Shown: in pieces, positions 1-64,000 of the stretch | Numbering within the stretch: position 1 is the stretch's first letter | Layout: the number at the start of each line of letters is the position of its first letter | Source of the DNA: an uncultured Granulosicoccus sp. | GTDB lineage: Bacteria > Pseudomonadota > Gammaproteobacteria > Granulosicoccales > Granulosicoccaceae | Assembly (NCBI GenBank): GCA_937991945.1 | Contig: CALKLO010000031.1 | Span: 1 to 64,000, forward strand | Direction: 5' to 3' | Length of the DNA stretch: 64,000 bases | Translations under genes and position numbers: made by a program | The notes under the pieces: generated by a model | Seen by the model: only the letters and a program-made list of their open reading frames with translations | What the model was told of the DNA's origin: nothing | The model's database searches: none

Positions 1-28
1 AGCCAACATTCAGATCAGGTGTTTATTC

Positions 29-727
29 ATGAGCACGAATAAACAAACCAACACAACAGCTTCTTCACACTTGTGGCAAGCAGGTTTATGGGATGAAAAT
101 CCAGCGTTAGTAAAATTATTGGGTCTTTGTCCACTGCTAGCAGTCAGCAACAACGCTGTGAACGGAATCGGACTGGGGATAGCCACGCTTATCACACTCG
201 TTGTCGCAAACTGCCTGACGTCCATTTCGCGCCCTTTACTCATGACGTCTATCAGAATTCCTATTTACGTTTTAATTATTGCCTCAACGGTCACCATCAT
301 TGAACTGACCATGCAAGCGTGGCTGCCCGGACTACACGGCTCTCTAGGTATTTTCCTACCGCTGATAGTGACCAACTGTTTAATCATCGGGCGCGCAGAA
401 GCTTTCGCGTCACGTCAGAATTTTAAAAGCTCATTTATAGACGCGCTTGCCATGGGCATCGGTTTTCTATGGGTTTTGGTACTTCTGGGCAGCTTAAGAG
501 AGCTCATCGGTCAAGGTAGCTTGTTAGATCAAGCACACTTGTTGTTTGGTGAACACGCCAACGATTGGACTATTCACTTTTTTGAACCGGATGCAGGATT
601 ACTACTAGCATTGTTGCCACCTGGTGCTTTCATCACTCTGGGCTTACTGTTAGCGTGCAAAAACAGTATTGATAGCGCTTACCAACATCACAAGGATAAA
701 AAACAAAATGCTATTCACACAGGATAG
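29..727 (+). CDS. rnfE: Electron transport complex subunit RnfE/RsxE
   Basis: Integral membrane subunit of the Rnf (Rsx) ferredoxin:NAD+ oxidoreductase, which couples electron transfer to ion movement across the inner membrane. The 232-residue product matches the usual RnfE length. It starts with the typical soluble stretch ending in DENPALVKLLGLCPLLAVS, followed by about six hydrophobic segments and the GRAEAFAS segment. A CAGGTG ribosome-binding sequence lies shortly before the ATG. Upstream rnf genes fall outside the window. In the usual order rnfE follows rnfG and precedes nth; here a DUF1841 gene follows instead. Assignment is from whole-protein resemblance and is firm. Confidence 0.95.
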   Translation: MSTNKQTNTTASSHLWQAGLWDENPALVKLLGLCPLLAVSNNAVNGIGLGIATLITLVVANCLTSISRPLLMTSIRIPIYVLIIASTVTIIELTMQAWLPGLHGSLGIFLPLIVTNCLIIGRAEAFASRQNFKSSFIDALAMGIGFLWVLVLLGSLRELIGQGSLLDQAHLLFGEHANDWTIHFFEPDAGLLLALLPPGAFITLGLLLACKNSIDSAYQHHKDKKQNAIHTG

Positions 728-1136
728 AACCCGCACTCGTCAGATGTTTAGAAGCGCCTGGCAGAAACATTCAAAAGGCGAAGTTTTAGAGCCACTTGAA
801 AAACAAGTAGCCACATTACTCGAAGAGCATCCCGAATACCACAAGCTCTTGGAAGGCTCCGACGATTTACTGGACCATGACTTCACAGCTGAAGACGGCC
901 ATGAGAATCCGTTCTTACACCTGAGCCTCCACCTTGCATTGCGCGAGCAAGTCGGAACTGATAGACCCGCAGGCATTGCCTCTATCACCCGCTCCCTGCT
1001 CTTAAAACATGGAGAAGGTCACACTGTTGAACACATGATGATAGAAAAATTAGGCTTGTATCTATGGGAGGCGCAACGGCAATCTAGGGAGCCAGATGAG
1101 CAAGCCTACCTTCACAGCCTAAGAGAACTGCTCTAA
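708..1136 (+). CDS. DUF1841 family protein
   Basis: Small soluble protein of the DUF1841 family, with no known biochemical role. I place the start at the ATG at 708, giving 142 residues beginning MLFTQDRTRTRQMF, because an AAGGA ribosome-binding sequence lies 11 bases upstream. The longer open frame from 669 would add residues that only overlap rnfE. The protein is acidic and histidine-rich (HEMxIEK-like GHTVEHMMIEKLG segment near the C-terminus), with no signal peptide or membrane segment. It overlaps the end of rnfE by 20 bases and is probably cotranscribed with it. The family is often found in proteobacteria near housekeeping genes. Confidence 0.85.
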   Translation: MLFTQDRTRTRQMFRSAWQKHSKGEVLEPLEKQVATLLEEHPEYHKLLEGSDDLLDHDFTAEDGHENPFLHLSLHLALREQVGTDRPAGIASITRSLLLKHGEGHTVEHMMIEKLGLYLWEAQRQSREPDEQAYLHSLRELL

Positions 1137-1328
1137 AACAAAAACAAAGGGATCAAATTCACACTCTTTTTACCAATGTCTTTGCACTTTGAGACACCGA
1201 TAACAAGCCGCGTAACATAGAGGTTCAGGGAACACTAATAACGTCGATTACACCAGCAGGCTGACAATAACAATAGACCTTTAAACGGCGCGGACTTAAG
1301 CCTTCCAGCCCAAATCACATAAAGTGAC

Positions 1329-3128
1329 ATGGCTAACTTACATAATAAACTTGCGTGCCTGACGTTAGTATCAGGACTTGCTGTATTTTCATCACTGCAG
1401 GCGAGTAGCAATACTCCTTCAGGACTACATACACATAGCTTTGAGGGCTTTACGGCCACCGCAATATCCAAAGCCTTGTCCATGGGTCGTTTAAGCAATG
1501 TATCCGACACCGTGAAAAACGGTGACTTGTTGAAAGTAAACACAAGCGCATCACCGTATTCCTTGCACAAGCATGGACCATGGCTAACAGACGGTGGCAT
1601 TTCGGGTAATTCTCAAGAGCTAATAAAGGCTCTTAAAGATGCACGAGCCCATGGCTTGAATCCAGACAGCTACGAATTGCCAACTATATTGGCAACTGTT
1701 AAAAGAATTCTAGAACTCGATTATGGTGAGAACACGACTGATCATCTATCGCTTTCAGAATTGAAGTCACTGAAACTCTCATTGCGCAACAACCTTAATA
1801 CCCAGCTGAATCAGGCGTTTCTTAAGCTTGCGCAGGACTTGGGACGAGGTGCTGTCGTAGCGACTGACGTTCAAAGACAGATGTTTCGCAAAGCACCCGC
1901 CGTCAATCCACAAGAGTGGCTTGAAGCTCTAACACGTGGTGAAATATCAGCTAAGGCGGCGTTGCAATCATTGATGCCACACGATGCTTCTTATCATCGA
2001 CTGACAGCACATATGCGAAAGTTACTCGACGAACACGCTTCGGGAAAACGCCGTGTCAGTGTTGCGTTAACAGAGGATAACGCGAATAAGTTTTCCAAAA
2101 ACGATAACGAGCGTTTAACGCTACGGTTGATGGAAACAGGTGAACTTCTGTTAAATACTGAACTCACTGGCAATTATGATCAAACCCTACAGTTTGCAAT
2201 AGAACGATTTCAACAACGAAATGGTATACCGGTGACTGGGTTGGCTGACTCAAGAACTCGGCAAGCATTAAACCTTAGCGTTGAAAAAGAAATTGAAGCT
2301 GTAGCCTTGAGCCTAGAACGGTGGCGTTGGATGCCTCGTATTCTTGGCCAAAAGCACATCATGGTTAATATTCCAGACTATACCGTTCAGGTAAGAAAGG
2401 AAGGAAAGACATTGCTTTCAATGAGAACCGTCGTTGGTAAAGCACGTCATGCAACACCCACGTTTAGCGAAGAGATGGAATACATCGTTTTCAATCCAAC
2501 GTGGACGGTGCCAAAGTCGATAACCAATCGCGAAATGATTCCAAAAGAATTGAGAAACCCTGGTTACTTAAAATCTAGGAACTTCGACATCATGCGACGC
2601 GATGGAGACCACCTAGTTAAAGTGCCCTATGACGAAGTTACCGCTGAAGATTATTCTGCCGAGCGCTTCCCGTACGTGCTTCAGCAGAGAAGCGGACCGG
2701 GCAATGCATTAGGACGCATGAAATTCATGATGCCTAATGAATACAACATATACCTGCACGACACCCAAGCCAAAGATCTATTTTCAAAAAATGAAAGAGC
2801 ATACAGCCATGGGTGCATCCGATTGAGCGATCCAGAGACATTGGCCCGTGTTCTACTGCAGGAGGACGGTTTTTCTGAAGCTGAGATTGAAACTGCCTTG
2901 ACTCGAACAGACCGAAAATTAGTCAGATTTAAAACCCCAGTGCCCACGCACTTGACCTACATGACAACATGGGTTGACGAACAAGGGATGCTCAACATGC
3001 GCCCAGACATATATAAGCATGATGAAGCATTGGTCACGGCCTTAGAAGGTAAGAACACATTGATTAAGACGCTTAAGCAAGTGCCTCTTATCAGCTCGAC
3101 AGATCGACAGGTCAGTAAAGACAGTTAA
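1329..3128 (+). CDS. ycbB: L,D-transpeptidase, YcbB/LdtD type
   Basis: Periplasmic enzyme that makes 3-3 (L,D) crosslinks in peptidoglycan, an alternative to penicillin-binding-protein crosslinking. The 599 residues are close to the length of Escherichia coli YcbB. In order: a Sec-type signal (about residues 1-26), an N-terminal helical scaffold, a peptidoglycan-binding domain around 257-316 (FQQRNGIPVTGLADSRT), and a YkuD catalytic domain from about 343 to 520. The catalytic motif SHGCIRLSDP is present, with the nucleophile at Cys496. It stands alone after a 192-base gap and ends 10 bases before the convergent mazG stop. The start has only a weak ribosome-binding sequence. Confidence 0.93.
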   Translation: MANLHNKLACLTLVSGLAVFSSLQASSNTPSGLHTHSFEGFTATAISKALSMGRLSNVSDTVKNGDLLKVNTSASPYSLHKHGPWLTDGGISGNSQELIKALKDARAHGLNPDSYELPTILATVKRILELDYGENTTDHLSLSELKSLKLSLRNNLNTQLNQAFLKLAQDLGRGAVVATDVQRQMFRKAPAVNPQEWLEALTRGEISAKAALQSLMPHDASYHRLTAHMRKLLDEHASGKRRVSVALTEDNANKFSKNDNERLTLRLMETGELLLNTELTGNYDQTLQFAIERFQQRNGIPVTGLADSRTRQALNLSVEKEIEAVALSLERWRWMPRILGQKHIMVNIPDYTVQVRKEGKTLLSMRTVVGKARHATPTFSEEMEYIVFNPTWTVPKSITNREMIPKELRNPGYLKSRNFDIMRRDGDHLVKVPYDEVTAEDYSAERFPYVLQQRSGPGNALGRMKFMMPNEYNIYLHDTQAKDLFSKNERAYSHGCIRLSDPETLARVLLQEDGFSEAEIETALTRTDRKLVRFKTPVPTHLTYMTTWVDEQGMLNMRPDIYKHDEALVTALEGKNTLIKTLKQVPLISSTDRQVSKDS

Positions 3129-3138
3129 GGCCAGGCAA

Positions 3139-3957
3139 TTAGGTTTCCTTCTTTGCTATTTTCCACAACGCATCAAGCTCGCACAGCTGCATTGAATCCA
3201 ATGTGCGAGCCTCTGATGCAGCAATGGTTTCAACACGCCTAAAACGACGTTCAAATTTTTGACTTGATCGTCGCAAAGCGCTTTCAGAATCTACCGAGCA
3301 ATGCCTTGCAAGATTGACAACGGTAAACAATAAGTCACCAATTTCATCTTCTATTGCTGACGGCGATTTTGATTCTATTGCCTCCTTAACCTCGGCAATT
3401 TCTTCATCAAGTTTTTCCCAGACGGATGACACCTCGGTCCAATCAAAACCGACTCTTGCTGCGCGTTTCTGGATTTTATCCGCCTGCTTTAAGGCGGGCA
3501 GATTGGTGGCAATGCCATCAAGGGCCGATGCCACAGTTCCGTTCACAGGTATAGCTTGCTTAGCCGCCTTGGCAGCTCGTTCCTGCGACTTGATTGTTTC
3601 CCATGCTGCTTTGAGCTCCTGCTCAGTAGCATATTCGGTATCCCCAAAAACATGGGGATGCCGTCTAATCATTTTATCTGCGATAGATTGAGCGACGTCA
3701 TCGAAATTAAAAGCCCCAAGCTCACTGGCTATTTGAGCATGGAAAACGACCTGCAACAGCAAATCACCTAGTTCATCTTGTAGGTCGGATAAATCGTCTC
3801 GCTCGATGGCATCAGCGACTTCATAAGCCTCTTCAATGGTAAACGGCGATATGCTCTGGAAGGTTTGTTTAACATCCCAAGCACACCCCGTCTCAGGGTC
3901 TCTTAAACGCTGCATGATGTCTCGAAGCTGATCGAGACCATGACGTGTTTCACTCAT
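3139..3957 (-). CDS. mazG: Nucleoside triphosphate pyrophosphohydrolase MazG
   Basis: Cytosolic all-alpha NTP pyrophosphohydrolase that hydrolyses (d)NTPs to NMP and pyrophosphate, a housekeeping and nutrient-stress function. The 272 residues contain two MazG-type domains. The first has the metal-binding EEAYE and ELGD motifs (FTIEEAYEVADAI, then LQDELGDLL). The second has a similar LDEEIAEVKEAI and IEDEIGDLL pair. The N-terminal LRDPETGCAWDVKQTF segment is characteristic of the family. It faces ycbB tail to tail and lies just downstream of the yfaZ-like gene on the same strand. Confidence 0.96.
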   Translation of the reverse strand: MSETRHGLDQLRDIMQRLRDPETGCAWDVKQTFQSISPFTIEEAYEVADAIERDDLSDLQDELGDLLLQVVFHAQIASELGAFNFDDVAQSIADKMIRRHPHVFGDTEYATEQELKAAWETIKSQERAAKAAKQAIPVNGTVASALDGIATNLPALKQADKIQKRAARVGFDWTEVSSVWEKLDEEIAEVKEAIESKSPSAIEDEIGDLLFTVVNLARHCSVDSESALRRSSQKFERRFRRVETIAASEARTLDSMQLCELDALWKIAKKET

Positions 3958-3997
3958 AAAATGATGCGCACTTGATAGGTGCTTTGAAGCGACCGCC

Positions 3998-4612
3998 TTA
4001 GAACGAAATACTCAGACCAAAATGCACGTTTCTGTCCAAACGAACGTTGTCGGCATCATTGGTGTTGAACAGCATGCGACGGTAACCGACATAAGCACGG
4101 GCGCGAGGCATGATTTCAACTTGAAGCCGAGCAGCTAGCTCACCAAAGCGTTCTGCATCAGAGAAACTGGTAATGCTTGGAGCGTAAAAGCCTTCCAGAC
4201 TCAATTCAACCGGATTGTAGCTAGAGGGAATTACCATGCCGGCCTGAAAACCCAAGGCTAGAGCACCGACAGACTCCGTCTCTGTTACGTCAGCCACGGC
4301 TGTGTTGATTTCGATCTCACCGCCGATAAGTTTCATACCGGCACTCACTTGATATTGCGAGGTCAGTGACGTTCGCACTCCACGGGCTAGCAACGTTAGG
4401 TGCAAAATATTATCGCCTGCTTCACTAATGAAACCACCAACTGCCAGCTCAGCCCCACCATCGTTGTATTGGCTATTTTGTGTCAGGAACGGATCCTGAT
4501 TCAGAATCACCGAAATATTCGCGGTGTCATTGCTTAGCGCAAGATCCAGCCCACCAGCAAACGCCTGAGTCGATCCAACCAGCAAGACCAAACCTGCGAG
4601 TACTTTATTCAT
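3998..4612 (-). CDS. YfaZ-family outer membrane protein
   Basis: Predicted small outer-membrane beta-barrel protein, function unknown. The 204 residues begin with a clear Sec signal (MNKVLAGLVLLVGSTQAFA) that should be cleaved before GGLDLALS. The rest alternates polar and hydrophobic residues and ends in phenylalanine (GLSISF), the usual C-terminal signature for barrel assembly. Segments such as ARAYVGYRRMLFN and NVHFGLSISF fit the YfaZ family. It lies 40 bases upstream of mazG on the same strand. Downstream of hrpA in transcription order, it could be read through from hrpA (84-base gap), but no promoter was identified. Confidence 0.75.
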   Translation of the reverse strand: MNKVLAGLVLLVGSTQAFAGGLDLALSNDTANISVILNQDPFLTQNSQYNDGGAELAVGGFISEAGDNILHLTLLARGVRTSLTSQYQVSAGMKLIGGEIEINTAVADVTETESVGALALGFQAGMVIPSSYNPVELSLEGFYAPSITSFSDAERFGELAARLQVEIMPRARAYVGYRRMLFNTNDADNVRLDRNVHFGLSISF

Positions 4613-4696
4613 GGACTACCTCGAAAATAATATAATGTCTATGACAGGAGTCTAGACGCGATTCTCAAGCTAGCAAGTGATATTAATTAAAAAACG

Positions 4697-7600
4697 TCAA
4701 AGTTTCGGCATCCATTTCGTAAGATCATGCACACGATTTTCGAGCCGCGAAACTGACACCTTTTCTACCGTTCCTAGGTCCTGAGCAAAAAGCGAAATTC
4801 TGAGCTCTTCAAAGCCCCATCGCACGGCGATTCGAGCGTCGACATAATCAGGATCATCATCTCGATTCAAGGGCAAATCCTTGAAACTTTCCCAAACTGG
4901 CAAGAGCTCAGCACGACGTCTACGGTCTTTATCGGGTGCTCTATCGATGGCATCTAGCCGCTTATCCATGGCCTGGAAATACAGCGGTAACCGGTTCATT
5001 CGAGATAACCCAGTTTCCGTGACAAATCCTTTGTAGATTAACGCGGATATTTGGTCTTTGATGTCTCCAGCAGGTTCTATCCAGCTTAAAGACATGGATT
5101 TCTCCAAACGCTTCGCCACCTGACGATGCTGTTCAAAGACGTGGCTCAAGGTTTCACACAATTGCCCTGCAACCGATACCAATTGTGGCCTACCGTTGTT
5201 CAATAATTCTACAAAGGCATCACGTGAACGAGGCAAATTACTGGTATCGATAAATACTTCACTGATCGCTGCATTCACGATGTCATTGACTAATGATTGC
5301 TTGTTACCAAAGGGGGTGAAGCGCAAAGCCAACACATCAATACCCGGCAGTTTTCGGTGTAGGTATTTAACCTCCTCTTTTAGCACCACTCGAAACAATG
5401 CTCGCAGACCCACAGGCATCGCACTTCTGGCCGCAGATTCGGTTGCGAACAACTTTATACTCACTTCGCCGCCCTGCTCTAGCAATGCGGGGAAGCCTTG
5501 CAACGTCATACCACTTTTTTCAATGTCTACGCTTTGTGGTAAGTCCCCAAAATTCCAATCTGTGACCTTATCTCGTTCAATACTGTTGTCGCTGAAGCGT
5601 AATAGCGTCTCTTCAACTTCACCCACATAAGCCTCTTGAAGTGCTTGCAAGTCTCGCCCGTTCCGAAGCTCTTGCCCCGTATTACCCACGACCACAAAAC
5701 GCATTTTCAAATGCTGCGGAAGATTGCCCGAGTCCCAGTCTTCTTGAGTGACTTTCACCCCGGTCATTCGATGTAGTTGACGCGACAAGCCGCCCAATAA
5801 CGAACCTTCCTCAGCATTCATCGCTGCGACCGCGGCCCCTGCGTAATCGGGTGCGGGAACAAAGTTTCGTCGAAGTGACTTAGGCAGTGCTTTGATCAGT
5901 AGAGCCACCTTCTCCTCTAACATGCCAGGGACTAGCCATTCGCAGCGCGCACTAGAAACACGATTCAACACTTCAACAGGACATACAAGCGTGACGCCAT
6001 CATCATCTTGGCCTGGTGCGAAGTGATACCGCAAAGGCAAAACCATACCGTTCATTTCAATTTGATCAGGGTAGTCATGTGCACTGACTTCTACTGCGTC
6101 ATCTACGAGCAACTGCTCACGTGCAAAGTGCAACCCCCGCGGGTGTTCCGTTTCATATTCTTTACGCCACTTTTCGAAATCACTGGCTGTACAGATCGTG
6201 TCGGGGATGATGGCATCGTAGAATCTGACCAACTCCTCAGGATCAACCACGATATCTCTACGGCGAGATTTTTCTTCGAGTGTCGTTACTTCTTCGAGCA
6301 ATGATTGATTGTATTGATGAAACTCACCACGCGTTACAAGCTGACCGTCTACCAACGCATCACGAATAAATATTTGTCGTGATTCTTCAGGGTTAATACG
6401 CGCGTAGTTAACGCCTTTCTTCGGATTAATAATCAGACCGTACAACGTCGACTGCGCCCAAGCACCCACAGTGCCTTTTTTGCGCTGCCAGTGAGCATCA
6501 CGGTAACTGTATTGCAATAGGTGCTCGGCCTGCGCTTCGATCCATTCCGGCTGAATTGCCGCTACCTGTCGTGCATACATCTTTGTGGTTTCAGCTATCT
6601 CTGCTGCCATCATCCATTTGGGGCTTTTCTTAAACAAGCCAGAACCCGGGAATATGTTTAAGTGCCTGTTACGCGTACCTAAGTAAGCTTTCTTGTCCGT
6701 CTTTATAGCAACGTTTGCTAATAGCCCACTCAATAAAGCCCTATGGACATTGTCCTCAGCCGCCTCTGTTGTACTTTCCTTTAAGTCCAACTCTTTACAA
6801 AGACGCTCTAGTTGCCTGCGTACATCAACCCACTCTATGATGCGTAGTGCTGAGAGGTAACGTTGTTTACACATTTTTCGAAACTGAGAATTCGATAATT
6901 CCTCTTTTTGGACTTGTACAAAGTTCCAAAGATTAAGCCATGCAGCAAAATCTGATGTGTCGGTATTGAACTCTGCGTGTTGCTCATCCGCCGCTTGACG
7001 CTTGTCGAAGGGTCGTTCGCGAGGATCTTGAATTGACAAGGCACTAACGATAGTTAGCACTTCACTGACACAACCTTCATTGGCAGAAGCTAACAACATA
7101 CGCCCCAGCCTGGGATCTATGGGTAAGCGAGCTAAACGTCTGCCTAGAGGCGTAAGCTTTCGCTTGTCATCCAATGCTGCCAACTCTTGCAAAGTTAGAT
7201 AACCATCATTTATAAATTTAGATTCTGGCGCTTCTACAAACGGGAAGTCATCAATCTTGCCTAGCTGCATTGAAGCCATTTGCAGGATGACAGAAGACAA
7301 GTTGGTTCGTAAAATTTCAGGCTCAGTGAACTCCGCACGTGCATCAAAGTCCTCTTCAGAGTACAAACGAATACAAATACCTGGCGCTTCACGCCCACAA
7401 CGACCCTTGCGCTGATTTGCTGAAGCTTGAGACACTTTCTCTATCGGTAGTCGTTGTACTTTACTTCTTACACTGTAGCGTGAAACCCGCGCATAACCCG
7501 GATCCACAACAGCACGTATACCGGGAACTGTAAGCGAGGTTTCAGCAACGTTTGTTGCCAATACAATACGCGGCGCTGTGTGGGATTGAAAAATGCGATT

Positions 7601-8605
7601 TTGTTCAGCGTTAGATAACCGCGAAAATAACGGGAGAATATCTACGCCCCTAAATGCTCGGTTGTGCGAAGACTGCTTTCCCAGTAAATCTGCCAGCTCG
7701 CGTATGTCGCGCTCACCGGCCAAGAAAACGAGAATATCCTGTTGCCGTTCCTGCAATAGAGTTTCGCAGGCGTTCACGATAGCGGTTGGCATATCGATGT
7801 CATCCAAGGAATCGGACTCAGCCTCAGGTGGCGAATAGCGAAGCTCCACCGGATACGTTCGCCCTTCAGCAGTAATAATGGGCGCATCGTTGAAATGCTG
7901 CGCAAACCGCTCAGGGTCAATGGTTGCTGACGTAATGATTAGCTTTAGATCTTTACGCTTTACTAACAGGCGTTTTAAGTACCCTAGTAAAAAATCGATA
8001 TTCAAAGAGCGCTCATGCGCCTCATCGATAATGAGCGTGTCGTACTGATTCAACCACGGATCGTTCTGTATCTCAGCGAGCAAAATACCATCGGTCATGA
8101 GCTTCACATAGGTGCGTTCACTCACCTGATCACTAAAGCGAATTTTAAAACCGACAACCTCACCAACCTTGCTGTCCAATTCGCTGGCAATTCTTGCGGC
8201 AACCGTTCGCGCTGCAATTCGTCTGGGCTGTGTATGTCCGATGAGGCCTGCGACACCGCGGCCTGCTTCCAAGCATATTTTGGGTAGCTGAGTGGTTTTA
8301 CCCGAACCTGTCTCACCGCATAGGATGATGACTTGGTGTTCCTTTATAGCTTTTAGTATGTCCTCACGCTGCTCAACAACTGGCAGTTCGCTGGGGTACT
8401 TGGGCTCAGGAAGATTCTCGGCACGGGTTTGGCGTTTGACTCTTGATCGCTCTACTCGCTCCAAGAATTTCAACACATCCTTGTCGTCACCTGGCTTTCC
8501 AGCCATGCGCTTTACATCACGCCGCAAGCGATGCTGGTCCAACAACAAGCACCCATCTACCAACAAATGCAATTCTTTCGCAGCTTCCGCGGGTCGGACC
8601 ATCAT
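4697..8605 (-). CDS. hrpA: ATP-dependent RNA helicase HrpA
   Basis: Large DEAH-box RNA helicase implicated in mRNA processing and rescue of stalled ribosomes. The 1302 residues match the family length. Motifs seen: Walker A GETGSGKT at 97-104, DEAH at 194-197, SATID motif, the QRKGRCGR motif VI, then helicase-associated, OB-fold and DUF3418 C-terminal regions. The segment ELHLLVDGCLLLDQHRLRRD near the N-terminus aligns by eye with the start of E. coli HrpA, so the N-terminal region is essentially complete. The first codons (MMVRPA) lie inside a 14-bp repeat that brackets the transposase gene upstream, and no good ribosome-binding sequence precedes them. The next in-frame ATG (8506) would remove the conserved segment. 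Confidence 0.97.
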   Translation of the reverse strand: MMVRPAEAAKELHLLVDGCLLLDQHRLRRDVKRMAGKPGDDKDVLKFLERVERSRVKRQTRAENLPEPKYPSELPVVEQREDILKAIKEHQVIILCGETGSGKTTQLPKICLEAGRGVAGLIGHTQPRRIAARTVAARIASELDSKVGEVVGFKIRFSDQVSERTYVKLMTDGILLAEIQNDPWLNQYDTLIIDEAHERSLNIDFLLGYLKRLLVKRKDLKLIITSATIDPERFAQHFNDAPIITAEGRTYPVELRYSPPEAESDSLDDIDMPTAIVNACETLLQERQQDILVFLAGERDIRELADLLGKQSSHNRAFRGVDILPLFSRLSNAEQNRIFQSHTAPRIVLATNVAETSLTVPGIRAVVDPGYARVSRYSVRSKVQRLPIEKVSQASANQRKGRCGREAPGICIRLYSEEDFDARAEFTEPEILRTNLSSVILQMASMQLGKIDDFPFVEAPESKFINDGYLTLQELAALDDKRKLTPLGRRLARLPIDPRLGRMLLASANEGCVSEVLTIVSALSIQDPRERPFDKRQAADEQHAEFNTDTSDFAAWLNLWNFVQVQKEELSNSQFRKMCKQRYLSALRIIEWVDVRRQLERLCKELDLKESTTEAAEDNVHRALLSGLLANVAIKTDKKAYLGTRNRHLNIFPGSGLFKKSPKWMMAAEIAETTKMYARQVAAIQPEWIEAQAEHLLQYSYRDAHWQRKKGTVGAWAQSTLYGLIINPKKGVNYARINPEESRQIFIRDALVDGQLVTRGEFHQYNQSLLEEVTTLEEKSRRRDIVVDPEELVRFYDAIIPDTICTASDFEKWRKEYETEHPRGLHFAREQLLVDDAVEVSAHDYPDQIEMNGMVLPLRYHFAPGQDDDGVTLVCPVEVLNRVSSARCEWLVPGMLEEKVALLIKALPKSLRRNFVPAPDYAGAAVAAMNAEEGSLLGGLSRQLHRMTGVKVTQEDWDSGNLPQHLKMRFVVVGNTGQELRNGRDLQALQEAYVGEVEETLLRFSDNSIERDKVTDWNFGDLPQSVDIEKSGMTLQGFPALLEQGGEVSIKLFATESAARSAMPVGLRALFRVVLKEEVKYLHRKLPGIDVLALRFTPFGNKQSLVNDIVNAAISEVFIDTSNLPRSRDAFVELLNNGRPQLVSVAGQLCETLSHVFEQHRQVAKRLEKSMSLSWIEPAGDIKDQISALIYKGFVTETGLSRMNRLPLYFQAMDKRLDAIDRAPDKDRRRRAELLPVWESFKDLPLNRDDDPDYVDARIAVRWGFEELRISLFAQDLGTVEKVSVSRLENRVHDLTKWMPKL
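8590..8603 (+). repeat. Left 14-bp inverted repeat, overlapping hrpA start codons
   Basis: CGGGTCGGACCATC on the plus strand. Read on the minus strand it supplies ATGGTCCGACCCG, the second ATG and following codons of hrpA. The exact inverted match is at 9686-9699. Its core GGTCCGACC is itself a near-palindrome (GGTC-C-GACC). Confidence 0.8.
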
Positions 8606-8608
8606 AAC

Positions 8609-8640
8609 TATTTGATTACATTAAAGTAGATGATCAAATA
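8609..8640. repeat. Inverted repeat in hrpA upstream region
   Basis: Perfect 8-bp arms TATTTGAT and ATCAAATA separated by 16 bases, immediately before hrpA. It could be an operator, a hairpin in the hrpA leader, or part of the transposase-associated unit. No regulator can be named. Confidence 0.4.
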
Positions 8641-8671
8641 AGACCATATATTGAAGTTAAACAAGGACTTT

Positions 8672-8700
8672 TACCCCTCAAAAGCCTGTAATAAGGGGTA
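8672..8700. repeat. Inverted repeat downstream of RAYT gene
   Basis: Perfect 7-bp arms TACCCCT and AGGGGTA around a 15-base loop, 23 bases beyond the transposase stop codon. Neither strand shows the T-run of an intrinsic terminator, so a REP-like or transposase-associated hairpin is as likely as a terminator. Confidence 0.4.
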
Positions 8701-8723
8701 CAGCGGTCTCTAATTGTACTGCC

Positions 8724-9449
8724 TCAGGCGCAGTATCTAGCTGGGAGTTCGCGAACCGCGTAGCAACCTGATTCCAATGTTGCTCTGCGGCCTGGGTTGT
8801 TAAAAGACATGGCGCGTTTCATCTTAAGCGCATAGTCAAGATTGCCGACTGCCACACTTTCTGTCCATAAAGATTCTCGTTGAAGACGTCCTTGTAAGAG
8901 CTGAGCATTAATCCAACTTTCTCGAGTTTTCACGAACTCCTCCATCGAGGCAAAACCGAGCATGCTACAAACCCGCTCGTAATCAATCCGAGCACCTCTC
9001 CGTCGCGGATGCTTGGTCTCGTGATAACCACTGCACGCCCATTCCTCCGGGTGTGAAACCTCGCCTGCTCGTACCATGTTCAAGTCGATGTATGTCAGAC
9101 ACCGGGACAAATGCTCATTAGATTGTACGGCTGTCGCGTGATACCGATCATCCCAAAAAGCACCGGTACGATTTTGCCTCTTGTTAAATTCCTGAGCAGT
9201 TCTGCCGGCGATGAGCTGCATGGCTTTGGGTATGGAATCGTTGCCATGATCATGAACTAACAAGTGGATATGATTGGACGTCACGATGTAATTCAGCACG
9301 CTAAGCCCGTAACGACGACGCGCTTGATACAACCAATAGAGCCAACGTCGTCGATCGACTTGGAATCTAAGTAGAAATTGCTTTTGATGGCAACGCTGCG
9401 TGATATGCCAGACCTGCCCAGCAATAAAATGGCGATTTGCTCTAGCCAT
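8724..9449 (-). CDS. REP-associated tyrosine transposase (RAYT, Y1_Tnp family)
   Basis: Single-strand DNA transposase of the IS200-related TnpA-REP group, which are usually single-copy and linked to short palindromic repeats. The 241 residues contain the metal-binding HxH motif at His60-Ile61-His62 (TSNHIHLL) and the catalytic tyrosine near 120 in LTYIDLNMVRAG, both intact. The FWDDRYHATAV segment is also typical. It has its own AT-rich flanks and is bracketed by a 14-bp inverted repeat. There is no partner tnpB gene. Being intact between hrpA and a SPOR-domain gene, it looks like a resident or fairly recent insertion. Confidence 0.92.
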   Translation of the reverse strand: MARANRHFIAGQVWHITQRCHQKQFLLRFQVDRRRWLYWLYQARRRYGLSVLNYIVTSNHIHLLVHDHGNDSIPKAMQLIAGRTAQEFNKRQNRTGAFWDDRYHATAVQSNEHLSRCLTYIDLNMVRAGEVSHPEEWACSGYHETKHPRRRGARIDYERVCSMLGFASMEEFVKTRESWINAQLLQGRLQRESLWTESVAVGNLDYALKMKRAMSFNNPGRRATLESGCYAVRELPARYCA

Positions 9450-9685
9450 AATGTTCCCTCCATGGAACCGAACTATTAAAACGATTATCTCTGCCAGCTT
9501 TCACCTCATGCGAAAGCCTGCGTTACCACTCTAACCGCACAACCTATCTGACTGCAAATATTAAAAAGTGCAGGTTGAATTAATTCGGAAATCCTTAATT
9601 GGCTGTTTTCACCCTGAAAAAGGCGCAATTAGGGCTGAAAAACGCTTCAGGTTTATGCTTTTGTAATTTGATTTCAACAGCTTAC

Positions 9686-9699
9686 GATGGTCCGACCCG
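9686..9699 (-). repeat. Right 14-bp inverted repeat beside the SPOR gene stop codon
   Basis: GATGGTCCGACCCG on the plus strand, the exact reverse complement of 8590-8603. It lies four bases past the stop codon (9704-9706) of the leftward SPOR-domain gene. The same GGTCCGACCCGG core recurs as a tandem pair just after the livF stop codon near 49.27 kb. Confidence 0.8.
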
Positions 9700-9703
9700 G
9701 AGG

Positions 9704-10306
9704 TTAGCCGGTGACGCGGATGAGTTTGTAGTTGATGCCACCTTTTTGGAGGCGTTTTTTGGCGTTGGTGACTTTGACTTGATCAAAGAAAGGACCGACA
9801 CGCACGCGATGACCTGTTGAGCCGTCGCTATCTCGACGAACAACAATGAAAGCTTCAAGACCCAACAAGAGCACAGCGGCTCTTGTTTGTTCAGCTTCAG
9901 TAGAGCGTCTAAAGTTGCCAGCTTGCAAGTAGTAGGACTCCTGTCCTAAGTTGCTAGCAGGAATTTCTGCATAGCTTTCTGCGGCTAAGTTTCTTGCAGA
10001 GATGCGTTGCACATTACCCGGCACGACACGAGTAGCGGGCGGGATCGATTGCAATCTAGAGACGGCAGTCGGCAAGACTGTTTCATTACGCTGAACAGTC
10101 TGGTCTTCCAAAATTGAATAAAACTGGTAGTTGTCGCCACTTAGCAACTCAGGCCGAGTCTCGCTCAGCGCGAAATCGCCCAAAGTCGTGTCCATAGGAA
10201 GCCGCGATAGCAACATAACGAAGCCAATGACAAACCCGACCAACAGGCCAAGCGCCAACACAAAAAAACGGCTACCAGGAGCGGATCCACTCGGGGTACT
10301 CGACAT
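9704..10306 (-). CDS. SPOR-domain cell-division protein, FtsN-like
   Basis: Inner-membrane protein expected to bind denuded septal peptidoglycan. The 200 residues have a short cytoplasmic tail, one membrane segment at about 13-34 (FFVLALGLLVGFVIGFVMLL), a low-complexity periplasmic stretch, and a C-terminal SPOR domain from about 125 (YYLQAGNFRRSTEAEQTRAAVLLLG, then RVRVGPF). It begins three bases after the argS stop codon, and the argS-ftsN order with priA upstream is common in gammaproteobacteria, which favours an FtsN-like role over other SPOR proteins such as DedD. The essential short helix region of FtsN could not be identified with confidence. Confidence 0.82.
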   Translation of the reverse strand: MSSTPSGSAPGSRFFVLALGLLVGFVIGFVMLLSRLPMDTTLGDFALSETRPELLSGDNYQFYSILEDQTVQRNETVLPTAVSRLQSIPPATRVVPGNVQRISARNLAAESYAEIPASNLGQESYYLQAGNFRRSTEAEQTRAAVLLLGLEAFIVVRRDSDGSTGHRVRVGPFFDQVKVTNAKKRLQKGGINYKLIRVTG

Positions 10307-10309
10307 CTG

Positions 10310-12064
10310 TTACATGACCTCTGGAGTCGACACATCAATAAGAGCAAGTCCATTGCTTAACACTTGACGAACCGCCGTCAGTAAACACAACCGTGCGTGG
10401 CGCAATTCATCATCATCAACGAGCACTTTATGTGCGTTGTAGTAACTATGTAGACCATTTGCGAGATCTCGCAAGTAGCCTGTTAGTTGATGTGGCTCGT
10501 GAGCAAGCGCAGCTCGTTGAATTAACTCAGGATATGTCGCTAACAGCGTCATTAATTCTGTTTCTGTCGTTTCGGTTAATCGACCCAAAGCAGCCAGGCC
10601 CACAGCAGGATCAAAATCCAACTTACGCTGATCAAGCTGACGGAAAACACTGCAAATTCGAGCATAGGCATACTGAACGTAGTACACCGGATTATCGTTA
10701 GACTGAGACTTGGCAAGATCCAAATCAAAGTCCAAATGCTGAGAATACTTGCGCATGACATAGAAGTAGCGAGCAGCATCCTTACCGACTTCTTCTCGCA
10801 GCTCTCGAATCGTCACGAACGAACCTGAGCGCGTGGACATTTGTAGACGCTCGCCGCCACGAAACAAAATGGCAAATTGAATAAGCAGAAACTCTAAACG
10901 CTCACGGGAGTGACCCAAGGCTTCACAGGCCGCATACATTCGAGCTGTATAGCCATGATGATCGGCGCCAAAAACGTACAGCACTTGATCAAAGCCCCGC
11001 TCAAGCTTGTTATCGATATAGGCAATGTCTGATGCAAAGTAAGTACTCTGACCATTGGCACGAACCACAGGCCTGTCTTTATCATCGCCAAAGTCGGTCG
11101 AGCGAAACCAAGTCACGCCTTCTTTTTTGTACAGATGACCGGCTTTGTCTAATTTTTTGACCACACGAGACACATCGTCCATGAGGCTACGCTCGCTGAA
11201 CCATTGATCGTAGACCACACCAAACTCACCCAGATCTTCGCGAATATCGTTAAGGATGGAATCTAAGGCTGCATCAAAGACAACTCGATAGCACTCCTCA
11301 CCCAGCAGCTCTTTGGCTCGCACGATGAGATCATCGATATGCTTTTCCTTATCACCACCAGCAGGTTCATCTGGTACGACATTGTCAAAAACCGCCTTTG
11401 CGGCATGCTGGAATCGATCTTTGTGCGTATCCAATAAGCCCTGACTAATATCAAGAATGTACTCACCCTTGTAGCCGTTAGAAGGAAAGGTAAAACTTTC
11501 GCCGCTTTGAGCCAAATATCGAAGCCAAACACTGGTTGCAAGGATATCCATCTGGCGCCCAGCATCGTTCACGTAATACTCGCGCTGAACATCAAAACCC
11601 GTTGCACTTAAAAGATTGGCGATGGAAGCTCCTAGTGCAGCACCACGGCCATGGCCAACATGCAGTGGGCCTGTCGGGTTGGCCGAGACAAACTCCACCT
11701 GAACTGTTTTACCTTCACCAAACTGACTGCTTCCGAATTTCTCACCCTCGTTCAAGACGGTCGCAATAACCGCTGACTGAGCATCTTCGGCCTGAAAGAA
11801 ATTGATAAACCCGGGGCCTGCGATAACCACTTCGCGGACAAACTCAGATGCAGGCAGTGCATCGATGAGGGCTTGAGCGATATCTCGCGGTGCGCGTTTG
11901 GCGGGCTTGGCCAGCATCATCGCGAGGTTGCTCGCGAAGTCGCCGTGACTTGAGTCCTTGGTTCTGGTGACACTGATTTGCGGGCTTAGCTCTGCAGGGA
12001 CAGTCCCATTTGCTTGCAGGACAGACAAGGCTTGCGCCAGTTGCTTTTCAATTTGCTCTTTCAC
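10310..12064 (-). CDS. argS: Arginine-tRNA ligase
   Basis: Class I aminoacyl-tRNA synthetase that charges tRNA-Arg in the cytosol. The 584 residues show an N-terminal additional domain, the HIGH-type motif HVGHG at 135-139 in VEFVSANPTGPLHVGHGRGAA, and a degenerate KMSKS equivalent (LQMSTRSG), as is usual in ArgS. The C-terminal DALR anticodon-binding domain (NPVYYVQYAYARI and onward) is complete. It follows priA after a 118-base gap and is followed almost without spacing by the SPOR gene, so these two are probably one transcript. Confidence 0.98.
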   Translation of the reverse strand: MKEQIEKQLAQALSVLQANGTVPAELSPQISVTRTKDSSHGDFASNLAMMLAKPAKRAPRDIAQALIDALPASEFVREVVIAGPGFINFFQAEDAQSAVIATVLNEGEKFGSSQFGEGKTVQVEFVSANPTGPLHVGHGRGAALGASIANLLSATGFDVQREYYVNDAGRQMDILATSVWLRYLAQSGESFTFPSNGYKGEYILDISQGLLDTHKDRFQHAAKAVFDNVVPDEPAGGDKEKHIDDLIVRAKELLGEECYRVVFDAALDSILNDIREDLGEFGVVYDQWFSERSLMDDVSRVVKKLDKAGHLYKKEGVTWFRSTDFGDDKDRPVVRANGQSTYFASDIAYIDNKLERGFDQVLYVFGADHHGYTARMYAACEALGHSRERLEFLLIQFAILFRGGERLQMSTRSGSFVTIRELREEVGKDAARYFYVMRKYSQHLDFDLDLAKSQSNDNPVYYVQYAYARICSVFRQLDQRKLDFDPAVGLAALGRLTETTETELMTLLATYPELIQRAALAHEPHQLTGYLRDLANGLHSYYNAHKVLVDDDELRHARLCLLTAVRQVLSNGLALIDVSTPEVM

Positions 12065-12182
12065 GGATCAATTTACGCAGAATCTATAAGGGCGGAGTTT
12101 AGCATTGCTCTTGGCACGCAAGTTTTAATCCGTTAGTAGATTCTTGATCAAAGAGCTTAGCCATTAGCGCTAAAGCCAGACT

Positions 12183-14369
12183 TCAGAACAAATCGACAGG
12201 ATCTACATCGATAGACCAACGGCACTTACGCGTACCCGGCAAGTGATCAATTCCGGCACTGAGTCGGAATAAACCGTCATTGAGCGTTGATCGTTTGTCT
12301 GACTGGAGTAACAGCTGCGCTCGAAAGCGTCCGCCCAAACGTTCCATGGGAGCCGGTGCAGGCCCCATCACATCAAGCGTACCAATCTTTCCCAGCTCCA
12401 GAAACTCAGCGACCTGCAATAGAAAAGCGTGCGCTTCCCGCGCATCCGTAGCCTCAGCTCTAACCAGCGCCATGAAGGAGAAAGGCGGCAAGTCTGCCAT
12501 TCGTCGATCATCCATCGCAACATTGGCAAACGTCTCATAGCCTTCTTTAACCAACGTTTGCAGCATCGGGTTGTCAGGGTTTCGCGTTTGAATGAGCACG
12601 GTACCTGCTCGTGATTCACGGCCCGCTCGCCCAGCCACTTGAACGATTAATTGCCCCATATGCTCCAGTGAGCGAAAGTCTGTTCCGAACAAGCCTCGAT
12701 CGGCATCCAAGATACACACCAGAGTGAGCTTGGGAAAATGGTGCCCCTTGGCCAACATTTGAGTACCTACCAAAATCCGGGCCTCACCCGTTATGGCTCT
12801 GTCAAGTTGTCTCTCAAGCTCACCTTTACGTCGCGTACTATCCCTGTCTATTCTGGCAATCGGCACATCTGGGAACGCCTCGACCAACGCATCCGTGATG
12901 CGTTCAGTACCATAGCCAACGCGATCTAAATTCGGCGACTGACAGCTATCACACGCAACCGGCATTTGCCGCTCAGAGCCGCAGTGATGGCACCTCAACT
13001 GATTGGTTCGTACATGTACCGTCATATGCGCATCGCAGCGGTGACAGTCAGCTGCCGCCCCACAATCGTTACACAATAAAGTCGGCGCAAAACCACGCCG
13101 ATTGATGAAGACCAGCGCCTGACCATCCTGCTCCAAGTGAGTCTTGATGTGATCAATGAGTCGATCACTCATCCCCTCAATCAATTTCCTGCGCCGAATA
13201 TCCAACAGGGCAAGAGTGGGAGGCACCGCATCACCGGCACGCTGTGTCAGCGGCAGCTCAATTAATCGTCCGGTGCTTACATTGTTCAGGGTTTCAAACG
13301 AGGGAGTGGCTGTCCCCAACACGATAGGACAACTTCTATCCCGAGCTCTCATCATGGCTAGGTCACGCGCATGGTAGCGAAACCCATCTTGCTGTTTGAG
13401 CGATCCATCGTGCTCTTCATCAACAATAATGAGTCCCAGGCGCGGCATCGCCGCCAATATGGAAGAGCGCGTTCCAATGACGACATCGGCATGCCCCAAG
13501 GCCGCACACACCCAATTTTGTAAGCGCTCCGTGTCATTGAGCCCAGAATGAAGACTGACTAAGCAGCCGTTCAAACGGTGTTCAAAACGAGACATAAGTT
13601 GTGGTGTCAAAGAGATTTCCGGCACCAACACCAACGATTGCAGACCCCTCGCACTCGCCTCTTCAATACAGCGCAAATATACTTCGGTCTTACCGCTGCC
13701 AGTAACTCCCTTGAGAAGAAAGCCTTGGAAAGTGCCTAAGCTAGATTGAATGGCTTCAACAGCGCTTGCTTGTTCAGCCAACAGAGTGGGTCCTTGACCC
13801 AAAGCAGCGTTGGATGGCACCTGACTAACCATCTCAACACTCACCCAGCCTTTCTCAATCAGTGCTTTTATTGATGCTCGCCAGCGAGGGCTAATCAGCC
13901 GTAGACTTGCAGCCGGTACCGCTTGACCTTCACGCTCTTGCAAACACGCCATTAGCTGTTGCTGTACAACGCCACCTTTGTTGTGCTCAGCCTCAATTTG
14001 GGTCGGCAGCCAACGGAAAAATTCTAACTCCGCTAATTGATAAGGCTTTCCGCGTCGCAACAACACAGGCAATGCAGAACTCAACACCTCACCCAACGGA
14101 TGGTGGTAGTAGCGACTGGCCCATTGCAACAGAGTCATTAAATCTGGCGGCAATACAGGTTCTGTGTCGAATATTTTATAAATAGCGCGCAGCTTGTTTT
14201 CCGGCACGCTGCTCTGCTCAATTTCACCAACAACCACGCCTGTAACGGAACGGCGACCAAACGGCACCAACACCCGAAGACCAGGAACGATGGCTTGCGA
14301 CTTTTCCCAACGGTAGTCGAACAATCCAAATAACGGAGAGGGAACAGCAATTTGTACCAGCCTACTCAT
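12183..14369 (-). CDS. priA: Primosomal protein N' (replication restart helicase PriA)
   Basis: Superfamily 2 DNA helicase that recognises abandoned replication forks and starts replisome reloading. The 728 residues contain the N-terminal DNA-binding domain, Walker A GVTGSGKT at 221-228, the Walker B motif IIVDEEHDGSLKQQ, and the zinc-binding insertion with paired cysteines (CNDCGAAADCHRCDAH, then CHHCGSE and CDSC). Helicase motif QVAGRAGR is intact. The start at 14369 gives the usual MSRLVQIAVPSPLFGLFDYRW opening. About 90 bases upstream of the start lies a cluster of DnaA boxes, so the promoter may respond to DnaA. Confidence 0.98.
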   Translation of the reverse strand: MSRLVQIAVPSPLFGLFDYRWEKSQAIVPGLRVLVPFGRRSVTGVVVGEIEQSSVPENKLRAIYKIFDTEPVLPPDLMTLLQWASRYYHHPLGEVLSSALPVLLRRGKPYQLAELEFFRWLPTQIEAEHNKGGVVQQQLMACLQEREGQAVPAASLRLISPRWRASIKALIEKGWVSVEMVSQVPSNAALGQGPTLLAEQASAVEAIQSSLGTFQGFLLKGVTGSGKTEVYLRCIEEASARGLQSLVLVPEISLTPQLMSRFEHRLNGCLVSLHSGLNDTERLQNWVCAALGHADVVIGTRSSILAAMPRLGLIIVDEEHDGSLKQQDGFRYHARDLAMMRARDRSCPIVLGTATPSFETLNNVSTGRLIELPLTQRAGDAVPPTLALLDIRRRKLIEGMSDRLIDHIKTHLEQDGQALVFINRRGFAPTLLCNDCGAAADCHRCDAHMTVHVRTNQLRCHHCGSERQMPVACDSCQSPNLDRVGYGTERITDALVEAFPDVPIARIDRDSTRRKGELERQLDRAITGEARILVGTQMLAKGHHFPKLTLVCILDADRGLFGTDFRSLEHMGQLIVQVAGRAGRESRAGTVLIQTRNPDNPMLQTLVKEGYETFANVAMDDRRMADLPPFSFMALVRAEATDAREAHAFLLQVAEFLELGKIGTLDVMGPAPAPMERLGGRFRAQLLLQSDKRSTLNDGLFRLSAGIDHLPGTRKCRWSIDVDPVDLF

Positions 14370-14461
14370 CGGCGCTCAGCCCACACGATATCGGCATTTA
14401 AGACAGCCACACCTAGCTTCCGAAGCAATGGACGGTTCATTGACGCCTGTCCTTGAACATC

Positions 14462-14496
14462 TTATCCACAAAATCTGTGGATAAGGTTGTGGAAAA
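14462..14496. promoter_or_regulatory. DnaA-box cluster upstream of priA
   Basis: Two perfect DnaA boxes face each other: TTATCCACA at 14462-14470 and its inverse TGTGGATAA at 14476-14484, forming a 10-bp-arm palindrome with a five-base loop. A third site, TGTGGAAAA at 14488-14496, differs from the consensus at one base. The group lies in the 470-base gap (14370-14839) between priA and pntB; the rest of that gap has no convincing gene. It could be an origin element, a DnaA-titrating or DnaA-reactivating site, or a DnaA operator for priA. Sequence matches are exact; function is inferred. Confidence 0.65.
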
Positions 14497-14520
14497 CCTT
14501 TTGAAATCGATCGCAGCTGC

Positions 14521-14594
14521 AACTGTGCAAACAGTTCTGACAAATTGCATATTATTTGAACAAAACCATTTTAATGTTTATTTTCAATTAGTTA
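14521..14594. other. AT-rich block beside DnaA boxes
   Basis: Starts with the perfect hairpin AACTGT-GCAA-ACAGTT (14521-14536), then 14541-14594 is about 80 percent A+T with runs of T and A. In an origin such a block would be a candidate DNA-unwinding element. The small open frame at 14453-14674 that covers it has unconvincing composition and is not called a gene. Confidence 0.35.
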
Positions 14595-14666
14595 CAAGAG
14601 GTAAGTCATGTGGAATCACAAACCAATACAGCAAAACTAACCAACGAGCAACGCCTTTTCGTCGCT

Positions 14667-14675
14667 GTGCATAAG
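14667..14675 (-). promoter_or_regulatory. Distal DnaA box
   Basis: TGTGCATAA on the plus strand, the inverse of TTATGCACA, a perfect match to the DnaA consensus TTATNCACA. It is about 180 bases from the paired boxes and on the other side of the AT-rich block. Confidence 0.5.
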
Positions 14676-14839
14676 CCTTATTAAAAATAGCTGAGTCAAG
14701 CCTATATCGCGACAATATTTCGACATAAAACCGTAGCTTAGGTGCCTCTTTTCAATTCGAAATGAGCCAATTTACTGCCGCAATCTCAGTCCTTCGACAT
14801 CAACGAAAAGCAAGAAGTAACCTATTTAAGGCGTTGCCT

Positions 14840-16228
14840 CTACTCTAGGCCCTTGATGGCTGAAATGAGGTTTTGCACAGAAACCCGCGCATCGCCAAAC
14901 AAGACTCTCGTTACAGGGGCAAACAACAAAGGATTTTCAACACCCGCGTACCCTGTACCATCGCCTCGCTTTAGAACGATAACGCGCTTGGCGTTATCAA
15001 CCTCTAACACGGGCATTCCAAACAAAGGCGAATCGCTATCAGTGCGAGCAGCCGAGTTCACTATGTCGTTAGCACCAACCACTAGAACAACATCGACTTG
15101 TGAAAACTCTGCATTGATATCACTCAGGTCCTGTATTTTTTCATACGGCACGCCTGCTTCGGCCAGCAAGACATTCATATGACCAGGCATACGCCCAGCA
15201 ACCGGATGAATAGCAAAACTGGTTTGCACACCACGCTCATCCAGCAATTGAGTTAATTCACGCAACTTATGTTGAGCCTGGGCTGTTGCCATGCCGTAGC
15301 CGGGCACTATGACAACCCTACCTGCATACCCCATATCAACTGCAGCATCGCGAGCATCAATCGTGTTCACATGATCTCGATCGGTAGATTCAGTTTGAGT
15401 ATCATCCGTTATACCGAAACCCGAATACATAATTTCACTGAGCCTCCGGTTGACGCTTCTGGCCATCAGTCGAGTCAGCAAAGAACCTGCGGCAAAAACG
15501 ATTGTTCCTGCCACGACCATAGCCGGGTTTTCTAAGACGAACCCATCAAAGGCGACCGCCAGTCCGGTGAGTGCGTTATACAACGAAATAAGCACAGGCA
15601 TATCAGCTGCAGAGGTCGGTAAGGTCATGAGCAAGCCAAAACACATGGCTAACGCAACAAACAGCAATACCAGTGCTGGATGAGCGGTAGATGATGCTGC
15701 CAGTATTAAGCCCAGCAACAGGACAAGAGAGCCACTGGCAATATAGGCCACCTGTCGTTGAGCAAAGCCTGCACGGCGAGAGAAGTGACCTCGTAAGCGT
15801 AAGTAGGCAAAAAAGCTACCGGCAAACGCAATACAACCAATTAGCCCACCCAACACCGCTAATGACTTAACTAACGGACCGTGTTCAGACACGCTCAACA
15901 ATACAAGCGTGGCGATACCACCAGCTGCGATACCACCCAGTGAATTGTATAGGGCGATCATTTGGGGAATTCGCGTCATATCAATGCGACGAGCATGCAA
16001 CAACGACACGCCTCCACCCACACTCATTGCTGCAAGAATCAACAGCTGGTTTTGACGCAAGTCCGGATGGAAATACATGGAGGCGATGGCGATGAACATA
16101 CCCACCCCTGCACACCAAATACCTGAACGCGCATTATTGGGCGAGCTCAGTCTGCGCAATCCGATAACAAACAACAAGGTGGTTGCAAACCAAGCGAGTT
16201 GCAGACCTAGCGGCACCGAATCATTCAT
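14840..16228 (-). CDS. pntB: NAD(P) transhydrogenase subunit beta
   Basis: Inner-membrane subunit of the proton-translocating transhydrogenase, which uses the proton gradient to reduce NADP+ with NADH. The 462 residues equal the E. coli PntB length. An N-terminal membrane part with eight or nine hydrophobic segments is followed by the NADP(H)-binding domain III, with the motif VIVPGYGMATAQAQH and the conserved VVLVVGANDIVN and FGMPVLEVDNAKRVIVLKR segments. Its start overlaps the pntAB stop by four bases, so translation is probably coupled. It is the last gene of the pntAA-pntAB-pntB operon. Confidence 0.97.
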   Translation of the reverse strand: MNDSVPLGLQLAWFATTLLFVIGLRRLSSPNNARSGIWCAGVGMFIAIASMYFHPDLRQNQLLILAAMSVGGGVSLLHARRIDMTRIPQMIALYNSLGGIAAGGIATLVLLSVSEHGPLVKSLAVLGGLIGCIAFAGSFFAYLRLRGHFSRRAGFAQRQVAYIASGSLVLLLGLILAASSTAHPALVLLFVALAMCFGLLMTLPTSAADMPVLISLYNALTGLAVAFDGFVLENPAMVVAGTIVFAAGSLLTRLMARSVNRRLSEIMYSGFGITDDTQTESTDRDHVNTIDARDAAVDMGYAGRVVIVPGYGMATAQAQHKLRELTQLLDERGVQTSFAIHPVAGRMPGHMNVLLAEAGVPYEKIQDLSDINAEFSQVDVVLVVGANDIVNSAARTDSDSPLFGMPVLEVDNAKRVIVLKRGDGTGYAGVENPLLFAPVTRVLFGDARVSVQNLISAIKGLE

Positions 16229-16602
16229 TCTTTATTGCTCACAGAATCTGTACCTGTCGAGCGTTTAGTGTCAGCACTAGAGGCAATCCCCAAAGCGGTA
16301 ATACCAGAATAGTTACCGTTTTTAACCGTGGACTTGTCAAACAATGCCAGCATACGATCGGTGACGACAAAGCCACCAACGACGTTGGCGGCAGCCGCAG
16401 CAACGGCAATAAAGCCGATAATTTGCTCAAGCGCCGTATCTGCGCTGCCTAGCGCTAGCATGGCTCCCGCCAATACAATGCCATGGATAAAATTTGAACC
16501 CGACATCATCGGTGTGTGCAATATGGAGGGCACCCGAGCTATAAGCACATAACCTGCAACCCCTGCCAACAACACCAAATACAGACCACTTACACCACTC
16601 AT
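16225..16602 (-). CDS. pntAB: NAD(P) transhydrogenase alpha subunit, membrane part
   Basis: Small membrane subunit (domain II part) of a three-polypeptide transhydrogenase, as in Rhodospirillum rubrum. The 125 residues contain three or four hydrophobic segments and the conserved NFIHGIVLAGAM and VVGGFVVTDRMLALF stretches that match the C-terminal membrane region of fused E. coli PntA. Four-base overlaps at both ends (with pntAA upstream and pntB downstream) point to tight translational coupling. Confidence 0.93.
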   Translation of the reverse strand: MSGVSGLYLVLLAGVAGYVLIARVPSILHTPMMSGSNFIHGIVLAGAMLALGSADTALEQIIGFIAVAAAAANVVGGFVVTDRMLALFDKSTVKNGNYSGITALGIASSADTKRSTGTDSVSNKE

Positions 16603-18314
16603 GCCTTTAACTCCATCAGTTCCAATGCCTGACCAGACCAGTTTTGCTCTCTTATTTGATCGTCTAACTCTAGTTGTATCGATAACTTCTCAGTGCTCGC
16701 ATCATCAAGCGCTGCTATGTGTTGCAACTGGGTATAACCAAATGCATACAATCGCTCCTGCAATGCAGGCCCCACACCATTAATCAACGTTAGATCATCT
16801 ACTGGCACCGCATCATCAGTATCAACAGATGCACTGACACCATCTAATTTTTCCAAGTCAGACACTGACTGTTCATCTGGCCAATGAGCCAGCTCTTCAT
16901 CATCACCCAGAGCATCATGCTTACCGCTCTCTACATCATTTGTATTAGCAGAATCTTTTTGCTCAATTGCACTTACAGCATCAGAGTCCGTAACCGATTG
17001 TTGATTGGCTGAACCCTCTGCGTTTATAGGAAGGCCATCAACCTGTGCTGGCAACGATTCACTCGACGCATCTTGCTGCTCAGCACTCGAGGAATTATCA
17101 GCGCTATCTGATGACTCATCGCTTAACCAGCCAGCGGTTTGATCGGGCAACTCTTGCGCACGATGAACAACGCCACCAAACGGGAAGCACTCTACGTCTA
17201 ATAGTTTGGCGGTACCTTCATGATGAATTTGACCATCATGTAGCAACACACACCCTGCGATTAATTCATCACCAGCATCCAGTTCGACCTCACCATTGTT
17301 GATGATCAAGTCCAACATGTTGTAGATATTTCTAGAGTACATTTCACTGGCGTGAACAGCGCCATGACTTGGCAAATTCAGTGGCCCAACGATAAGCGTC
17401 TCGTTATGGTAATAGTGCTCACCAATACGCGTAAGCTCACAATTTCCACCAGAAGATGCAGCCATGTCGACGATAACGGATTCCGGCAACATGCCGTCGA
17501 CCATATCTTCAGTGATGATTCTTGGTGCATGCCGACCAGGAATAGCTGCCGCACAAATCACGACATGCGCTTTAGCTAAGTGCTCAGCCAGCACGTCATG
17601 CTGTTTCTGTTTTTCATCCTTACGCAAGGCTCTGGCAAATCCACCTGCACCTTCAACTTCCACGCCGGTATCGACCATACGAGCACCGACTGATTCAATC
17701 TGTTCTTTGGCTGCTCGACGTATGTCATAGGCTTCAACCTGGGCACCCAAACGCTTGGATGTCGCGATGGCTTGTAGACCTGCGACACCTGCACCAATAA
17801 CCAATACTCTGGACGGCCGTATGGTCCCGGCAGCTGTAGTCAGCATGGGGAATAACCGAGGTGATAACTCTGCTGCCAACAAGGCCGCTTTGTAACCTGC
17901 CACCGTGGCTTGCGATGAAAGAGCATCCATGGGCTGTGCCCGCGTTGTTCTGGGCAGGTGATCCATAGCAAGCAAGGTAATGCGCCGATCTCTGAGCGCT
18001 ATGACTTCAGCGGTGTGCTGAAACGCCGACATGGTACAAATCAGCAGACACCCGAGAGGCATGAGCTCAATTTCTTCGACCGTTGGACACACCACAGTGA
18101 CGACGATATCAGCAATCGAGACCAGCTCGGCATAAGTCTCTTTTACGGTCGCGCCGTGGTAATCCTCGTCATGAAAGCTAGCAGCATGTCCACATTCAGC
18201 CTGAATATGCACTTGCACACCACTCTGTATCAGACGCTCGGCACGCGACGGATCCAACGCAACTCGGCGCTCACCGTGACGACTCTCAAGGGGTACAGCA
18301 ATAATCAATGACAC
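16599..18314 (-). CDS. pntAA: NAD(P) transhydrogenase alpha subunit with C-terminal HhH extension
   Basis: Cytosolic NAD(H)-binding domain I subunit of transhydrogenase. I choose the GTG at 18314 as start: an AGAGG ribosome-binding sequence precedes it and the product then opens with the standard SLIIAVPLESRHGERRVAL. An in-frame ATG at 18386 would add 24 unconserved residues. From the GTG, residues 1-392 are a normal domain I (nucleotide motif VLVIGAGVAGLQAIATSKRLGA), close to the 384-residue R. rubrum protein. Residues 393-504 are an acidic, serine-rich linker, and 505-571 form a helix-hairpin-helix-like domain (LTLINGVGPALQERLYAFG). That extension is absent from characterised PntAA proteins known to me. 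Confidence 0.94.
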   Translation of the reverse strand: MSLIIAVPLESRHGERRVALDPSRAERLIQSGVQVHIQAECGHAASFHDEDYHGATVKETYAELVSIADIVVTVVCPTVEEIELMPLGCLLICTMSAFQHTAEVIALRDRRITLLAMDHLPRTTRAQPMDALSSQATVAGYKAALLAAELSPRLFPMLTTAAGTIRPSRVLVIGAGVAGLQAIATSKRLGAQVEAYDIRRAAKEQIESVGARMVDTGVEVEGAGGFARALRKDEKQKQHDVLAEHLAKAHVVICAAAIPGRHAPRIITEDMVDGMLPESVIVDMAASSGGNCELTRIGEHYYHNETLIVGPLNLPSHGAVHASEMYSRNIYNMLDLIINNGEVELDAGDELIAGCVLLHDGQIHHEGTAKLLDVECFPFGGVVHRAQELPDQTAGWLSDESSDSADNSSSAEQQDASSESLPAQVDGLPINAEGSANQQSVTDSDAVSAIEQKDSANTNDVESGKHDALGDDEELAHWPDEQSVSDLEKLDGVSASVDTDDAVPVDDLTLINGVGPALQERLYAFGYTQLQHIAALDDASTEKLSIQLELDDQIREQNWSGQALELMELKA

Positions 18315-18571
18315 AACACACCTCTGTCGCAAAAGCTGACTACCTGCCGTTAAATCTGACTCACTGTAAGTAGAGTCGAGAATCAACAGGTCAGACGATT
18401 CATGAAAAGCTTAGGCTAGGGTTATACTATCTAAAGAGCGCAGTTTAACCGCTCTTGCGCGCTTTGCGCCTGATTTGAGGCACGGTTGTTAGATATGTGT
18501 CGGCGAACTCCAAATACAGGTTTTACGCGTACAACACCTTCCAACCTTTGCAACGGCCTGGCGCTTAGTCC

Positions 18572-19696
18572 ATGAAATATATTGGCACTCCTGATTACGT
18601 ACACGGAACCGAAGAACGCCTAGGTGTTTTAGTCGTTAATCTTGGGACCCCTGAGGCTCCAGAAACCAAAGCCGTTCGGCGCTATTTGGCTCAGTTTCTC
18701 AGCGATCCGAGAATCATCGAGCTACCCAGATGGCTTTGGAATATCATCCTGCACGGTATCATTCTTAGATTCCGCCCATCAAAAAGCGCAAAAGCCTATC
18801 AGGAAGTATGGTCTGAAGAGACAGGCTCGCCGCTACTGAGCATCTCACAGGCGCAAACGCAGGCCATAAGGGCTGAATTGCAACAACGCTACGGTGATGA
18901 CGTTGTTGTTGAACTAGGCATGCGCTACGGAAATCCTTCTATCGATAGCGCGATCACCAAGCTGGAAGCCGCTAATGTCCGCCGCATGATTGTTCTGCCC
19001 ATGTACCCCCAATACTCAGGCACCACGACCGCGTCGGTGTTTGATGGGGTAGCCGAAAGAATGCAACAAACACGATGGATACCCGAGCTTCGGTTCATCA
19101 ACCAGTTTTGTGATCAAAAAGCATACGTTCAAGCGTTGGCAGCTACGGTTAAAGAAAGCTGGGCTGAGAATGGGCGTGGAGATTTATTAGTCACCTCCTA
19201 CCACGGCATACCTAAGCGCTACCTGCTCTCTGGCGACCCGTATCATTGCCTTTGCCACAAAACATCCAGGTTGTTGGCTGAAGAGTTAGGCATACAACCC
19301 AACGAAATCAGAGTCGTTTTTCAATCACGCGTAGGGCGCGAAGAATGGCTGCGCCCCTACTGTGACGAAACCATGAAGCAACTACCGGGCGAAGGCTTCA
19401 AATCCATTGATGTTTTATGCCCCGCTTTTTCCGCTGATTGCTTAGAAACTATTGAGGAAATCAGTGGTGAAAATCGCGAGTATTTCGAAGAAAACGGTGG
19501 CGAGCGTTTTCAGTACATCCCCTGCCTTAACGAGCGGCCAGACCACATACAATTTCTAAGCGATTTAATTGTTCGGCACGCACAAGGATGGCCAGAAGTC
19601 GACAGCTTACGAGATGTACCCGCTGCAAAAGCCGCCTCGAAGCTGTCAGGAGAACTGGCAGAGGCTCTTAAGGAATCCATGCCGGCTAATACCTAG
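18572..19696 (+). CDS. hemH: Ferrochelatase
   Basis: Inserts ferrous iron into protoporphyrin IX, the last step of haem synthesis, at the inner face of the cytoplasmic membrane. The 374 residues start with the typical LGVLVVNLGTPEAPETKAVRRYL segment. The catalytic histidine is His211 in TSYHGIPKRYL, followed by the YHCLCHKTSRLL region. The conserved glutamate is in CLETIEEIS and the segment VLCPAFSADCLET is typical. It is divergent from pntAA across a 257-base gap and ends three bases before the convergent serine hydrolase stop. Haem supply fits the cytochrome content of the region. Confidence 0.97.
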   Translation: MKYIGTPDYVHGTEERLGVLVVNLGTPEAPETKAVRRYLAQFLSDPRIIELPRWLWNIILHGIILRFRPSKSAKAYQEVWSEETGSPLLSISQAQTQAIRAELQQRYGDDVVVELGMRYGNPSIDSAITKLEAANVRRMIVLPMYPQYSGTTTASVFDGVAERMQQTRWIPELRFINQFCDQKAYVQALAATVKESWAENGRGDLLVTSYHGIPKRYLLSGDPYHCLCHKTSRLLAEELGIQPNEIRVVFQSRVGREEWLRPYCDETMKQLPGEGFKSIDVLCPAFSADCLETIEEISGENREYFEENGGERFQYIPCLNERPDHIQFLSDLIVRHAQGWPEVDSLRDVPAAKAASKLSGELAEALKESMPANT

Positions 19697-19699
19697 CAT

Positions 19700-20917
19700 T
19701 TATGAGTTTGCAGGTGAATGACAAAACGCTGCGTACGCTAGGTTCTGCATAGCAGGGCCTAGCGGTATCGCAGAGCCCAGATACTGGGCCATAACGATAC
19801 CTGACACGGCGTTAGCGCGATCTATCCAAAAATACGTTGAGGCGGCTCCGGCCCAGCCACCCTCTCCGGGTGCGCTCACCGTAGCGGCGCTTGCAGTATC
19901 CGCCATAATGCGCCCAGTCAGGCCCCAGCCGTAACCGCCGAAGGATTTATCACCAATCGCAATCGGCATTTGCGCAACGCTCAGGCGATTTTGCCACAGC
20001 ATATCCAGCATCATTTTGGACAACAGTGGCTCACCTTGAACGCTATTACCGTGCACCAACACGGGCATGAAAAGTTTGTAGTCACTCATCGTTGAGAACA
20101 ATCCGATACCGCCTCGCGCAAAACCCGATTGTTTCGACATCGGGTAACTCTGCTCAACGTCCATGGCACGAAGATCATTGCCATCGCATTCGGTAGCATC
20201 CTCCTGGCCGAGCTCTCTTTGACCAAACATGTCAGCCACTCGGTGTTGCTTGTCATCATCTACATAAAATCGTGTTTCAGACATACCCAGTGGATCAAAC
20301 AGATTTTGTTGCAGGTTGTCCGCGATAGATTGATCGGTCACGCATTCGATAACGTGGGCCAGTACATCTGTTGCATAGCTATAGTGCCATTGCTGCCCGG
20401 GCTGAAACGCTAACGGCAACTGCGCGAGCACCTCGGTTAATTGCTTCAACGTACGAGAGCCATCCGTTGCAAGCTGCGCTTCTCGATACAGCTTAGCCAC
20501 TGGGCATTGATTTAAAAAATCATAGGACAACCCTGCGCGGTGCATGAGTAAATCTTCAACAGTGATGGAGCGCTTCAACGGCTCTAAGGTGCCACTTGCC
20601 GATAACACACGCTGCTCAGCGAATGCCGGTATCCAACGGCTTATCGGGTCATCTAGTCGTAGTTTCCCAGCCTCTAACAACTGCAGACAACGAACCGACA
20701 CGATCGGTTTAGTCATCGAATACAAGCGAAAAATTGAGTCGTTTTTTAACGCGTGAACGAGCGCGTGGTCTTTGAAGCCAAGACAGCCTTCTGCCACCGA
20801 CTGACCATGATGCTCCACGCTCCACGCAACACCTGCAAAATGTTTGCATTGCAGCTGCTCTTGCGCATAAACATTTAACGCATCGAGTCTGTTTTTAGAA
20901 AAATAAAGAGCGTCCAC
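19700..20917 (-). CDS. Serine hydrolase, class C beta-lactamase/esterase family
   Basis: Member of the beta-lactamase-related serine hydrolases, which include esterases, D-aminopeptidases and class C beta-lactamases. The 405 residues hold the SxxK motif at Ser67-Lys70 (YSMTKP) and a Tyr-containing second motif around 180 (WHYSYATDVL). The GGxGWA segment near the C-terminus (GEGGWAGAASTYFWID) replaces the KTG box, as in esterase-like members. There is no signal peptide, so it is probably cytosolic and an esterase is more likely than a beta-lactamase. It lies 93 bases beyond the HEAT-repeat gene on the same strand. Confidence 0.85.
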   Translation of the reverse strand: MDALYFSKNRLDALNVYAQEQLQCKHFAGVAWSVEHHGQSVAEGCLGFKDHALVHALKNDSIFRLYSMTKPIVSVRCLQLLEAGKLRLDDPISRWIPAFAEQRVLSASGTLEPLKRSITVEDLLMHRAGLSYDFLNQCPVAKLYREAQLATDGSRTLKQLTEVLAQLPLAFQPGQQWHYSYATDVLAHVIECVTDQSIADNLQQNLFDPLGMSETRFYVDDDKQHRVADMFGQRELGQEDATECDGNDLRAMDVEQSYPMSKQSGFARGGIGLFSTMSDYKLFMPVLVHGNSVQGEPLLSKMMLDMLWQNRLSVAQMPIAIGDKSFGGYGWGLTGRIMADTASAATVSAPGEGGWAGAASTYFWIDRANAVSGIVMAQYLGSAIPLGPAMQNLAYAAFCHSPANS

Positions 20918-21010
20918 GAATCAATTCTTAGCATCAAAGGATGCAGCCAGTGTATCGAACTGCTGGCTCAGAAGTACAATCAGGCTCGCAAAGAGCGCGT
21001 GAATCAAACC

Positions 21011-22063
21011 TTAACGCCGAATGGTATTCAGCTCGAGCTCGGCAGCCATTAGCTGTTCACGTTCATAATCGCTGATAGGCATACCTTTGAGCGCAAGGAT
21101 AGCGCCTCGCCTAACTCGCTTGTTTTCGTCCGTGTTAGCAGCAACGACTAACAGAGAATCAATTAAATTCTGGCTGACATTTTCATGACCGACTAAGGCA
21201 TAGGCGGCAGATTTTCTTACCCGTGTGGCTGGATCGCTTAAGCCATTGCTGATGACATCCGTATATTGGCCATCGGTGCTCCAACGAGACAAAATATTCA
21301 AACTGATGCTGCGTACTTTTTCGCTTTCATGATCGGCGAGAAAGGCCACTTGATCGGACATGAATTGCCGCGTGCTGTCGTCAACGGCTCCGGGGCGAGC
21401 AAGTGTTGTTAACGTATTCACTAAAACAGTGGGATCCACTTCGGTGGCAAGCAGGGTTGTGGCAATATCGCGCGCCTCAGCATTACCCGGCTGTATCGCT
21501 TGTAGCAAATCCAACCCTATGCGACGGCTTTCTGGATCGCCAGAGAATACCAGCTCGCTTGCGCTTAAGGTCACCTCGGGTCCGCCGACTTCACCCAGCA
21601 AATTGGCTAAGGCAGCGAGCCGGACAGGATCGGTCTCTTGCCGTAATTCGTCGATCAATTGCTGCAGCAATTGCGGATCAGCTTGAATGTGCGCCACTAA
21701 TTTTTCGAACGCTGCGTCGTCGAGCTCCTCTCGACCGAGCGTTGTGACATCAACAGGCTCAAAGCTCTGAATAGCATTTTGATTCAAATCAGAATCATTG
21801 GCGCTTTGAGCCGATTCCAATGAGAGCGAATCCTGTGTTGACGTAACAACACCTGATTCTGCCGTCTCTGGCTGAGTGACAGAAAAGGGGGATAATTTTT
21901 CGGCCGAATTAATCAGTGGCTCGACCACCGAACTGGCATCTACACTTCGCTGCTCTGAAGAGGCCGACGATTCAATGGTCGGCTTCCACAAAAACTGCCA
22001 CACACCCATGGCTGCGACGAGAGCACACACACCTGCTAGCGCAAATAGTTGTGTACGTCTCAT
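21011..22063 (-). CDS. Membrane-anchored HEAT-repeat protein
   Basis: Function unknown. The 350 residues have a short N-terminal cytoplasmic tip, one membrane segment at about 6-26 (LFALAGVCALVAAMGVWQFLW), a disordered stretch rich in Ser, Glu and Gln to about 110, and then helical repeats. HEAT-like motifs include DPVRLAALANLLGEVG, DPESRRIGLDLLQAI, SEKVRSISLNILSRW, DPATRVRKSAAYALVG and NKRVRRGAILALKG. Such repeats make protein-binding scaffolds, here probably periplasmic. It begins 35 bases after the calcium-loop lipoprotein gene on the same strand, so the two may form an envelope module. Confidence 0.75.
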   Translation of the reverse strand: MRRTQLFALAGVCALVAAMGVWQFLWKPTIESSASSEQRSVDASSVVEPLINSAEKLSPFSVTQPETAESGVVTSTQDSLSLESAQSANDSDLNQNAIQSFEPVDVTTLGREELDDAAFEKLVAHIQADPQLLQQLIDELRQETDPVRLAALANLLGEVGGPEVTLSASELVFSGDPESRRIGLDLLQAIQPGNAEARDIATTLLATEVDPTVLVNTLTTLARPGAVDDSTRQFMSDQVAFLADHESEKVRSISLNILSRWSTDGQYTDVISNGLSDPATRVRKSAAYALVGHENVSQNLIDSLLVVAANTDENKRVRRGAILALKGMPISDYEREQLMAAELELNTIRR

Positions 22064-22098
22064 CGGTCGTTAGCCATGGGTTGTAGCTTCCTTACGTA

Positions 22099-22947
22099 TT
22101 ACAGACGACCGAACGGCAACTCATAGGAAAAAGGGATTCGTTCTGCTTCATTTGGGTTATTGCGAGCTAGCTCCCATCCTCCAACAACGATCCCATCACT
22201 ATCAACACTCGATGTCGTTGATTGATAGAACAGAGTAGTGCCAGCGCAACGGCCTTCTGAGAAACCGTAAGCGTCAGGCACAGTATTCACAATGCCTGGC
22301 TCTAATAACTCTACTCTGTCTTGCAACGCACCCCAAGTTTGCTCGCCAACAATGCCATCATCGGTCAGGCCTTCTGCATTTTGAAATTCCATCAGTGCTT
22401 GCTCTGAATTCGGGCCATATTCGCCATCAGCAAACGCTGTGTAGCTTGATGCCGTGCCAAAACCACTGCAATAAACTACACGCTGGATACCCACAGCAAA
22501 CAAACTATCAGCGAATTGACCGCCAACAGATGTTCTCTCTACCGTACAGTTGTCGCTCCAATCTGATGTTGACGAATTGTTATCAGAACCACTCTCACTG
22601 CCACATACATTGCTGGCTGACACATCTGTAAAGCCATCGCCATTCGCATCGAGGTCATCGGTACTCGTAGCATCTGCTTCAGACAATAAAGAATCGTCGT
22701 CTAAGTCATCGCCGTCGCGATCGGTAAAGGGATCAACCAGGTCAGCAAGACCATCGTTGTCGTCATCTTCATCAATGTCGTTAATAAGACCATCGTTATC
22801 GAGATCTCTCTCTCCGATGGGATCAAGTTCAAGCTCTTCATCACCAGCACTTCCGCCACTACCGCAGCTTACTAATGCACCTGCCATCACAGCTATTACC
22901 ATGTACCGGCCGGCACGGCCCGTAATCTGGGAAATCAGTCTAACCAT
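22099..22947 (-). CDS. Lipoprotein with calcium-loop repeats and peptidoglycan-binding domain
   Basis: Predicted exported lipoprotein, function unknown. The 282 residues start with a basic and hydrophobic signal ending in a lipobox LVSC with Cys28 as the lipidation site. Residues about 44-105 carry repeated DxDxDG loops (LDNDGLINDIDEDDDNDG, DRDGDD, DANGDGF) like thrombospondin type 3 calcium sites. Around 152-208 is a peptidoglycan-binding-like segment (YGPNSEQALMEFQNAEGLTDDG). Four cysteines in the C-terminal half may form disulfides. A GGAG ribosome-binding sequence precedes the ATG by six bases and lies next to a structured leader. It probably shares a transcript with the HEAT-repeat gene. 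Confidence 0.75.
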   Translation of the reverse strand: MVRLISQITGRAGRYMVIAVMAGALVSCGSGGSAGDEELELDPIGERDLDNDGLINDIDEDDDNDGLADLVDPFTDRDGDDLDDDSLLSEADATSTDDLDANGDGFTDVSASNVCGSESGSDNNSSTSDWSDNCTVERTSVGGQFADSLFAVGIQRVVYCSGFGTASSYTAFADGEYGPNSEQALMEFQNAEGLTDDGIVGEQTWGALQDRVELLEPGIVNTVPDAYGFSEGRCAGTTLFYQSTTSSVDSDGIVVGGWELARNNPNEAERIPFSYELPFGRL

Positions 22948-22951
22948 ATCG

Positions 22952-23036
22952 CTCTCCGAGAGTGTCTTCTAGCGCTATGGTCAACCCATCAGAGGCCCCT
23001 TCTTGAGGCCCTGTCGCCTTACAAGGCGAACCGCTA
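22952..23036 (-). promoter_or_regulatory. Structured leader candidate before the calcium-loop lipoprotein gene
   Basis: On the minus-strand transcript, arms UAGCG and CGCUA (plus-strand 23032-23036 and 22970-22974) can close a multibranch containing two hairpins: UCGCCUU/AAGGCGA (23014-23029) and GGCCUC-AAGAA-GGGGCC with one U-G pair (22994-23010). A small CTCT-CGG-AGAG hairpin (22952-22962) then includes the ribosome-binding sequence. It matches no riboswitch class I know. Drawn by eye without folding energies, so it may be fortuitous. Confidence 0.35.
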
Positions 23037-23542
23037 AGCATTGTGTGTCTTATCGATCACACACAAGATGATAGGGCAGAAAAAAAGAAGCGTGAAGCCA
23101 CTGGCTATAAGTTGCAATTATTCACACGAGAAAAACCCGAATAAAAGTTTACTGCGCGAGTTCCAACCGTTAGCAACACAGACTTTCAAAAAAACAAATT
23201 TTGGATGGCTAACGAAAATTACCCATCAACAAAAAATCCCCCATCATTGGAAATGATCCTTCATTTAGACACAGTGTTTTTCGGTTGGAGTGTCGTTAAT
23301 CGTGCTTTGAGTTTTTCAACTCAAATTGTGGGCGCAATTGTCAACTATTAGCCACAAAGTTTCCTTATTTGTAACAAATCATTAAGTGTTCACAAATACG
23401 CAAGTTAAATTCAAATCGGCCAGTATGATGGCCACAGGTCAGATGGCTGCCGACCAATAGTGTAAGGCATTGCATATTTGACAGACAACAGTCACGCATT
23501 AAGCGAGACATAAATTAGCTGTAAATTTAAACGGAGTAACCT
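23037..23542. other. Intergenic region between divergent envelope genes
   Basis: No credible gene; a small rightward frame at 23041-23256 has poor composition and no ribosome-binding sequence. Two hairpins stand out: TTGTGTGT/ACACACAA (23041-23066) and TTTGAGTT/AACTCAAA (23306-23325). A TTGACA hexamer at 23478-23483 is a possible -35 for the DUF937 gene, but no good -10 lies at the right distance. The DUF937 start is preceded by GGAG. Confidence 0.4.
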
Positions 23543-24736
23543 ATGTCATTTAACATCGTTGAGCTTGTGAAAGAACAAGTCAGTGACCAACTCATGAACA
23601 CACTGAGCGGTTCATTGGGTGCAGGCGCAGAGCAAACCTCTAGCGCTTTAGCCGGTGCATTACCGAGCTTGCTAAATGGTATTACCAATGCCGCTGGCAA
23701 TCCAAAGGGCGCTGTTGATCTATTCAATGCAGCACAGCAACAAGACGACAACATGTTGGGCGATATTGGTAATTTGCTCGGTGGAGATAAGTCTCAAGCT
23801 GTTACCGAATCCGGTAACTCTCTACTCACTAGCCTGCTGGGCGAAGGTGCTCTTGGGCAACTTGCTGGTGTCATTGCAAGTGTTGCAGGCGTTAACCGTG
23901 GCAACAGTAGCTCACTGCTTGGCATGCTTGCTCCAATCATCATCGGTGTTATTAAAAACAAAGTGCTTGAAGGTGGTCTAAATGCAGGCTCTTTGTCCAA
24001 TATGCTCGTCGGTCAACGTGACAACGTCAACGCCGCCATGCCGCAACAATTCTCTGAGCAATTAAATTCAGTAGGATTTTTCGATAGCATTACACCAGAA
24101 GCTCTTGCATCCATGAACACTCCCGCACCGGCACCCACGCAAGCTTCAACTCCAAGCACACCGGCTGCTAACGAGCCTAAAAGTTCAGGCGGCGGGTTCA
24201 TGAAATGGGCTATCCCACTTGTCGCTATCGTAGGGCTTGGCTGGTTTGGTATGCAATTCATGAATCAGCAATCTGCTGATAAAGCAGACGCGTTAGCGGC
24301 CGCTGCAGCCGAGCAAGCAGAAGCGGTTAAACAGCAAGCAACTGAAGCAAAGCAACTGGCAGCTGATGCCGCGTCAGAGGCGTTAAAGAGCGCTCAAGAC
24401 TCAATGCCGGCTGGCATTGATTTAGCAAAAATTTCAGGCGGACTTGACGGCGTATTCGGCTCTACAGGAGATGCCTTATCAGGCATAACCGATTTAGAAT
24501 CAGCAAAGAATGCCATTCCTACTCTGGAAGATGCGGCTGGCAAGCTCAGCGGTCTCAGTGATGTCATCACTCGCCTACCTGACGCAGCAAAAGGCCCATT
24601 AGCCGTGATTATTGAAAACGGCATGGGCAGCATTCAACCATTGGTTGATAAGGTCAGTGCCATTCCTGGTGTAGGTGCGATCATTGATCCTATCGTAGGC
24701 CCTATTGTTGAAATGCTCGGCGGCCTAGCTGGTTAA
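23543..24736 (+). CDS. DUF937 domain protein with one membrane segment
   Basis: Function unknown. The 397 residues have an N-terminal DUF937 region (about 1-190: FNIVELVKEQVSDQLMNTLSG, LPSLLNGI, LLGMLAPIIIGVI), rich in Gly, Ala, Ser and Leu. A proline/threonine linker follows, then a single membrane segment at about 220-241 (MKWAIPLVAIVGLGWFGMQFM), an alanine-rich helix likely to form a coiled coil (DALAAAAAEQAEAVKQQATEAKQLAADAA), and a C-terminal amphipathic domain. There is no signal peptide, so the DUF937 part is probably cytosolic and the C-terminus periplasmic. It is a single-gene unit with its own strong terminator. Confidence 0.8.
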   Translation: MSFNIVELVKEQVSDQLMNTLSGSLGAGAEQTSSALAGALPSLLNGITNAAGNPKGAVDLFNAAQQQDDNMLGDIGNLLGGDKSQAVTESGNSLLTSLLGEGALGQLAGVIASVAGVNRGNSSSLLGMLAPIIIGVIKNKVLEGGLNAGSLSNMLVGQRDNVNAAMPQQFSEQLNSVGFFDSITPEALASMNTPAPAPTQASTPSTPAANEPKSSGGGFMKWAIPLVAIVGLGWFGMQFMNQQSADKADALAAAAAEQAEAVKQQATEAKQLAADAASEALKSAQDSMPAGIDLAKISGGLDGVFGSTGDALSGITDLESAKNAIPTLEDAAGKLSGLSDVITRLPDAAKGPLAVIIENGMGSIQPLVDKVSAIPGVGAIIDPIVGPIVEMLGGLAG

Positions 24737-24776
24737 TATAAAACAATAAGAAAGTACTGCTATGTAGGAGTAGGTC

Positions 24777-24808
24777 CATCCGGCAATGATCAGATTGCCG
24801 GATGTTTT
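24777..24808 (+). terminator. Intrinsic terminator after the DUF937 gene
   Basis: Perfect 11-bp stem CATCCGGCAAT / ATTGCCGGATG with a six-base loop, followed by TTTTAA. It ends 10 bases before the murQ stop codon on the other strand, so it separates the convergent units. Confidence 0.9.
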
Positions 24809-24818
24809 AACGCATAAC

Positions 24819-25721
24819 TTAGCTCGCTCGAACCGATGCCATTGCCGCTCTAAGGGAGCCTTCGTTATCGGCCAAGCGAACAACCCCAGCCTCTGGTGAG
24901 TCACCCAGCGCTATCAAAGCTGCCAGCTTTACCCATCCACCCGCAGCATCCAAAGCACTTTGTGCTTGTTGATCTTCCAGTTGCGGCAACACGCTTTGCA
25001 GCATGAGGATTCTGCGCACATCCAATTTACGATTGACCGCTGCCATATCAACCATCAAATTTCCATAGGTGCGATTCAAACGAATCATCAAAGCGGTACT
25101 AAACGCATTCAATGCTATTTTTTGAGCAGTGCCTGCTGCCATTCTCGTTGACCCTGCGAGCACTTCCACACCGGTATCTAACCAGATAGGACATTGAGCA
25201 ATGCGAAGCAACGGCGTGTTTTCGTTGTTCGACAGCCCTATAGTCAGAGCACCACATGTCTTTGCTTGCTCCAACCAAGCGCACGTCCAAGCCGAACTTC
25301 CACTGGCCGCAATAGCTATAACGACATCGTCCTTTGTGATTTCAGCTGTTTTAACTTCCTCTATAGCTGCTGCGGCATCATCTTCAATACCTTCCTCGCT
25401 TGAGACGAGAGCAGCCCGACCCCCAGCCATACATAGCATCAATCGCTCATGTGGCCATCCAAATGTGGGCCATAATTCAGCGCCATCCTGCACAGCTAAT
25501 CGACCGGAGGCACCCGCCCCTGCGTATATCAAACGACCCGCACCATTAGCTAATCGTTCTTTGGACAATGACACCGCATTCTCAATCACCGAGCTTGCAT
25601 TTTTCACAGCAACAACCGCTGCCTGCTGACTGTCTAACAACAGGCTTAGCACCTCATCGGTTCCAAGCAGGTCCAAATTATTCAAAGAGGTATCGATGGC
25701 TTCTGTCTGAGTGACACTCAT
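24819..25721 (-). CDS. murQ: N-acetylmuramic acid 6-phosphate etherase
   Basis: Cytosolic SIS-domain lyase that removes the lactyl ether from MurNAc-6-phosphate to give GlcNAc-6-phosphate, part of cell-wall recycling. The 300 residues contain the family signature GRLIYAGAGASGRLAVQDGAEL, the EGIEDD segment, and the conserved EVLAGSTRMAAGTAQKIALN and YGNLMVDM motifs. It overlaps the upstream kinase gene by one base in a TAATG junction, indicating translational coupling. No MurP-type phosphotransferase gene is present, so the substrate probably comes from anhydroMurNAc recycling. Confidence 0.95.
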   Translation of the reverse strand: MSVTQTEAIDTSLNNLDLLGTDEVLSLLLDSQQAAVVAVKNASSVIENAVSLSKERLANGAGRLIYAGAGASGRLAVQDGAELWPTFGWPHERLMLCMAGGRAALVSSEEGIEDDAAAAIEEVKTAEITKDDVVIAIAASGSSAWTCAWLEQAKTCGALTIGLSNNENTPLLRIAQCPIWLDTGVEVLAGSTRMAAGTAQKIALNAFSTALMIRLNRTYGNLMVDMAAVNRKLDVRRILMLQSVLPQLEDQQAQSALDAAGGWVKLAALIALGDSPEAGVVRLADNEGSLRAAMASVRAS

Positions 25722-26590
25722 TAGCCCTTTACTCCGTTGTGTTGCAACGCTAACTGTAGAAGTCCGTGCAGTGCATCTCCACGTGCCTTAGCAACTCGTC
25801 CAGTCAACACATTCTCTAGGAGTGGGCGCAGCTGATCGCCCACACCACCCACGATATACACGGGTAAGTTTGAGGGTGCTAAGTTCACCAATTTAATGCA
25901 ATGGGACACCGCCTCACTCACGATACTCTCAGCCAACTCATCTCCTCTTGAGGCGTATTCAAATATAAGAGGCGCTAATTGCGCCAACACACTGGATTCA
26001 GACTGAGTTGTCCACAGTTGAATATCAGAAACTGTAGAGCCAACCCTACCGGCCACCGCCTTCATTAGCGGGGACGTTTGCTCAAGACCATCGCAGTGCC
26101 AAACATAATGTTGTATGAGGCGCATACCAAACCAAGCACCTGATCCTTCATCGCCGACAGGGAAGCCCCAGCCACCCGCCATGCCACCGCGCGATTGAGA
26201 GTCCAGCCAATGCAAGACACTGCCCGTGCCCACCGCCAAACATATTCCAGGCTCGCCACCGCTTGCTCCCATTAACTGAGCATGACCATCGGTGACTAGG
26301 GCTCGAGGTAGCGAAGCTGGTATGAGCTGTAACAACTCCTTACGCCGATTTTCCTGGAGCGATCCTGCAAGCCCCATCATTAGAAAATCTGGACGCCACG
26401 CAGGATCCTTTTTCAACTGCGTGCCGAGCATGCGTATTCCGTTATCTATTGAACGCCACGCAGCGATCGGGCTGATAGAAGGGCTGGCATGTGACTCAAT
26501 ACTTACGCGGGCTAGCAAGTTACCCTGCTCACTGAAAGCTGCAAGCCGACACCGACTGCCCCCTCCGTCTACCGCGACAATTACCGACAT
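25721..26590 (-). CDS. BadF/BadG-type sugar kinase (N-acetylglucosamine or MurNAc kinase candidate)
   Basis: ASKHA-fold kinase expected to phosphorylate an amino sugar released from peptidoglycan. The 289 residues have the phosphate-1 motif IVAVDGGGSRCRLAAF at the start, the conserved ICLAVGTGSVLHWL and WGFPVGDEGSGAWFG segments, and a C-terminal adenosine motif PVYIVGGVGDQLRPLL. It is directly upstream of and overlaps murQ, which supports a role in amino-sugar recycling. Whether the substrate is GlcNAc, MurNAc or glucosamine cannot be decided by eye. Confidence 0.85.
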   Translation of the reverse strand: MSVIVAVDGGGSRCRLAAFSEQGNLLARVSIESHASPSISPIAAWRSIDNGIRMLGTQLKKDPAWRPDFLMMGLAGSLQENRRKELLQLIPASLPRALVTDGHAQLMGASGGEPGICLAVGTGSVLHWLDSQSRGGMAGGWGFPVGDEGSGAWFGMRLIQHYVWHCDGLEQTSPLMKAVAGRVGSTVSDIQLWTTQSESSVLAQLAPLIFEYASRGDELAESIVSEAVSHCIKLVNLAPSNLPVYIVGGVGDQLRPLLENVLTGRVAKARGDALHGLLQLALQHNGVKG

Positions 26591-26828
26591 CTATCCAATA
26601 TTCCCTGTGTGAGGCGGAACAGTTTGTCTGGGGCTGAGGAACAATTCAAGTCGATTATTCACTTGAACCCATAGATTGACGTAAGGGCTGACCTTCTCAC
26701 GTTACTTAGAGCGAACTTTATAGGCATTCAGCAACCGTTCATGGTTCTTGCAGTAAACTTGTAATAGCTGAGGCGGGCACTGGGACTAGTGTTTCGTCAG
26801 AGGCGCCAACGACCAGAGGAAGCTCACC

Positions 26829-27359
26829 GTGAAATGTCTTTTCCATTCAAAGCCGATGTTAGTGTCCCTGATAGCAGCCAGCTCAGTGCTCAGCGCATGT
26901 GGCGATGGCAGCGCTCTATCTTCAGGAGCCGGCGCAGGTGACGACACACTGGACGAGCAAATTGCCGCCTCAATTACATTGTTAGAGCCTTTTATCGGTG
27001 TATTTGATTTACAGGACGACTGGATGGGCACCACCGGAGACGAAGCGTTTCTAGCAATACGCTTAACGGACAATGAGGGCATATCTGAGGCCGTACTGAT
27101 TGACTTCGATGATGTAGACAACTGCATTCCGTCCCGACAATCTACTGGCGAAGTCACCAAGGATTCATTTTCTGATCGAATTTTCCTAGATGACATCCTG
27201 CAATTTAGCCAAGCAGAACTAGCGCTAGATGGCGATAACTTAACGATCGATGCGGCCGATTTCTTTGATATCGACAACGATGGCGACACCGACGAGATCG
27301 TGACCACTAGTGCGGTCCGCATAGCCGTTATGGAAAATGACTTAGGCGACCCTTGCTAA
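26829..27359 (+). CDS. Small predicted lipoprotein, unknown function
   Basis: The 176 residues begin with a signal ending in a lipobox (SVLSAC, Cys24) followed by GDGSALSSG, so the mature protein should be lipid-anchored, probably in the outer membrane. The mature part is acidic, with a DxDxDG-like loop near the end (FDIDNDGDTDE) and two other cysteines. No family was recognised. It stands alone, convergent with the VOC gene five bases downstream. The 238 bases upstream hold no other gene. Confidence 0.6.
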   Translation: MKCLFHSKPMLVSLIAASSVLSACGDGSALSSGAGAGDDTLDEQIAASITLLEPFIGVFDLQDDWMGTTGDEAFLAIRLTDNEGISEAVLIDFDDVDNCIPSRQSTGEVTKDSFSDRIFLDDILQFSQAELALDGDNLTIDAADFFDIDNDGDTDEIVTTSAVRIAVMENDLGDPC

Positions 27360-27363
27360 GGTT

Positions 27364-27717
27364 CTAGGTATGGGTCCAAACGGCTAACTCATTCCCATGA
27401 GGGTCAGCAAATTGGAAGCGTCGACCACCAGGGAATGAAAATATCGGCTTAACTATGGTGCCGCCTGCGGACAACACCGCAGCTTGCACCTCTTCTAGAT
27501 TATCAGCGTAGAAAATCACTAGAGGGGCACCGTCATCGGCACTGGATTTTGCCTTCGAGCGATAAAAACCACCACCCAACGTACCGTCTGAAAAAGCTCG
27601 ATACTCATCACCGTAGTCTTCAAACGTCCAAGCAAAAACCGTTTGGTAGAATGCCTGAACCGCATCAAAATCAGATGCCGGCAATTCGATATAATCAATT
27701 TTTAGATTTGTAGCCAT
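27364..27717 (-). CDS. VOC-family protein (glyoxalase-like)
   Basis: Single-module vicinal-oxygen-chelate protein of 117 residues. It begins with the strand-helix pattern IDYIELPASDFDAVQAFYQTVFAW and ends with the typical FQFADPHGNELAVW motif, whose glutamate is a usual metal ligand. These small proteins include metal enzymes and binding proteins; the substrate cannot be inferred. It is upstream of the dipeptide-type transporter's end on the same strand (100-base gap) but is probably separate. Confidence 0.85.
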   Translation of the reverse strand: MATNLKIDYIELPASDFDAVQAFYQTVFAWTFEDYGDEYRAFSDGTLGGGFYRSKAKSSADDGAPLVIFYADNLEEVQAAVLSAGGTIVKPIFSFPGGRRFQFADPHGNELAVWTHT

Positions 27718-27817
27718 GGTTTACCTGCACTGTTGCTATCAATTGATATTGCAATACTCAACACGACACCACCTGCCTGAGCATTCATATTGCCTCACTG
27801 GAACAGCACACAACGTC

Positions 27818-28792
27818 TCACAGTGGGAAAAAGCACGCAACCGGATGCGTATCTTCTCCACTAATTGAAGGGGCCTCAGTACGACACCGAGCTTCTGCTT
27901 TCCAACACCGTGGATTAAACGCGCAGCCTTTAGGAGGATTAAGAGGCGACGGCAACTCTCCTTGCAACCGAATTCGTGTTTGAGTACGAGTGGGATCCGC
28001 CACTGGCGTGGCCGACAACAAAGCCTGCGTGTACGGATGGCGTGGGGCACCAAACACCTCCTCAGAAGACCCTGATTCAACAACACGCCCCAAATACATC
28101 ACCATCACATCATCTGCCATATGCTTCACCACCGACAAATCGTGGGAGATAAAGAGATAGGCCAGATTCAACCTCTCTTGCAGCTCGACTAACAAGTTGA
28201 GAATCTGCGACTGAATGGAAAGATCCAAAGCCGACACGGGTTCATCGAGAACTAAGATGCGTGGATTAAGCATCAACGCTCGGGCCACGGCTATTCGCTG
28301 GCGCTGCCCACCTGAGAACATATGCGGGTATCGGTCATAGTGCTCGGGACGCAACCCCACCATCGACAACATATCTCGAGCTTGCTGTTGACGGTCACTT
28401 TTCGACACATCAGGGCGGTTTATTAAAACAGGCTCTTCAAGAATACGACCTATCGTTTGCCTAGGATTCAATGAACCAAAGGGGTCTTGAAAAACGATTT
28501 GAACGGAAGCACGTAGATTAGCCTTCTGCTCGTCACTCATAGCTTCGTCGCCATGAATACGATGCCCCTCTAGGATTAGCTCCCCAGAGGTTGGCGACTC
28601 AATCATAGTCACCACACGAGCCAACGTAGATTTACCGCAGCCCGACTCACCAACCACCGCTAACGTTTTGCCAGCCTGCAACGTAAAGGAGGCTTCACTC
28701 AATGCCTTAACCGTGGAACTGCCACCGAAAAAACCATTCGATACGTCATAATGACGGCTTAATTGGCGAGCATCTATCAGTGTTTCGTTCAT
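27818..28792 (-). CDS. dppF: Peptide ABC transporter ATP-binding protein, DppF/OppF-like
   Basis: Second ATPase of a dipeptide/oligopeptide importer, acting at the inner face of the membrane. The 324 residues contain Walker [10 protein letters not shown], signature [14 protein letters not shown] and Walker [13 protein letters not shown]. The C-terminal oligopeptide-transporter extension ([16 protein letters not shown], then the cysteine-containing GCAFNPRC segment) is complete. The start overlaps the dppD stop by four bases. It is the last gene of the dpp operon; substrate class is from family membership. Confidence 0.93.
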
Positions 28793-29772
28793 ACATCACC
28801 TCGCAGTGGCACACCCTGCTGCAGCGGATAATGACACCGGGCCAAGCCTAACTCTTGACTCGCACTTTTCGGCGACGTTGAACGACACACATCATCAGCA
28901 TGAGCACACCGAGGTGAGAACAAACACCCAGCAGGCCTATCAAATTGGCCTGGAACAACCCCTGGAATGCTGGGTAACAACTTACTGCTGGCACGTTCAG
29001 GCAAAGCCGCTAGTAGTGCATCTGTATAAGGATGATGCGCATTAGCAAACAACGCTTCCACGTCCTGTTCTTCCACTTTTTGACCGGCGTATTGAACGCT
29101 TACACGTTGTGCAGTTTCCGCCACCACGCCCATATCATGTGTGATTAACACCAGCGCCATGCCGGTATCTTTTTGAAGATCCAGTAGCAGTTCTAGTATC
29201 TGCGCTTGAATAGTCACATCAAGAGCTGTCGTCGGCTCATCTGCGATAAGTAATTTAGGCTTACACGCAATTGCCATTGCAATCATGACGCGCTGACACA
29301 TACCGCCTGAGAGTTGATGCGGATAAGCACGAAGCCGTCTTTCAGGCTCAGGTAAACCTACTTGCTCAAGCAACTCCACAGCGCGAAGCTGACGTTGCGA
29401 ACGAGATAATGGCAAATGGGCTTTCAAGGCTTCACGTATCTGAAACCCGATGGTAAAACACGGATTTAAACTAGACATCGGTTCTTGAAAAATCATGGAC
29501 ACATCTTTACCCACAATGGCCCGACGCTGGCGAGCCGTACAGGTGGCTAAATCAATCCCATCGAACGTCATGTAGTCGGCCGTAACAACTGCCGTCCAAG
29601 GCAATAGGCCCATTAAGGCCAGCATAGAAACGGATTTACCGCTGCCGGATTCCCCAACAATGGCAAGTACATCACCCACATCGACTTGCACATCTATTCC
29701 GTCGACAGCCTTAAACAGACCATCGGCTGTTTTAAATTCTACGGATAGATTACGAACATCCAGTAATGGCAT
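28789..29772 (-). CDS. dppD: Peptide ABC transporter ATP-binding protein, DppD/OppD-like
   Basis: First ATPase of the peptide importer. The 327 residues show Walker A GESGSGKS, signature [16 protein letters not shown], Walker [13 protein letters not shown], and the C-terminal extension with [15 protein letters not shown]; these cysteines resemble those proposed to hold an iron-sulfur cluster in related transporters. It starts five bases after dppC and is coupled by a four-base overlap to dppF. Confidence 0.93.
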
Positions 29773-29777
29773 GGCAA

Positions 29778-30677
29778 TCAGCTCCGCTTCAGCTTAGGGT
29801 CTAGAGCGTCACGCAGCCCATCACCCATCAAATTAATCGCCAACACGTTTATCAAAATGGCAAGCCCAGGGAAGGTCACCACCCACCATGCGCGCAGTAC
29901 AAATTCTCGCGAGTCAGCCAACATAGTGCCCCATTCAGGTGTAGGCGGTTGAGCACCTAAACCAAGAAAACCTAAGGCTGCAGCATCGAGTATTGCCGTT
30001 GAAAAGGACAAGGCAGCTTGCACGATGATAGGCGCTAAACAATTGGGCAATACCGTGACAAACATCAATCGCGCTTTGCTCGCTCCGACCACTCTAGCGC
30101 TAGTGACGTAGTCTTTTGGCAGTTCTTGTAGCACTGCCGCCCGCGTTAAACGCACATAGTGAGGTTGTAAAACAATAGCTATTGCGATCATGGCATTCAT
30201 CAATGATGGCCCCAGTATCGCAACCATAACCAACGCTAGTAATAAGCTTGGGAAAGCCAACAAGATATCCATCAACCGCATGATGAGCGTATCAACCCAA
30301 CCGCGTGAGAAACCAGCTATTAGGCCAATGAGTACACCGCTACCTGCAGAGATTACTACCACCACCATGCCGATAAAGAACGAATAGCGTGCACCATGAA
30401 TCAATCGAGACAGCATGTCTCTGCCGACCGCATCCGTTCCTAACAAGAACTGTGTTGTACCACCCTCTTGCCAAAACGGAGGCTGCAACAAGGCTTCTCT
30501 GTATTGCTGCGTTGCAGAATGCGGGGCTATAAAGTCTGCAAACAATGCAATGATAATGAAAACCACGAAGATACATAAACCAACGATGGCACCCCGATTC
30601 TCACTGAAATAACTCCAGAACTCTTTGAACTGCCCAGGCCTGGAATACTCTTGCACAGTTGAGTCAGCGCCGCTCAT
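29778..30677 (-). CDS. dppC: Peptide ABC transporter permease, DppC/OppC-like
   Basis: Inner-membrane permease subunit. The 299 residues have an N-terminal membrane segment ([23 protein letters not shown]), the periplasmic [19 protein letters not shown] motif typical of DppC, and a five-segment permease domain with the ATPase-docking loop ([23 protein letters not shown]). It overlaps the dppB stop by four bases. Confidence 0.93.
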
Positions 30678-31678
30678 TTGCGTATCTTCGGGTTAATGAA
30701 TCCGTATAACAGGTCCACAAGTAAATTCACAACCATAACAATGACGGCAATCATGAGTAGCCCACCTTGCACCGCGGTGTAGTCTCGACTGCTAATGCCC
30801 TCTACCATCCATTTGCCAATACCCGGCCATGAAAAAATGGTTTCGGTCAGTATCGCTCCAGCCATTAACGTACCCACCGAAAGCCCGATGACGGTTATTA
30901 CCGGGATAAGTGCATTACGTAAGGCGTGCAAACCATTCACCCTAAAGGGACTGAGCCCCTTAGCTTTTGCTGTGCGAACATAGTCTTCGCTTAACACCTC
31001 TAGCATTGCCGAGCGAGTCTGACGCGCTATAACGGCTAATGGGATGGTGCCTAAAACGATGGTCGGTAGTATTAAATGCTCAACAGCTGATGCAAAAGCA
31101 CCTGCCTGACCCGAACGATAGCTATCTATCAACATAAAGCCGGTGTCAGTTGGAAAAAAGAACATCAAAGAGATGCGCCCTGAAACGGGTGTCCATCCGA
31201 GCATGCCTGAGAAGAAAATGATGAGTAGTAACGCCCACCAAAAAATCGGCATGGAGTAGCCCACTAATGCCGTGGTCATTAATGCTTGATCTGGCCACTT
31301 ACCACGCTTAACAGCTGCAACAATACCGGCCGGTATGCCGAGCACAACGGCAAAAACAATAGCGCATAGCGACAGCTCAAGTGTTGCTGGAAACAAGGTA
31401 AAAAACTCATCCCATACAGGTCGTTTGGTACGAAAGGACAAACCCAGATCGCCCTGCAATATACCGGTCAGATAACTCCAATACTGAGTTAGCAATGGCT
31501 GATCAAAACCAAACTGCGTCATCAGTTGAGCATAGCGCTCATCACTCATGCCTCGCTCGCCAGCCATGAGCAAAATGGGATCGCCGGGTAACAAGCGTAT
31601 AAACAAAAACGAAATTATGGAGACACCGATAAACGTCGGTATGAAAGTTCCAACTCGCCGCAAGATAAAGTTCAACAT
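30674..31678 (-). CDS. dppB: Peptide ABC transporter permease, DppB/OppB-like
   Basis: Inner-membrane permease subunit paired with DppC. The 334 residues open with the typical FILRRVGTFIPTFIGVSIISFLFIRLLPGDP, followed by a periplasmic loop and five more membrane segments. The docking loop DYVRTAKAKGLSPFRVNGLHALRNALIPV is intact. It begins 11 bases after the peptidase gene, so peptidase and permease are almost certainly cotranscribed. Confidence 0.94.
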   Translation of the reverse strand: MLNFILRRVGTFIPTFIGVSIISFLFIRLLPGDPILLMAGERGMSDERYAQLMTQFGFDQPLLTQYWSYLTGILQGDLGLSFRTKRPVWDEFFTLFPATLELSLCAIVFAVVLGIPAGIVAAVKRGKWPDQALMTTALVGYSMPIFWWALLLIIFFSGMLGWTPVSGRISLMFFFPTDTGFMLIDSYRSGQAGAFASAVEHLILPTIVLGTIPLAVIARQTRSAMLEVLSEDYVRTAKAKGLSPFRVNGLHALRNALIPVITVIGLSVGTLMAGAILTETIFSWPGIGKWMVEGISSRDYTAVQGGLLMIAVIVMVVNLLVDLLYGFINPKIRK

Positions 31679-31689
31679 CAGTTTAAAAC

Positions 31690-32784
31690 CTACCCGACAA
31701 ACGTTAGAGACTTATCAAACGTTGTCAGCGACTCGGAACCTGAGTCGGTGACCAACACATCGTCCTCGATACGCACGCCCATATCAGCAAGCTCGTACAA
31801 ACCTGGCTCAATAGTAAATACCATACCAGTTTCTAGTACCTCCTCATTACCCCGCATGATGTAGGGATCCTCGTGAATATCACGCCCTAATCCATGTCCG
31901 GTTTTATGACGAATACGATCGGCGTAAGCAGATGCTTCCAATACTTTAGTAGTGGCATCATCAATATCGTGAGCAGTTACACCTGCGCGAGTTGCTTTAT
32001 GTCCCGCCAAGTTGGCCTCCAATACGGTGTGATAAATATCAGCACGAGCATCGGTGCAATGTTGAACAAAAAATGTGCGCGTTATATCAGCACAGACGCC
32101 ACCGGCTCTGGCTCCAAAATCAATCAGTAGTGAATCACCCGGGGCCAACGCATAGTCATCTCGCGAATGAGCATGAGGCTTAGCTGAATTTTCAGCCGCT
32201 GCCACAATGGGTGGGAAAGCAAAATCTTCAGCACCTTCCGCAAATAAGTTTTGTACCAAAATATTTTCTACAGCACGCTCTGTCATACCTACTTTGACAG
32301 CGTCGATCGTGTTTGCTAACGCACGCTCGGAAATAGCGATGGCGTTGCGCATGGCTTCGAGTTCAGCGGCGTTTTTATGCAAACGCAATGCGGCAATTTG
32401 TTGCTGCGCATCTTGTATGGCTAGGTTGCTAGAGGCGCTACGAAGCGCTTGGTCAACAAATACCCGCATCACTTGACCTTCAACCCCTATGGAGCTAATG
32501 GGCATGCTTTTTAGCAATTGATCAAAGGCTGCTTGATAGCCAGTTTGATCTCTCCAGTCGAACACTTCACCCTCAAACTGAATGGCTTCAAAGGAGGCCA
32601 GCTCTAAATTGGGCACGACGGCGGCAGGTTGACCCTCAGCTGGAATGACCACAACCAATGGGCGTTCGTTTTGATGAAACTCTTTTTCAAATAAGCGAGC
32701 AAAATTAGCACCTGGGACAAGTGCAATAGCATCAAGCGACGCTTCGCGAGCGACGCGACGAAACGGTTCATATCGATCAGTCAT
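31690..32784 (-). CDS. M24 family Xaa-Pro-type peptidase
   Basis: Cytosolic metallopeptidase of the aminopeptidase P/prolidase (M24B) family, removing or releasing residues next to proline. The 364 residues have a creatinase-like N-terminal domain and a pita-bread catalytic domain. All five metal ligands are visible: Asp in LLIDFGARAGG, Asp in CADITRTF, His in HKTGHGLGRDIHE, Glu in VFTIEPGLY and Glu in GVRIEDDV. It lies inside the peptide transporter operon, between the binding-protein gene and dppB, suggesting imported proline-containing peptides are cleaved on entry. No signal peptide. Confidence 0.93.
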   Translation of the reverse strand: MTDRYEPFRRVAREASLDAIALVPGANFARLFEKEFHQNERPLVVVIPAEGQPAAVVPNLELASFEAIQFEGEVFDWRDQTGYQAAFDQLLKSMPISSIGVEGQVMRVFVDQALRSASSNLAIQDAQQQIAALRLHKNAAELEAMRNAIAISERALANTIDAVKVGMTERAVENILVQNLFAEGAEDFAFPPIVAAAENSAKPHAHSRDDYALAPGDSLLIDFGARAGGVCADITRTFFVQHCTDARADIYHTVLEANLAGHKATRAGVTAHDIDDATTKVLEASAYADRIRHKTGHGLGRDIHEDPYIMRGNEEVLETGMVFTIEPGLYELADMGVRIEDDVLVTDSGSESLTTFDKSLTFVG

Positions 32785-32835
32785 ACACCATAGTCCTAGA
32801 GTGTGCGGTTTTAAGCAAGTTTGACACGTACAACG

Positions 32836-32860
32836 AAAAACGGCCGCTTGTAGCGGCCGC
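32836..32860 (-). terminator. Intercistronic hairpin terminator after the peptide-binding protein gene
   Basis: On the minus strand the stem CGGCCGCT/AGCGGCCG with a three-base loop is followed by TTTTT. It lies 24 bases after the binding-protein stop and 51 bases before the peptidase start. It probably attenuates or stabilises the message so the binding protein is made in excess of the membrane parts. A TTTT run on the other side makes it potentially bidirectional. Confidence 0.8.
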
Positions 32861-32883
32861 TTTTCAACTACACAACGTTTAGC

Positions 32884-34482
32884 TTAGTTAGCTAAGGATA
32901 CACCGTAGAAAATGTGCCCACCAAAAGGATCAATTTTGAAATCTTGAACTTCTTGTCGAACTGTTTTGTAGACAACTGAGTGAGCAATCGTTGCCCAAGG
33001 AGCCTGCTCCTTGAATACGACCTGTGCTTGCTCATAGAGTTTTGTACGCTCAGCTTGGTCAGAGACCACTTTAGCTTGTTGAATCAAATCATCAAACGGC
33101 TCATGACACCATTGAGCACGGTTAGCGTTACCTACCGCATCACAACCAAGCAGTACGGCCATGAAGTTGTCAGGATCACCATTGTCACCTGTCCAACCCA
33201 ATAGAACCGCTCCTGCACGATCTAACTCTTTGGATAGTTTCAGGTACTCACCCCATTCGTAAGAAACGATTTCAACCTCAACACCGACTTTTGAAAAGTC
33301 TTCCTGCATGACTTCAGCCATACGACGGGCATTAGGGTTGTAAGGACGCACAACTGGCATAGCCCAGATTTCCATTTTCAGGTTCTCAACACCTTCAGCA
33401 GCGAGCATAGCTTTCGCTTTTACTGGGTCGTAGGCGTCATCAACAACTGCATCGTTGTAAGACCAAATGGTGGGTGGGATAGGATTTTTAGCCGCTTTTC
33501 CTGAACCTTGGAAAACAGTGTCCAAAATGGCTTGCTTGTTGATAGCCATGTTCAAAGCTTTACGCACATTGACGTTGTCAAAAGGAGCAACTGTTGTGTT
33601 GTACGCTAAGTAACCAACGTTAAGGCCTTCTTGCTCGAGCACTTCAAGCGTTGAATCGCCCTGCATTTCAGCGATGTCAGCAGGATTAGGGTAACCCAGT
33701 ACATGACACTCACCCGCCTTTAGCTTTTGGAATCCGACAGAATTATCAGGTGTAATTGCGAAGATAAGATTGTCGATATCCGCTCGTCCACCCCAGTAAT
33801 CATCATGGGCTTGATAACGGATAACCGCATCTTTTTGGTAAGCGACGAATTTAAACGGACCGGTACCAACAGGCTGCTGGTTTAACAATTCAGGTGTGCC
33901 AGCAACTAACAACTGGGCGGCATACTCTTCAGAAACGATGGATGCGAAATCCATTCCCAAGTTAGCGATCATTGGCGCTTCAGGACGAGTCAGTGAAAAC
34001 TTAACCGTCATGTCGTCTACCGCTTCGACAGAGTCGATTAGGTCAGGCATAGACATACCGTTGAAGTATTCCCACGTACCACCAGACACCTGATTATAAG
34101 GGTTGTCGGCTAAACGCTGACGCTCAAACGAGAAAACCACGTCGTTGGCATTCAAGTCACGAGACGGTGTGAAATAGTCTGTCGTATGAAATTTAACACC
34201 GGATCGCAGTGTGAAGGTATAGACCAAACCATCGTCAGAAACGGTATAGCTCTCAGCCAACGCTGGTGCTATCACGGTTGAGCCTCGCTCGAATTCCACC
34301 AACTTGTTATAGATTTGTCTAGATGAGGCATCGAAAGTCGTGCCGGATGTATATAGCGCAGGGTCAAAGCCTTCTGGCGACCCTTCTGAACAATACACAA
34401 GCGTATCCTGACTATGAGCCTGTGTGCTGAGCGCCAAGCAAGCTAAGCCAAGGCTTAACAAACCAAGTTTGTTTAATGCCAT
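32884..34482 (-). CDS. dppA: Periplasmic peptide-binding protein, DppA-like (SBP_bac_5)
   Basis: Periplasmic receptor of the peptide importer. I place the start at 34482, where the product begins MALNKLGLLSLGLACLALS with a cleavable signal (cut near AHSQ) and a GGAGAGG ribosome-binding sequence lies upstream; the longer frame from 34545 lacks these. The 532 residues have the family features: LVYCSEGSPEGFDPALYTSG at the mature start, VYTFTLRSGVKFHTT, and the conserved NVRKALNMAINKQAIL. Two or three cysteines in the mature protein are usual for DppA. First gene of the operon. Confidence 0.94.
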   Translation of the reverse strand: MALNKLGLLSLGLACLALSTQAHSQDTLVYCSEGSPEGFDPALYTSGTTFDASSRQIYNKLVEFERGSTVIAPALAESYTVSDDGLVYTFTLRSGVKFHTTDYFTPSRDLNANDVVFSFERQRLADNPYNQVSGGTWEYFNGMSMPDLIDSVEAVDDMTVKFSLTRPEAPMIANLGMDFASIVSEEYAAQLLVAGTPELLNQQPVGTGPFKFVAYQKDAVIRYQAHDDYWGGRADIDNLIFAITPDNSVGFQKLKAGECHVLGYPNPADIAEMQGDSTLEVLEQEGLNVGYLAYNTTVAPFDNVNVRKALNMAINKQAILDTVFQGSGKAAKNPIPPTIWSYNDAVVDDAYDPVKAKAMLAAEGVENLKMEIWAMPVVRPYNPNARRMAEVMQEDFSKVGVEVEIVSYEWGEYLKLSKELDRAGAVLLGWTGDNGDPDNFMAVLLGCDAVGNANRAQWCHEPFDDLIQQAKVVSDQAERTKLYEQAQVVFKEQAPWATIAHSVVYKTVRQEVQDFKIDPFGGHIFYGVSLAN

Positions 34483-34802
34483 ATTAAATTCCTCTCCATT
34501 ATTTTTTAACAGCTGTCCGCCATACTGTGTTTGAGGCGCACACATTCAAAGCGTGTGAACTCTCGCCCAGCGTAGCCTATCCTTACGCTACACAGATAGG
34601 CAGGAAAAAGCCACTCTACGAGCCAAATGCACTGGAAATCTGGGCGGAGTAGAATGGATCATGCGTATGACATACTTTTACCGAACGGTTAGGCTCTGAA
34701 TTACGAAAATATCGATATATTAAAGCCAGCTGTTCACAACTGAGGAACGCCTGATTACGAGGCTTCCAACATTTCTACTGATGTCGAACTTGAAAGCACT
34801 GA
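34483..34802. other. Divergent promoter region of dppA and the Crp-like regulator
   Basis: 320 bases with no gene. Short inverted repeats occur (CACAC/GTGTG around 34538-34556 and CCTATC/GATAGG around 34578-34602), which could be operators. A functional promoter must exist for each side, but no -10/-35 pair is good enough to call. Its position makes control of dppA by the neighbouring regulator possible. Confidence 0.35.
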
Positions 34803-35471
34803 ATGATGACCAACGCAATAGAGCTGCTTAAGAACGTTGATTTTTTCTCTCACCTAAGCGATAGCCAACTGTCCGAACTGGCCGCTCAGACACGGGAAAT
34901 AAATTTCCGCAAAAACGCTATCTTGATGACCGAAGGTGAAGATGGCGAGTCCATGTATGTCATTAACAGCGGTAGTGTAAAAGTCTATGTTAGTGACGAT
35001 GAAGGCCGCGAGCTGGTTCTATATCAGCAAGGTAGAGGTGCCGTTATAGGCGACATCGCCCTACTCGATGACAACCCCAGAAGTGCTTCAGTCAGTACCC
35101 TAGAGCCCTCTACCGCTCTCATGATCGGTAAACAAGCATTCCTTGATTGCCTGCGCACCAGTCCTGAAATGGGCATCAACATTATTCGTTCTTTAACACA
35201 GCGCTTGCGCGATGCCACTGAAGGCAGTCGTAGCCTTGCGCTAGATAACGTCTATCGAAGACTCGCCGACAAATTACAAGAACTGGCTGAGGACGCAGAA
35301 CCTGGTTCACTTGTTCTGCCTAAAAAGTTCTCTTACCAAGAGCTGGGCAACATGATTGGTGCTTCGCGCGAAATGGTCGGCAAAGTCATGTCCGAATTGG
35401 TTAAAGGCGAATACATCGAAGTCGTTGATGGCAAAATTCGTCTGCTGCGAAAATTACCCAAAAACTGGTAG
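34803..35471 (+). CDS. Crp/Fnr-family transcriptional regulator
   Basis: DNA-binding regulator of 222 residues. The N-terminal cyclic-nucleotide-binding-like domain (about 1-120) has the roll motif with GDIALLDDNPRSASVSTLE, where the arginine and serine match the phosphate-binding cassette. The C-terminal helix-turn-helix is FSYQELGNMIGASREMVGKVMSELV. There is no N-terminal cysteine cluster, so it is not an oxygen sensor of the FNR type. Whether it binds cAMP, c-di-GMP or another ligand is not visible. Two ATGs are adjacent at the start; the second (34806) is equally possible. Divergent from dppA. Confidence 0.9.
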   Translation: MMTNAIELLKNVDFFSHLSDSQLSELAAQTREINFRKNAILMTEGEDGESMYVINSGSVKVYVSDDEGRELVLYQQGRGAVIGDIALLDDNPRSASVSTLEPSTALMIGKQAFLDCLRTSPEMGINIIRSLTQRLRDATEGSRSLALDNVYRRLADKLQELAEDAEPGSLVLPKKFSYQELGNMIGASREMVGKVMSELVKGEYIEVVDGKIRLLRKLPKNW

Positions 35472-35487
35472 GTTTTTCAACAGCGAA

Positions 35488-36639
35488 TTATTTCTTACGC
35501 GATTTTTTCCGACGGCTTTCCGCTTTTTTAATTCGCTCTAGTCGTTGATGTGGCAACTCCATTGGCTCGCCTTGAGGTCTAAACGCAGTTGTCGGCAACC
35601 AATCCTTAAATTCGTCACCGTAAAGCTCCCACAGACTGACAAATAATGCGGCGACGATTGGGCCAATAACAAAGCCCATAAACCCGAACATCAAGAGCCC
35701 ACCCAGCGTGCTGAAAAAGATCATCAGCTCGTGCATCTGCGTGTCATTGCCCACTAACTTAGGACGCAATACATTGTCCACAGTGCCCACGACAATGCCG
35801 CAAAACAATGCTAACGCGATGGCCGTACCGAAGTGCCCGCCAACCAGCAAATAGATGACCGCTGGAATCCATACCAATGCGGTGCCAATTCCCGGTACAA
35901 CCGACAGAACCATCATAGCTGCCGCCCAAAACAAGGCGCTAGGAATACCGGCAAAGTACAGCGCAAGCCCCGCCAACGCACCCTGTAGAAAACCAATAAC
36001 AGCTGTGCCCTTCAACGTTGCCCGAGTGACTGACGTAAACCGGTGCAACAACTTTGTTTCGTCTTCATCGTTCAATGGCAAATAATACAGAACGTAAAAC
36101 AGTAACCGATCACCATCGATCAAAAAGAAAAATAACGCATACAAAACAATCAAAATACTGAGCAATGCGTTGACCGAACCCAAGGTCGCCGACTTCAAAC
36201 CACCCGCCAACCATCCACTGATAAGACCGGCAAGGTCACCCACAGTATTCATGGCTTGATCACGGTACGGCTCTATATAGTGATAGAACGGCAGGTTTTC
36301 TAAGTATTCAGTAATAAGCCCTGGCGATACCAACTGCTGTTGGACCCAAGGCACAGCAGTCTCAGCAATGTCGAGAGCCTGCCTAGCAACCGTTGAGAGC
36401 AAGAAGCCCAACGGCACCATGACAAACATGATCACGGTTACGAGAGTCAGGCCTGAGGCTAAGCTACGCCTGTCACCCACTCGGCCCAATATGCGTCGAT
36501 ATAGCGGCGCAAAAAAAGCGGCAAACAGGGCGGCAACAAAAACCGCCTGCAAAAAGGGTTTAACCATTGCCAGAAAGAGCAACGTAATGCCCAACAGCAA
36601 ACAAATGATGACACCACGATTGACTAGACGTTGCTGCAT
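35488..36639 (-). CDS. AI-2E/PerM family transporter
   Basis: Inner-membrane protein of the AI-2E (PerM, UPF0118) family, members of which are reported as autoinducer-2 exporters or sodium-proton antiporters. The 383 residues have an N-terminal pair of membrane segments (VIICLLLGITLLFLAMVKPFL), a long soluble loop, then several more, with the conserved VPGIGTALVWIPAVIYLL and VDNVLRPKLVG motifs in the second half. The C-terminal tail is strongly basic. It is convergent with the regulator, with only 16 bases between stops. Actual substrate unknown. Confidence 0.9.
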   Translation of the reverse strand: MQQRLVNRGVIICLLLGITLLFLAMVKPFLQAVFVAALFAAFFAPLYRRILGRVGDRRSLASGLTLVTVIMFVMVPLGFLLSTVARQALDIAETAVPWVQQQLVSPGLITEYLENLPFYHYIEPYRDQAMNTVGDLAGLISGWLAGGLKSATLGSVNALLSILIVLYALFFFLIDGDRLLFYVLYYLPLNDEDETKLLHRFTSVTRATLKGTAVIGFLQGALAGLALYFAGIPSALFWAAAMMVLSVVPGIGTALVWIPAVIYLLVGGHFGTAIALALFCGIVVGTVDNVLRPKLVGNDTQMHELMIFFSTLGGLLMFGFMGFVIGPIVAALFVSLWELYGDEFKDWLPTTAFRPQGEPMELPHQRLERIKKAESRRKKSRKK

Positions 36640-36713
36640 AAAAGCCGGATTTCCTATTTCCGCTAAGGATAGTCGCTTTTAGGTGATAGGCAAACCGCCC
36701 GTCGCTAAGATCT

Positions 36714-37637
36714 TCAGCCCGCTGTAGAGCCGTTTACAGTCAGATAGATCGAATACAGGGAGGTTGTACCGCAAATAAAAAGCCGATTTAACTTGGGACC
36801 TCCAAACGTCACATTAGCAACCCATTCCGGAATGTGTATTTTACCGATCAGGACGCCCGCAGCATTCAAGCAATGCACCCCATCAGCGGCACTAGCCCAG
36901 AGCCTACCGCCGGTATCAACGCGAAAGCCATCGAACATCCCGTTACTGCATTCAGCCAATAATTCGCCTTCACTCAGGCTTGTTCCTGAGTCACTCACTT
37001 GCATGGAACGAATATGCCTAGGTCCTGTTGGGTCATGGGACGCCCCGGTATCGGCAATGTATAGAAGTGACTCGTCAGGGGAAAACGCCAGTCCGTTGGG
37101 CTTAAGAAAATCTGAGGCGACCACACTCAACGTGCCATCGACATCAATACGGTATACCTGACAAGGGAGCTCAGGCTCGGCACGCTCACCTTCATAGTCA
37201 GACAAAATGCCGTAACTGGGGTCCGTAAACCAAATAGAGCCATCGGACTTCACGACGAGATCATTCGGCGAATTGAGTCGCAGACCTTGCCACTGATCAG
37301 CTAGCACCGTTATGGAGCCATCAAATTCAGTTCGGGTAACTCTGCGTGTCAAATGCTCACAGCTGAGCAATCGTCCAAATTGATCGACCGTATTGCCGTT
37401 GCTAAACTGGCTTGGCGCGCGAAACTCTGAGACATTCCCACTAGTTTCATCCCAGCGCAACATCCGATTGTTGGGGATATCCGACCAAAGCAGATAACGC
37501 CCCGCCGCAAACCAAACAGGCCCTTCGGACCAACGAGCCCCACTCCACAGGCGCTCCACCCGTGCATGAGATACAAAACAGTCGTTGAATGACGGATCAA
37601 TTACTTCAATGGAACAGCCCTGAACTTCACCGTACAT
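36714..37637 (-). CDS. SMP-30/gluconolactonase family protein
   Basis: Six-bladed beta-propeller lactonase, expected to hydrolyse a sugar lactone such as glucono-1,5-lactone. The 307 residues contain the family segments RLWSGARWSEGPVWFAAGRYLLWSDIPNNRMLRWDE, NSPNDLVVKSDGSIWFTDPSYG and KPNGLAFSPDESLLYIADTG. The glutamate, asparagine and aspartate in these (SEGP, NSPND, PNG, ADTG) are the usual divalent metal ligands. No signal peptide is seen, so it is probably cytosolic. It is divergent from gluconokinase, placing its expected product, gluconate, next to the next enzyme. Confidence 0.9.
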   Translation of the reverse strand: MYGEVQGCSIEVIDPSFNDCFVSHARVERLWSGARWSEGPVWFAAGRYLLWSDIPNNRMLRWDETSGNVSEFRAPSQFSNGNTVDQFGRLLSCEHLTRRVTRTEFDGSITVLADQWQGLRLNSPNDLVVKSDGSIWFTDPSYGILSDYEGERAEPELPCQVYRIDVDGTLSVVASDFLKPNGLAFSPDESLLYIADTGASHDPTGPRHIRSMQVSDSGTSLSEGELLAECSNGMFDGFRVDTGGRLWASAADGVHCLNAAGVLIGKIHIPEWVANVTFGGPKLNRLFICGTTSLYSIYLTVNGSTAG

Positions 37638-37747
37638 TACTGCTACCTCGCATCGCTATTGATGAAATTGCCTATATAACGCTATTATTGCTCATACTAT
37701 ATTTCACCAGCGCCAGTAAATTCGCGTAACAATCGCTACCAAAATCT

Positions 37748-38287
37748 ATGGAAAATCATAACACTCCAAGTGCACCACTCATTATTGTGGTGATGGGTGT
37801 TAGCGGATGTGGGAAATCAACTATCGCCGAATCATTGGCTGATCAGCTGCAAACACATTTCAAAGATGGGGATGATCTTCACCCGCCTAGCAATATTGCA
37901 AAGATGGAAAGCGGCACCGCCCTTACCGATGACGACCGCACTCCTTGGCTGGTCGATGTTGCAAACTACGCCCGGGAGCAAGCAGATCATCACGGTATGT
38001 GCGTCATCGCCTGCTCGGCGTTGAAACGCCACTATCGAGAAACGTTAAACACCGCGGGCCGTGTTGTTTTTGTATATCTTGACGGCTCCTACGAGTTAAT
38101 TTCAACTCGCATGCAGGCACGTCAGGGCCATTTCATGCCCAAAGCCCTACTGGACAGCCAGTTCGAAGCACTGGAAAACCCCATCGGCGAGGCTAACGTC
38201 GTGTCGGTGAATATAGAAAAGGATCCAGTAGCCATTGCAAAAGATGCCATCGACACGCTGAAACTACATGGATATATTTCCGAATAA
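37748..38287 (+). CDS. gntK: Gluconokinase
   Basis: Cytosolic P-loop kinase that phosphorylates D-gluconate to 6-phosphogluconate. The 179 residues match GntK, with Walker A GVSGCGKST at 17-25 and the typical FKDGDDLHPPSNIAKMESGTALTDDDRTPWL and IACSALKRHYRETL motifs. It heads a rightward run with a 2-hydroxyacid dehydrogenase and gnd; gaps of 59 and 31 bases suit a single operon. Confidence 0.97.
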   Translation: MENHNTPSAPLIIVVMGVSGCGKSTIAESLADQLQTHFKDGDDLHPPSNIAKMESGTALTDDDRTPWLVDVANYAREQADHHGMCVIACSALKRHYRETLNTAGRVVFVYLDGSYELISTRMQARQGHFMPKALLDSQFEALENPIGEANVVSVNIEKDPVAIAKDAIDTLKLHGYISE

Positions 38288-38346
38288 TTACTGCGCACCA
38301 CGCAGTTTTTCGTTCTTCACCTCTTAGACATTCGAGATAACTTCTG

Positions 38347-39288
38347 ATGAGTCATACCCTGCTATTAATGGGCCCATTGCTACCTTCTGTTCAGCAAACA
38401 CTAGAGTCCAGCTATACCGTACATCGCTTTTGGGAGTCGGACGATCAGGCAAAGTTACTTAGCGAACTAAGCAGCTCATGCGTGGGTGTCGTCACCGATG
38501 GCGGCCGTGGAGTGGAAGCCTCAGTCTTAGAAAAACTGCCACACGTAAAAATTGTGTCTGTTTTTGGCGTTGGCGTGGATGCTGTCGATTTAGCCTACTG
38601 CGCTAAACATCACATTCCGGTAACCAACACGCCAGATGTACTCAGCGACGATGTGGCAGACCTTGCCATTGCATTGGCCCTGGCCAGCTCTCGAATGATG
38701 GTTGTTGGTGATCGATATGCTCGCGCAGGTCGCTGGCCTCGCGAAGGCGGCATGCCATTGACTCGTCGCGTGATGGGCAAACGTGCAGGCATCTTTGGTA
38801 TGGGTAGTATCGGTGAGGCGCTAGCCAAACGTCTAGTCGGTTTTGGCATGGATATCAGTTACTGCAACCGATCTGCCAAGGCCAATTCAGAACATCGCTT
38901 TGTTGCATCATTAGAAGAGATGGCAGCATCGGTGGACTACCTGTTTGTAACAGCCTCAGCCACCCCCGGTACGATAGGCGCAATAAATGCAGCCGTATTG
39001 GATGCACTGGGTCCCGATGGGTATTTGATCAATGTTTCACGCGGCACCCTAGTGGATGAACCCGTCTTAGTCTCCTATTTGCAAAACAATAAGATTGCTG
39101 GAGCAGGACTTGACGTGTTCAACGACGAACCGAACATACCTGACGCGTTATTTGCATTAGATAACGTTGTTTTGCAACCGCACCATGCCAGTGGTACTTG
39201 GGAAACCCGTGAAGCTATGGGGCAACTCGTTCTGGATAACCTAGGTGCACACTTTTCTGAAAAGGCACTACTGACACCTGTCAGTTAA
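38347..39288 (+). CDS. D-isomer-specific 2-hydroxyacid dehydrogenase (2-ketogluconate reductase candidate)
   Basis: NAD(P)-dependent reductase of 313 residues. It has the Rossmann motif AGIFGMGSIGEALAKRL, the catalytic arginine in LINVSRGTLVDE, a glutamate in DVFNDEPNIP and the catalytic histidine in LQPHHASGTWETRE. The family includes glyoxylate/hydroxypyruvate and 2-ketogluconate reductases. Its place between gntK and gnd favours reduction of 2-ketogluconate to gluconate, which gntK could then phosphorylate; that substrate is inferred from context only. Confidence 0.92.
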   Translation: MSHTLLLMGPLLPSVQQTLESSYTVHRFWESDDQAKLLSELSSSCVGVVTDGGRGVEASVLEKLPHVKIVSVFGVGVDAVDLAYCAKHHIPVTNTPDVLSDDVADLAIALALASSRMMVVGDRYARAGRWPREGGMPLTRRVMGKRAGIFGMGSIGEALAKRLVGFGMDISYCNRSAKANSEHRFVASLEEMAASVDYLFVTASATPGTIGAINAAVLDALGPDGYLINVSRGTLVDEPVLVSYLQNNKIAGAGLDVFNDEPNIPDALFALDNVVLQPHHASGTWETREAMGQLVLDNLGAHFSEKALLTPVS

Positions 39289-39319
39289 TCCTTAACCCGT
39301 TTCAACGAGGAACACAGTA

Positions 39320-40768
39320 ATGAGCGCATCCGCTGACATCGCCGTCATAGGCCTAGCTGTCATGGGTCAGAATCTGATCCTAAACATCAACGATCACGGT
39401 TTCAAAGTAGTGGCTTATAACCGCACTTATGAAAAAACTCAGCAATTCATGGATGGCCCTGCCAAGGATACTGCCATCATCGGCGCAGATTCTTTAGAGA
39501 CGTTGGTTAACTCGCTGGCCTCTCCTCGTAAAATCATGCTTATGGTTAAAGCTGGACCAGCGGTCGATGCCGTTATTCAAGATCTCATGCCATTGCTTGA
39601 TGCAGGCGACATCATCATCGATGGCGGCAATAGCAACTTCGAAGATTCAGAGCGACGCGCAAGCTACTTAGCAGACAATAACTTCCTCTTCGTGGGAAGC
39701 GGTGTATCAGGTGGTGAAGAGGGTGCACGTAATGGCCCATCGCTAATGCCTGGTGGACACAAGGAAGCTTGGCCTCACCTACAACCTATATTTCAGTCCA
39801 TTGCCGCAAAAACCGAAGCCGGTGATCCTTGCTGCGATTGGGTCGGTGATGGCGGTGCTGGTCATTTCGTCAAGATGGTTCATAACGGCATTGAGTACGG
39901 CGACATGCAACTTATTTGCGAAGCCTATGATTTTATGCAAACCGCTATGGGCATGAGCAATGAACAGATGCGTTCAACGTTTGCCACCTGGAATGAAGGC
40001 GACCTTGATAGTTACCTCATCGAAATCACAGCAGACATTCTTGGGTTTCAAGAAAATGGTGAGTATGTCGTTGATACCATCATGGATCGCGCTGGACAAA
40101 AAGGTACCGGCAAATGGACCGGCATCAATGCGCTTGAATTAGGCGTACCTTTAACGCTAATTGGTGAAGCGGTATTCGCTAGAGCCTTATCAGCGGTAAA
40201 AGATGAACGCGTTGTCGCGTCAGGCATATTAAATGGACCCGACGCACCGCCAACACTCAGTGCTGAACCATGGATTAATGCACTAGGTCAGGCCCTGTTT
40301 GCGGCTAAGATTATTTCTTACACACAAGGCTATATGCTGATGCGTGCAGCGGCTGAAGAATACAAATGGGATTTACAATACGGTGCCATCGCACAAATGT
40401 GGCGAGGTGGCTGCATTATTCGTTCAGCTTTTCTCGACGATATTAAAGCGGCTTATGACAAAGCACCTGACTTACAAAACTTGCTGCTTGATGACTACTT
40501 TAAAAATCGTATTCATGAGACTCAAACGAGCTGGCGAAAAATTATCGGTGAAGCAGCAGCACACGGAATACCGGTTCCAGCGATGGGCTCTGCATTGTCT
40601 TTTTACGACGGCTATAGAAGCGCACGACTGCCTGCAAACTTATTGCAAGCCCAACGCGATTACTTTGGCGCACACACCTATCAACGAGTTGGCGGCGACG
40701 GTAGCTGGCATCACACCGATTGGATTGGCAGCGGCACGAAAATATCAAGTAGCGCTTACAACGCTTAA
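39320..40768 (+). CDS. gnd: 6-phosphogluconate dehydrogenase, decarboxylating
   Basis: Oxidises 6-phosphogluconate to ribulose 5-phosphate and CO2, making NADPH. The 482 residues are the long form. The N-terminal nucleotide motif is IGLAVMGQNLILNINDHGF with YNRT following (arginine and threonine typical of NADP+ preference). The substrate motif is FVGSGVSGGEEGARNGPSLMPGG and the catalytic lysine lies in HFVKMVHNGIEYGDMQL. A GAGG ribosome-binding sequence precedes the start. It ends the gluconate operon, linking it to the pentose phosphate pathway. Confidence 0.98.
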   Translation: MSASADIAVIGLAVMGQNLILNINDHGFKVVAYNRTYEKTQQFMDGPAKDTAIIGADSLETLVNSLASPRKIMLMVKAGPAVDAVIQDLMPLLDAGDIIIDGGNSNFEDSERRASYLADNNFLFVGSGVSGGEEGARNGPSLMPGGHKEAWPHLQPIFQSIAAKTEAGDPCCDWVGDGGAGHFVKMVHNGIEYGDMQLICEAYDFMQTAMGMSNEQMRSTFATWNEGDLDSYLIEITADILGFQENGEYVVDTIMDRAGQKGTGKWTGINALELGVPLTLIGEAVFARALSAVKDERVVASGILNGPDAPPTLSAEPWINALGQALFAAKIISYTQGYMLMRAAAEEYKWDLQYGAIAQMWRGGCIIRSAFLDDIKAAYDKAPDLQNLLLDDYFKNRIHETQTSWRKIIGEAAAHGIPVPAMGSALSFYDGYRSARLPANLLQAQRDYFGAHTYQRVGGDGSWHHTDWIGSGTKISSSAYNA

Positions 40769-40787
40769 CTAGCATTAATTGCCTGGG

Positions 40788-40813
40788 GTTGGCCTGTTGT
40801 CATACGGGCCAAC
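40788..40813. terminator. Stem-loop between gnd and the AEC transporter gene
   Basis: Perfect 7-bp stem GTTGGCC/GGCCAAC with a 12-base loop between two convergent genes. The T-run is poor on both strands, so it is a weak terminator candidate. Confidence 0.4.
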
Positions 40814-40822
40814 TTCATCGCA

Positions 40823-41704
40823 CTACAACAACACACCAAGAATAAGCGGTAGATAGAATATCGCACCTATGTGCGTAACTAAAATGAGCCCCGACACTTC
40901 ACTGCTGTCTCGCCCATGCTTTTCTGCCAGCAAGTAGTTGAACACCGCTACTGGTACTACCGTCTCCACGATCAGTACGCCTCGGGCTACACCCTCTAAG
41001 CCCATAAGCTGCGCAACACCAAAGCCAATAGCGACAGCCATACCTGTGCGTACAAACGACCAAAACACCGTGATGTGCAGCATCGATGCGCGCATACCCG
41101 CCAGGCTCACCCCCAATGTTATTAACATTAAGGGGATAACAACCTGACCCAACAACTCAGAGCTTTGCATCAGCATTTGTGGAGGCTCCCATTCGAGCAC
41201 ACGCACGAGAATACCTAACCAAATAGCATGAATAATAGGAGAACGAAGCACCCGAGAGATGCTTGCACTGCCCGCATAAATAGAATCACCTATTGAGAAC
41301 AGTAAAATACACTGGACTGAAAAGAACATCATGGCATAAGCCAACCCTTCTTCACCAAAGGCAAACAAACAGACGGGCAACCCCAAGTTACCGGTATTGC
41401 CCACGACGTACGCAATACATGTACGCCAGTCTTTGTCGGCACTCTTTAACACCACTATGGCTACCGTTGTGAAAATGGCGTGAACGACTAAGGTTGCCAA
41501 TGCCATTTCCCACAGTGAACTTATAGGCACAATCGAGGTAGCCAACGTATGAAACAACAGCGCAGGCATGCACACGTTCAACACCAGTGTTGATACAAAA
41601 TCGATGGGGAAAGGTGGGCCCTTCTTAACCCAAAAAAGTCCTATGATTGCCAGCAGCATTCCTGGCGCTAGGATGTTGGCGATTTGAAGCATCAATTCGT
41701 TCAC
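40823..41704 (-). CDS. AEC family transporter
   Basis: Inner-membrane secondary transporter of the auxin efflux carrier family, bacterial members of which move organic acids such as malate or malonate. The 293 residues are mostly hydrophobic with about ten membrane segments. Typical segments include FVSTLVLNVCMPALLFHTLA, AYVVGNTGNLGLPVCLFAFG and the C-terminal NYLLAEKHGRDSSEVSGLILVTH. Convergent with gnd and divergent from the DMT transporter. Substrate not deducible. Confidence 0.9.
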   Translation of the reverse strand: MNELMLQIANILAPGMLLAIIGLFWVKKGPPFPIDFVSTLVLNVCMPALLFHTLATSIVPISSLWEMALATLVVHAIFTTVAIVVLKSADKDWRTCIAYVVGNTGNLGLPVCLFAFGEEGLAYAMMFFSVQCILLFSIGDSIYAGSASISRVLRSPIIHAIWLGILVRVLEWEPPQMLMQSSELLGQVVIPLMLITLGVSLAGMRASMLHITVFWSFVRTGMAVAIGFGVAQLMGLEGVARGVLIVETVVPVAVFNYLLAEKHGRDSSEVSGLILVTHIGAIFYLPLILGVLL

Positions 41705-41768
41705 AAGATATTCGAAGCGCTCACTGGGTTAACACGACGAGTATACTTGCAAGCCAACACCTCGTGGC

Positions 41769-42662
41769 TTGTCAATCTTGAATCGCTTACACCTATTGCT
41801 GCTCATTGGCGTTAACGCCTTATGGGGCTTTAACTACATTGCAGGTAAAGAAGGCACAGGTACGTTTGGCCCATTGTTGTTTATCACCTTACGATTTTCC
41901 GTTGTACTGATTCTACTCTTGGTATTTTTGCGCTGGGTTCCAGGACAAATGCGCCGCATTCTGGGTATCGGCTTTTGCATGGGCATCGGACACTATGCAT
42001 TTTTATTCTACGGAATACACTTAGCAGGGTCGCTATCATCGGTAGCTATAGCTGCCCAACTAACCGTACCATTTGCAACGCTACTCGCCATTGTGTTCTT
42101 AAAAGAACGCATAGGGGTTACGCGCGTGCTCGCCATCACAGCCTCTTTCGCGGGAGTGGCGATTATAGGTTTCGAACCTTTTGGGCCCGAGCACACGGTT
42201 GCGTTGATCTTTACCGGGGTGGCATCCCTCGCCATGGCTATAGCAACGATACTCATGCGACAACTGGAAGGTGTACCCGCATTCAACTTGCAGGCTTGGA
42301 TTGCGCTTTGTTCGACGGTATCGATGGCAATCATCACATGGTTTTTTGAAAACCCAGACTTAAGCCTATTGCAGGAGATACCTGTCAATCAGTATTGGAC
42401 AGTACTCTATTCCGCTATTGGTGCAACCATCATGGGCCATAGCGCATTGTATTTCCTACTTCAGCGTTATCCCATTAACAGCGTGGCTCCTTTCATAACG
42501 TTATCCACCCTATTCGCTATTGCCTTTGGTGGGTTTTTCCTGAATGACCAGTTAACACTGAAAATTTCGTTAGGAGGTCTGTTAACCCTGTTAGGTGTAA
42601 CGGTTGTTGCAATACGCAATGCCAAAGAAAACGTACCCACCAGCATACGCACCCCTCGTTGA
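41769..42662 (+). CDS. EamA/DMT family transporter
   Basis: Inner-membrane drug/metabolite transporter family protein. The 297 residues form ten hydrophobic segments arranged as two EamA repeats: the first around LLIGVNALWGFNYIAGKEGTG to FAGVAIIGFEPFG, the second ending LGGLLTLLGVTVVAIRNAKE. The start is not secure: a TTG at 41769 opens the frame and another TTG at 41778 is in frame, and no clear ribosome-binding sequence is visible. Substrate unknown; many relatives export amino acids or metabolites. It is divergent from the AEC gene (64-base gap). Confidence 0.85.
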   Translation: MSILNRLHLLLLIGVNALWGFNYIAGKEGTGTFGPLLFITLRFSVVLILLLVFLRWVPGQMRRILGIGFCMGIGHYAFLFYGIHLAGSLSSVAIAAQLTVPFATLLAIVFLKERIGVTRVLAITASFAGVAIIGFEPFGPEHTVALIFTGVASLAMAIATILMRQLEGVPAFNLQAWIALCSTVSMAIITWFFENPDLSLLQEIPVNQYWTVLYSAIGATIMGHSALYFLLQRYPINSVAPFITLSTLFAIAFGGFFLNDQLTLKISLGGLLTLLGVTVVAIRNAKENVPTSIRTPR

Positions 42663-42830
42663 ACATAACCGCCATGTCGTTCTCAACAGTGCCTTAATCG
42701 ATATTGTGCTATTCCGCTTTTACTTCAGTTAAAGGGTTACATAAGCATTCCCTACAATAATTAAACCTAAAAGCGCTAGGATTTTAGCCGATAGACCAGT
42801 GTTGCCTATCGATTTATAAAACTCCGTAAT

Positions 42831-44267
42831 ATGGACATTAACGCCTTACTCAAACGACTGGTAGATTTTGACGGCTCTGATCTGTACCTGGCTACCGGGG
42901 CGCCACCTAGCGCAAAATTTGCTGGTGAACTAACCGCTCTAAGCGATACGCCATTTACACACGGCGAAGTCGAAGCAATTGCGCGGGACATCATGAATGA
43001 TGAGCAATGCGCCGAGTTTGATCGCGAATTAGAAATGAATCTAGCGATTGCACCCGAGGGAATCGGACGCTTTCGTCTAAACATATTCAAGCAGCGCAAC
43101 GAAGTCTCATTAGTCGCACGCAATATCCAAACAGAAATACCAAATTTTGATGATTTGGGTTTACCAGAGATACTAAAAGACGTCATCACTGCAAAGAACG
43201 GATTAGTACTCTTTGTCGGTGGTACAGGCTCTGGAAAATCCACCTCATTAGCGGCGTTGATCGATCATCGCAACTCATTTAAAGGCGGCCACATTATCAC
43301 CATAGAAGATCCTGTGGAATATGTGCATCCTCATAAGAAATGTATTGTTAATCAGCGCGAAGTCGGTGTTGACACGATGAGCTTTCATGCAGCTCTTAAG
43401 AACACACTACGACAAGCACCCGATGTCATTCTTATTGGTGAGATTCGCGACAGGGAGACGATGGAACACGCTATCGCTTTTGCAGAGACTGGACACTTAG
43501 CCATCTCGACGCTACACGCCAACAACGCAAATCAAGCCTTAGATCGCATCATCAATTTTTTCCCTGATGAGCGCAAGGCGCAGCTGCTCAATGATCTTGG
43601 TAATAACATTAGGGCAATAGTGTCTCAACGCTTAATACCTACGCTAGATGGTAAGCGTTGTGCGGCCATAGAAATTTTGTTGGGCTCGCACACTATTAAA
43701 CAACTGATTATGAAAGACCAATTTTCAGATATTAAAGAGGCCATGCTCAAATCTGAAAACCTAGGTATGAAAACTTTTGATAGCGCACTCTACGATTTGG
43801 CCAGATCAGGCCGCATCAGCGAAGAAGAGGCGCTTAAAAATGCTGACTCAACTAACAACCTTCGGTTACGCTTCAAACTAAGCTCACCGGTGAAGCACAA
43901 CGACGAACTAGTTCCAGGAAAACCGGTAGCCAAGAAGCCTGCCTCACCATCAGCAGATGCTGATACACATAAAAAACAACAGGCCATGCTTGCCGCCGAA
44001 AAAGCCAAGGCTAAATTAGCAGCCATCAGGCAAGCGAAAAGCGATAGCGAAGCAAACACAGACGTTAAGGCATCGATAGACCAGCAAAGCATCAATAGAC
44101 GAGCGGCCAATGATCAGATGCGTGCAAGCTCACCCGCAATGACGCCTGAACAAAGTACGTCAGGCATGGAATTGTCGCTAGAGCCTGATCCCGAGCCAGA
44201 AATGCCTAGCTCTGAGGACGCTAATCCGGACGATCTGGGAACACCTGGAATGGGAAGAATCCGTTAA
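42831..44267 (+). CDS. pilU: Type IV pilus retraction ATPase PilU/PilT type with C-terminal extension
   Basis: Hexameric AAA ATPase that powers pilus retraction at the inner membrane. In 478 residues: an N-terminal PAS-like domain (MDINALLKRLVDFDGSDLYLATGAPPS), Walker A GGTGSGKST at 130-138, the aspartate box IITIEDPVEYVH, Walker B APDVILIGEIRD and the histidine box ETGHLAISTLHANNANQALDRI. It resembles PilU more than PilT in the N-terminal part and PDERKAQLL segment. The last ~120 residues (from 358) are a Lys/Ala then Pro/Glu-rich low-complexity tail, longer than usual. PilT is not in the window. Confidence 0.9.
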   Translation: MDINALLKRLVDFDGSDLYLATGAPPSAKFAGELTALSDTPFTHGEVEAIARDIMNDEQCAEFDRELEMNLAIAPEGIGRFRLNIFKQRNEVSLVARNIQTEIPNFDDLGLPEILKDVITAKNGLVLFVGGTGSGKSTSLAALIDHRNSFKGGHIITIEDPVEYVHPHKKCIVNQREVGVDTMSFHAALKNTLRQAPDVILIGEIRDRETMEHAIAFAETGHLAISTLHANNANQALDRIINFFPDERKAQLLNDLGNNIRAIVSQRLIPTLDGKRCAAIEILLGSHTIKQLIMKDQFSDIKEAMLKSENLGMKTFDSALYDLARSGRISEEEALKNADSTNNLRLRFKLSSPVKHNDELVPGKPVAKKPASPSADADTHKKQQAMLAAEKAKAKLAAIRQAKSDSEANTDVKASIDQQSINRRAANDQMRASSPAMTPEQSTSGMELSLEPDPEPEMPSSEDANPDDLGTPGMGRIR

Positions 44268-44276
44268 TATTAACGG
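44261..44276. repeat. 16-bp perfect palindrome over the pilU stop codon
   Basis: CCGTTAATATTAACGG, self-complementary over its whole length, with the pilU TAA (44265-44267) inside. No T-run follows. It may be a protein-binding site or a coincidence of an AT-rich stop region. Confidence 0.45.
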
Positions 44277-44361
44277 GGCCTATAGGGCGCTCTCACCACG
44301 AGCGTAAATTAAAGTTGGTGAATACACTATAGAGCCATTTGACGCGTTATCCTTTACGTCA

Positions 44362-45660
44362 ATGACTAACACCGTTCGCTTTATACATACTGCTGACCTC
44401 CACCTGGATTCACCGCTACGCTCCTTAGCCTCGCGAAATTCAGAGCTTGGCGAACTCTTAGAAGACGCTAGCAGGACAGTCCTCAAGAGCTTGGTCGATA
44501 CCGCCATTGAGGAATCTGTCGACGCAGTCCTGATTGCTGGAGATCTATTCGACGGCGATCTGCGTGACGTTAGAACCGCCAAACTGCTCGAACGAGAACT
44601 CAGACGTCTAGAAGCGGTTGAGATCCCCGTGTTCATCATTTGGGGCAATCACGATGCCGAAGCTCGCCTTACTGAAGTGCTTGAGCTTCCCAGCAACGTT
44701 CACACATTCGATGGGCGTGGCGGCAGCATTACATTCGCTGATGATCAAGCTGTGGTTCACGGAGTCAGTTTTTCCAAGCGTAAGGCGCCCAATTCACTAC
44801 TGGGAAAATATAATGCCCCGCTACCTGGTTGCTTCAACATAGGTATGTTGCATACAAGCCTAACAGGCTCAGATGGACACAACAACTACGCGCCCTGCAC
44901 AGTACCTGAGCTCATCGATATGGGCTATGACTATTGGGCACTCGGCCATATACATAAACGCAAAATACATCATGACCATCCGGCTATTGTCATGCCCGGT
45001 AACCCGATGGGTCGTCATATCAATGAAGACGGTGAACGTAGTATTAGCCTAGTTACACTGCGGCAGGGCCAACCGCCTGACATCACCCGTTTGTGCATTG
45101 CACCCGTATGCTTTGAACGTATTGCCGTCAGTCTTGACGACGCTGTCGAACGACGCGATGTCTTGGAGCAGGCCAACCATGCCATCGAAAAAGCCGCCGC
45201 TCAAAGCACCGCTGAGCATTTGATTATCCGTCTTGAATTAACGGGCGAGACATCATTAGCTGGACACACCACTCGTAACCTAGAAGCCATACTCGTTGAA
45301 CTCCGACTCGAATACGAGCACCGAGACGACGTATGGATCGACAGTATCGATGTTGGAAAATTGAGGCTCCCAACAGAGACAAGTAGTGAGGGGTCAACAC
45401 ATTCAAATAGTTTTCTAAATGCGCTGCGCGAACTCATGGACGATGAGCTTCTATCCTCTCTTAACTTACAAGAAAATATACAGGACGATATAAGCGCTCT
45501 GAACCGTGCTCTACCCGGAGAGGTAAACGGTATTTTTGATGCTGAGCTCAATGACTCTCAAAAATCAGAGAATGACGAGCTTATGAAAATGAGCCGAGAT
45601 TGGATACTGAATCAGCTTGAGAATGATCCTTCAGATTCTCAATCGACGGATACGCCATGA
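44362..45660 (+). CDS. DNA-repair exonuclease-type metallophosphoesterase (SbcD/YhaO-like)
   Basis: Predicted nuclease subunit of an SbcCD/Mre11-Rad50-like complex. The 432 residues start with the metallophosphoesterase core: FIHTADLHLDSPL (Asp11, His13), IAGDLFDGDL, FIIWGNHDAE, and GHIHKRKI, giving the full set of two-metal ligands. A C-terminal capping region follows, with an acidic tail. It overlaps the following ATPase gene by four bases (ATGA), so the two are translated together. The pairing with a 1172-residue ATPase resembles Bacillus YhaO/YhaN more than E. coli SbcD/SbcC. It is 94 bases after pilU. Confidence 0.9.
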   Translation: MTNTVRFIHTADLHLDSPLRSLASRNSELGELLEDASRTVLKSLVDTAIEESVDAVLIAGDLFDGDLRDVRTAKLLERELRRLEAVEIPVFIIWGNHDAEARLTEVLELPSNVHTFDGRGGSITFADDQAVVHGVSFSKRKAPNSLLGKYNAPLPGCFNIGMLHTSLTGSDGHNNYAPCTVPELIDMGYDYWALGHIHKRKIHHDHPAIVMPGNPMGRHINEDGERSISLVTLRQGQPPDITRLCIAPVCFERIAVSLDDAVERRDVLEQANHAIEKAAAQSTAEHLIIRLELTGETSLAGHTTRNLEAILVELRLEYEHRDDVWIDSIDVGKLRLPTETSSEGSTHSNSFLNALRELMDDELLSSLNLQENIQDDISALNRALPGEVNGIFDAELNDSQKSENDELMKMSRDWILNQLENDPSDSQSTDTP

Positions 45661-48600
45661 GGTTCAAGGAATTAACGCTTCGACGCTATGGGCACTTTAC
45701 GGATTTTTCACTGCACTTTCCCGGCGGACAAGACAGCGCCTCTAACGATTCCAGCAAGGTTAAGACACCTGATTTCCATATTTTATACGGACCCAACGAG
45801 GCAGGGAAATCAACAACGCTTGCGGCTATAACTGATCTGCTATACGGATTTGAGCGGGTCACACCGTGGAAGTTTTTACACAGCAATGAGTTGTTGGAAA
45901 TAGAATCGGTACTGCAGCAAAATGAACAAAGCGCCAGTATCAAACGGTTTAAAAACCACCTAAGTGATTTTAATAATAATCGTATAGACAGCTTTCCCTT
46001 AGATTTACAAGGACTGTCACGTGATGACTACCAAAGACGTTTTTCGTTCGATGAAAAAACGTTACAAGACGGTGGAGAACAAATTTTAAATAGCCAAGGC
46101 GATGTCGGACAGGCTTTGTTCTCCGCAAGCTCTGGCATATCTGATTTTTCTAAACGACTTGAACAAGTCATGGAACCTGCGAATCAGTTCTGGTCACCAG
46201 GTAAGAAAAAAATACGATTAGCAGAGTTAAAAAAATCATTAACTGACAACAAAGCACAGCTTAACAACTTAAGACTGGACATCAAAGTATGGCAGTCCCG
46301 CCACGACGCATTAGGTAAAACTTTACAAAGACTTAACGCGACGAAAGAATCTCGCCAAGGACTCAAAGAGTCCATCCAACAATTAGAAAAAAGAAATGCC
46401 CTATTCACATTAACTAAGACGTGGGCGTCTCGAAAGGCGAACAGGGATGCTTTGTACGCTGAAGGTATCGCCGATCTATCTAGCACGAGTGCATTGGATC
46501 TTACGACCACCGACGCCATTCAATTAGAACTAAAAAATATTCGCCATCTGATACAAAACGAACAATTGGTGGCCTCTAGAATTATCGAGTCAAACACACA
46601 GATCGCAGAACTGCAGGCACAGCTTATGAAAAGTTCATTAAGCGACTCTGATACGCTGGCCCTCAAATTAAAAGACCACATCACTTACGTTAGCGAGGGT
46701 GCCTCAGCAGCCAGAGAATTACAAAGACAGTTAGGTGACGCTCAGAACACGATGGAGCATACCGACACCCTACTCAGTGATTACGCTATCACTCTAAAAT
46801 GCAATCGTCCTGAGTTGGATAGTTTACCGGGTGAGTCAAAGCTTGCCAGCATTGAACGCCTCCTGTCTGCTGAGCTATCGTTAACTGATCGCTTAGCGAT
46901 AGCAAAAGATGAATTAGTTGACATCCAACAGAGAGAACCCGTCGCAATAACTCAATCGGAAACAAAGGATAAAAGCAGCGTCGTGGGCATTCTGTCTGAT
47001 GTGTTAACTCGATTATTGAAAAGCAACCCTGTAGAGAAAAGACATAGCGCACGACAGAATGAACAAAGCGCTCAACAGCAACTAAACGCGCTTTGTCTGG
47101 ATATGGGCATACCTATAGATGCACTCGGTGGCTTACAGTTACCCGACGAGCGTTTATTGAATCAGAAGATAGATGCTTTGGCTAAGGCGTCTAGTGGTCT
47201 TGCACTGCATGAGCAACAACTAAAAAATAATGCCGAAGAGCTTGCAACCATTGAGTCAAGAATTCAGTCGTTGTTAAAAGAAGGAGCAATAGATAAGTCC
47301 ACGCTGCAGACTTCGATCAATGCCCGCAATGAAGCTTGGAAGGAGCATAGCGAGCAACTAGACAAAGGCTCAGAGCACGCACAGTTACAGATAAGTGCGC
47401 GCCAATTCGAGCGCCATTTATTGTCGCACGACCACTCGACCGCTCAAGCAATTGAACAGGGTAAACACAGCGTAGAGTTGGACTTGTTGCAAGAACGATC
47501 AAAGCAGCATCAACGCGATGCTCAGGCGATAAGCAAACAAATAAACGAAGCAACACTTGCAATTGCTAGTGATGAAGTAAATATCAAGGAAACAGTACCG
47601 GCGATATTTAAAGACACGCTTTTTAATACAGACATTATCCGCGAACGCTTTTCCCGCGCAACGCAACTGAAGAGCCAATTCATTGCATGGCAATCACTAG
47701 TCAACGTTGTTCATATAGAAACTGAGGCGTGCAAGCAACAAGCGCAACAGTTACTTGAGACGCTATCAACACTCGAAACAGCCGACACCGTAGCAACTCT
47801 TGCCAAACTGGATCTGGAAGATCTAGTCATTCAGGCAGAAAAAATACTCGAGACGAACAGAGCTAATGTAAACGCCACACTTGAGCATGCAAAAGAGAAG
47901 GCGCTTTATGAGCAAGAGCTAAAGCGTCGTACCAGTCGATTAGAACAAACTCTACAATCACACAACGATTGGCATATAAGCTGGACGGAGCTTACTGAAG
48001 GTTCAATTTTTTCGTCTTGCTCTGCAGACAACGCGCGCGACATTCTTCCCACTGTCCGCAAAACTATTGAAGTACTGGCTCAACACGCTGCAGCGAAACA
48101 CAACGTTGACGAGCTTAACCGTAAAATCGCTGCGTGGAATGATGCACATAGCACTCTACTGACAGAGCTTTCGAGTGAGTCACTAGATGATTGCAATCAA
48201 AGGCTTGCGCATGCGTCTGGCAAACAGAAAACTCTAGAGCACCTGCAAGCGCAAATAGACAAACTAGGAACATCGTTGAACGAAGTTAATCTGCAAAGTG
48301 CTCAGGACACCCTATTGCTTAACAACCTATGCAATAACTACAAGATAGATCAGCCCCCTCAGTTAATTGAATTGCTGGAGAGAACAGCTCGCTGGCGAGA
48401 AGCTGAATCATTATGTGCAGAAGCTCAACAGCAACTTGGCGACATCGCGGGAACCGTATTGTCTGAACAAGAGATAACCGATTTACTCAACGACTACGAT
48501 GCAGACGTAGAACAAAACAAACTACAAAGCCTCAATGAAGAGCTGACACATGAAGACGCTATCTATGATGAGCGCCATAGCGATTGGGTGCTTGCTGATA

Positions 48601-49175
48601 AGTCGTTATCTGACATTGGCGATGATGCCGAATACGCTCGGCTAACGCAGGAACGATCCAATATTTTGTTAGAGATTGAAGATAGCGCTAGAGCGACTGC
48701 CATTGCACGCGCGGGTGAGCAAATTTTAAATGCTGCAATCCGAAAGTTTCGGCAAGAGAATCAATCTGTTTTGCTTAAAGAGGCGCAGGAAGCATTCACA
48801 ACGCTGACAGCGGGTCGTTACATTCAACTCGTACCGCGCGATGATGGCCGGGGCAATGAGCGACTTTATGCAATCGACAAAAACAACAATGCTAGAGCCG
48901 TTGAAGCACTATCAACAGGAACACGATACCAGCTTTATTTAGCGCTTCGCGCTGCAGCACATGCCGACTATGCACGTAAGAGAACACCGTTGCCATTTGT
49001 AGCTGACGACATTATGGAGTCATTCGATGATGATCGTTCAGCAGCTGCTTTTAAAGTACTGGGCAAAATGGCAATGGATGGGCAGGTGCTCTACCTGACA
49101 CATCATCAACACTTGATTGAAATCGCACAACAAGTGCTGGGAGAGAACAGCGTAGCGATCCATCGCTACGCTTAA
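45657..49175 (+). CDS. SMC-like AAA ATPase (SbcC/YhaN-like)
   Basis: Predicted Rad50-type partner of the nuclease encoded just upstream. The 1172 residues have the split ABC head of this family: Walker A GPNEAGKST at 45-53, and at the C-terminus the signature-like VEALSTGTRYQLYLALRAAA and Walker B LPFVADDIMESFDDDR, then a histidine switch region LYLTHHQHL. Between them are long helical, Gln/Leu/Glu-rich coiled-coil regions. No Rad50-type CxxC zinc hook is evident in the middle, in keeping with YhaN-type proteins. Probably processes DNA ends or hairpins; role inferred from family. Confidence 0.9.
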   Translation: MRFKELTLRRYGHFTDFSLHFPGGQDSASNDSSKVKTPDFHILYGPNEAGKSTTLAAITDLLYGFERVTPWKFLHSNELLEIESVLQQNEQSASIKRFKNHLSDFNNNRIDSFPLDLQGLSRDDYQRRFSFDEKTLQDGGEQILNSQGDVGQALFSASSGISDFSKRLEQVMEPANQFWSPGKKKIRLAELKKSLTDNKAQLNNLRLDIKVWQSRHDALGKTLQRLNATKESRQGLKESIQQLEKRNALFTLTKTWASRKANRDALYAEGIADLSSTSALDLTTTDAIQLELKNIRHLIQNEQLVASRIIESNTQIAELQAQLMKSSLSDSDTLALKLKDHITYVSEGASAARELQRQLGDAQNTMEHTDTLLSDYAITLKCNRPELDSLPGESKLASIERLLSAELSLTDRLAIAKDELVDIQQREPVAITQSETKDKSSVVGILSDVLTRLLKSNPVEKRHSARQNEQSAQQQLNALCLDMGIPIDALGGLQLPDERLLNQKIDALAKASSGLALHEQQLKNNAEELATIESRIQSLLKEGAIDKSTLQTSINARNEAWKEHSEQLDKGSEHAQLQISARQFERHLLSHDHSTAQAIEQGKHSVELDLLQERSKQHQRDAQAISKQINEATLAIASDEVNIKETVPAIFKDTLFNTDIIRERFSRATQLKSQFIAWQSLVNVVHIETEACKQQAQQLLETLSTLETADTVATLAKLDLEDLVIQAEKILETNRANVNATLEHAKEKALYEQELKRRTSRLEQTLQSHNDWHISWTELTEGSIFSSCSADNARDILPTVRKTIEVLAQHAAAKHNVDELNRKIAAWNDAHSTLLTELSSESLDDCNQRLAHASGKQKTLEHLQAQIDKLGTSLNEVNLQSAQDTLLLNNLCNNYKIDQPPQLIELLERTARWREAESLCAEAQQQLGDIAGTVLSEQEITDLLNDYDADVEQNKLQSLNEELTHEDAIYDERHSDWVLADKSLSDIGDDAEYARLTQERSNILLEIEDSARATAIARAGEQILNAAIRKFRQENQSVLLKEAQEAFTTLTAGRYIQLVPRDDGRGNERLYAIDKNNNARAVEALSTGTRYQLYLALRAAAHADYARKRTPLPFVADDIMESFDDDRSAAAFKVLGKMAMDGQVLYLTHHQHLIEIAQQVLGENSVAIHRYA

Positions 49176-49265
49176 ACAGACCTTTCTGACCTTTAAAACC
49201 GCTTATTAAGAACAAAATCTGGACTTTTTTAGGCGGTATTTTTCGCTAAAACAAACACCTACCGT

Positions 49266-49295
49266 GGTCCGACCCGGCGGGGTCCGACCCGGCGG
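49266..49295. repeat. Tandem GGTCCGACCCGGCGG repeats after livF
   Basis: Two exact 15-base copies (49266-49280 and 49281-49295), adjacent to the livF stop codon at 49297-49299. They can pair with each other: GGTCCGACCC and GGGTCCGACC differ from complementarity at one central base, giving a strong hairpin on either strand. The core is shared with the 14-bp repeats bracketing the RAYT gene. The rest of the 49176-49296 gap holds no gene. Confidence 0.75.
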
Positions 49296-49296
49296 G

Positions 49297-50040
49297 TTAG
49301 ATGGCTAGGTATTCGTGGCGCAGTTCTTCGTTGTTGAGCACTTCTTCGGCGGAGCCGCTGAAGACGATTTCACCGGTATCCAAGATCATCGCTTTATCGG
49401 ACAGCTTAAGCGCTGCAACCGCATTCTGCTCAACCAGGATAGTCGTGATACCCATGCTCTTAACTTCGATCAACGCTTTTTCGATGTCATGACGAACAAC
49501 AGGGGCCAGACCTTCATAAGGCTCATCGAGCAACAACAACTTGATATCCCGAGCCAAAGCTCGAGCGATAGCAAGCATCTGCTGCTCGCCACCTGAGAGA
49601 GTTGTACCTTCTTGACGACGTCTTTCCTTAAGGCGTGGAAACAGCGAGTAAATACGCTCGTAATCCCAACCTGCTTCTCCTGCTATGCAAGCGATGTCTA
49701 GATTCTCTTCTACGGTAAGCCCTGGAATGATGCGACGATCTTCTGGAACCAGTTGAATGCCTGCAAGTGCCGCTTCGAAATCTTGCATTTCATGTATGGC
49801 TTCACCTTTCAACCAGATACTGCCACTTCGAAGTTCAGGACTAGCCGCACGTGCGATAGCGCGTAATGTTGACGTTTTGCCCGCACCGTTACGTCCTAAT
49901 AGAGCAACGATCTCGCCTTCATTAACACTGAAAGATACGTCTTGAACGATATAGCTGTCGCCGTAGTAAGCCTTCAAGCCATCCACTTGAAAAAAAGTGT
50001 CTTTGGAGCCCTGAACAGCTGCTTCTTGCGTCGTACTCAT
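49297..50040 (-). CDS. livF: Branched-chain-type ABC transporter ATP-binding protein LivF
   Basis: One of the two ATPases of a hydrophobic/branched-chain amino-acid (or amide) importer. The 247 residues have Walker A GRNGAGKTS, signature LSGGEQQMLAIARAL and Walker B LLLLDEPYEGLAP; the VPEDRRIIPGLTVEENL segment is typical of LivF. Its start overlaps the livG stop by one base. GGTCCGACC-core repeats follow directly after its stop codon. Confidence 0.93.
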   Translation of the reverse strand: MSTTQEAAVQGSKDTFFQVDGLKAYYGDSYIVQDVSFSVNEGEIVALLGRNGAGKTSTLRAIARAASPELRSGSIWLKGEAIHEMQDFEAALAGIQLVPEDRRIIPGLTVEENLDIACIAGEAGWDYERIYSLFPRLKERRRQEGTTLSGGEQQMLAIARALARDIKLLLLDEPYEGLAPVVRHDIEKALIEVKSMGITTILVEQNAVAALKLSDKAMILDTGEIVFSGSAEEVLNNEELRHEYLAI

Positions 50041-50801
50041 CAGACTTGCTCCTCGCCTAGATAGGCTTCTTTGACTCTTGGGTCAGCTTTAACTTCTTCC
50101 GGTGTTCCTTGGCAAATAATTCGTCCACCAGCTAGAACCGAAATTCGATCTGCAAGACTAAAGACCACGTGCATGTCATGCTCAATGATGACTTTAGTCA
50201 TGCCTTTGGCTTTGATTTTTTTCAACAAATCGATTGTTGCGTTCGTATCGTGGCGAGCCATTCCTGCAGTAGGCTCATCGAGTAACAACAAGCGTGGCTC
50301 TTGTGCCAGCCCCATAGCTAACTCCAAACGCCGCTTATCTCCACGAGACAAACTACCTGCTTCACCACCAATCAAAGATCCGAGCCCTAACTCTTCTAGA
50401 ACGTCTTCAGCCTTAATGCGCACATCTTTCTCGCCCGCAAATCTGCGAAACCAACGAAGCTTAAAAGCACCGTCTCGTTTGGCAAGCACGGGAATCATGA
50501 CATTCTCCAGCAGCGTCAGTTCAGGAAATATCTCAGGCGTCTGAAATACTCGAACAACACCTAGCTGATTAATCTCATGCGGCTTTTTACCGATAAGATT
50601 TTCCCCATCAAACACCACATGACCAGAATCGGGACGAAGACGCCCGATACAGACATTCAACAGTGTTGATTTACCAGCCCCGTTGGGACCGATAATGGCG
50701 TGAGTCTCACCTTCTTTTACCGACAGATCGATATCAGCTAGTGCATGCAGACCAGCGAAACTTTTTTGCACATCCGCAACGTGCAGTACGACGTTATCCA
50801 T
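50040..50801 (-). CDS. livG: Branched-chain-type ABC transporter ATP-binding protein LivG
   Basis: Second ATPase of the importer. The 253 residues show Walker A GPNGAGKST, the LivG-type VVRVFQTPEIFPELTLLENV segment, signature LSRGDKRRLELAMGLA (an SRGD variant where SGGQ is usual) and Walker B LLLLDEPTAGMA followed by VIIEHDMHVVFSLADRI. It lies nine bases after livM and overlaps livF by one base. Confidence 0.93.
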   Translation of the reverse strand: MDNVVLHVADVQKSFAGLHALADIDLSVKEGETHAIIGPNGAGKSTLLNVCIGRLRPDSGHVVFDGENLIGKKPHEINQLGVVRVFQTPEIFPELTLLENVMIPVLAKRDGAFKLRWFRRFAGEKDVRIKAEDVLEELGLGSLIGGEAGSLSRGDKRRLELAMGLAQEPRLLLLDEPTAGMARHDTNATIDLLKKIKAKGMTKVIIEHDMHVVFSLADRISVLAGGRIICQGTPEEVKADPRVKEAYLGEEQV

Positions 50802-50810
50802 GATCTGCCC

Positions 50811-51953
50811 CTATGGTTGGTCAGAGACAGCACCGCTCGACGGTGTGTTGCTCTTTTTGCGTGAAAACAGCCCGCCGATTCGACGAAAGCCTTCCATGAT
50901 TCCACCTGGTAAAAATATGACGGTGATCATGAACAATAATCCGAGAGTTAAATGCCAACCATCTCCGACAAACAAGCTCACAAGTTCTACTACATATCCA
51001 CGGATGCTATCTGGTACGAAATCAAATATTTGATTCAACGTTTGATCATTAAATGCTGAGAATATATTTTCAAAGTATTTGATTAATGATGCTCCCAACA
51101 TAGGGCCAATCAACGTACCTGCGCCACCTAGTATCGTCATAAGTACAACCTCACCTGATGCCGTCCACTGCATACGCTCAGCACCTGCAAGTGGGTCGGT
51201 CGCCGCCATCAACGCACCCGCCAAACCGGCATACATACCAGAGATAACAAATGCCCAAATAAGGTATGGACGAGTGTTAAGGCCGGTATAGGCCATACGA
51301 GTCTGGTTAGACTTAATGCCTTTGAGCATCGTTCCGAATGGAGATCGGAATATGCGTAGTGAGATGAAAAAACCAATGATCAAGACAACTGCACAGAAGT
51401 AGAAACCTGGCAAGCCACTCATTTTGACCCCAAACAGATTAGTTGACGGCAAAGATCTACCAGTACTAATTCCTGCCATTGCATCAACAACGCGTGGATC
51501 ACTCAAGCTCAACTGCAAGCCTGTCTCACCATTGGTGATAGGCGTTAATACAGAGTAGGCAAGGTTGTATGACATTTGAGCGAACGCTAGCGTCAATATT
51601 GAGAAGTAGATGCCTGATCGACGCAGACTAATAAAGCCGATCACGAACGCAAATGCTCCGGCAACAAACACACTTAGGAAAGCAGCTGGCAACACATTCA
51701 TGGTCAGTAACTTCATAGACCAAACAGCCGTGTATGAACCGACACCTAAAAACGCTGCATGTCCAAATGACAAATAGCCTGTTAAGCCAAAGAGAATGTT
51801 AAAGCCGATTGCAAACAGCCCATAGATGGCAAATTTTTGCATTAAATCTGGATAGTCAGCACCAAAGGGAGCTAACCAAACAGGCATCGTTAAAATAACA
51901 GCTGCAAATACTACTAAGAGAATCCAATCGGATACCGCAGATATTCTATTCAT
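50811..51953 (-). CDS. livM: Branched-chain-type ABC transporter permease LivM
   Basis: Inner-membrane permease. The 380 residues have about eight to ten hydrophobic segments and the LivM landmarks [27 protein letters not shown] and [17 protein letters not shown]. The [25 protein letters not shown] loop is the ATPase-contact region. It starts 10 bases after livH. The C-terminal tail is basic and soluble. Confidence 0.92.
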
Positions 51954-51963
51954 GGTTTTCTCC

Positions 51964-52980
51964 TTAGTCTTCCATCACGCCTTTGCGACCCATCAAACCA
52001 CGAGGTCGGACCAGCAACACAACAACCGCTACTAAGTAAATGATGATTTGATCTATACCCGGGATGATGCTCTTAATTTCATTCATTGAAGCGAAAGATT
52101 GCAAAATCCCCAACAGGAATCCCGCTAAAACTGCACCGCCCAATGAGCCCATGCCGCCTACAACTACCACTACAAACGATAAGACAAGAAAGTCCATCCC
52201 CATGTGGTAATCCGGCGGAAGTATTGGCGTGTACATAACCCCAGCCATACCCGCAACAACCGTTGCTATACCGAATACGATAGTAAACCTACGTTGTATA
52301 TCGATACCCAACATGCCCACCATTTCTCTATCTTGCATACCTGCTCTGACAACCATGCCGAAAGTGGTGAACTGCAAGAAGGCAAATACTGATGCAATGA
52401 CAACAAACGAGAACATTAAATAAATGAGCCGCCACCATGGATAAACAACGTTCTCACCCAACCCAAACAAAGCACCTATGTTCGCACTTCCGGCAACGAT
52501 GTCAGGTGCGGACTGAGGAATTGGGTTTGCACCAAAATAATGCCTGATAATTTCCTGGGCAATAATGGCTAAACCAAACGTTACTAATATCTGATCAGCA
52601 TGCGGACGTTTGTAAAAATGTCGAATTAAACCTCTTTCCATCAATAACCCTAATGCGAGCATGACAGGCACCGCAACAATCAACGAAAACGGCACGGAAT
52701 AATCAACAATGAAAGCCCCAACAACCGGAAACTTAGCTTCCAATATTGGCACCTCTTTATAAGCGTCGAAGAAAGTGATGCTTTCATCTTTCACTTTGGT
52801 GGATATGGTCAGTATTTTTTCAAATGTGACCGCGCAAAAGGCACCGACCATAAAGATCGCACCATGCGCAAAATTAACGACACCCAAGGTGCCAAAAACC
52901 AGAGTTAGACCTAAGGCTATGAGTGCGTAAGCAGCCCCCTTATCTAATCCGTTTAAAACTTGTAGAAAAATTGCGTCCAC
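51964..52980 (-). CDS. livH: Branched-chain-type ABC transporter permease LivH
   Basis: Inner-membrane permease paired with LivM. The 338 residues open with [40 protein letters not shown], the classic LivH start. The [19 protein letters not shown] motif and the C-terminal [11 protein letters not shown] are also typical. An insertion after the second membrane segment (residues about 60-95) makes it longer than E. coli LivH (308). It follows the binding-protein gene after a 348-base gap. Confidence 0.93.
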
Positions 52981-53328
52981 GTGTATGCCCCGTGTAAATC
53001 AAAAACAGACCATCGAAAAAACAGTCCCCAACAGCTATTAACGAAATCAATTCAATCGCCGCTCACGGTGCGAAAAGACGCAACTATGGAGCTCGACATA
53101 CCTAAGAAGGTGAGTTACCGCATTAAGAAGATCAGAATAATGGCTAGCGCGTTGTAGCGAGAAACCGGCCTAATCTGACGCAGATCGGTTACCGATCTAT
53201 CTGTTGACGAATTTGCCCAAAATACCAATGCTTGCGCTTTTACAATCTATTCGAAAACAACTCTTCGCTTTGAAGAAGGGCCCGGATGCCTGACTGCGCA
53301 TCCGGGCCTTAAAACAGCTGCTTAAAAA
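52981..53328. other. Gap between binding-protein gene and livH
   Basis: 348 bases without a convincing gene on either strand. Its left-hand part before livH may hold a promoter or processing site for livHMGF; the part next to the binding-protein gene holds a terminator-like hairpin. No other structure was recognised. Confidence 0.4.
53276..53308 (-). terminator. Hairpin terminator after the Liv-type binding-protein gene
   Basis: Stem GGCCCGGATGC (53279-53289) with GCATCCGGGCC (53298-53308), 11 bp, followed on the minus strand by CTTCTTC. It lies 20 bases after the stop codon. As with the dppA hairpin it probably limits readthrough so that the binding protein is made in excess of the transporter. 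Confidence 0.7.
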
Positions 53329-54690
53329 TTAAGCGCCGTTGTTACAGCTACCTAGATCACCACCAGCAAACATTGGATGATCAACTGCGTACTCAACCTG
53401 AGCACGTGGAGTTACTTCAACAACTTCTAACAGATCGAACTGTGAAGTTGGGTTGTCGTTACCTTTCACTACCAATACATCTTTGAAGCACTGGTGATCT
53501 TCGGCACGGTATTCAGTAGGACCGTTACCCAAACCGTCGAACTTGTGTCCTTCCAACGATGCGCCAACAGCACATGGCTCGAAAGTTCCAGCACGCTCAC
53601 AAGCATCTGCATACAGGAGAGTTTGTACGTAGCAAGTGTGAGCAGCCTGTGAAGGTGGGAAACCGTATTCTTGGCCAAAAGACTTAACGAAAGCTTGGCT
53701 ACCAGCATCACTCAAAGACCAATGCCAGTTAGTAGAACCAAAGATACCTTTAACGTTCTCGCCAGCACCCTGTGCCATTAGACGTGAATACAAAGGAACA
53801 ATGATTTGGAAGTCCTTACCATTAACCTGCTTGTCTTTCAGACCAAACTGGATAGCCTGAGTCAGTGAGTTGATCATGTCCTTACCGTAGTGGTTAAGGA
53901 TCAATGTATCAGCGCCAGAGTTCAAGATAGGAGTGATGTACTGGCTGAAGTCACCAGCGCCAACAGGCGTCATAACTTTTTCAGCTGTAGACCAACCAAT
54001 GTTCTCAGTTGAAGCCTGAATAGAAGCTTCCTGAGTCCAACCCCAAGTGTAGTCAGCCGTTAGGTGGTAAGCGTTTCGCTCTTTACCGTATTCTTTCTCA
54101 AGTACTGGACCTAGCGCTGCACCTGACATGTAAGCGTTGAAGAAATGGCGGAAACCATTAGCTTTCTTATCTTTACCAGTCGTATCGTTTGAGTGAGTCA
54201 GACCCGCCATGAAGATGATGCCTGCATCCTGACACAGACCTTGAACAGCGATAGCAACACCGGAAGAAGATCCACCAGTTACCATAACAACGCCATCTTT
54301 TTCGATCATACGCTTAGCAGAAGCACGAGCTGCATCTGATTTAGTCTGCGTATCACCTGTTACATACTCAACCTTCTTACCCAAGATACCGTTGCCTTTC
54401 AAAGCGCTCGGCTGAAGCGTGTTCATCATGCCGCCGTCGCCTTCACCATTAAGGTGCTTAACAGCTAGTTTGTATGCACGAAGCTCATCTGCACCTTCAT
54501 CAGCATAAGCACCTGACTGAGGAACATTGAAGCCCAAAGTTACTGTGCCGCTGTCGCCAGGATTGTTTAGGAAGTCTGCGCCATAAGCGTGGCGAGAGAA
54601 AAACATAGGTGCGCCAGCAATCGCTGTCGAGGCCGCAGAGGCCTTGAGCACGTCACGACGTGACCAATTGTTTGTAGGATTCTTACTCAT
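53329..54690 (-). CDS. ABC transporter substrate-binding protein with Tat signal (Peripla_BP_6 type)
   Basis: Receptor for the LivHMGF-type importer downstream. The start at ATG 54690 (MSKNPTNNWSRRDVLKASA) is chosen because GGAGA lies at the right distance; a TTG at 54705 would only add five residues. The signal contains a twin-arginine motif SRRDVLK, so it is probably exported folded by Tat. The 453-residue protein is longer than E. coli LivJ and closer to amide/urea-type receptors. Segments such as VMVTGGSSSGVAIAVQGLCQDAGIIFMAGLTHSND match the periplasmic-binding fold. It has several cysteines. Substrate not determinable: amino acid, urea or short amide. Confidence 0.9.
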   Translation of the reverse strand: MSKNPTNNWSRRDVLKASAASTAIAGAPMFFSRHAYGADFLNNPGDSGTVTLGFNVPQSGAYADEGADELRAYKLAVKHLNGEGDGGMMNTLQPSALKGNGILGKKVEYVTGDTQTKSDAARASAKRMIEKDGVVMVTGGSSSGVAIAVQGLCQDAGIIFMAGLTHSNDTTGKDKKANGFRHFFNAYMSGAALGPVLEKEYGKERNAYHLTADYTWGWTQEASIQASTENIGWSTAEKVMTPVGAGDFSQYITPILNSGADTLILNHYGKDMINSLTQAIQFGLKDKQVNGKDFQIIVPLYSRLMAQGAGENVKGIFGSTNWHWSLSDAGSQAFVKSFGQEYGFPPSQAAHTCYVQTLLYADACERAGTFEPCAVGASLEGHKFDGLGNGPTEYRAEDHQCFKDVLVVKGNDNPTSQFDLLEVVEVTPRAQVEYAVDHPMFAGGDLGSCNNGA

Positions 54691-55044
54691 ATATACATTC
54701 TCCAAAGGTACTTACGTTGGTGGCTGATCGAGCCTGCATCACCGCAAAATGACTCATTAAAACTTAGCGGTGTCTCGGCCGTGGTGTGCCGAAAACAAAG
54801 CTGGTGCTGGTCTACAACCTCATTCCACGTCTTTTTAGTGTTAACAAAGCACAGGTGCTATGCCAGACCCACAAAAGCTTGAGGACAGTATAGAGAAAGT
54901 CGCGAAGAGAGCCTTGTTCAAAAAATATTCTATAAAAACAGACGCTTATAAAATATCCACTCAAACTTCATGATTTCGCGCAGAGTCAAAAAGCACATTG
55001 TTACGAAAAGTAACGGCAATTAGACTCTCGGACTAGCAAGCTGC
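54691..55044. other. Region upstream of the Liv-type binding-protein gene
   Basis: 354 bases with no gene, between the leftward binding-protein gene and the leftward engB stop. The stretch around 54900-54960 is AT-rich (for example AAAAAATATTCTATAAAAA) and is the best place for the promoter, but no -35/-10 pair with standard spacing was identified. No sigma-54 site was found. Confidence 0.35.
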
Positions 55045-55656
55045 CTAGCCCTCGGAAAGCGGCACGTCAAACAACCACGAGTCCAACACGGAATGTACAT
55101 CTTCTATACCTTTCTTCTTGAGAGCTGAAAAATCTTGCAATGTTGCCTCTACATCACCTGCAGACAGTGCTGCTTGAACCTTTAAAACGGTACTAGCAAC
55201 CTGATTTTTCGACAATTTGTCTGATTTAGTCAGCAAAATATGTAACCCAGCATGCCCTCTTTGCTGCAATTCTATTAACTGCCAATCACTATCGGTTAGT
55301 GGGTGCCTGATATCCATCACCAACACTAAACCTTGCAGGCTATCTCTAGAAACGAGATATTGGGTCATGGCTTCTTGCCATTTTTTTTGCTGGGATTTTG
55401 ATACCTGCGCGTAACCATAGCCAGGTAAATCAACAAGATACCGGTCATCCTTCAACGCAAAATGGTTGATTAGCTGGGTCCGGCCTGGCGTTTTACTGGT
55501 TCGAGCAAGCTTGCCATTGCGCGTAATGGCATTGATGGCACTGCTCTTGCCCGCATTAGAACGACCGGCAAAAGCAACCTCAACAAGCGACTCAGGACAA
55601 TGGTACGGGTCACTGGCGCTTGACTCGAATTCCGCCGAAAAATACACCGTGTTCAT
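55045..55656 (-). CDS. engB: Ribosome-biogenesis GTP-binding protein EngB (YihA/YsxC)
   Basis: Essential small GTPase for large ribosomal subunit assembly. The 203 residues have G1 GRSNAGKSS at 31-39, G2 in KTPGRTQLINHF, G3 DLPGYGYA and G4 TKSDKL. It is divergent from cytochrome c4 and dsbA, a neighbourhood (engB-cc4-dsbA) seen in Pseudomonas and relatives. The C-terminus has a short leucine/serine tail. Confidence 0.97.
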   Translation of the reverse strand: MNTVYFSAEFESSASDPYHCPESLVEVAFAGRSNAGKSSAINAITRNGKLARTSKTPGRTQLINHFALKDDRYLVDLPGYGYAQVSKSQQKKWQEAMTQYLVSRDSLQGLVLVMDIRHPLTDSDWQLIELQQRGHAGLHILLTKSDKLSKNQVASTVLKVQAALSAGDVEATLQDFSALKKKGIEDVHSVLDSWLFDVPLSEG

Positions 55657-55770
55657 ACGTTCGCCCTTATGTTGTCTGTCAGTCTGCTAAAATTCGTCGA
55701 TCCCAAAAGGTCTGGGCTGCGTACAGTTTACCGACTAGACCCCATTCACACGTTATCAATTGGAGTTTCC

Positions 55771-56385
55771 ATGAATAAATGGGCCCTTGCAGCAGCGCTC
55801 ATCGCAGCCTGGTTTGTTAGTCCTGTCAATGCCGCTGGCGATGCCGCCGCCGGTCAAGCTAAAGCGGCGGTGTGCTCAGCGTGCCATGGTGGAGATGGTA
55901 AAGCCATTCAAAGCACCTACCCTAATTTAGCCGCACAACATCCACAGTACCTAGCAAAACAGCTTACCGACTACCGCGATGGCAACCGAGTTAACGCTCT
56001 GATGTCTGGTCAAGCCGCAAACCTGTCAGATCAAGACATTCTAGACCTTGCCGCCTACTATGGCGCCATGGATAAGATCGAAGGTGTCGCAACTGAAGAA
56101 AATTTAGAACTTGGCAAGAACATCTACCGAGGTGGCATCACATCCGCTGGTGTAGCCGCTTGTGCCGCATGTCATGGGCCTGCAGGCGATGGCAATGGTC
56201 CAGCAGCATGGCCAATGCTATCGGGGCAGAACGCTGACTACACAGCAGACCAGCTGCGCTACTTTCGCTCAGCAGAACGTGCCAATGACCCAGCTGCAAT
56301 GATGCGTGGCGTCTCTGAACGGATGACAGACACTGAAATCACAGCAGTAGCAAATTACATTGCAGGGTTACACACTGCCCCTTAG
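55771..56385 (+). CDS. Cytochrome c4 (dihaem)
   Basis: Periplasmic dihaem electron carrier that donates to terminal oxidases. The start at 55771 is chosen over 55669 because GGAG lies seven bases upstream and the product then begins with a clean signal (MNKWALAAALIAAWFVSPVNA). The 204 residues form two class I cytochrome domains: CSACH with Cys35, Cys38 and His39, and a second CAACH near 130, each followed by a methionine-bearing segment (NALMSG, DPAAMMRG). It is followed by dsbA, which fits the need of c-type cytochromes for periplasmic thiol control. Confidence 0.95.
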   Translation: MNKWALAAALIAAWFVSPVNAAGDAAAGQAKAAVCSACHGGDGKAIQSTYPNLAAQHPQYLAKQLTDYRDGNRVNALMSGQAANLSDQDILDLAAYYGAMDKIEGVATEENLELGKNIYRGGITSAGVAACAACHGPAGDGNGPAAWPMLSGQNADYTADQLRYFRSAERANDPAAMMRGVSERMTDTEITAVANYIAGLHTAP

Positions 56386-56438
56386 TCATCAAATATCTAG
56401 CGCTGAGCCCAGCTTGATCGTTAGAAAAATGACTATCC

Positions 56439-56464
56439 AGATGGCTCTTGTAACAGAGCCATCT
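56439..56464 (+). terminator. Stem-loop between cytochrome c4 and dsbA
   Basis: Perfect 10-bp stem AGATGGCTCT/AGAGCCATCT with loop TGTAAC, 54 bases after the cytochrome stop. No T-run follows, so it is a Rho-type end, an RNA stabiliser or a partial terminator, not a standard intrinsic terminator. Confidence 0.5.
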
Positions 56465-56603
56465 GCGAGCAAAAGAGCAACGCTCAACGCCAAGGTGCAG
56501 ATCGTGTCCCAAAATGGGTGCGCTTTCTGCATTTGAAACGGTTATTCACCTGCCGTTCAGCTCTTACCCCTGATGCTAGTTTAAAACTACGAGGATCTAC
56601 ACA

Positions 56604-57254
56604 ATGCCTATATCCAGACGCGGTTTCTTAAACGCTCTTTCAATCACAGCTATCAGCACAACGGGACTTCTGGCTGTAAGCAGCCCAGCTATCGCCGCTG
56701 GTGGTTACAAGCCTATCGATCCACCACTCAATACATCCGCTGCTGACAAAGTAGAAGTGCTTGAGTTTTTCTGGCTTGGTTGCCCTCATTGCTATTCTTT
56801 TGAGCCCTCCATTGAAGCGTGGGAAAAAGACATGCCTGAGAATGTGGTTTTTGTTAGAGAGGCCCCACCGCTCAATCCGTCTTGGGAACAACATTCCCGC
56901 GGCTTTTACGCAGCTCAGCTTATGGGTCAAGAACAACCTTTCGTTTCAGCGATGTTCACAGCTATTCACCAAAACAAGCAGCGCATGAGAAAACCTGATG
57001 ATATTGCAGAGCTGGCAAGTGGTTTAGGTATGGATAAAGATAAATTCCTTAAGACAATGAAATCGTTTGCTGTTCAAACCAAAATGAACAGAGCGATGCA
57101 ATTAGCAAAAGGCGCTCAACTCACAGGCGTCCCGTCTATCGTAATTAACGGTAAATACCTAACAGGCGCGAGCCTAGCAGGCGGCAACGCAGGCATCATT
57201 AATGTCATTAATGAAACAGTGGCCATCGAAAAAGTGGCAATGGGCTTAGACTAG
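56604..57254 (+). CDS. dsbA: Thiol:disulfide interchange protein DsbA
   Basis: Periplasmic oxidase that introduces disulfide bonds. The 216 residues have the active site CPHC at Cys60-Cys63 (FFWLGCPHCYSFEP) and the cis-proline in TGVPSIVING. The N-terminus MPISRRGFLNALS carries a twin-arginine motif SRRGFLN before the hydrophobic core and an AIA cleavage site, unlike the SRP/Sec signal of E. coli DsbA. An AGGA ribosome-binding sequence lies 11 bases upstream of the ATG. Confidence 0.95.
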   Translation: MPISRRGFLNALSITAISTTGLLAVSSPAIAAGGYKPIDPPLNTSAADKVEVLEFFWLGCPHCYSFEPSIEAWEKDMPENVVFVREAPPLNPSWEQHSRGFYAAQLMGQEQPFVSAMFTAIHQNKQRMRKPDDIAELASGLGMDKDKFLKTMKSFAVQTKMNRAMQLAKGAQLTGVPSIVINGKYLTGASLAGGNAGIINVINETVAIEKVAMGLD

Positions 57255-57294
57255 ACGCTTATTGATACCGAGGAGAGGCGTCAGCCAATCCCAT

Positions 57295-57327
57295 AAAAAA
57301 GGGCCGCTCATAAGCGGCCCTTTTTTT
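57295..57327. terminator. Bidirectional intrinsic terminator after dsbA
   Basis: 8-bp GC-rich stem GGGCCGCT/AGCGGCCC with loop CATA, preceded by AAAAAA and followed by TTTTTTT. It serves dsbA on the plus strand and the esterase gene on the minus strand. Confidence 0.93.
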
Positions 57328-57352
57328 GTCCTTAAAAAAACCGCTTTAGATT

Positions 57353-58414
57353 TTAACGTACATACCTGAGCATGAAGGACATAACCTCTTCTCCTGAGGG
57401 GTCTGACACACCAATCTGGGGTATGTACGACACGTTAGACAAGCCAATTGCATCCGCCTGCTCTTTGAGCTCACGAGCGTGATAAGGATGATGAAACAAT
57501 TGCCCAACAGAAACTGGAAAGGCTAACGCCTGCTCAGAATTTCTCAGCCACATCGCAGGGTCATCAACACTCATCAGATTTAGCAAATCAACGTCTGCGC
57601 GGTAAGCAATCACTTCATCGCTTTGCAAATCGTCAGCGGAGCTTGCGCCATAAAAGGATAATAAACGCTCAGACAATATCGGCGACGCCAATCGCAACGC
57701 GTCTACCGTTATTCCGTAGTCGGAGAACACATCGCTCTCCCACCGAAATATGTCATAGCTTGCCTGCGTCTCTATTGCACCGACAGCCGCAATACGTGTG
57801 GACTGACGCAATATTGGATCAGTGCTAAACGGGTCGGCCATATCATCATGGAACGCCAACCAAAGACTGGTACCGGCACCGGCTGAGTCGCCATATACCG
57901 CGATGCGATCAGGATCTATATTTAAATCGGTGGCGTAGTGGCGAATAAATTGTAATGCTCTGCGACTATCTCCCAAGGGCTTCAACACGCCATCGGCATC
58001 TACGGCATCTAGCAGCCGATAATTAACAGATGCGAACGCAACGCCTTGGCTCAATGACTCGCGAATTTCATCAGGTCGCGCATCTTGATAGATGGCACTC
58101 TTATCGCCGCTGGTAAATCCACCGCCATGCAGATAAATAACGAGACCGGTTCTCTCGCTCGCCTCAGGCAGGAAGATATCAAATTGAGTTTGCGCTTGGT
58201 TATCATAAGCAACATCGGCAGCAAATCTGGCTGATATGCCCGATAACTCAATTGGCGACTCTGAGTAATCTAATCCAAGGCTAGCATCAGTACCCGTGGC
58301 AACAGCGCTAACACCCCCACCACCGCAACTACTGGCCAACAACGCAAAAGATAAGACAAATAAAAGACGTAAGGGCATCATATTCGAACTCTTTTGGAAC
58401 GCTCTAGCAAACAC
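57353..58414 (-). CDS. Lipoprotein alpha/beta-hydrolase (esterase/lipase, BD-FAE/HSL type)
   Basis: Exported carboxylesterase-like enzyme. A lipobox LASSC sits after a hydrophobic stretch (Cys30 from the first ATG; Cys19 if the ATG at 58381 is used, which gives a better signal length). The oxyanion-hole motif HGGGF (LVIYLHGGGFTSGD) and nucleophile elbow GDSAGAG are intact, with a C-terminal HPYHAREL histidine region. The mature protein starts with a glycine stretch. Natural substrate unknown. Its end is shared with the dsbA terminator. Confidence 0.88.
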   Translation of the reverse strand: MFARAFQKSSNMMPLRLLFVLSFALLASSCGGGGVSAVATGTDASLGLDYSESPIELSGISARFAADVAYDNQAQTQFDIFLPEASERTGLVIYLHGGGFTSGDKSAIYQDARPDEIRESLSQGVAFASVNYRLLDAVDADGVLKPLGDSRRALQFIRHYATDLNIDPDRIAVYGDSAGAGTSLWLAFHDDMADPFSTDPILRQSTRIAAVGAIETQASYDIFRWESDVFSDYGITVDALRLASPILSERLLSFYGASSADDLQSDEVIAYRADVDLLNLMSVDDPAMWLRNSEQALAFPVSVGQLFHHPYHARELKEQADAIGLSNVSYIPQIGVSDPSGEEVMSFMLRYVR

Positions 58415-58542
58415 CCTAACGAAGGGGACAGAGCACCACCCAAATCAGCTAATGGAAATGTCTTAACGTGGGGCAATAGTTGTTCCGCTTTAAGATCATT
58501 GGATGAAATGATAAGAAAACAACAACACTATTACCTAAATCG

Positions 58543-59184
58543 TTAGTTTAGATCTATTACCTGAACGTCATTAGCAATCTGGTAATGCCTATTCATGGTG
58601 CTCACATTGCGATACAAAACACCGTTTATCAGCTCTGAGCCATGACCTTCATGGATATGCCCGAACACGTGTATCTGAGGCTTTACTACCGCTATACGGG
58701 ATAGCAATGACGGACAGCCAACATGTTCTTTTTCCATACCTTCGCGGACAACCTCATCAAGGATGCCGTACGGAGGACCATGCGTCACGAGCACATCGGT
58801 GTTGGTCGGTATTTGATTCCAATGCGTTTCAATATCAGCTCCAGCATCGGCCATAAACGCCCAATCCATAAACCGAGGCGTAATCGGTGAGCCCCAAAAA
58901 GAGAAGCCATTAATGTCTACACCAGAATCATTGAGCAGGATGACGCCAGCATCATCAGCCATCTGTCGGCTCATTTCAGGCTCTTGCTCCATGAACGTGT
59001 CATGGTTGCCTGCAATGCATATTTTGTATTCAAATGGTTGGGACTTGAACCAATCAAAAAAGCCCCGTGTTTCTGCTTCAGTTCCATGCCCAGTTACATC
59101 ACCTGCATGAATTAATAAATCACCTGAAGGCAACGTGACTTTTTCATGATCACCGTGAGTATCACTGATGCAAACCAGCCTCAT
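58543..59184 (-). CDS. Calcineurin-like metallophosphoesterase
   Basis: Cytosolic two-metal phosphoesterase of 213 residues. Motifs in order: CISDTHGDH (Asp8, His10), LIHAGDVTGHG, CIAGNHDTFM, VTHGPPYGILD and VFGHIHEGHG, so all metal ligands are present. Small members cleave phosphodiesters or phosphomonoesters; the substrate is not clear. It is the next gene downstream (12-base gap) of the outer-membrane barrel protein on the same strand. Confidence 0.9.
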   Translation of the reverse strand: MRLVCISDTHGDHEKVTLPSGDLLIHAGDVTGHGTEAETRGFFDWFKSQPFEYKICIAGNHDTFMEQEPEMSRQMADDAGVILLNDSGVDINGFSFWGSPITPRFMDWAFMADAGADIETHWNQIPTNTDVLVTHGPPYGILDEVVREGMEKEHVGCPSLLSRIAVVKPQIHVFGHIHEGHGSELINGVLYRNVSTMNRHYQIANDVQVIDLN

Positions 59185-59196
59185 ATCATAGGTACC

Positions 59197-60237
59197 TCAT
59201 CGTTGACCAATGACCATTTCAACACGCAGCAACGCTCCGTATGATTGATCGTAGTTATTCGTTGCAGGCCAAGAAACTGAAGGCCAGAACTCATAATAAA
59301 ACCAGGGGCGCCAAACATTATGTCGCCAACGAAATCTGAATTCATGTCCGCGGAACCTATCCTCTAAGCCGTCGCTAAGCGCTGTGTGATATGCCGCCAA
59401 CAGCTCAAATGCCAACGACTTACGCTCGCCAAATTGTTTATACACGCCCAGTGTTTGCCCAATGATGGAACCGCTACGTCTATTACGCCAATTGAATTCG
59501 GTAAATGAACGAAATATGACATCTTCTCGGACAAATTGAGCACGACGAAACGTGAAGGTCAATTTGTCTTCAAAACCTGACTTGTTGTAATAGTAATAAC
59601 TGTTTGACACTCCGGCTGTCCAAAACTGCCCAAAGTCACGCGTTAATCCGGTACTTAACCGCGTGAAGTACTGAAGATCACTGTCTCGCTGTCGAATTCC
59701 CAAATCTAAATTCAATTTCACCTTTGAACGAGCAGAGCGGATAAACCGTATGGCAAACGAGGCATTTTGATCGCCATCTGTCGCGCCACCCGAAGCTCCG
59801 CCGACATTATCGCCGCCTACACTGATATCGTCCTCTTCCGTACTAAAGAGCAGTTTGAAGCGCCGTTCTGTTTGCGGCAGCACAACTCTGAGCTTCAAAG
59901 ATGGCTTTATGTCTATTTTTTCATCCGCGGGCTTCTTTGCGTCGAGCCTCAGCCTTGCCCAGCTATCGTTATTGATGACGCTATCAGAGGCTGTGGCATC
60001 GCCAAAAAAGTCATCTACTTGTATGACAAAATTATTAAAGCCTTCGGATGCTTGACGCTGCGCTACATCGACGTATTCAGTGGCTTTCTCGACAATACCG
60101 ACATCTTCTTCGTCATTATTTTTGGGCGGTTCGAGCAGCCAGGTTTCCGTGCGATCAGACTCAGCTGCAGCGGAATCAGTGATGCCACCAAACTGAATCA
60201 ATACTGCCAGAGCTAATAGGCAACCCAGCTTAGGCAT
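59197..60237 (-). CDS. Predicted outer-membrane beta-barrel protein, unknown family
   Basis: The 346 residues begin with a Sec signal (MPKLGCLLALAVLIQFGG, cut near SAAAES). After an acidic and helical stretch (about 27-100), the rest looks like a beta-barrel: alternating aromatic and polar residues, RFRWRHNVWRPWFYYEFWPSVSW, and YGALLRVEMVIGQR at the end, though the last residue is not aromatic. No family was recognised. It overlaps the end of hisC by eight bases (60230-60237), so it is probably translated from the same mRNA as hisC. Confidence 0.7.
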   Translation of the reverse strand: MPKLGCLLALAVLIQFGGITDSAAAESDRTETWLLEPPKNNDEEDVGIVEKATEYVDVAQRQASEGFNNFVIQVDDFFGDATASDSVINNDSWARLRLDAKKPADEKIDIKPSLKLRVVLPQTERRFKLLFSTEEDDISVGGDNVGGASGGATDGDQNASFAIRFIRSARSKVKLNLDLGIRQRDSDLQYFTRLSTGLTRDFGQFWTAGVSNSYYYYNKSGFEDKLTFTFRRAQFVREDVIFRSFTEFNWRNRRSGSIIGQTLGVYKQFGERKSLAFELLAAYHTALSDGLEDRFRGHEFRFRWRHNVWRPWFYYEFWPSVSWPATNNYDQSYGALLRVEMVIGQR

Positions 60238-61291
60238 CTAGAGTATTCATCAGTTTTTGCATATCGCTAGGAGTTCCTATAGAAATACGAAGCCATTCAT
60301 CAAGCCTTGGCTTTGCCCAGTAACGGACCAACACCCCAGCATCACTGAGCTTTTTAAACACACCAGCAGCCCCACCCTCACAGTAATCATTGGGCACACG
60401 AACAAAAACAAAGTTCGCGGCGGACGGCAGTACATCAAAGCCGCGAGCCTTTAGCTCAAGAATACTATGCTCACGCGTCTGAATGATCGTATTCATCGTT
60501 TGACGGTAATAAGACTCATCATTGATAGAGGCAATTCCTGCAGCTTGGGCCAGCGCATCGACAGGATAGGAGTTGAATGAATTTTTAACGCGCTGCAATC
60601 CTTCTATTAATGAAGCGTCGCCAAAAGCCACACCCAAGCGCATGCCTGCCAATGAGCGCCCTTTTGAAAAAGTCTGACTGACTAACAGATTAGGATACTG
60701 ACCAACCAATTTGACAACACTTTGCGCACCCAAATCAGCGTAGGCCTCATCCACTAAAACCACTTGCTCGGTATGTCTGGACAAGAGAGCTTCAATACTC
60801 GATAGGGAAACATCTTTGGCCGTGGGCGCATTGGGATTCGGGAATACAATACCCCCAGCATGGGTGTCGAAGCGCTCTAAGTTGACAGAGTAGTCCGCAT
60901 CAAGCTCGATAGTTTTTGCTTCAATACCGTACAACTCACAATATACGGGATAGAAGCTGTAGCTAATATCGGGAAACTGTAAAGCTTTGTTATTAGTAAA
61001 GTAGGCCAGAAATGCTAACGCTAGAATTTCATCAGAGCCGTTACCCACGAATACGTTTTCAATGCTCAGGCCATGGTAATCCGCCAGAGTTTGCCGCAAA
61101 ACTACACTCTCTGGATCTGGATAGCGTCTCAGTTGATCGCCACTGACCCCTTGAATAGCCTGCAATACTGACGGCGACGGAGGGTACGGATTCTCGTTCG
61201 TATTGAGTTTGACTATATCCGCACCACTGCGCTGCTCGCCTGGAACATAGGGCGTGAGACGACTGATGGTATCGGTCCAGAATGAGCTCAT
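60230..61291 (-). CDS. hisC: Histidinol-phosphate aminotransferase
   Basis: PLP-dependent class II aminotransferase of histidine synthesis. The 353 residues open with KLNTNENPYPPSPSVLQAI, then LRRYPDPES and VGNGSDEILALAFLAY. The PLP-lysine motif is SQTFSKGRSLAGMRLG. The C-terminal LRISIGTPSDMQKLM is typical. It stands apart from the other his genes. Bacteria often have a second copy for histidine or other amino-acid synthesis. Start at 61291 gives a complete N-terminus. Confidence 0.95.
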   Translation of the reverse strand: MSSFWTDTISRLTPYVPGEQRSGADIVKLNTNENPYPPSPSVLQAIQGVSGDQLRRYPDPESVVLRQTLADYHGLSIENVFVGNGSDEILALAFLAYFTNNKALQFPDISYSFYPVYCELYGIEAKTIELDADYSVNLERFDTHAGGIVFPNPNAPTAKDVSLSSIEALLSRHTEQVVLVDEAYADLGAQSVVKLVGQYPNLLVSQTFSKGRSLAGMRLGVAFGDASLIEGLQRVKNSFNSYPVDALAQAAGIASINDESYYRQTMNTIIQTREHSILELKARGFDVLPSAANFVFVRVPNDYCEGGAAGVFKKLSDAGVLVRYWAKPRLDEWLRISIGTPSDMQKLMNTLDA

Positions 61292-61372
61292 AAGGGGCTT
61301 TAGATAGTATGTACGTTGAACAATAGCTAATTATCTCAGGCATCACGCAATCTGTACGCAAATGCTAATAAT

Positions 61373-62155
61373 CTAGTCGTCGAGCAGCTCGCTAAGCTGC
61401 TCACTTGCCGAGAGCAATTGAGGAAGAAAATCTGACACCGCTGAGAACGGCAACCTCATGCATGGCGCATGGAATGACAGGGTTGCGTACAGCCGCCCGT
61501 GCCGGTCCTTGATAGGTACAGCCAATGCGACCATACCTTGTATGTATTCTTCGTTATCGAGTGCGTAGCCTCTAGCTGCGGTGGCGGCCAGGTCCGCAGC
61601 TAATGCACTCTGACTCATTAGCGTATTCGCGGTGTAGCGCTTTAATCGCGTATTCGCGATTATCCGATCTCGGCGCGCGCTGTTCATTGTGCTCAAGTAC
61701 ATTTTGCCACCCGCTGTAGCGCAAGCTGGAACTCGACTACCAACCTGCAAATTAATTCTGACCGGCCAGTGTGTCTCGGCACGATCGAAATAAATCATTT
61801 CTGCACCATCAGGGACTGCGATATTGCACGTTTCTCCAATATCGTTAGACAGTGTCGCCAGAATAGTACGACGTTGCGCCTGAAACGGCGCCGCCGACAA
61901 AACTCCTAGCGCTAGACGATTCAATTGAATACCGGCCTGCAAACCTCGACCACTGAGTCGTGTTTGTAGGTACCCATGCTCTTCCAATGAGGCGCATAAG
62001 CGATGCACGCTGGCTTTGGGTATAGACAACTCTTCGGCTATCTCTGTTGGCGTGAGCGGCCGATTTGCCTCAGCCACAGCATTGAGAATATTTAGCACTC
62101 GAGTGATTGTTGATCCCTTCGGATTTTTGCCCTCATTCTCAATTTCATTCGTCAT
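61373..62155 (-). CDS. IclR-family transcriptional regulator
   Basis: DNA-binding regulator of 260 residues with an N-terminal winged helix (GSTITRVLNILNAVAEANRPLTPTEIAEELSIPKASVHRLC) and a C-terminal effector domain (GAEMIYFDRAETHWPVRINLQVGSRVPACATAGGKMYLS, later GYALDNEEYIQGMVALAVPIKDR). It is divergent from the GMC oxidoreductase over 131 bases, the usual arrangement for a local regulator of a catabolic gene. Effector unknown. Confidence 0.95.
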   Translation of the reverse strand: MTNEIENEGKNPKGSTITRVLNILNAVAEANRPLTPTEIAEELSIPKASVHRLCASLEEHGYLQTRLSGRGLQAGIQLNRLALGVLSAAPFQAQRRTILATLSNDIGETCNIAVPDGAEMIYFDRAETHWPVRINLQVGSRVPACATAGGKMYLSTMNSARRDRIIANTRLKRYTANTLMSQSALAADLAATAARGYALDNEEYIQGMVALAVPIKDRHGRLYATLSFHAPCMRLPFSAVSDFLPQLLSASEQLSELLDD

Positions 62156-62217
62156 TGGCCAACTGTTTCCCGTTGTAACACCCTAATACTGCAAGGTTTG
62201 GCATCTATGGGTATATC

Positions 62218-62232
62218 GAAAATGAGATTTCC
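62218..62232. promoter_or_regulatory. Possible IclR-type operator
   Basis: GAAAATGAGATTTCC, an imperfect palindrome (arms GAAAT/ATTTC around GAG) in the middle of the divergent iclR/GMC region. IclR-family sites are often of this type. Only one copy seen; weak evidence. Confidence 0.35.
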
Positions 62233-62286
62233 AGTACCATTATCGGACGATTTCACTTTCCAACCTTAGTCTGGTGCCAACCTGCA

Positions 62287-63891
62287 ATGTCAGATAAATA
62301 CGATTATGTAGTAATTGGGGCCGGTTCGGCAGGGTGTGTCTTAGCGAATCGATTGAGTGCTGATGGTACAACAACAGTTGCACTGCTGGAGGCCGGCGAT
62401 AGTGACTGGAATCCGTGGATTCATGTCCCAGTGGGCTATTTCAAGACTATCCACAATCCTAAAACTGATTGGTGCTACGTCACAGAGCAGGACCCCGGTC
62501 TCAACGGACGCTCCCTAAAATGGCCGCGAGGCAGGGTTTTAGGTGGCTCTAGCTCGATAAATGGCCTGCTGTATGTTCGCGGCCAGCGCCAAGACTACGA
62601 TCGTTGGGCCGAGCTTGGCTGTACGGGCTGGGACTACGATAGTGTCCTGCCGTACTTTAAACGCGCTGAAAACCAATCGCGCGGGGAAAATGAATATCAC
62701 GGAGTCGACGGCCCACTGCACGTCAGTGATATGAGTTTCAAACGCCCCATTTGTGATGATTTTATTCGTGGAGTGGCAGAATTAGGCACACCCACTAACG
62801 ATGACATTAATGGGGAGAATCAAGAAGGCGTCGGATACTTTCAACTTACCGCCCACAAAGGCCGACGTTGCAGTAGCGCTGCCGCGTATTTAAAAGGGAT
62901 AAAAAACAGACCCAATCTGACCATCATCACTAAAGCAATGGTTAAAAAAATTGGTATTGTTGATGGACGCGCTACTGACGTTCAACTCGAGCGCAAGGGC
63001 CAGGCCATGGCACTCAAAGCCTCAGAAGAGATCATCCTGTGCGCAGGTGCTATTGGCTCTCCACAACTATTGCAAGTCTCTGGCATCGGTCCCGGGGCGC
63101 TGCTGCAGTCTTTGGGAATTGATGTGAAAGTAGATTCTCCCGATGTGGGCGAGAACCTTCAGGATCATTTACAAATTCGTGCGGTATATAAAACGAAAAA
63201 GCCGGTCACGTTAAATGATGAGCTGTCTAACCCTTTGCAAAAAGCGAGGGCGGGCATCCAATACATGCTGAATCGTAGCGGCCCATTGAGCATGGCGGCC
63301 AGTCAAGTTTATGCGTTTTCACGCACTCGTTTGTCCAACGAACGGCCTGACATTCAGTATCACTTCCAACCCTTATCAGCAGATTCACCCGGTGAAGGCT
63401 TACACCCGTTTTCAGCAATCACAGCCTCTGTGTGTCAGCTAAGGCCAGAGAGTCGTGGCAGCATCCATATAAAATCTGCAGACGCCAATACACACCCAAG
63501 CATTACGCCTAACTACCTATCCACTGATCTGGACTGTAAGACCGCGGTTGAATCCATGCGATTTACGCGCAGCATTATGCAAACCAAGGCTATGAAAGAT
63601 CACATCGCCGAGGAATTATTGCCCGATCCAAAGGCGATCACCGACGATGAAGTATTGGATCAGGCCCGCAACATTGCCAATACGATTTATCACCCGACTA
63701 GCACCTGTCGAATGGGCGCCGATGATCTTGCCGTACTAGACCCAAGATTACGCGTCAAAGGCGTCGATGGCCTTAGAGTTGTTGATGCCTCAATCATGCC
63801 GGAGATCGTATCTGGCAACACAAATGCGCCCACAATCATGATTGCTGAGCGCGCATCCGACATGATTCTCGAAGATCGAAAGTCTCGCTAA
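62287..63891 (+). CDS. GMC-family FAD oxidoreductase (choline/alcohol dehydrogenase-like)
   Basis: Flavin dehydrogenase of 534 residues. FAD-binding motif VVIGAGSAGCVLANRLS at the start, GMC signature 1 around GRVLGGSSSINGLLYVRGQ, signature 2 around CAGAIGSPQLLQVSGIGP, and the C-terminal catalytic region with YHPTSTCRMG and a final VDASIMPEIVSGNTNAPTIMIAERA. Such enzymes oxidise choline, long-chain or aromatic alcohols, or sugars; the substrate is not clear. No betB or betT neighbour supports choline. Probably controlled by the divergent IclR regulator. Confidence 0.93.
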   Translation: MSDKYDYVVIGAGSAGCVLANRLSADGTTTVALLEAGDSDWNPWIHVPVGYFKTIHNPKTDWCYVTEQDPGLNGRSLKWPRGRVLGGSSSINGLLYVRGQRQDYDRWAELGCTGWDYDSVLPYFKRAENQSRGENEYHGVDGPLHVSDMSFKRPICDDFIRGVAELGTPTNDDINGENQEGVGYFQLTAHKGRRCSSAAAYLKGIKNRPNLTIITKAMVKKIGIVDGRATDVQLERKGQAMALKASEEIILCAGAIGSPQLLQVSGIGPGALLQSLGIDVKVDSPDVGENLQDHLQIRAVYKTKKPVTLNDELSNPLQKARAGIQYMLNRSGPLSMAASQVYAFSRTRLSNERPDIQYHFQPLSADSPGEGLHPFSAITASVCQLRPESRGSIHIKSADANTHPSITPNYLSTDLDCKTAVESMRFTRSIMQTKAMKDHIAEELLPDPKAITDDEVLDQARNIANTIYHPTSTCRMGADDLAVLDPRLRVKGVDGLRVVDASIMPEIVSGNTNAPTIMIAERASDMILEDRKSR

Positions 63892-63929
63892 AACACAACT
63901 AAAGGTGTGAGCTAGTACGACAAATGAGG

Positions 63930-64000
63930 CTAGCTCGATGGCTTGTCTTGTCGCGCTTTGAACGTGAAGGCAGCAGTAGTCGAGCCCTCTTGTTCAAGCA
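63930..64000 (-). CDS. Possible 3' end of a leftward gene
   Basis: An open minus-strand frame running off the end of the window ends at TAG (63930-63932) with protein-like sequence LEQEGSTTAAFTFKARQDKP near its end. Too short to identify; another frame here is also open, so this is a weak call. Confidence 0.3.
   Translation of the reverse strand, partial: LEQEGSTTAAFTFKARQDKPSS

Follow-up and report, generated by a model that had tools for sequence, protein, structure and literature searches.

A candidate DARS-type DnaA-control site with a long-range distal DnaA box, located upstream of priA in Granulosicoccus and conserved in Gammaproteobacteria

What is a cluster of DnaA boxes doing directly upstream of the replication-restart gene priA in an uncultured Granulosicoccus: does it start replication, control DnaA, or regulate priA? 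The window analysed here is a stretch of 64,000 nucleotides, and the gap in question (14370-14839, between priA and pntB) contains no ORF of at least 100 aa, in agreement with the gene-free 470-base gap reported in a preliminary description made from the sequence alone. Other features listed there are equally real. The single-mismatch DnaA box at 14488-14496 is the weaker box TTTTCCACA on the minus strand, the small hairpin is the inverted repeat of boxes I and II itself (CTTATCCACA-AAATC-TGTGGATAAG), and the 54-base block of about 80% A+T is the most A+T-rich block of that length (81%, compared with 52% for the whole window). All three perfect boxes are present as well, the third at 14666-14674 and not, as had been given, at 14667-14675. 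Box I is separated from the priA start codon by 92 bp, and the genes upstream of the element are the pnt genes (Table 1); the NCBIfam match of pntB is full-length but falls under the curated cut-off (356.9 vs 689 bits).

Table 1. Features of the priA-pntB gap and its flanking genes, in window coordinates
Feature	Position	Strand	Description
priA	12183..14369	-	Gene immediately downstream of the element; scores above the cut-off of the NCBIfam equivalog PRK05580
Whole element, 213 bp	14462..14674	-	Distal box, IHF-like site, Fis-like site and DARS-type core, reading towards priA
Core DnaA box I	14462..14470	+	Perfect TTATCCACA; opposed to boxes II and III
Core DnaA box II	14476..14484	-	Perfect TTATCCACA; 5 bp from box I
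Core DnaA box III	14488..14496	-	Weaker box TTTTCCACA; 3 bp from box II
A+T-rich block	14544..14597		81% A+T; contains the IHF-like and Fis-like sites
Fis-like site	14547..14561	-	GTTCAAATAATATGC, perfect match to GNNNAWWWWWTNNNC; -77 from box II
IHF-like site	14582..14594	-	TAACTAATTGAAA, one mismatch to YAANNNNTTGATW; -110 from box II
Distal DnaA box	14666..14674	-	Perfect TTATGCACA; 190 bp from box II, oriented as boxes II and III
pntB	14840..16228	-	Upstream neighbour; best NCBIfam match Re/Si-specific NAD(P)(+) transhydrogenase subunit beta

The number of perfect DnaA boxes in the window as a whole is ordinary, since four were found where shuffled sequences give 2.65. They are clustered beyond chance, as had been noted: three perfect boxes within 470 bases have a Poisson probability of ~1e-6, uncorrected for the number of possible places. 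Conservation, described below, is far stronger evidence than this figure. Two further candidates for the gap were discarded. The hairpin does not qualify as a transcription terminator (none was found in the scan, and no T-run follows it), and for a structured RNA Rfam returned only a sub-threshold match to rli38 (E 1.1, score 23.8 vs 49). Elsewhere in the window, an IS200-like Y1/REP-associated tyrosine transposase (8724-9449, minus strand) lies beside the priA-argS-ftsN cluster, and a PntA-type alpha subunit of 595 aa (16599-18386, minus strand) extends ~200 residues beyond the AlaDH/PNT domains, with NCBIfam matches of this C-terminal part only to low-complexity-looking tails of unrelated proteins.

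Read on the minus strand, the core of the element is TTTTCCACA-ACC-TTATCCACA-GATTT-TGTGGATAA, a 9-3-9-5-9 layout (TTTTCCACA-3-TTATCCACA-5-inverted TTATCCACA) in which boxes III and II stand in tandem and box I opposes them. The same 3- and 5-bp spacers and the same opposed box I are found in both E. coli DnaA reactivation sites as extracted from the MG1655 record, DARS1 (TAATACACA-TGG-TTATCCACA-GGAAT-AGTGGATAA) and DARS2 (TCTTACACC-ATG-TTATCCACA-GAAAG-CTGGGATAA), while the MG1655 sequences of datA and oriC have other box arrangements. The spacing common to DARS1 and DARS2, with box I opposing boxes II and III, is the shared feature of DARS cores (PMC5742627), and head-to-head binding of DnaA to boxes I and II drives the release of ADP (PMC5742627; PMC8682772). 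Of the readings first offered for this gap, the DARS-like one is well supported by this identical core geometry. Not noticed initially were the exact DARS spacing, the constant 190-bp distance of the distal box, the putative IHF and Fis sites, a second copy and the class-wide conservation.

A pattern search for the distal box, a variable gap and the core found the full layout in 118 of 369 sampled genomes of Gammaproteobacteria, about a third, representing 90 of 271 genera; a reversed-pattern control gave no matches among the same genomes. Conservation of the boxes in relatives, proposed earlier as a check, extends across the class. Named carriers among the matches listed include, besides Granulosicoccus, Methylomonas, Methylobacter, Cycloclasticus, Marinicella, Ectothiorhodospira, Woeseiaceae and Thiotrichaceae. 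In a phylum-wide sample, four genomes carry the element, all of them Gammaproteobacteria, and none was found in the other classes sampled. The core alone occurs in 130 of the 369 class genomes, and a core with each spacer one base longer in 0 of 340. An exact TTATNCACA, which the core search did not require, is present at the fixed distance in 108 of the 150 cores listed, as counted by pairing two lists by hand. When elements are laid out without gaps and anchored on box II, the distal box lies 186-193 bp away in 116 of 121, with a peak at 189-190 bp, which by arithmetic corresponds to 18 helical turns.

The gap-free consensus of the 121 elements revealed two further conserved blocks beside the DnaA boxes, which we scored against known consensus motifs for IHF (YAANNNNTTGATW, at most one mismatch) and Fis (GNNNAWWWWWTNNNC, perfect matches). 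The IHF-like site begins at -110/-111 in 76/121 elements (background 0.0008 per position). Perfect Fis-like matches begin at -78 in 27/121 and at -77 in another 6/121 (background 0.0002). Both greatly exceed background although neither was part of the search pattern, and the same peaks recur in a further set of 120 elements from named genomes that shares some members with the first. In the window, the centres of the Fis-like (14554) and IHF-like (14588) sites flank position 14574, the midpoint of the two DnaA-binding parts. The host genome encodes DnaA, an Hda-like protein, IHF-alpha and a Fis-like protein, the match of the last spanning its model but scoring below the curated cut-off.

The closest known system is E. 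coli DARS2 (rppH-mutH), which has the same three-box core with an opposed box I, an IHF site at the same distance and an involvement of Fis. By our own arithmetic, the DARS2 IHF site AATCAGAGAATTG is at about -97 to -109, counted from box II, the same place as the site at -110 in the window and the class peak at -110/-111. Beyond IHF, DARS2 also has a further box in box II orientation (TTTTCCACA, which we take as box V) at about -127, whereas the distal box of our element, TTATNCACA, stands at -189/-190. The essential Fis sites of DARS2 (FBS2-3) lie beyond the IHF site and adjoin box V (PMC4245941, PMC8682772), whereas the conserved Fis-like site of the element, at -78 to -64, lies between the core and IHF. 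With its Fis-like site on the opposite flank of IHF, the element is no orthologue of DARS2 as far as the regulatory part is concerned; it may still belong to the DARS class, as DARS1 needs no Fis. DARS1 (bioD-uvrB) shares the spacing and orientation of the core but differs in having a short accessory region, in needing neither IHF nor Fis in vitro, and in lacking an exact distal box at -189; its closest candidate is TTATCCCCA at -209, with one mismatch. That box (L105:4331-4339), in box II orientation and 20 bp beyond the distal-box distance of the element, may be chance or a relic. The loci differ too: the element is found at priA (and orn) rather than at mutH, and no uvrB, mutH or rppH lies within 700 bp of it in any locus checked, the neighbours being priA/pntB here and orn/idh at the second copy. 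Genomic locus is, however, no functional criterion for a DARS.

How tightly is the element tied to priA? It lies directly upstream of this gene in 49 of 120 class loci, always in one orientation, and the core is mostly 80-170 bp from priA in the 30 priA-linked cases of the named-genome set. In the remaining 71 loci it is not next to priA and has the same geometry. In addition, priA loci were picked by protein alone and not by the element. Most of 30 such loci from the same genus and the same family have the element. Among those from further families it is complete in some, others retain the distal box and boxes II-III but lack box I, and roughly half show no recognisable trace of it; no such element precedes priA in E. 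coli. The priA-linked copies without box I (L008, L009, L032, L233, L237 and L243) all keep boxes II and III and the distal box, the latter carrying one mismatch in L032; most also have the IHF-like site, and together they make up a natural mutant series for box I function. Where a priA-linked copy and dnaA share a contig, they are ~159 kb apart here and 177 kb (G015), 154 kb (G017), 188 kb (G049), 248 kb (G054) and 308 kb (G023, of 7.78 Mb) apart in other genomes. Copies elsewhere can sit far from dnaA, at ~1 Mb in G115 and at 2.8 Mb in G023, the latter in an array next to orn.

The genome under study itself has a second copy (G000:C41:28261-28472), located just after orn, with rsgA divergent before orn. 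Pairwise identity was rejected as a measure of homology between the two copies, as the 76% given by the aligner is inflated by gaps, and motif positions were used instead. At the same place after orn, Granulosicoccus relatives have arrays of two to four units spaced ~480-650 bp apart. Complete or near-complete elements make up the tandem arrays in L382, L383, L384, L385, L388 and L389, which follow orn where the contig reaches it, and in several large Granulosicoccus genomes an array is present while the priA copy has lost box I. The order rsgA(-)-orn(+)-element holds for the second copy and for all examined Granulosicoccus arrays whose contig reaches orn; outside Granulosicoccus, no orn linkage was seen among the loci checked. 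The window copy is not downstream of orn. In E. coli the order is rsgA-orn-glyVXY-datA, with queG next, so that the rsgA-orn neighbourhood is common to datA and the second copy, and the IHF site of the latter reads CAACCTATTGAAT, compared with TAACCTATTGATA in datA. Taken together, order and motif suggest that datA and the orn copy may descend from one element.

Several explanations other than a DARS have to be weighed. An A+T-rich block that shares a gap free of genes with DnaA boxes and putative IHF and Fis sites recalls E. coli oriC and would suit the chromosomal origin, as first considered, or a second origin. Such a role is contradicted by the window's own 189-kb contig, where the cumulative GC skew falls steadily through 14.4 kb without a change of sign and reaches its minimum at 171,795, beside dnaA (C31:173554-174954) and the dnaN that follows it (recognised by eye in the sequence, not by profile search). 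That region has three TTATCCACA boxes of its own at 173.3-173.5 kb and is about 157-159 kb from the element. Unlike oriC, the element is DARS-like, away from the skew minimum and present in several copies per genome, and we give an origin function hardly any credence. Binding of DnaA, IHF and Fis might instead control transcription of priA, another of the early suggestions, and the one-sided placement upstream of the gene in 49 loci speaks for it. Two weak promoter-like sites lie on the priA strand inside the element, but they are barely above shuffles (0.7 expected). In many Granulosicoccus copies a TTGAC stands ~19 bp before the distal TTATGCACA (TTATGC; window 14666-14700, minus strand) and could belong to a promoter with a -10 element that overlaps this box. 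It was rejected as the -35 of a priA promoter because it is kept in many Granulosicoccus copies but not class-wide. The linkage could also reflect proximity to the origin, or read-through transcription displacing IHF, as has been described for datA (PMC10950094). Since most of the elements (71/120) occur without priA, the element is not just a priA promoter, and DnaA control of priA survives as a possible side role while failing as the sole function; as the main explanation we consider it improbable.

The four boxes of each element, the several tandem copies in large Granulosicoccus genomes and the origin-proximal position of priA copies would also fit a DnaA-titrating site with no catalytic role, in which high-affinity boxes near the origin set the threshold for initiation. 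Titration, however, needs boxes and not a base-exact spacer such as that implied by the absence of cores with longer spacers, nor does it need a distal box fixed at 190 bp with IHF and Fis sites in between, and we rate it slightly lower still than the priA promoter. A datA-like site, at which IHF would join DnaA on the distal box to DnaA on the core and the complex would stimulate hydrolysis of DnaA-bound ATP, restraining initiation, deserves more attention, though it too appears unlikely. E. coli datA has DnaA boxes on both flanks of a single IHF site, one box on one side and a box pair on the other, much as the distal box and core are placed here, with the same order and orientations, including that of IHF (TTATCCACA, TAACCTATTGATA, and TTATTCACA with inverted TCATCCACA); apart from the tRNA genes, the second copy and the orn-reaching Granulosicoccus arrays match its gene order; and priA-linked copies with dnaA on the same contig are origin-proximal, as datA is. 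On the other hand, datA, which works by ATP hydrolysis, lacks both the 9-3-9-5-9 core and a conserved Fis site, its inverted pair being 3 bp apart and its box-to-box distance 162 bp, compared with 5 bp and 190 bp in the element. The head-to-head core is the hallmark of DARS and not of datA, and the orn linkage was not seen outside Granulosicoccus in the loci checked.

Among ADP release, ATP hydrolysis and titration, a DARS function is the most likely because of the base-exact head-to-head core. We therefore propose, with a probability of roughly 0.6, that the element is a DARS-type DnaA-control site, i.e. a non-coding site that would exchange the nucleotide bound to DnaA, in a variant with a long-range distal box. 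In its favour are the specificity of the spacing, a distal box that the search did not demand, the fixed positions of the IHF-like and Fis-like sites and the copies away from priA. Against it stand the lack of a box at -189 in E. coli DARS1 and DARS2 and the different placement of Fis, which make the regulatory part different; the position at neither known DARS locus; the priA copies without box I (L008, L009, L233, L237 and L243), when E. coli DARS2 needs both boxes I and II; and the resemblance of the distal box-IHF-core topology, together with the orn neighbourhood of the second copy, to datA, which has the opposite job.

From the sequence, geometry, conservation and context that we observe, we infer binding of DnaA, IHF and Fis, nucleotide exchange, looping and timing, which might proceed as follows. 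As on E. coli DARS, ADP-DnaA would occupy boxes III and II as a tandem, with the molecule on box I facing that on box II head-to-head; assembly on the core would promote the release of ADP, after which DnaA could reload with ATP. IHF (~104 bp from the core) and Fis (~71 bp) would introduce bends about halfway between core and distal box, and the DNA would so fold that DnaA bound at the latter is brought back to the core complex. A fold-back would require bends on either side of the point halfway between the two DnaA-binding parts, and the predicted bend sites are placed in this way. Contact of the distal DnaA with the core may then set activity, turning it on or off according to growth phase or cell cycle, and a role in priA expression may be added on top.

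Detailed knowledge of DnaA reactivation sites is confined to E. coli; by sequence they are also known from its near relatives (Enterobacterales, Vibrio and Shewanella; PMC8682772). The open-access literature searched yielded neither a DARS beyond the relatives of E. coli nor DnaA boxes upstream of priA. The core is the same as in DARS2. In that literature we found neither a distal box at 189-190 bp nor the present arrangement of Fis and IHF sites, the linkage to priA or the wide host range. A further scenario, which we advance only tentatively and consider rather improbable, is that the element represents an ancestral gammaproteobacterial DnaA-control element, in which a DARS core was coupled to a distal box 18 turns away through an IHF/Fis fold, with DARS2 and datA as separate, diverged descendants (datA from the orn copy) and the priA-linked, origin-proximal site lost in E. 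coli.

An element of fixed geometry in more than 100 sampled genomes of other gammaproteobacterial families, frequently next to priA and close to the origin, would show control by DnaA reactivation to be both older and wider. At 213 bp, it lends itself to simple tests of how a DARS core is linked to a remote DnaA box by IHF and Fis bends, and its sequence offers a way into the origins of datA and DARS. If the ancestral scenario were true, reactivating and inactivating sites would share one origin, and many Gammaproteobacteria would regulate DnaA via a priA-linked, origin-proximal site.
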